A DNA stretch of 25,000 bases, from assembly GCA_002104895.1 (NCBI GenBank), contig MCFG01000158.1, positions 1-25,000 of the forward strand, given 5' to 3'. A program made the translations under genes and the position numbers. Under the pieces are notes generated by a model that had not been told where the DNA came from, did no database searches, and was given only the letters and a program-made list of their open reading frames with translations. This DNA is from Anaeromyces robustus (taxonomy: Eukaryota > Neocallimastigomycota > Neocallimastigomycetes > Neocallimastigales > Neocallimastigaceae). Positions 1 through 25,000 of the stretch are shown here, one piece after another. Numbering within the stretch: the first letter of the stretch is position 1; each line of letters opens with the position of its first letter.

Positions 1-1007
1 GCCAAAACTAACTTTATATCCTAAAATAAGGGAAGTTTAATAGGGACGAAAATCACCAATAATATATTATACTATTTTATATTATTGGATAGTTATTTAA
101 ATATTAAATTAAACTTTTTACGATTTTTTTTATAATAATAATAACCTAAGAGGCTATTATTGAATAACAATATCCTAAGGCTAAAATAATAATTTATAAT
201 ATATTATATTAAATGTAAATAATTATCATATATAAATTATATATAGATTATATATATGAGCATAAGTATATTAATGAATATTTATTTTTTTTTTTATTAA
301 TTATATATATATATATAGGTTTTTATAATGATGAATATATCGTTTATTATTAAATATTATTTTACTTATAATTATAAATTTTTTCTGTCATTAAATATTT
401 CTTTTTTGTTTGTAAATATAAATATAAATATCTGAATTGAATATCATTTAAACAATATTATCATTATTGTTTTTTTTTTTTTTTTTTTTTTTTTAATAAA
501 AAAAATTTGTTTTCATATCATGTTAAATTATTATAATTATTATTATCATTATTTCATTATTATTATTAAAATTTATCTTTTAGTTTAAATTAGAAAAAAA
601 AAAAAATAAAAAAAATGTAAAAGGAATAAAAAAAAATTGAGAAAAAAAATGATATTTATTGATTTTGAATTTAAAAATTCAAATTAATTAATTATAAATA
701 AAAAAAAATTGAAAATGAAAAATTGAATGTTAAATAGAAAAGGAAATAAATAAAAATAAAAATAAAAATAAAATGTATATATACATGCATACATATATAT
801 ATTATATAATACTAAATAATATATTTTCTTTATTATTATTATTATTATTTATATTTAAATTAATAGTTTTTCTTCTTATCATTTTCTTTTCTAATTTCTC
901 TTTCTAATTATATATACTTTATATATATATTTTATATATATACTTTATATATACTTTATATTTTTTTTTTTTTGTTTTTGTTTTATTTTGTTTTATTTTA
1001 TTTTATT
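1..1007. other. A/T-rich intergenic flank, no gene seen
   Basis: No reading frame with protein-like composition is visible on either strand. Positions 1-60 and about 146-180 contain more G and C than the rest and may be the edge of something lying to the left, but nothing was recognised. The remainder holds poly-T/poly-A runs, for example around 470-494, and a cluster of TATATA/CTTTATATA repeats at about 909-960. On the minus strand the part next to 1008 is the 3' flank of the first ankyrin gene; it is rich in AATAAA-like hexamers at about 985-1013, which are candidate polyadenylation signals. Confidence 0.6.
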
Positions 1008-4583
<3,576 letters not shown>

Positions 4584-6718
4584 TTTATTATTATTTTTTT
4601 GTTTATTATAGTTGTTGCTTTTCTTCTAAATAAAATAAATATATATATTTATTATTAAAAAATAGTTTTATATATAATTTCAACAAATAATTAAATGTCA
4701 CACTAATATTATGATAGTAATTATCTTTTTTTTTTTTTCTTTTTTAATAATTAATTAATAATGTCTTAATTTAAAACAATAATAAAAAAATCGTTAAATA
4801 TTAATTATTATTCCATTTAATGAATATCTATTTTTTATGAATTAGGAATTAAAAAATTTCATTCAATATATATAACTTCAATTAACATAAACTTATATAT
4901 ATGTATTTTTTTTTCTCTGCTTTTATATAAATTAAAAAAAAAAAAAAAAAGAATGAAAGAAAGAAAGAAAGAAATAAAAAAAGCTATATTAATATTTATT
5001 CAATATTACTTATTATTCTCATTATTTTAAAAATATAAAAGGTATATATTCAAATAATATCAAATTTTATAATATTATAAATATATTTATTTATTATTTC
5101 TATTCTTGTTTTTTTTTTTATTAATATTACTTTTGTTATTTTTTTTTTCTTCTTTCTTTTATTATTTTTTTTTTATTTCTGTTTTTCAATAAAAAAAAAT
5201 TATTAAATCATAATTTTATATTTAAAAAAAAAAAAATTAAATTATTTATTAACATATAAATATAAATATATATTTTAATATACTTCAATCAATATATTTA
5301 ATATATTTATAATATATTATAAACTTAAATATTTATTTATTATTTTTTTACAAGTTTGTATTCCATACTTTTAAAATAATTTTTATTAAAAAAAAAAACT
5401 AATATTAAATATTAATTAATTAGAAAAAAATATAATTAAAAATTTTTTAATTAATATATATAAAATGAAATAATTAAAATATAAAAAAAAAAAAAATAAA
5501 TTATTATAATTAATATTTAAAAGGTAATATTAATATTAAAATATTTTTTATATTTATTTATTAAAAAAAAAAATGTAGAAATAATCAATAACCTAAATAT
5601 TTAAATGTAACTTAATAAAATACTTATGTAATATAATTTAATATAATAAAAATAACTTAAAACGTTTTTATGTACTAAATTGATTTTGAACGTAGGTAGT
5701 TTTTTTTTGTAATCTTAAATTTTCATCATTTTTTAAAAAATAATTTTTTGACATTTTTTAAAAAAAAAAAAAAAAAATAATATAATTTAAAATTATTGTT
5801 TGGGAAAAACTTAATTAAAATATATATATATTTATATTTATACTAAACGTAACAAAAAAAAATATTATCAAAAAAATCAATGAATAAATAAATATTTAGT
5901 TGAATAAATTACTGACATTTAATTAATTATATATAATAAATAATTAATTATAACTTATCCAGATAAAACTATAATATATTAATATGATTTTTACTTAACA
6001 TAAATTAATATTATTTTTTTTATTATATATATAAATATATCTAAAATAATCTTGATTTTTTTTTTTTATTTTACTATAATCATTTTAAGCAAAAATATAT
6101 AATAAAAATACCAAAATAAGTAAACAAATAAATAAGTAAAAAAAATTATATTTAATTATATTTAATAAATATACTATTTTATTGTAACATTTTTTATTTA
6201 AATATACCTTTTTTATTTTTATTTTTATTTTTTATTTTTTTATTTTTTTATTTTTTTTTTTTTTATTTTTTATTTTTTTTTTTGTGATTTAATTTTGGGA
6301 GAATCCAAATAATATCAATTTCATTAACTAATTGATATCCAATTTTTTTATTAAGATATCAAAAAAAAACTAAAAATAAAATAAGATAAAATCTTGATTT
6401 AAAATTTTATTATTTTTAAAATAAAAAAATAATAATAATTTTTAATATTTAAGATATATTATTTATAATGTTTTTTTTTTTTCTTGACACAATTCTTACT
6501 TTATAAATGAATAATTATATTTATTATTCATTATAAATATTTATATACATTTACTTTATATATATTTATTTATTTAATTTTTTTTATTTTATTTCTATAT
6601 TTCTATATTTCTATTTTTATATTTACATATATATACTATTTATTTTTATTTTTTTTTTTTTTATTATTTTTAAAAAAATATATAAAATAAAAAATAAAGA
6701 ATAAATGAGGAAAAAAAA
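4584..6718. other. A/T-rich intergenic region between the two ankyrin genes
   Basis: About 2.1 kb with no credible reading frame and no RNA gene recognised. It must contain the promoter of the 1008-4583 gene (right of 4583, read leftwards) and the 3' end of the 6719-8890 gene (left of 6719). It consists of homopolymer A and T runs, TA repeats and a short GAAA repeat near 4953-4976. No conserved block shared with other parts of the window was noticed. Confidence 0.6.
4953..4976. repeat. Short GAAA/AAAG microsatellite
   Basis: About five units of GAAA in tandem, lying some 370 bp upstream of the first ankyrin gene. No function implied. Confidence 0.7.
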
Positions 6719-8890
6719 TTAACCATTTACAATTTTCCTTATTCTTTCTTTAATATTAATATATTGATTATTAAAATGATAACCATATTGATTATATTTT
6801 ACACTTATGGTATAAATTGATTCTCCTTCATTATTTACACTATAAACATCAGCACCATTATCAATTAAATAATTGGCCATTTCATTATTATTTGATTTTA
6901 ATAAATAAACTAATGGTGTATCACCAGATTCATCTCTGAAATTAATATCTGCATTATTATCAACTAAAAATTTTATAATTTCATTAGCATGGGATTCAAT
7001 AGCTAACATTAATAAATTTTTATTATTTTCATTTTTTAATTGATGATTTATACTTGCACCATTATTCACTAATAATATAACAATGGATAATAAATTATTT
7101 TTTATTGCATATACTAATGGGGTATTTCCATCATTATCAATGGAATTTACATCCGCTCCTCTTTCAATAAGACAATCTACAATAGATTTCTTTTCATTCT
7201 CATTATAATCATTAATTCTAATAATGGATATTAAGGGTGTTTCACCTCTTTTATTGGATACATTTAAAAATACATTATTATTACGAATTAAAGCAAATAA
7301 AATATCCATATTTTTATTATAAATCACCGTATTCAATATAGAATTACCTAATTTATCTTTAAAATTAACATCTGCTCCAATTCGAATTAAATATTTTGTG
7401 GTTTCTACATCCTTTTTTAAAACAGAATAATATAAAAGACAATTTCCATGAGAATCAATTTTATTAAAATCTAAAAATTTTATTAAAAATCGAAAAATTT
7501 CTTGATAATTTAATCGATAGGCAAGAATTAATGGTGTACTACCATTAATATCAACAACATTCATATTTATATCATTATCTATTCCATATTTCACTAAAAG
7601 TTTTACACATTCAATATCATTTAATTTAATAGCTTTTATAAATGAATAATTTCCATTAATATCTTTTTCATTAATATTTATATTTTGTTGTAATAAACAT
7701 TGAATAATATTATATTTTTTCTTATGAATGGCTAAAAATAATAAAGATACTCCATTATTATTTTTAACATTACAATTAGCACCCTTGTTTAATAAATATT
7801 GAAAAATGGAAATGTCATCATTATAAAATGCTACAATAATTGGATAATCTCCATTAATATCTTTCATATTTATATCAAAATATTCTTTAAAATCATCACA
7901 ATTAATAAAATATTTAACCATAGAAAAAGTATTAGCTTTTATCATCATATTTAATATATAATTTAAATATTGATTTTTATATTTTTCATTTTTAGAATTT
8001 TTAAGTAAAGAATCAATAATTAATTTCAATAACTCAATATTATTATTTTTTAAAGCTTCTGATAATACTGTTTCGAAATTAAAACTTTTAAAACTAAAAG
8101 TAATGTATTTTAATATATAGTCTGCTAAATGATAAATATTATTTTTAACTGCTATTTCCAATAGTTCATATTTATCAATTCTTTTTTTTATTACATTCTC
8201 ATCACTACCATCACAATTAAATAATAAATTCAATATTTCATAATTATCGGTCCCTTTTGCCTTTTTATACATATTCTCATCAATTTTTATTTTATTCTTT
8301 TCTTTACGAAAAATCAAATTTAAATGTTGGTCAGATAATGGACATTTATTTTTATAACATTTGAGTAAACTTAAAATAAAATTATTATCATAAATAATAT
8401 GTTTAAAAATTATTTTTATAATATCAGTTTGAAGAGAATCTATTAATTTACATATCATATTTGAATTTATATTATCTCTTACATTAAAACCATTATTTAA
8501 TATATACTTTAAATTCTGCTTATTTAATAAATTAATATTATATAAATATTCAATAATTTGATTATTCATAAAATTGATATCTGCCTTTCTTTCTAACAAA
8601 AAATTGGCTACCTTAAAATTATTATATCCTATGGCCGAAAAAAGTGGTGATTTTTTAACATTATTATTTTCTATTATTGAATAATTTAACGTTTCATATT
8701 GACAAATTTTTAAAAGGTAATCAATGGTTTCGACAGAAGCATTATTTTCAATGGCATTAATCAATACATCAAAGTTATTGGTATTTAAATCTTTTAATAT
8801 GACATTATTTAATTGAAGATACTTTTTTAAATCTATTGTATTATTGTTTTTAATTATTTCTAATATACTTTGTCTTCTCTGATTAAACAT
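6719..8890 (-). CDS. Ankyrin-repeat protein, tandem paralogue without Asn insert (723 aa)
   Basis: Single frame on the minus strand, ATG at 8890-8888, TAA at 6721-6719. In-frame TGA and TAA codons occur shortly upstream, so this is the first usable ATG; its context (GGT before ATG) is not the usual A-run. Residues 1-310 align by eye with the N-terminal region of the 1008-4583 protein, sharing for example HxIYDNxFI and the D-L-K motif near the start. Residues about 315-705 carry about ten ankyrin repeats. Their order matches the paralogue even at atypical repeats, such as the one reading TPL-LAY-L followed by a short repeat without the usual G-A-D/N turn. There is no signal peptide, membrane segment or enzyme motif. 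A scaffold or adaptor role is inferred from the fold only. The gene probably arose with its neighbour by tandem duplication. Confidence 0.9.
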   Translation of the reverse strand: MFNQRRQSILEIIKNNNTIDLKKYLQLNNVILKDLNTNNFDVLINAIENNASVETIDYLLKICQYETLNYSIIENNNVKKSPLFSAIGYNNFKVANFLLERKADINFMNNQIIEYLYNINLLNKQNLKYILNNGFNVRDNINSNMICKLIDSLQTDIIKIIFKHIIYDNNFILSLLKCYKNKCPLSDQHLNLIFRKEKNKIKIDENMYKKAKGTDNYEILNLLFNCDGSDENVIKKRIDKYELLEIAVKNNIYHLADYILKYITFSFKSFNFETVLSEALKNNNIELLKLIIDSLLKNSKNEKYKNQYLNYILNMMIKANTFSMVKYFINCDDFKEYFDINMKDINGDYPIIVAFYNDDISIFQYLLNKGANCNVKNNNGVSLLFLAIHKKKYNIIQCLLQQNININEKDINGNYSFIKAIKLNDIECVKLLVKYGIDNDINMNVVDINGSTPLILAYRLNYQEIFRFLIKFLDFNKIDSHGNCLLYYSVLKKDVETTKYLIRIGADVNFKDKLGNSILNTVIYNKNMDILFALIRNNNVFLNVSNKRGETPLISIIRINDYNENEKKSIVDCLIERGADVNSIDNDGNTPLVYAIKNNLLSIVILLVNNGASINHQLKNENNKNLLMLAIESHANEIIKFLVDNNADINFRDESGDTPLVYLLKSNNNEMANYLIDNGADVYSVNNEGESIYTISVKYNQYGYHFNNQYINIKERIRKIVNG

Positions 8891-9058
8891 ACCTATTTTA
8901 TATATTTATTATTATCATATTTTTATTTTTATTTTTATTATTTAAAAGATTTCAATTATATTGATATAAATATAAAATTATAAATATATTATTTTTAATT
9001 TGTTCAATAATAATAATTATAATTAATGTAACCAAATGAATAAATTAATAATTTAATG

Positions 9059-9060
<2 letters not shown>

Positions 9061-9153
<93 letters not shown>

Positions 9154-9155
9154 TA
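9061..9155. repeat. (TTTA)n microsatellite
   Basis: More than twenty uninterrupted ATTT units, followed to about 9245 by imperfect ATTT and TA repeats. This tract lies about 170 bp upstream of the second ankyrin gene's start and is likely length-variable (inference). Confidence 0.95.
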
Positions 9156-9185
9156 TATTTATTTATATTTATTTATAATATTTAA

Positions 9186-9216
<31 letters not shown>

Positions 9217-9309
9217 ATATATATATATTTATTTATTTATTTATTAATATATTTACTTATTTACATTCATTTCTTTTTTAATTTTATTATAATATATTTT
9301 TATGTTAAC

Positions 9310-9356
9310 TTATATTAAACATGTATAAATGTTAACTTTATGCATGTTTAATATGA
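9310..9356. other. Near-perfect inverted repeat / hairpin
   Basis: Arms 9312-9329 (ATATTAAACATGTATAAA) and 9337-9354 (TTTATGCATGTTTAATAT) are reverse complements over 18 bp except one position that would be a G-U pair in RNA. The pairing can be extended by about two more pairs. The loop is TGTTAAC (9330-9336). It could be a transcribed hairpin, a transcription-end structure for the ankyrin relic to its right, or a cruciform-prone DNA site. No family was recognised. Confidence 0.7.
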
Positions 9357-9470
9357 TTAATTGTATTTACCTTGAATATGTATATTTTTCGCTTATTCAA
9401 ATATATATTCTTCCCTAATCTACATGGAATTATTAAAAATATATTTTCATTTCTATGTTGATTGAAAAAA

Positions 9471-9838
9471 TTAAGTGTTTTGTTTTATATTAGCTCCATA
9501 TTCTATTAAATATTTTACTATATCATTTTTTTCATTTCATTGTGTAGTAATTAAAGGTGTTTCATAATAACTAGTACTTTGATTAACATTCATACCATAT
9601 TCAATTAAACATTATACTATATACTTATTTTCATAATTACATTCTTTAACTAAATGACTATTGTTTTTTCTATTTTTATATTTCTTATTTCATAATTCAA
9701 CTAAGTAATTTACTACACTTTCATTTCCATAATTCAAAACAATTTCTAAATATTTTATTTCACTTTCATTAACTCTATATTCAATTAAATATTCTGACAC
9801 ATATTCATCTTCATATTTGTAATTAATAATACAATATC
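9471..9838 (-). pseudogene. Decayed ankyrin-repeat gene fragment
   Basis: On the minus strand one frame reads ankyrin-type repeats for about 120 codons: EYLIEYRVN, then IVLNYGNESVVNYLVEL, then IEYGMNVNQ with ETPLIT, and finally NDIVKYLIEYGANI before a stop at 9473-9471. Three internal stops interrupt this frame (TGA at about 9690, TAA at about 9615, TGA at about 9540), and near 9820-9825 the frame appears shifted by one base. No start codon or N-terminal domain is visible. The match to ankyrin consensus (L-I-E-Y-G-A-N-I) is clear, and its orientation and position next to the two intact ankyrin genes suggest a third, dead tandem copy. Alternatively it could be an exon of a rapidly evolving gene, but the stops argue against that. 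Confidence 0.75.
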
Positions 9839-10277
9839 ATTCCCATCATTTTCATGTTTAATAATAAAAAAATGAAAATCTATTATTTTTATTTTTTATA
9901 TGAAGATATGAAAGAATATAAAAAAAATTATTGTTTTAACATTATATAAAAATTAATGATAAAAAAATATATTTTTTAATATTATAATTATAATAAACCA
10001 CTATATAATATATAAAATATTTAAAACATTTAACACCAAATTAATATACATAGATATATTTCTTTTTATTTTTTTATTTTTTATTTTTTATTTAATTTTA
10101 TTTTTTTAATATTTACAATATATTTTATTTACAAAATTGTATTTAAATTAAATTAATAGTTAATTAATAGATACTACATTTAATCTATTATGGTATATTT
10201 AAAAGAAAATATTAATTTAAATAATATATTACTTATTAATATATGATAGATATATTATTTAATAATTCAATTCACGT
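9839..10277. other. Left edge of the hspG cluster: 3' flank of hspG copy 1
   Basis: From about 9940 rightwards the sequence is recognisable as the same 3' flank that follows the other minus-strand hspG copies. It shares the segment around TTAACACCAAATTAATA near 10029, the T-rich run near 10060-10110, ACAAAATTGTATTTAAATT near 10130, and the block AATCTATTATGGTATATTT near 10181. To the left of about 9900 this similarity fades, so the cluster boundary lies there, against the ankyrin relic. Confidence 0.65.
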
Positions 10278-10931
10278 TTATTGAATTTGAATAGAATGTT
10301 TTGGTTCTGGTTTTGGAGTTTCTTCTTTTTTATTAATAGTTACTTCTAAAACACCATTATCCATTTTAGCTTGAATATTTTCAAGATTAGCATTTTCAGG
10401 AAGTGTAAATGATCTTGAAAATTTACCATAACTACATTCTATTCTTGAATACTTTTTATTATTTTCTTTCTTAGTTTCTTTTTTAGTTTCTTCATTTTTA
10501 TTAGTTTCTTCTTTCTTAGTTTCTTCTTTTGAAGCTTCTTTATTGGCATTGGCATCTTCATTAGAATTATCAATAATAGTTTCTCTTTCACCTGAAATTG
10601 TTAAAATACGATCATCATCTGAAAGTTCCATTTTAACTTGATCCTTATTCATACCTGGTAAATCTGCATGAATATAATAATTCTTTTCATCTTCACTTAA
10701 ATTAATCTTTGGACTAAAATCTACAGATTTGAAAACATCACTATTAAAAGCCTTAGAAATTTGTTTTTCTAAAGATTCCATTGGATGGCTATAATAATAA
10801 GGATATACCGATGGGAAAGAAATCAAAGGATAATTAAAGAATTCATTTTCTAAATCATCGAATAATGAATTCCTTGATACTAAATGATTATTTCTAATAG
10901 TTAATGGATTTTCGCGAATGAATAAAGACAT
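10278..10931 (-). CDS. hspG: Small heat shock protein, hspG family copy 1 (217 aa)
   Basis: Hsp20/alpha-crystallin ATP-independent chaperone; the family holds unfolding proteins in oligomers in the cytosol or nucleus (family knowledge). Residues 1-70 form an aromatic-rich N-terminal arm with FFNYPLISFPSVYPYYY. The alpha-crystallin domain spans about 73-201, beginning FSPKINLSEDEKNYYIHADLP and ending in AKMDNGVLEVTINK (188-201), the family's A-x4-G-V-L signature. It is interrupted at about 120-161 by a Lys/Glu/Asn-rich insert with EETKKEETNKNEETKKE-type repeats. The C-terminal tail ends HSIQIQ, with the I-x-I motif (214-216) that docks neighbouring subunits in this family. Single exon. AATAAA overlaps the stop codon. 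It is divergently paired with copy 2 across a 1054-bp promoter region. Uniquely here it has Arg at 163 (YSRIE) and KETKKE where most copies have KEVKKE. Confidence 0.95.
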   Translation of the reverse strand: MSLFIRENPLTIRNNHLVSRNSLFDDLENEFFNYPLISFPSVYPYYYSHPMESLEKQISKAFNSDVFKSVDFSPKINLSEDEKNYYIHADLPGMNKDQVKMELSDDDRILTISGERETIIDNSNEDANANKEASKEETKKEETNKNEETKKETKKENNKKYSRIECSYGKFSRSFTLPENANLENIQAKMDNGVLEVTINKKEETPKPEPKHSIQIQ

Positions 10932-11025
10932 TTTTATATTTATTGGTTTGTTTTGTTTTGTTTTTTAATTTATTTTTTTTATTTCTTTGTTTGTTTGTTT
11001 TTTGTTTGTTTTTGTTCTTAAAGTT

Positions 11026-11036
11026 TTAAGCGTTTA
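11026..11036 (-). promoter_or_regulatory. Conserved core promoter motif TAAACGCTTAA of copy 1
   Basis: The motif reads TAAACGCTTAA on the minus strand, about 95 bp upstream of the ATG, directly downstream of a TATA-rich stretch and followed by an A/CAAA-rich leader. It is identical upstream of all seven copies; transcription probably starts just after it (inference). Confidence 0.6.
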
Positions 11037-11521
11037 TTTACTAAATATTTATTATTTATTATATAATAAAATTGATAATGAAGAAAATTATTTTTTAAAT
11101 GAAATTAATCGTTATTTATACTTTTTTTTTTTTTTAAATTAAAATTCAATGAATATATTTAATCATGATACATATCTACATATCTATTATATAAATATTA
11201 TGTAGTAGAATATATATCATAGAGTATATCAATAATATTAAATTTATTAATAAAATATAAATTTATTTATTAGTCTAAAAAGCATTAAAAAAAATTCTAG
11301 TAAAATTTTGTTTTATTGATTTTATTGATTTTTAAATAACTTTTTCCAAAAAGAATTTCTTTTTACATTAATTTTAATAGAAATTATGGAAAATCTTTTT
11401 TAAATATAAATATTAATATATATTAAAATTTGTTTTTATCAACCAATTAAATGTTCCATTTTTTCTATTTATAATTAATTTATAATTACAATACATTAAT
11501 ACATATTTAATATAGAAATGT

Positions 11522-11536
11522 AGAAATTTGTAGAAA
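11522..11536. promoter_or_regulatory. Heat-shock-element-like site, pair 1
   Basis: AGAAATTTGTAGAAA fits the three-unit HSE pattern GAAnnTTCnnGAA except TTG for TTC in the middle unit. A further GAA lies 8 bp upstream (11515-11517), out of the 5-bp phase. It is conserved in all four divergent regions, midway between the two genes, so it could serve both. Confidence 0.5.
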
Positions 11537-11883
11537 TTATTAATTATAAATTATAATAAAATGAATTATATAATATAATAATAATTATAAACTTTTCAAT
11601 GTATAATTCAATTTTTTTTTATTTATTATTATAATATTTTCTTATTTTCCTTTTTATTTTATTAATAATATTATTTACCCTTATTATTTTTTCCATTTTT
11701 TATTCATTTTTTTCTTATTTTCCACATATACATTTTTAATTTTTATAATTATTATCTATAAAACTTATTTATAATACTTTTTTATTTCATTCAAAAAAAA
11801 ATATAAATATGACTGATTTCTCTTAAAAATAATTTTCTTCATTATCAATTTTATTATATAATAAATAATAAATATTTAACAAA

Positions 11884-11894
11884 TAAACGCTTAA
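11884..11894 (+). promoter_or_regulatory. Conserved core promoter motif TAAACGCTTAA of copy 2
   Basis: Mirror image of the element serving copy 1, about 92 bp upstream of the ATG, again between a TATA-rich stretch and an A-rich leader containing CAAAC repeats. Confidence 0.6.
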
Positions 11895-11985
11895 AGCTTT
11901 AATAACAAAAAAAAACAAAAACAAACAAACAAAGAAATAAAAAAATAAATTAATAAATTATAACAAATCAATTAATATAAATAAA

Positions 11986-12624
11986 ATGTCTTTATTCATT
12001 CGCGAAAATCCATTAACTATTAGAAATAATCATTTAGTATCAAGGAATTCATTATTTGATGATTTAGAAAATGAATTCTTTAATTATCCTTTGATTTCTT
12101 TCCCATCAGTATATCCTTATTACTATAATCATCCAATGGAATCTTTAGAAAAACAAATTTCTAAAGCCTTTAATAGTGATGTTTTCAAATCTGTAGATTT
12201 CAGTCCAAAGATTAATTTAAGTGAAGATGAAAAGAATTATTATATTCATGCAGATTTACCAGGTATGAATAAGGATCAAGTTAAAATGGAACTTTCAGAT
12301 GATGATCGTATTTTAACAATTTCAGGTGAAAGAGAAACTATTAATGACAATTCTAATGAAGATGCCAATGCTAATAAAGAAGCTTTAAAAGAAGAAACTA
12401 ATAAAAATGAAGAAACTAAAAAAGAAGTTAAGAAAGAAAATAATAAAAAATATTCAAAAATAGAATGTAGTTATGGTAAATTTTCAAGATCATTTACACT
12501 TCCTGAAAATGCTAATCTTGAAAATATTCAAGCTAAAATGGATAATGGTGTTTTAGAAGTAATTATTAATAAAAAAGAAGAAACTCCAAAACCAGAACCA
12601 AAACATTCTATTCAAATTCAATAA
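11986..12624 (+). CDS. hspG: Small heat shock protein, hspG family copy 2 (212 aa)
   Basis: Same domain plan as copy 1: aromatic N-terminal arm, alpha-crystallin domain from about residue 73, charged insert, G-V-L signature and the terminal IQI motif. The insert is five residues shorter (KEALKEETNKNEETKKEVKKE). Distinguishing residues are Asn at 48 (YYYNHP), IND in place of IID before the insert, and Ile at 193 (GVLEVIINK), where all other copies have Thr. The coding sequence is almost identical to copy 6 (only about four base differences noticed), although their flanks belong to different subtypes; this suggests recent gene conversion. The ATG is preceded by AAATAAA. AATAAA overlaps the stop at 12620-12625. 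It converges on copy 3 across spacer A. Confidence 0.95.
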   Translation: MSLFIRENPLTIRNNHLVSRNSLFDDLENEFFNYPLISFPSVYPYYYNHPMESLEKQISKAFNSDVFKSVDFSPKINLSEDEKNYYIHADLPGMNKDQVKMELSDDDRILTISGERETINDNSNEDANANKEALKEETNKNEETKKEVKKENNKKYSKIECSYGKFSRSFTLPENANLENIQAKMDNGVLEVIINKKEETPKPEPKHSIQIQ

Positions 12625-13631
12625 ATATAAAACTGAATTATTAAATAATATATCTATCATATATTAATAAGTAATATATTACTTAAATTATTATTTTCTT
12701 TTAAATATACCATAATAGATTAAATGTAGTATCTATTAATTAATTAACTATTAATTTAATTTAAATTACAATTTTGTAAATAAAATATATTGTAAATATT
12801 AAAAAAAAATAAAAATCAAATAAAATAAAAATAAAAAATTAAAAAAAAAAAAAAAAAAATGAAAAATATACATATCTGTTTTAATTTAGTGTTAAATGTT
12901 TTAATTTTTTTTATATAATATATATTAATTTATTATAATTATAATGTTAAATTGTATTTATATATGATTAATTTTTATATAATACTAGAATATTAATATT
13001 TTTTTCCTTGTTATATTTTAAAGTTACTTATATAGAATGAAATTTTATAGCTTAATATTAATTTTTTTATAATATATGTATATTAAACCATGTATTCAGT
13101 TTTATAATACATATTATTAAAAATAAATAATAAATTATATTCTTTTTTTACTTTCTTTATATAAATATAATAATTATAATAAAAATAATAATATTTTAGT
13201 AATTGTTTAATTTAGAAGTATTATGTTTTTTCTTTTTTCTTTAAATATAAAAACTCTATACATTATAATAAAAAATTGTCTCATTTAGAAGTATTATGCT
13301 TTTTTTTTTTTTTTTCAAAGATAAAAATATATACATTATAACTATTACATTAATATTTTTTTTGTTTTTTTTTTTTTTTAAATATACATATATTTCCTTC
13401 AATTAATTTTTTTACATTATCATAATTATTTTTTAATGTTATTTTAATGATATAATTATCAATTATTTAATAATTTTATTTTTATAGAATTATTATTAAT
13501 TATAATTATATAATTATTATTACAACTATTACAATTGATATATTTAATAAAATGTAAATTCTATTAATTATAACAAATATTTTTAATAGATAATAATAAG
13601 GAATAAAAATATATTAAATTATAAAAAAGTG

Positions 13632-13724
13632 AATCGTTAAGAATAATTATAATGATAATTTAATAATGTTGGGTGGTAATATTATTAAATTTCAGAGAAA
13701 ATAAATTAATATTTTTCAACGATT
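13632..13724 (+). ncRNA. Conserved nested hairpin block, spacer A (candidate structured element)
   Basis: Outer inverted pair AATCGTT (13632-13638) and AACGATT (13718-13724) encloses an 11-bp perfect stem, AATTTAATAAT (13657-13667) with ATTATTAAATT (13681-13691), closing a G-rich loop GTTGGGTGGTAAT. The block recurs in spacers B and C with few changes, whereas the surrounding A/T DNA differs. Whether it is transcribed is unknown; it may be a structured RNA, a 3'-end/insulator element or a DNA structure. The strand shown is the one with the G-rich loop. Confidence 0.35.
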
Positions 13725-13829
13725 TCTTAAACAAAGGTTTGAAAAAATAATTTTTATAATTTAACTTTAATATTTATAATAAACTTGAATCATATAATTT
13801 ATATATCATTATAAATAAATAAATAAACA

Positions 13830-13832
13830 ATA

Positions 13833-13918
<86 letters not shown>

Positions 13919-13955
13919 AACAAAAACAACAACAATAATAATAAGAATAATAATT
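13830..13955. repeat. AAT microsatellite with AACAAAAACAAAAACA insert, spacer A
   Basis: A GATAAT/AAT tract ending in an AACAAAAACAAAAAC and AATAAGAATAATAATTCTATA segment. This end segment is the single-copy equivalent, inverted, of the higher-order unit repeated five times in spacer C. Confidence 0.85.
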
Positions 13956-14764
13956 CTATAAGACAAAATTATTAAATGATTGAATATAATTGATTTATAT
14001 TATTTTATATCATTAAAATAATATTAAAAAAATAAAATTTATTATAATACTAATGTAAAAAAAAACTAATTGAAAGTAATATATTTTAGAAAAAAAAAAA
14101 AAAACAAATTAATATTACATTAATTTTTATTTTTTATTAAAAAAATGTATAATTGTTATAATGTATATAGTTTTATCATGAAAAAAAATAAAACCGCAAT
14201 ACTTCTAAATGAAAAAAATTAATATTATTACTATATTTATATAAAGATAATAAAAGAATAATATAATAATATTTATTATTTAATATTAATATGTATTATA
14301 AAAATGAATAATATAAGCTTCAATATAATATATATATATATTAAAAAAGTTTAAATTAAACGGTTAATTTCATTCTACATAAACAACTTTAAGTTATGAA
14401 AAAAAAATTAAAAAAAAAAACAATATTCTAACATTATATTATATATATATATATAAATTAATAATGTATAAATATTATTATTATAATAAACCAATATATA
14501 ATATATAAAAAACGTTTAACACCAAATTAATACATATTTCTTTTTATTTTTTTATTTTTTATTTTTTATTTTTTTATTTAATTTTATTTTTTTTAATATT
14601 TAAAATATATTTTTTTTACAAAATTGTATTTAAATTAAATTAAAGTTAATTAATAGATACTACATTTAATCTATTATGGTATATTTAAAAGAAAATAATA
14701 ATTTAAATAATATATTACTTATTATTGTGTGATAGATATATTATTTAATAATTCAGTTTTATAT

Positions 14765-15403
14765 TTATTGAATTTGAATAGAATGTTTTGGTTCTGGTTT
14801 TGGAGTTTCTTCTTTTTTATTAATGGTTACTTCTAAAACACCATTATCCATTTTAGCTTGAATATTTTCAAGATTAGCATTTTCAGGAAGTGTAAATGAT
14901 CTTGAAAATTTACCATAACTACATTCTATTTTTGAATATTTTTTATTATTTTCTTTCTTAACTTCTTTTTTAGTTTCTTCATTTTTATTAGTTTCTTCTT
15001 TTAAAGCTTCTTTATTAGCATTGGCATCTTCATTAGAATTGTCATTAATAGTTTCTCTTTCACCTGAAATTGTTAAAATACGATCATCATCTGAAAGTTC
15101 CATTTTAACTTGATCCTTATTCATACCTGGTAAATCTGCATGAATATAATAATTCTTTTCATCTTCACTTAAATTAATCTTTGGACTGAAATCTACAGAT
15201 TTGAAAACATCACTATTAAAAACCTTAGAAATTTGTTTTTCTAAAGATTTCATTGGATAACTATAGTAATAAGGATACACTGATGGGAAAGAAATCAAAG
15301 GATAATTAAAGAATTCATTTTCTAAATCATCGAATAATGAATTCCTTGATACTAAATGATTATTTCTAATAGTTAATGGATTTTCGCGAATGAATAAAGA
15401 CAT
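14765..15403 (-). CDS. hspG: Small heat shock protein, hspG family copy 3 (212 aa, mosaic)
   Basis: Hsp20-type chaperone with the same domain order as copy 1 and an intact G-V-L signature and terminal IQI. The N-terminal half carries the variants shared only with copy 5 (YYYSYPMKS at 46-54 and Val at 61, SKVFNSD), and its upstream flank is nearly identical to that of copy 5. The insert region, however, is identical to that of copies 2 and 6 (INDNSNEDANANKEALKEE, 212-residue form). The gene therefore looks like a patchwork made by gene conversion between inverted neighbours. The start is fixed by the conserved N-terminus and the A-rich leader. It is divergently paired with copy 4 over 997 bp. 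Confidence 0.95.
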   Translation of the reverse strand: MSLFIRENPLTIRNNHLVSRNSLFDDLENEFFNYPLISFPSVYPYYYSYPMKSLEKQISKVFNSDVFKSVDFSPKINLSEDEKNYYIHADLPGMNKDQVKMELSDDDRILTISGERETINDNSNEDANANKEALKEETNKNEETKKEVKKENNKKYSKIECSYGKFSRSFTLPENANLENIQAKMDNGVLEVTINKKEETPKPEPKHSIQIQ

Positions 15404-15497
15404 TTTTATTTATATTAATTGATTTGTTATAATTTATTAATTTATTTATTTGTTTGTTTGTTTGTTTTTGTTTGTTTGTTTTTTTGTTACTAAATTT

Positions 15498-15508
15498 TTA
15501 AGCGTTTA
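15498..15508 (-). promoter_or_regulatory. Conserved core promoter motif TAAACGCTTAA of copy 3
   Basis: Minus-strand motif about 95 bp upstream of the ATG, downstream of the TATA-rich stretch and upstream of the CAAAC-repeat leader. Confidence 0.6.
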
Positions 15509-15980
15509 TTTACTAAATATTTATTATTTATTATATAATAAAATTGATAATGAAGAAAATTATTTTTTAAATGAAATAAATCATTATTTATACTTTTTTT
15601 TTAAATCAAAATTCAATGAATATATTTAATCATGATACATATCTACATATCTATTATATAAATATTATGTAGTAGAATATATATCATAGAGTATATCAAT
15701 AATATTAAATTTATTAATAAAATATAAATTTATTTATTAAACTAAAAAGCAATAAAAAAAAAATTCTAGTAAAATTTTGTTTTATTGATTTTATTGATTT
15801 TTAAATAACTTTTTCCAAAAAAGAATTTCTTTTTACATTAATTTTAATAGAAATTATGGAAAATCTTTTTTAAATATAAATATTAATATATATTAAAATT
15901 TGTTTTTATCAACCAATTAAATATTCCATTTTTTCTATTTATAATTACAATACATTAATACATATTTAATATAGAAATGT

Positions 15981-15995
15981 AGAAATTTGTAGAAA
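15981..15995. promoter_or_regulatory. Heat-shock-element-like site, pair 2
   Basis: AGAAATTTGTAGAAA, identical to the site in pair 1 and flanked by the same ATAGAAATGT sequence. Confidence 0.5.
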
Positions 15996-16304
15996 TTATT
16001 AATTATAAATTATAATAAAATGAATAATTATATTCAATTTATTTATTATCATAATATTTTCTTATTTTTCTTTTTATTTTATTAATAATATTATTTTACC
16101 TTTATTATTCTTTTACAATTTTTCTTCATTTTTTCCTATTTTACACATATGCATTTTTAATTTTTATAATTATAATCTATAAAACTTATTTATAATACTT
16201 TTTGTTTCATTCAAAAAAAATATAAATAAGACTGATTTCGCTTAAAAAAACAATTTTCTTCATTATCAATTTTATTATATAATAAATAATAAATATTTAA
16301 TAAA

Positions 16305-16315
16305 TAAACGCTTAA
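16305..16315 (+). promoter_or_regulatory. Conserved core promoter motif TAAACGCTTAA of copy 4
   Basis: Plus-strand motif about 85 bp upstream of the ATG of copy 4; the context mirrors that of copy 3. Confidence 0.6.
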
Positions 16316-16400
16316 AGCTTTAATAACAAAAAAACAAAAAAACAAACAAGCAAAAAAAATAAATTAATAAATTATAACAAAACAATTAATATAAATAAAA

Positions 16401-17021
16401 ATGTCTTTATTCATTCGCGAAAATCCATTAACTATTAGAAATAATCATTTAGTATCAAGGAATTCATTATTCGATGATTTAGAAAATGAATTCTTTAATT
16501 ATCCTTTGATTTCTTTCCCATCTGTATATCCTTATTACTATAGTCATCCAATGGAATCTTTAGAAAAACAAATTTCTAAGGCTTTTAATAGTGATGTTTT
16601 CAAATCTGTAGATTTCAGTCCAAAGATTAATTTAAGTGAAGATGAAAAGAATTTTTATATTCATGCTGATTTACCAGGTATGAATAAGGATCAAGTTAAA
16701 ATGGAATTATCTGATGATGATCGTATTTTAACTATTTCAGGTGAAAGAGAAACTATTATTGATAATTCTAATGAAGATGCCAATGCTAATAAAGAAGCTT
16801 CAAAAGAAGAAACTAAGAAAGAACCTAAGAAAGAAAATAATAAAAAATATTCAAAAATAGAATGTAGTTATGGTAAATTTTCAAGATCATTTACAATTCC
16901 TGAAAATGCTAATCTTGAAAATATTCAAGCTAAAATGGATAATGGTGTTTTAGAAGTAACTATTAATAAAAAAGAAGAAACTCCAAAACCAGAACCAAAA
17001 CATTCTATTCAAATTCAATAA
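16401..17021 (+). CDS. hspG: Small heat shock protein, hspG family copy 4 (206 aa, shortest insert)
   Basis: Same Hsp20 architecture but the shortest charged insert of the seven. It reads KEASKEETKKEPKKENNKK, eleven residues fewer than the 217-residue forms, an in-frame loss of EETKKE-type repeat units. Two core-domain substitutions are unique here: Phe at 85 (DEKNFYIHAD, Tyr elsewhere) and Ile at about 166 (SFTIPEN, Leu elsewhere). A Pro also falls inside the insert. The frame is open and the G-V-L signature and terminal IQI are intact, so it is probably functional. Several silent changes also set it apart, making it the most diverged copy in coding sequence. It converges on copy 5 across spacer B. 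Confidence 0.95.
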   Translation: MSLFIRENPLTIRNNHLVSRNSLFDDLENEFFNYPLISFPSVYPYYYSHPMESLEKQISKAFNSDVFKSVDFSPKINLSEDEKNFYIHADLPGMNKDQVKMELSDDDRILTISGERETIIDNSNEDANANKEASKEETKKEPKKENNKKYSKIECSYGKFSRSFTIPENANLENIQAKMDNGVLEVTINKKEETPKPEPKHSIQIQ

Positions 17022-17577
17022 ATATAAAATTGAATTATTAAATAATATATCTATCATACATTAATAAGTAATATATTATTTAAATTATTATTTTCTTTTA
17101 AATATACCATAATAGATTAAATGTAGTATCTATTAATTAACTATTAATTTAATTTAAATACAATTTTGTAAATAAAATTTATTGTAAATATAAAAAAATA
17201 AAATAAAATATAATAAAAGTAAAAAAAATTAAAAATAAAAAAAAATAAAAAAATGAAAAATATATATATTAATTGAGTGTTAAATGTTTTAAATTTTTTT
17301 ATATATTATATATTGATTTATTATAATTATAATGTTAAATTATATTTATATATTATTCATTTTTATATATAATACTAGAATATTAATATTTTTTTTCTTT
17401 CAATTATTTAATAATTTTATTTTTATAGAATTATTATTATAACTATTATAATTATATAATTGTTATTACAACTATTACAATTGATATATTTAAAAAAATG
17501 TAAATTCTATTAATTATAATAAATATTTATAATAGATAATAATAAGGAATAAAAATGTATTAAATTATAACAAAGTA

Positions 17578-17669
17578 AATCGTTATGAATAATTATAATG
17601 ATAATTTAATAATGTTGGGTGGTAATATTATTAAATTTTAGAGAAAAAAATTAATATTTTTCAACGAGT
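17578..17669 (+). ncRNA. Conserved nested hairpin block, spacer B
   Basis: The inner stem 17603-17613 / 17627-17637 and the G-rich loop 17614-17626 (GTTGGGTGGTAAT) are identical to spacer A. The outer AATCGTT pairs with AACGA (17663-17667) over five bases only. Function unknown. Confidence 0.35.
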
Positions 17670-17775
17670 TAAAGGTTTGAAAAAATAATTTTTAAAATTT
17701 AATAATATGTAATAAACTTATCATATAATTTATATATTATAATTAATTAATTAATAAATAAAATAAATAAATAAA

Positions 17776-17920
<145 letters not shown>

Positions 17921-18721
17921 TCTATAAAACAAAATTATTAAAGAATTGAATATAATTGATTTATATTATTTTTTATACTATTAAAATTATATTAAAAAAA
18001 TAAAATAAATTATAATACTAATGTCAAAAAATTAATTGAAAGTAATATATTTTAGGAAAAAAAAAAAAAAACTAAATTAATATTACATTAGTTTTTATTT
18101 TTTATTAAAAAAAAATGTATAATTGTTATAATGTATATAGTTTTATCTTGAAAAAAAAAAATACTTCTAAATGAAACAAATAATATTATTACTATATTTA
18201 TATAAAGATAATGAAAGAATATTATAATAATATATTTATTATTTTTATTAATATGTATTATAAAAATGAATAATAATATATGCTTCAATATAATATATAT
18301 ATAAATTAAGCAGTAAATTTCATTCTAAACAAATAACTTTAAGATATGAAAAAGAAAAAAAATTTTAAAAAAAAAAACAATATTCTAACATTATATTATA
18401 TATATATATATAAATTAACAATGTATAAATATTATTATTATAATAAACCAATATATAATATATAAAAAACGTTTAACACCAAATTAATACATATTTCTTT
18501 TTATTTTTTTATTTTTTATTTTTTATTTTTTTATTTAATTTTATTTTTTTTAATATTTAAAATATATTTTTTTTACAAAATTGTATTTAAATTAAATTAA
18601 AGTTAATTAATAGATACTACATTTAATCTATTATGGTATATTTAAAAGAAAATAATAATTTAAATAATATATTACTTATTATTGTGTGATAGATATATTA
18701 TTTAATAATTCAGTTTTATAT

Positions 18722-19375
18722 TTATTGAATTTGAATAGAATGTTTTGGTTCTGGTTTTGGAGTTTCTTCTTTTTTATTAATAGTTACTTCTAAAACACCA
18801 TTATCCATTTTAGCTTGAATATTTTCAAGATTAGCATTTTCAGGAAGTGTAAATGATCTTGAAAATTTACCATAACTACATTCTATTTTTGAATATTTTT
18901 TATTATTTTCTTTCTTAACTTCTTTTTTAGTTTCTTCATTTTTATTAATTTCTTCTTTCTTAGTTTCTTCCTTTGAAGCTTCTTTATTAGCATTGGCATC
19001 TTTATTAGAATTATCAATAATAGTTTCTCTTTCACCTGAAATTGTTAAAATACGATCATCATCTGAAAGTTCCATTTTAACTTGATCCTTATTCATACCT
19101 GGTAAATCTGCATGAATATAATAATTCTTTTCATCTTCACTTAAATTAATCTTTGGACTGAAATCTACAGATTTGAAAACATCACTATTAAAAACCTTAG
19201 AAATTTGTTTTTCTAAAGATTTCATTGGATAACTATAGTAATAAGGATACACTGATGGGAAAGAAATCAAAGGATAATTAAAGAATTCATTTTCTAAATC
19301 ATCGAATAATGAATTCCTTGATACTAAATGATTATTTCTAATAGTTAATGGATTTTCGCGAATGAATAAAGACAT
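18722..19375 (-). CDS. hspG: Small heat shock protein, hspG family copy 5 (217 aa)
   Basis: Hsp20/alpha-crystallin chaperone with the 217-residue insert form. Variants: SYPMKS and KVF in the N-terminal arm (shared with copy 3), Lys at 125 (NSNKDANAN), EEINKNEETKKEVKKE in the insert. The core domain, G-V-L signature and IQI tail are conserved. The upstream and downstream flanks are almost the same as those of copy 3 (for example GATAGATATATTATTTAAT with TTATTGTGTGATAG in the 3' flank), so the copies 3-4 and 5-6 units derive from a recent duplication. Divergently paired with copy 6 over 994 bp. Confidence 0.95.
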   Translation of the reverse strand: MSLFIRENPLTIRNNHLVSRNSLFDDLENEFFNYPLISFPSVYPYYYSYPMKSLEKQISKVFNSDVFKSVDFSPKINLSEDEKNYYIHADLPGMNKDQVKMELSDDDRILTISGERETIIDNSNKDANANKEASKEETKKEEINKNEETKKEVKKENNKKYSKIECSYGKFSRSFTLPENANLENIQAKMDNGVLEVTINKKEETPKPEPKHSIQIQ

Positions 19376-19469
19376 TTTTATTTATATTAATTGATTTGTT
19401 ATAATTTATTAATTTATTTATTTGTTTGTTTGTTTGTTTTTGTTTGTTTGTTTTTTTGTTACTAAATTT

Positions 19470-19480
19470 TTAAGCGTTTA
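19470..19480 (-). promoter_or_regulatory. Conserved core promoter motif TAAACGCTTAA of copy 5
   Basis: Minus-strand motif about 95 bp upstream of the ATG, in the same context as the other copies. Confidence 0.6.
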
Positions 19481-19952
19481 TTTACTAAATATTTATTATT
19501 TATTATATAATAAAATTGATAATGAAGAAAATTATTTTTTAAATGAAATAAATCATTATTTATACTTTTTTTTTAAATCAAAATTCAATGAATATATTTA
19601 ATCATGATACATATCTACATATCTATTATATAAATATTATGTAGTAGAATATATATCATAGAGTATATCAATAATATTAAATTTATTAATAAAATATAAA
19701 TTTATTTATTAAACTAAAAAGCAATAAAAAAAAAATTCTAGTAAAATTTTGTTTTATTGATTTTATTGATTTTTAAATAACTTTTTCCAAAAAAGAATTT
19801 CTTTTTACATTAATTTTAATAGAAATTATGGAAAATCTTTTTTAAATATAAATATTAATATATATTAAAATTTGTTTTTATCAACCAATTAAATATTCCA
19901 TTTTTTCTATTTATAATTACAATACATTAATACATATTTAATATAGAAATGT

Positions 19953-19967
19953 AGAAATTTGTAGAAA
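19953..19967. promoter_or_regulatory. Heat-shock-element-like site, pair 3
   Basis: AGAAATTTGTAGAAA, unchanged from pairs 1 and 2; imperfect three-unit HSE (TTG in place of TTC). Confidence 0.5.
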
Positions 19968-20270
19968 TTATTAATTATAAATTATAATAAAATGAATAAT
20001 TATATTCAATTTATTTACTATCATAATATTTTCTTATTTTTCTTTTTATTTTATTAATAATATTATTTTACCTTTATTATTCTTTTACAATTTTTCTTCA
20101 TTTTTTCCTATTTTTCACATATATATTTTTAATTTTTATAATTATAATCTATAAAATTTATAATACTTTTTGTTTCATTCAAAAAAATATAAATATGACT
20201 GATTTCGCTTAAAAAATAATTTTTCTTCATTATCAATTTTTTATATAATAAATAATAAATATTTAATAAA

Positions 20271-20281
20271 TAAACGCTTAA
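20271..20281 (+). promoter_or_regulatory. Conserved core promoter motif TAAACGCTTAA of copy 6
   Basis: Plus-strand motif about 88 bp upstream of the ATG. The following bases read AGCATTAACAAC, slightly different from AGCTTTAATAAC in copies 2 and 4. Confidence 0.6.
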
Positions 20282-20369
20282 AGCATTAACAACAAAAAAA
20301 CAAACAAAAAAAACAAACAAACAAAAAAATAAATTAATAAATTATAACAAAACAATTAATATAAATAAA

Positions 20370-21008
20370 ATGTCTTTATTCATTCGCGAAAATCCATTAA
20401 CTGTTAGAAATAATCATTTAGTATCAAGGAATTCATTATTTGATGATTTAGAAAATGAATTCTTTAATTATCCTTTGATTTCTTTCCCATCAGTATATCC
20501 TTATTACTATAATCATCCAATGGAATCTTTAGAAAAACAAATTTCTAAAGCCTTTAATAGTGATGTTTTCAAATCTGTAGATTTCAGTCCAAAGATTAAT
20601 TTAAGTGAAGATGAAAAGAATTATTATATTCATGCAGATTTACCAGGTATGAATAAGGATCAAGTTAAAATGGAACTTTCAGATGATGATCGTATTTTAA
20701 CAATTTCAGGTGAAAGAGAAACTATTAATGACAATTCTAATGAAGATGCCAATGCTAATAAAGAAGCTTTAAAAGAAGAAACTAATAAAAATGAAGAAAC
20801 TAAAAAAGAAGTTAAGAAAGAAAATAATAAAAAATATTCAAAAATAGAATGTAGTTATGGTAAATTTTCAAGATCATTTACACTTCCTGAAAATGCTAAT
20901 CTTGAAAATATTCAAGCTAAAATGGATAATGGTGTTTTAGAAGTAACAATTAATAAAAAAGAAGAAACTCCAAAACCAGAACCAAAACATTCTATTCAAA
21001 TTCAATAA
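20370..21008 (+). CDS. hspG: Small heat shock protein, hspG family copy 6 (212 aa)
   Basis: Same Hsp20 plan as the other copies. It is essentially the same protein as copy 2, including YYYNHP, IND and the KEALKEETNKNEETKKEVKKE insert. It differs only by Val at 12 (PLTVRNN, Ile elsewhere) and the usual Thr in GVLEVTINK. The 3' flank is of the copy 3/5 type and the 5' flank of the pair 2/3 type, unlike copy 2, so coding identity does not follow flank ancestry. AATAAA overlaps the stop. The stop lies in a short stem formed by AATTCAAT and ATTGAATT. It converges on copy 7 across spacer C. Confidence 0.95.
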   Translation: MSLFIRENPLTVRNNHLVSRNSLFDDLENEFFNYPLISFPSVYPYYYNHPMESLEKQISKAFNSDVFKSVDFSPKINLSEDEKNYYIHADLPGMNKDQVKMELSDDDRILTISGERETINDNSNEDANANKEALKEETNKNEETKKEVKKENNKKYSKIECSYGKFSRSFTLPENANLENIQAKMDNGVLEVTINKKEETPKPEPKHSIQIQ

Positions 21009-21820
21009 ATATAAAATTGAATTATTAAATAATATATCTATCACACAATAATAAGTAATATATTATTTAAATTATTATTTTCTTTTAAATATACCATATT
21101 AGATTAATGTAGTATCTATTAATTAACTATTAATTTAATTTAAATACAATTTTGTAAATAAAATATATTGTAAATATTAAAAAAAGTAAAAATTTAAATA
21201 AAATAAAAATAAAAAAATAAAAAAAAATAAAAAAAAAAAAATAAAATGAAATATATATATGTGTATTAATTTGGTGTTAAATGCTTTAATTTCTTTTATT
21301 ATATGTTATATATTGGTTTATTATAATAATGATATCATATTATATTTATAATTATTAATTTTTATATATAATGTTAGAATAATAATATTTTTTTTCCTTT
21401 TTATATCTTAAAGTTATTTATATAGAATAAAATATTATCGCTTAATATAAATTTTTTTATTCATTTTATATAATATATATTATTAAAAAATAGTAATATA
21501 TAAATTATTGTACTATACTTATACTTTTTTTCAGGATAAAACTATATACATTATAATAATTATAATAATAATTACGATGCTTTTTTTTTTCAGGATAAAA
21601 TAATATGTATTATAACAATTATATGTTTTTTTTTTCTTATTGATAATAGTAATAATAATAAAACTAATGTAATATTAATTTAGTTTTTTTTTTTTTTTCT
21701 AAAATATATTACTATCAATTTTTTTTTATTAGTATAATTAATTTTATTTTTTTAATATTATTTTAATGATATAAAAAATAATATAAATCAATTATATTCA
21801 ATTATTTAATAATTTTGTCT

Positions 21821-21860
21821 TATAGAATTATTATTCTTATTATTATTGTTTTTGTTTTTG

Positions 21861-21955
<95 letters not shown>

Positions 21956-21995
21956 TATAGAATTATTATTCTTATTATTATTGTTTCTGTTTTTG

Positions 21996-22090
<95 letters not shown>

Positions 22091-22130
22091 TATAGAATTA
22101 TTATTCTTATTATTATTGTTTTTGTTTTTG

Positions 22131-22222
<92 letters not shown>

Positions 22223-22331
22223 TATAGAATTATTATTCTTATTATTATTGTTTTTGTTTTTGTTTTTATTATTATTATTATTATTATTATTTATAGAATT
22301 ATTATTCTTATTATTATTGTTTTTGTTTTTG

Positions 22332-22401
<70 letters not shown>

Positions 22402-22412
22402 TTCATTTATAA
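21821..22412. repeat. Higher-order repeat: five units of a CAAAAA/AAT composite
   Basis: Units begin with TATAGAATTATTATTCTTAT, then TATTATTGTTTTTGTTTTTG and a TTA run of varying length. Starts are at 21821, 21956, 22091, 22223 and 22292, so periods are 135, 135, 132 and 69 bp. The second unit has a TTTCTG variant. Units 1-4 expanded as whole blocks, with unit 4 having a much shorter TTA run. Frames through it encode only Leu/Phe- or Ile-rich homopolymers and are not genes. Confidence 0.95.
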
Positions 22413-22495
22413 TAATATATAAATTATATGATTCAAGTTTATTACAAATATTAAAGTTAAATTATAAAAATTATTTTTTCGAACTTTGTTTAAGA

Positions 22496-22588
22496 AATCA
22501 TTGAAAAATATTAATTTATTTTCTCTGAAATTTAATAATATTACCACCCAACATTATTAAATTATCATTATAATTATTCTTAACGATT
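22496..22588 (-). ncRNA. Conserved nested hairpin block, spacer C (opposite strand)
   Basis: Inverted copy of the block in spacers A and B. The inner stem 22529-22539 / 22553-22563 is perfect and the loop (22540-22552) reads GTTGGGTGGTAAT on the minus strand. The outer pair is AACGATT (22582-22588) with AATCATT (22496-22502). On the minus strand this is AATCGTT with AATGATT, so the one change relative to A gives a G-U pair and keeps the outer stem. Confidence 0.35.
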
Positions 22589-23469
22589 CACTTTGTTATA
22601 ATTTAATATATTTTTATTCCTTATTATTATCTATTAAAAATATTTGTTATAATTAAAATAACATTAAAAAATAATTATGATAATGTAAAAAAAATTAATT
22701 GAAGGAAATATATGTATATTTAAAAAAAAAAAAAAAAAAACAAAAAAAATATTAATGTAATAGTTATAATGTATATAGTTTTATCTTTGAAAAAAAAAAA
22801 AAAAAAAAAAGCATAATACTTCTAAATGAGACAATTTTTTATTATAATGTATAGAGTTTTTATATTCAAAGAAAAGAGAAAAAATAATACTTCTAAATTG
22901 AACAATTACTAAAATATTATTATTTTTATTATAATTATTATATTTATATAAAGAATGTAAAAAAAGAATATAATTTATTATTTATTTTTAATAATAAGTA
23001 TTATAAAACTGAATACATACTTTAATATACATATATTATAAAAAAATTAATATTAAGCTATAAAATTTCATTCTATATAAGTAACTTTAAAATATAACAA
23101 GAAAAAAATATTAATATTTTAGTATTTCATATAAAAATTAATAATATTATAATTATAATAAATTAATATATATTATATAAAAAAAAATTAAAACATTTAA
23201 CACTAAATTAAAACAGATATGTATATTTTTCATTTTATTTTTTTTTTATTTTTTTATTTTTATTTTATTTAGATTTTTATTTTTTTTTAATATTTACAAT
23301 ATATTTTATTTACAAAATTGTATTTAAATTAAATTAATAGTTAATTAATTAATAGATACTACATTTAATCTATTATGGTATATTTAAAAGAAAATAATAA
23401 TTTAAGTAATATATTACTTATTAATATATGATAGATATATTATTTAATAGTAATTCAATTCATATATAT

Positions 23470-24123
23470 TTATTGAATTTGAATAGAATGTTTTGGTTCT
23501 GGTTTTGGAGTTTCTTCTTTTTTATTAATAGTTACTTCTAAAACACCATTATCCATTTTAGCTTGAATATTTTCAAGATTAGCATTTTCAGGAAGTGTAA
23601 ATGATCTTGAAAATTTACCATAACTACATTCTATTTTTGAATATTTTTTATTATTTTCTTTCTTAACTTCTTTTTTAGTTTCTTCTTTTTTATTAATTTC
23701 TTCTTTCTTAGTTTCTTCCTTTGAAGCTTCTTTATTAGCATTGGCATCTTTATTAGAATTATCAATAATAGTTTCTCTTTCACCTGAAATTGTTAAAATA
23801 CGATCATCATCTGAAAGTTCCATTTTAACTTGATCCTTATTCATACCTGGTAAATCTGCATGAATATAATAATTCTTTTCATCTTCACTTAAATTAATCT
23901 TTGGACTGAAATCTACAGATTTGAAAACATCACTATTAAAAACCTTAGAAATTTGTTTTTCTAAAGATTCCATTGGATGGCTATAATAATAAGGATATAC
24001 CGATGGGAAAGAAATCAAAGGATAATTAAAGAATTCATTTTCTAAATCATCGAATAATGAATTCCTTGATACTAAATGATTATTTCTAATAGTTAATGGA
24101 TTTTCGCGAATGAATAAAGACAT
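23470..24123 (-). CDS. hspG: Small heat shock protein, hspG family copy 7 (217 aa, mosaic)
   Basis: Intact Hsp20 chaperone with the 217-residue insert form and terminal IQI. The first about 55 codons (YYYSHPMES) and the upstream flank match copy 1. From Val at 61 (SKVFNSD) through the insert (NSNKDANANKEASKEETKKEEINK) it matches copy 5, with one extra change, KKEETKKE for KNEETKKE. The 3' flank again resembles copy 1 (TTAATATATGATAG). This is a copy-1-type locus with a copy-5-type internal tract. Its upstream region is cut by the window end; by analogy with pair 1 a plus-strand partner should start near 25178. Confidence 0.95.
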   Translation of the reverse strand: MSLFIRENPLTIRNNHLVSRNSLFDDLENEFFNYPLISFPSVYPYYYSHPMESLEKQISKVFNSDVFKSVDFSPKINLSEDEKNYYIHADLPGMNKDQVKMELSDDDRILTISGERETIIDNSNKDANANKEASKEETKKEEINKKEETKKEVKKENNKKYSKIECSYGKFSRSFTLPENANLENIQAKMDNGVLEVTINKKEETPKPEPKHSIQIQ

Positions 24124-24216
24124 TTTTATATTTATTGGTTTGTTTTGTTTTGTTTTTTAATTTATTTTTTTATTTCTTTGTTTGTTTGTTTTTTGTTTGT
24201 TTTTGTTCTTAAAGTT

Positions 24217-24227
24217 TTAAGCGTTTA
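24217..24227 (-). promoter_or_regulatory. Conserved core promoter motif TAAACGCTTAA of copy 7
   Basis: Minus-strand motif about 95 bp upstream of the ATG, with the same CTTAAAACTTTAAG context downstream as in copy 1. Confidence 0.6.
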
Positions 24228-24713
24228 TTTACTAAATATTTATTATTTATTATATAATAAAATTGATAATGAAGAAAATTATTTTTTAAATGAAATTAAT
24301 CGTTATTTATACTTTTTTTTTTTTTTTAAATTAAAATTCAATGAATATATTTAATCATGATACATATCTACATATCTATTATATAAATATTATGTAGTAG
24401 AATATATATCATAGAGTATATCAATAATATTAAATTTATTAATAAAATATAAATTTATTTATTAGTCTAAAAAGCATTAAAAAAAATTCTAGTAAAATTT
24501 TGTTTTATTGATTTTATTGATTTTTAAATAACTTTTTCCAAAAAGAATTTCTTTTTACATTAATTTTAATAGAAATTATGGAAAATCTTTTTTAAATATA
24601 AATATTAATATATATTAAAATTTGTTTTTATCAACCAATTAAATGTTCCATTTTTTCTATTTATAATTAATTTATAATTACAATACATTAATACATATTT
24701 AATATAGAAATGT

Positions 24714-24728
24714 AGAAATTTGTAGAAA
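24714..24728. promoter_or_regulatory. Heat-shock-element-like site, pair 4
   Basis: AGAAATTTGTAGAAA, the fourth unchanged copy of the imperfect three-unit HSE. Confidence 0.5.
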
Positions 24729-25000
24729 TTATTAATTATAAATTATAATAAAATGAATTATATAATATAATAATAATTATAAACTTTTCAATGTATAATT
24801 CAATTTTTTTTTACTTATTATTATAATATTTTCTTATTTTTCTTTTTATTTTATTAATAATATTATTTACCTTTATTATTTTTTCCATTTTTTATTCATT
24901 TTTTTCTTATTTTACACATATACATTTTTAATTTTTATAATTATTATCTATAAAACTTATTTATAATACTTTTTTATTTCATTCAAAAAAAAATATAAAT

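Follow-up and report, generated by a model that had tools for sequence, protein, structure and literature searches.

Divergent Hsp20 twin pairs with a shared putative heat-shock site in an alternating gene array of an anaerobic gut fungus

The closest described relatives of the gene arrangement studied here are the Caenorhabditis hsp-16 genes (T27E4.2, T27E4.3, T27E4.8, T27E4.9) and the pair F44E5.4/F44E5.5, which we take to be hsp-70 genes. In the part of PMC1803023 that deals with them, they are opposed paralogs forming near-identical inverted repeats, with arms of 124-160 bp and an unmirrored spacer; conversion is proposed for these inverted pairs, and a divergent pair is found as a second copy in C. 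briggsae. Part of the account in PMC3071340 treats the inverted hsp70 pair of dipterans as a fundamental, probably ancient unit, in which the coding regions are homogenised by conversion and the 3' flanks less so. For the Neocallimastigomycetes, sections of PMC10512342 describe an HSP20 set of unusual size in which many genes are induced by heat, and report heat induction of both HSP20 and HSP70 genes in anaerobic fungi. The step-type heat-shock element (HSE) is given in a section of PMC4894976 as nTTCn7TTCn7TTC, a shorter form being enriched at Candida Hsf1 peaks. Among the titles listed in our literature searches, none was found on divergent heat-shock pairs or a TAGAAATTTGTAGAA-type motif in anaerobic fungi, and a search on HSP20 expansion in anaerobic gut fungi found no paper. 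To our knowledge, no promoter grammar has been established for anaerobic fungi.

The window analysed here, 25,000 nucleotides of Anaeromyces robustus DNA, contains seven intact Hsp20 genes that alternate strictly in strand, as an earlier note on this DNA had described (from the listing of open reading frames; Table 1), and share 96.6-99.5% coding sequence (CDS) identity when aligned with one another. The steps that it gave between minus-strand starts are reproduced as well: starts at 10931, 15403, 19375 and 24123 yield 4472, 3972 and 4748 bp. Two of the seven proteins were scanned for the alpha-crystallin domain PF00011 and score 77.3 and 72.4 bits against a curated cut-off of 20.8, which places them in the Hsp20 family; the other five belong there too, because each has at least 96.6% CDS identity to every other of the seven. 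The last gene, A7, presumably has its plus-strand mate to the right of the window. Neither tRNA genes nor Rfam RNAs were found in the window. Across the three arrays considered, we examined 10 copies on contig C66, 5 on C49 and 8 on C299.

Table 1. Hsp20 genes, spacers, conversion tract and motif sites in the window
Feature	Position	Strand	Details
A1, Hsp20 gene, 217 aa	10278..10931	-	ORF; PF00011 E=1.1e-21
A2, Hsp20 gene, 212 aa	11986..12624	+	ORF; PF00011 E=3.5e-20
A3, Hsp20 gene, 212 aa, mosaic	14765..15403	-	3' half of CDS A2/A6-like, both sides A5-like
A4, Hsp20 gene, 206 aa	16401..17021	+	ORF; aligned with other copies
A5, Hsp20 gene, 217 aa	18722..19375	-	ORF; aligned with other copies
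A6, Hsp20 gene, 212 aa	20370..21008	+	ORF; aligned with other copies
A7, Hsp20 gene, 217 aa	23470..24123	-	ORF; aligned with other copies
A3 conversion tract, outer limits approximate	14765..15203	-	donor an opposite-strand copy; site pattern and identity comparison
D1, divergent spacer	10932..11985	.	arms 10933-11129 / 11793-11981 mirrored 87.3%; middle 658 nt unmirrored
D2, divergent spacer	15404..16400	.	arms 15404-15610 / 16205-16400 mirrored 87.5%; middle a direct repeat of D1, D3
D3, divergent spacer	19376..20369	.	arms 19377-19571 / 20181-20369 mirrored 89.8%; 97.8% to D2
D4, divergent spacer, cut by window end	24124..25000	.	99.3% to D1 over 878 columns
S1, convergent spacer	12625..14764	.	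arms 12625-13509 / 13935-14764 (885/830 bp) mirrored 74.0%
S2, convergent spacer, S1 orientation	17022..18721	.	arms 17022-17396 / 18367-18721 (~375 bp) mirrored 84.8%
S3, convergent spacer, inverted relative to S1 and S2	21009..23469	.	arms ~446 bp mirrored 84.2%
TAGAAATTTGTAGAA in D1	11521..11535	+	two GTAGAA at 10-bp step from 11520
TAGAAATTTGTAGAA in D2	15980..15994	+	genome motif scan
TAGAAATTTGTAGAA in D3	19952..19966	+	genome motif scan
TAGAAATTTGTAGAA in D4	24713..24727	+	genome motif scan

Dictyostelium has an AT-rich genome and alpha-crystallin genes, and the earlier note had named the cluster hspG after it. The array resembles hspG in these two features and is set apart from it by its host. 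As a name for these genes, hspG is wrong: they belong to an anaerobic gut fungus, one with fungal dockerins. The dockerin domain PF02013, presumably a mark of anaerobic fungi, yields 683 candidates (150 of 150 scored lie over the cut-off) and was found in none of 14 control genomes, which rules out a Dictyostelium identity. This is supported by a myosin II fragment, whose 60 listed PDB matches are muscle and non-muscle myosins of animal type, in a table that names no organisms. The names hspG1, G2, G4, G11 and G12 occur for Dictyostelium genes in parts of PMC6584373 and PMC12405889.

Are head-to-head pairs a peculiarity of this window? In a genome search with one query, 40 of 50 Hsp20 genes sit in divergent pairs. 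Of 31 Hsp20 neighbours no more than 5 kb apart, 20 lie divergently, 11 convergently and none on the same strand; these counts of 50 and 31 include a palindromic locus on contig C73, without which 18 divergent and 10 convergent neighbours are left, and the 50 leave out same-strand truncated fragments (C66:31624, C49:100743) and stop-bearing copies (C221, C4). Dockerin genes served as control (the best 150 of the 683 candidates, merged to one entry per gene), and 11 of their 14 neighbours within 10 kb lie on the same strand. Divergent Hsp20 pairs occur on nine further contigs (eight without C73), and two Hsp70 pairs are divergent as well.

The mirrored extent comprises each gene together with some 200 bp on its promoter side and 375-885 bp on its 3' side. 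We examined the arms of six divergent spacers, three from the window and another three from C49 and the continuation of the C66 array. All six have mirrored ends (183-207 bp at 84.4-97.5%; scores 106-185 versus a shuffle maximum of 30), while the middle 579-667 nt are shuffle-like in every one (13-19 versus shuffle maxima of 19-25). Mirrored arms are also present in all three convergent spacers within the window; at their middles the mirror score is at the null in S1 (14 versus 15) and weakly above it in S2 and S3 (42 versus 29; 37 versus 30). Outside the window, the convergent spacer SB1 on C49 has ends mirrored at 86.9%, and in S4 (C66) and SB2 (C49), where there is a truncated fragment of a gene, inverted matches are internal only. 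Inverted arms were present in all 12 dispersed Hsp20 pairs examined.

The earlier note had held that divergent regions are mirrored at their ends and convergent ones around their centres. This is borne out for the end arms of all six divergent and the three window convergent spacers, but not for the centre of S1, and only faintly for those of S2 and S3. Its proposed dot-plot was to tell whether flanks, and not the coding regions alone, are inverted; the inverted blocks do include flanks. That the whole 15 kb folds on itself is contradicted by the unmirrored central ~600 bp of the divergent spacers and by the middle of S1. Its surprise at the survival of near-identical inverted repeats is weakened because unmirrored spacers part the arms and similar heat-shock palindromes are known (PMC1803023). 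The flipped spacers, the conversion tract, the shared motif and the genome-wide pattern described below and above go beyond that note.

The middles of D1, D2, D3 and DB1 (on C49) match one another in direct orientation only (446-559 versus 22-26 inverted; null maxima 25-28), with D1 and D2 differing by about 6%. This direct repetition of the spacer centres along the array identifies a single divergent pair as what was duplicated, in agreement with the earlier proposal of a divergent pair plus a convergent spacer copied in tandem.

Convergent and divergent spacers occur in both orientations. Three blocks of S1 recur inverted in S3: 12639-13452 at 23449-22648 (93.8%), 13564-13954 at 22656-22268 (91.8%) and 13823-14127 at 21958-21660 (92.5%). 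Because the mirrored end arms match either way, the polarity of S3 is decided by the middles, and that of S3 scores 483 and 197 inverted against 53 and 91 direct with those of S1 and S2. DB2 has inverted matches only to D1, D2, D3 and DB1 (418-447 versus 21-23 direct), and the promoter arms of its twins are swapped. The four spacers on C299 are oriented +,+,-,-, and SB1 compared with S3 gives nearly equal scores (107 direct, 112 inverted), with no clear polarity. We infer that recombination between inverted twins turned the flipped spacers where they lie.

Opposite-strand Hsp20 copies recombine, and A3 carries a two-sided conversion tract. The second half of its CDS is 99.7% identical to A6 and 99.4% to A2, versus 93.6% to A5; its first half, the 150-nt 5' flank and the 150-nt 3' flank are each 100% identical to A5. 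A run test on 15 copies singles out B1-B4, on opposite strands (global p=0.0005), and on the window set A2-A3 (global p=0.0455). The PHI test gives a weak signal (p=0.035 with 15 copies, 0.065 with the seven of the window). Conversion is not strictly mate-to-mate, because the mate is the best third-position match for only nine of 24 genes in dispersed pairs.

An HSE-like motif lies in 16 of 18 divergent spacers examined, usually near the middle, with an off-centre site in C65 (at 0.81 of the spacer) and neither form of the motif in C165a and C165b. In 70.2 Mb there are 11 exact copies of the 15-mer TAGAAATTTGTAGAA, all of them lying upstream of Hsp20 genes (reversed control: 0). The step pair GTAGAA-N4-GTAGAA is found 28 times genome-wide, 20 times upstream of Hsp20 genes (four of these in the doubled C73 palindrome) and eight times elsewhere, versus 15 in the reversed control; at one off-target place, on C234, no open reading frame among those of at least 90 aa looks chaperone-like. 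GTAGAA reaches a density of 2.47/kb in the 18 divergent spacers; nine convergent spacers have 0.21/kb, and the array flanks, over 77 kb, 0.36/kb. A relaxed form, TAGAARWTTSWAGAA, was rejected as an unspecific marker (26 matches, 16 at Hsp20 loci, and 19 in the control).

All six array spacers examined contain the GTAGAA pair at a 10-bp step, in keeping with the TTCn7TTC of a step-type HSE. Exact three-unit HSEs were not found in the window's spacers, which have two exact units and a further GAA 8 bp away and fall short of the full three-unit step form; in a scan allowing one mismatch, the motif has it in the middle unit. A run of three GTAGAA units, each 10 bp on from the last, occurs in the C73 spacer alone. 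The motif is common to array spacers and to spacers of other loci that do not align with them: the array middles find no counterpart in those of C506, C767, C65, C120, C299 and C73 (best 38 versus null 33). Among 10-mers with at least three G/C, the only one found to be common to the spacer families is an A/C-rich repeat. Neither of the two Hsp70 spacers has the 15-mer, a GTAGAA step pair or an exact three-unit HSE; a single TTCTAATTAATTCTA is present in that on C35. The genome has eight matches to HSF DNA-binding domains.

Taken together, these observations make it probable that the array was built from divergent twin pairs with a shared putative HSF site, by pair-wise copying and opposite-strand exchange. 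Each pair consists of two near-identical transcription units, made up of promoter plus 5' leader (~200 bp), CDS and 3' flank, that face away from an unmirrored centre of ~600 bp, and an HSE-like site in that centre would drive both flanking genes under HSF, leading to joint heat induction. Unequal exchange between same-strand copies would add or remove whole pairs; exchange between opposite-strand copies would give gene conversion or inversion of the intervening spacer. Every such exchange would preserve the -+-+ order, so that this order would be stable under recombination. We propose that dependence of the two genes on one common site makes the pair, not the gene, the copied unit. Judging from the sequence, flipping would likely do little harm, with one shared activator site for two identical genes.

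Near-identical inverted repeats could have been misjoined in assembly, making some copies or spacer orientations unreal. C66 and C49 have ~5.3 kb in common at 95.9-99.5% with non-matching outer flanks where examined, and the Hsp20 locus C73:131072-138717, a spacerless 99.5% palindrome reaching the contig end, has the look of a fold-back join. The window copies, on the other hand, are parted by non-palindromic centres, and within their aligned block 72 gap-free sites are polymorphic; they are distinct DNA, because of the divergence between D1 and D2 and the 6-8% between the inverted blocks of S1 and S3. With divergent pairs recurring on further contigs besides, we regard an artefact as quite improbable. 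Somewhat less improbable, but still unlikely, is that each pair arose separately in a recent inverted duplication and has exchanged little since. At third positions, identity between mates is 94.5% on C506 and 99.5% on C767a (best non-mates 71-77%), and mates group with strong support in six of 12 dispersed pairs, the bootstrap being unsettled. Against this, spacer middles are homologous across pairs of the window arrays and across C299/C120/C304/C165, which makes the pairs concerned descendants of older ones; conversion tracts are present; and many independent events would be required, with no intact same-strand neighbour within 5 kb.

A more serious competitor, though one we hold to be the minor possibility, is that flipped spacers go back to the inverted re-insertion or duplication of whole pairs. 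The swapped promoter arms of DB2, which turned along with its middle, and the two adjacent units flipped together on C299 fit it, whereas S3 is flipped between unflipped D3 and D4, as expected of exchange between its own flanking twins, and in the flipped unit 3 of C299 the codon-2 difference (T in the minus gene, S in the plus gene) is the same as in unflipped units. It is likewise doubtful that the motif is a different element than an HSF site, or a relic of common ancestry: the window has no exact three-unit HSE and several motif-bearing spacers are homologous, so that their matches are non-independent, but the same 15-mer stands in otherwise non-aligning middles (array versus C506, C767a and C767b), its TTC-N7-TTC spacing matches the step-type HSE (with the shorter form of that element enriched at Candida Hsf1 peaks according to PMC4894976), and the C73 spacer has three units.

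If the array is indeed made of twin pairs around a shared site, it is tempting to speculate, at rather long odds, that the alternating order is closed under recombination: any exchange would restore -+-+, the motif would work either way, spacers may flip repeatedly in living cultures with copy number and identity kept, and this would be a general Hsp20/Hsp70 strategy for a high, uniform dose. Flipped spacers make ongoing exchange directly testable, and TAGAAATTTGTAGAA, confined to Hsp20 upstream regions in 70 Mb, gives a handle on heat-shock control in anaerobic fungi.

Our results suggest that inducible chaperone genes repeatedly settle as head-to-head twins, in worms, in flies and now in a gut fungus; the arrangement is known from the first two, and the control motif of most twins examined here was not found described. 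Opposed paralogs, mirrored arms and an unmirrored spacer, the Caenorhabditis type, recur in the six array spacers, and the dispersed pairs have the inverted arms; exchange between arms, proposed there, is seen in the A3 tract and the run tests, with the PHI values giving weaker indication. Compared with what part of PMC1803023 describes, the arrays are larger, the host is a fungus, and opposite-strand conversion tracts, flipped spacers and one short motif in most spacers examined are added. PMC10512342, as far as its coverage of these genes goes, concerns gene counts and expression, and the terms "promoter" and "heat shock element" are absent from its main text; arrangement and motif are the subject here. 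The step-type HSE, as presented in a section of PMC4894976, likewise repeats TTC/GAA at a 10-bp step; here the units take the form of two fixed GTAGAA in a longer conserved word, and three in C73. The dipterans, in the portion of PMC3071340 concerned, have the same inverted pair, there of Hsp70 genes with tandem and dispersed copies in addition, here of Hsp20 genes.

The seven near-identical genes that an earlier note described as alternating strictly in strand (A1 to A7; odd numbers minus, even numbers plus) are seven intact Hsp20 open reading frames, whose coding sequences are 96.6-99.5% identical and whose products are 206-217 amino acids long. Both window proteins scanned (two of the seven) carry the PF00011 domain. 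The reported steps of about 4472, 3972 and 4748 bp between minus-strand starts match exactly. The alpha-crystallin domain is split by a lysine/glutamate-rich stretch whose length varies between copies (example in the table); Hsp20 copies with such a stretch encode 202-217 amino acids.

How far does the mirror symmetry reach? As the note claimed, the inverted blocks take in flanks and not coding regions alone, both in 100-bp bins and in gapped alignment. Between opposite-strand window copies, binned identity is 79.5 and 78.9% in the upstream 200 bp or so (shuffled: 65.0 and 60.7%) and 92.8 and 86.9% in the downstream 200 bp (shuffled: 62.5 and 64.1%), while at 200-300 bp upstream it is at the shuffled level (58.8 vs 60.1%). 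By gapped alignment, all six divergent spacers examined are mirrored at their ends, as proposed, with arms of 183-207 bp at 84.4-97.5%; the middles of the same six (579-667 nt) show no mirror above the shuffle level. The convergent spacers were likewise said to be mirrored. This holds for all three in the window (S1 to S3, whose 3' arms measure some 375-885 bp and are 74-85% identical) but not for every further one: of three, SB1 on contig C49 has such arms, and S4 on C66 and SB2 on C49 lack them. Because arms end near the genes and divergent middles are at the shuffle level, the mirror spans genes and near flanks, and the notion that the whole 15 kb folds on itself has to be given up. S3 also contains an ATT repeat of about 560-590 bp; the triplet repeats of S1 and S2 are much shorter.

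The middles of divergent spacers D1, D2 and D3 (C66) and DB1 (C49) match each other solely in direct orientation (446-559 vs 22-26 inverted; null maxima 25-28), and spacer identity is high (D2-D3, 97.8% over 1000 columns; D1-D4, 99.3% over 878 columns). Both are expected if a divergent pair was copied in tandem, in agreement with the duplicating unit first suggested. The spacer separating the final two genes read on C66, D5, has mirrored arms around an unrelated middle. Some spacers are flipped. On C49, DB2 runs opposite to D1, D2, D3 and DB1 (418-447 inverted vs 21-23 direct), and its promoter arms are swapped in step: the arm at B3(-) is of plus type and that at B4(+) of minus type. S3 lies opposite in orientation to S1 and S2. 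Three blocks of S1 align with it in the inverted direction at 92-94%, and its middle gives 483 and 197 inverted vs 53 and 91 direct; its end arms match in both directions because they are mirrored. The four divergent spacers of C299 run +,+,-,-. SB1 on C49 shows no clear polarity, scoring nearly alike in both directions against S3 (107 direct, 112 inverted). Such flips could be the product of exchange between twins in inverted orientation, with gene order unaltered.

Exchange between opposite-strand copies is also seen within the genes. A3(-) is 100% A5-like in its 150-nt 5' flank, first CDS half and 150-nt 3' flank, while its second CDS half is 99.7% identical to A6(+) and 99.4% to A2(+) vs 93.6% to A5; this is a conversion tract, bounded on both sides, whose donor was an inverted copy. 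In run-length tests, B1(-)/B4(+) has a global p-value of 0.0005 among the full 15 copies on C66 and C49 together, and A2/A3 one of 0.0455 in the window set; same-strand pairs score too. The PHI test was weaker (p = 0.035 and 0.065).

A one-mismatch scan for heat-shock elements (HSEs) found a single GAAATTTGTAGAA in each of six array spacers examined; the window holds four, vs 0.02 expected. This 13-mer recurs in three other spacers (C767a, C767b, C506), and the array middles otherwise give no alignment with those of C506, C767, C65, C120, C299 and C73 (best 38 vs null 33). The 15-mer TAGAAATTTGTAGAA occurs at least 11 times in the genome, 11/11 upstream of Hsp20 genes; its reversed control has no match. 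GTAGAA-N4-GTAGAA occurs at least 28 times, 20 upstream of Hsp20 genes (four of these within the duplicated C73 palindrome) and 8 in other places, against at least 15 for its reversed control. The motif was first found in these spacers, so their own hits are no independent test; its absence elsewhere is one. Either form is present in 16 of 18 divergent spacers read. Neither form occurs in the two C165 spacers, one of which contains three GTAGAA units spaced differently. The motif centre lies at 0.3-0.7 of the spacer in 15/16, C65 being the exception at 0.81. In all 16, one start codon or both lie 347-485 nt away from it; for C65 the mirrored arm's end was used in place of the left start codon. 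The motif's units are spaced as in a step-type HSE, a shorter form of which is enriched at Candida Hsf1 peaks in the portion of the study available (PMC4894976); the C73 spacer has three GTAGAA units at 10-bp steps. HSF domains are encoded in the genome, for instance on C252, C134 and C712. Among the 18, C120, C304 and one C299 spacer alone contain exact three-unit HSEs in the ordinary inverted form. An Hsp20 gene that stands alone, with no mate, has a variant of the motif, TAGAAAATTGTAGAA, about 0.4 kb upstream.

Is the arrangement general? One query gave 68 genome matches, from which 50 Hsp20 genes were listed, two truncated same-strand fragments being left out; genome-wide counts are lower bounds. 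Forty of the 50 stand in a divergent pair, seven are single, one (on C49) lacks a visible mate, and for two the mate position was not readable. Neighbours within 5 kb (n = 31) are divergent in 20 cases, convergent in 11 and same-strand in none. Dockerin genes (best 150 of 683 candidates) do not share the pattern, as 11/14 of their neighbours within 10 kb are same-strand. Dispersed Hsp20 pairs have inverted arms at 81-99% in 12/12 read. Their mates group with strong support in 6/12, in a tree with bootstrap values still unsettled. At third positions the mate is closest in just 9/24 genes, so exchange extends beyond mates. Two Hsp70 pairs, each with identical scores, are also divergent, and by sequence these twins are near-identical like those of Hsp20. 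On C35 the arms are 99.1% identical over 2470 nt, as far as read, flanking a 0.8 kb centre with no inverted match. Neither Hsp70 spacer has the 15-mer or the GTAGAA step pair.

Coordinates of features in the window and on other contigs
Feature	Contig	Position	Strand
Ankyrin-repeat gene	C66	1008-4583	-
Ankyrin-repeat gene	C66	6719-8890	-
Hsp20 CDS with split domain	C66	10278-10931	
S1 triplet repeat	C66	13829-13954	
S2 triplet repeat	C66	17752-17920	
S3 ATT repeat	C66	21801-22388	
Stretch shared with C49	C66	about 30.2-35.3 kb	
Stretch shared with C66	C49	99118-104580	
Variant TAGAAAATTGTAGAA	C45	133113-133127	
Hsp70 pair	C35	265901-271638	
Hsp70 pair	C765	163046-169513	
Palindrome	C73	131072-138717	

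Could the inverted copies be artefacts of assembly? The window is identical to positions 1-25000 of C66, at that contig's left end, in an assembly of 70.2 Mb and 769 contigs. The C73 palindrome (99.5%, without spacer, reaching the contig end) is probably a fold-back join, so two of its four Hsp20 genes may not be real, and by this example such joins may exist in the assembly. C66 and C49 have about 5.3 kb in common at 95.9-99.5%, with outer flanks unrelated where read, which may reflect recent duplication, haplotypes or a misjoin. Left of the array are two ankyrin-repeat genes, the first with long asparagine tracts. The host is not Dictyostelium, and the label "hspG", a Dictyostelium gene name, does not fit. 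Dockerins of the PF02013 kind are a mark of anaerobic gut fungi; the genome has 683 candidates (150/150 of the best 150 scored over the cut-off) vs none in 14 control genomes, and the host is therefore taken to be a member of Neocallimastigomycota. The 60 listed PDB matches of a myosin II fragment are myosins of animal type, Dictyostelium myosin II not being among them as judged from names and codes in a table without organisms.

In the most likely mechanism, heat would activate HSF, which would bind the shared site and drive two identical genes. Loss of the site from one copy would then cost both genes, and selection would therefore keep pairs. Unequal exchange would add or remove whole pairs, and opposite-strand exchange would homogenise twins or flip the intervening DNA, with order kept. 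The sequences bear the traces of exchange. HSF binding to the motif and joint induction of twins, which we infer, draw support from related fungi, in which heat induces HSP20 and HSP70 genes, as described in the accessible part of PMC10512342.

The gut-fungus twins have the same kind of arrangement as Caenorhabditis hsp-16 and F44E5.4/5, for which the central claim, in the sections available, is that arms are maintained across species (PMC1803023), and as dipteran hsp70 pairs in the available extract of PMC3071340. Compared with the worm and dipteran pairs as described there, the gut-fungus twins differ in scale, fungal host, flipped spacers and motif.
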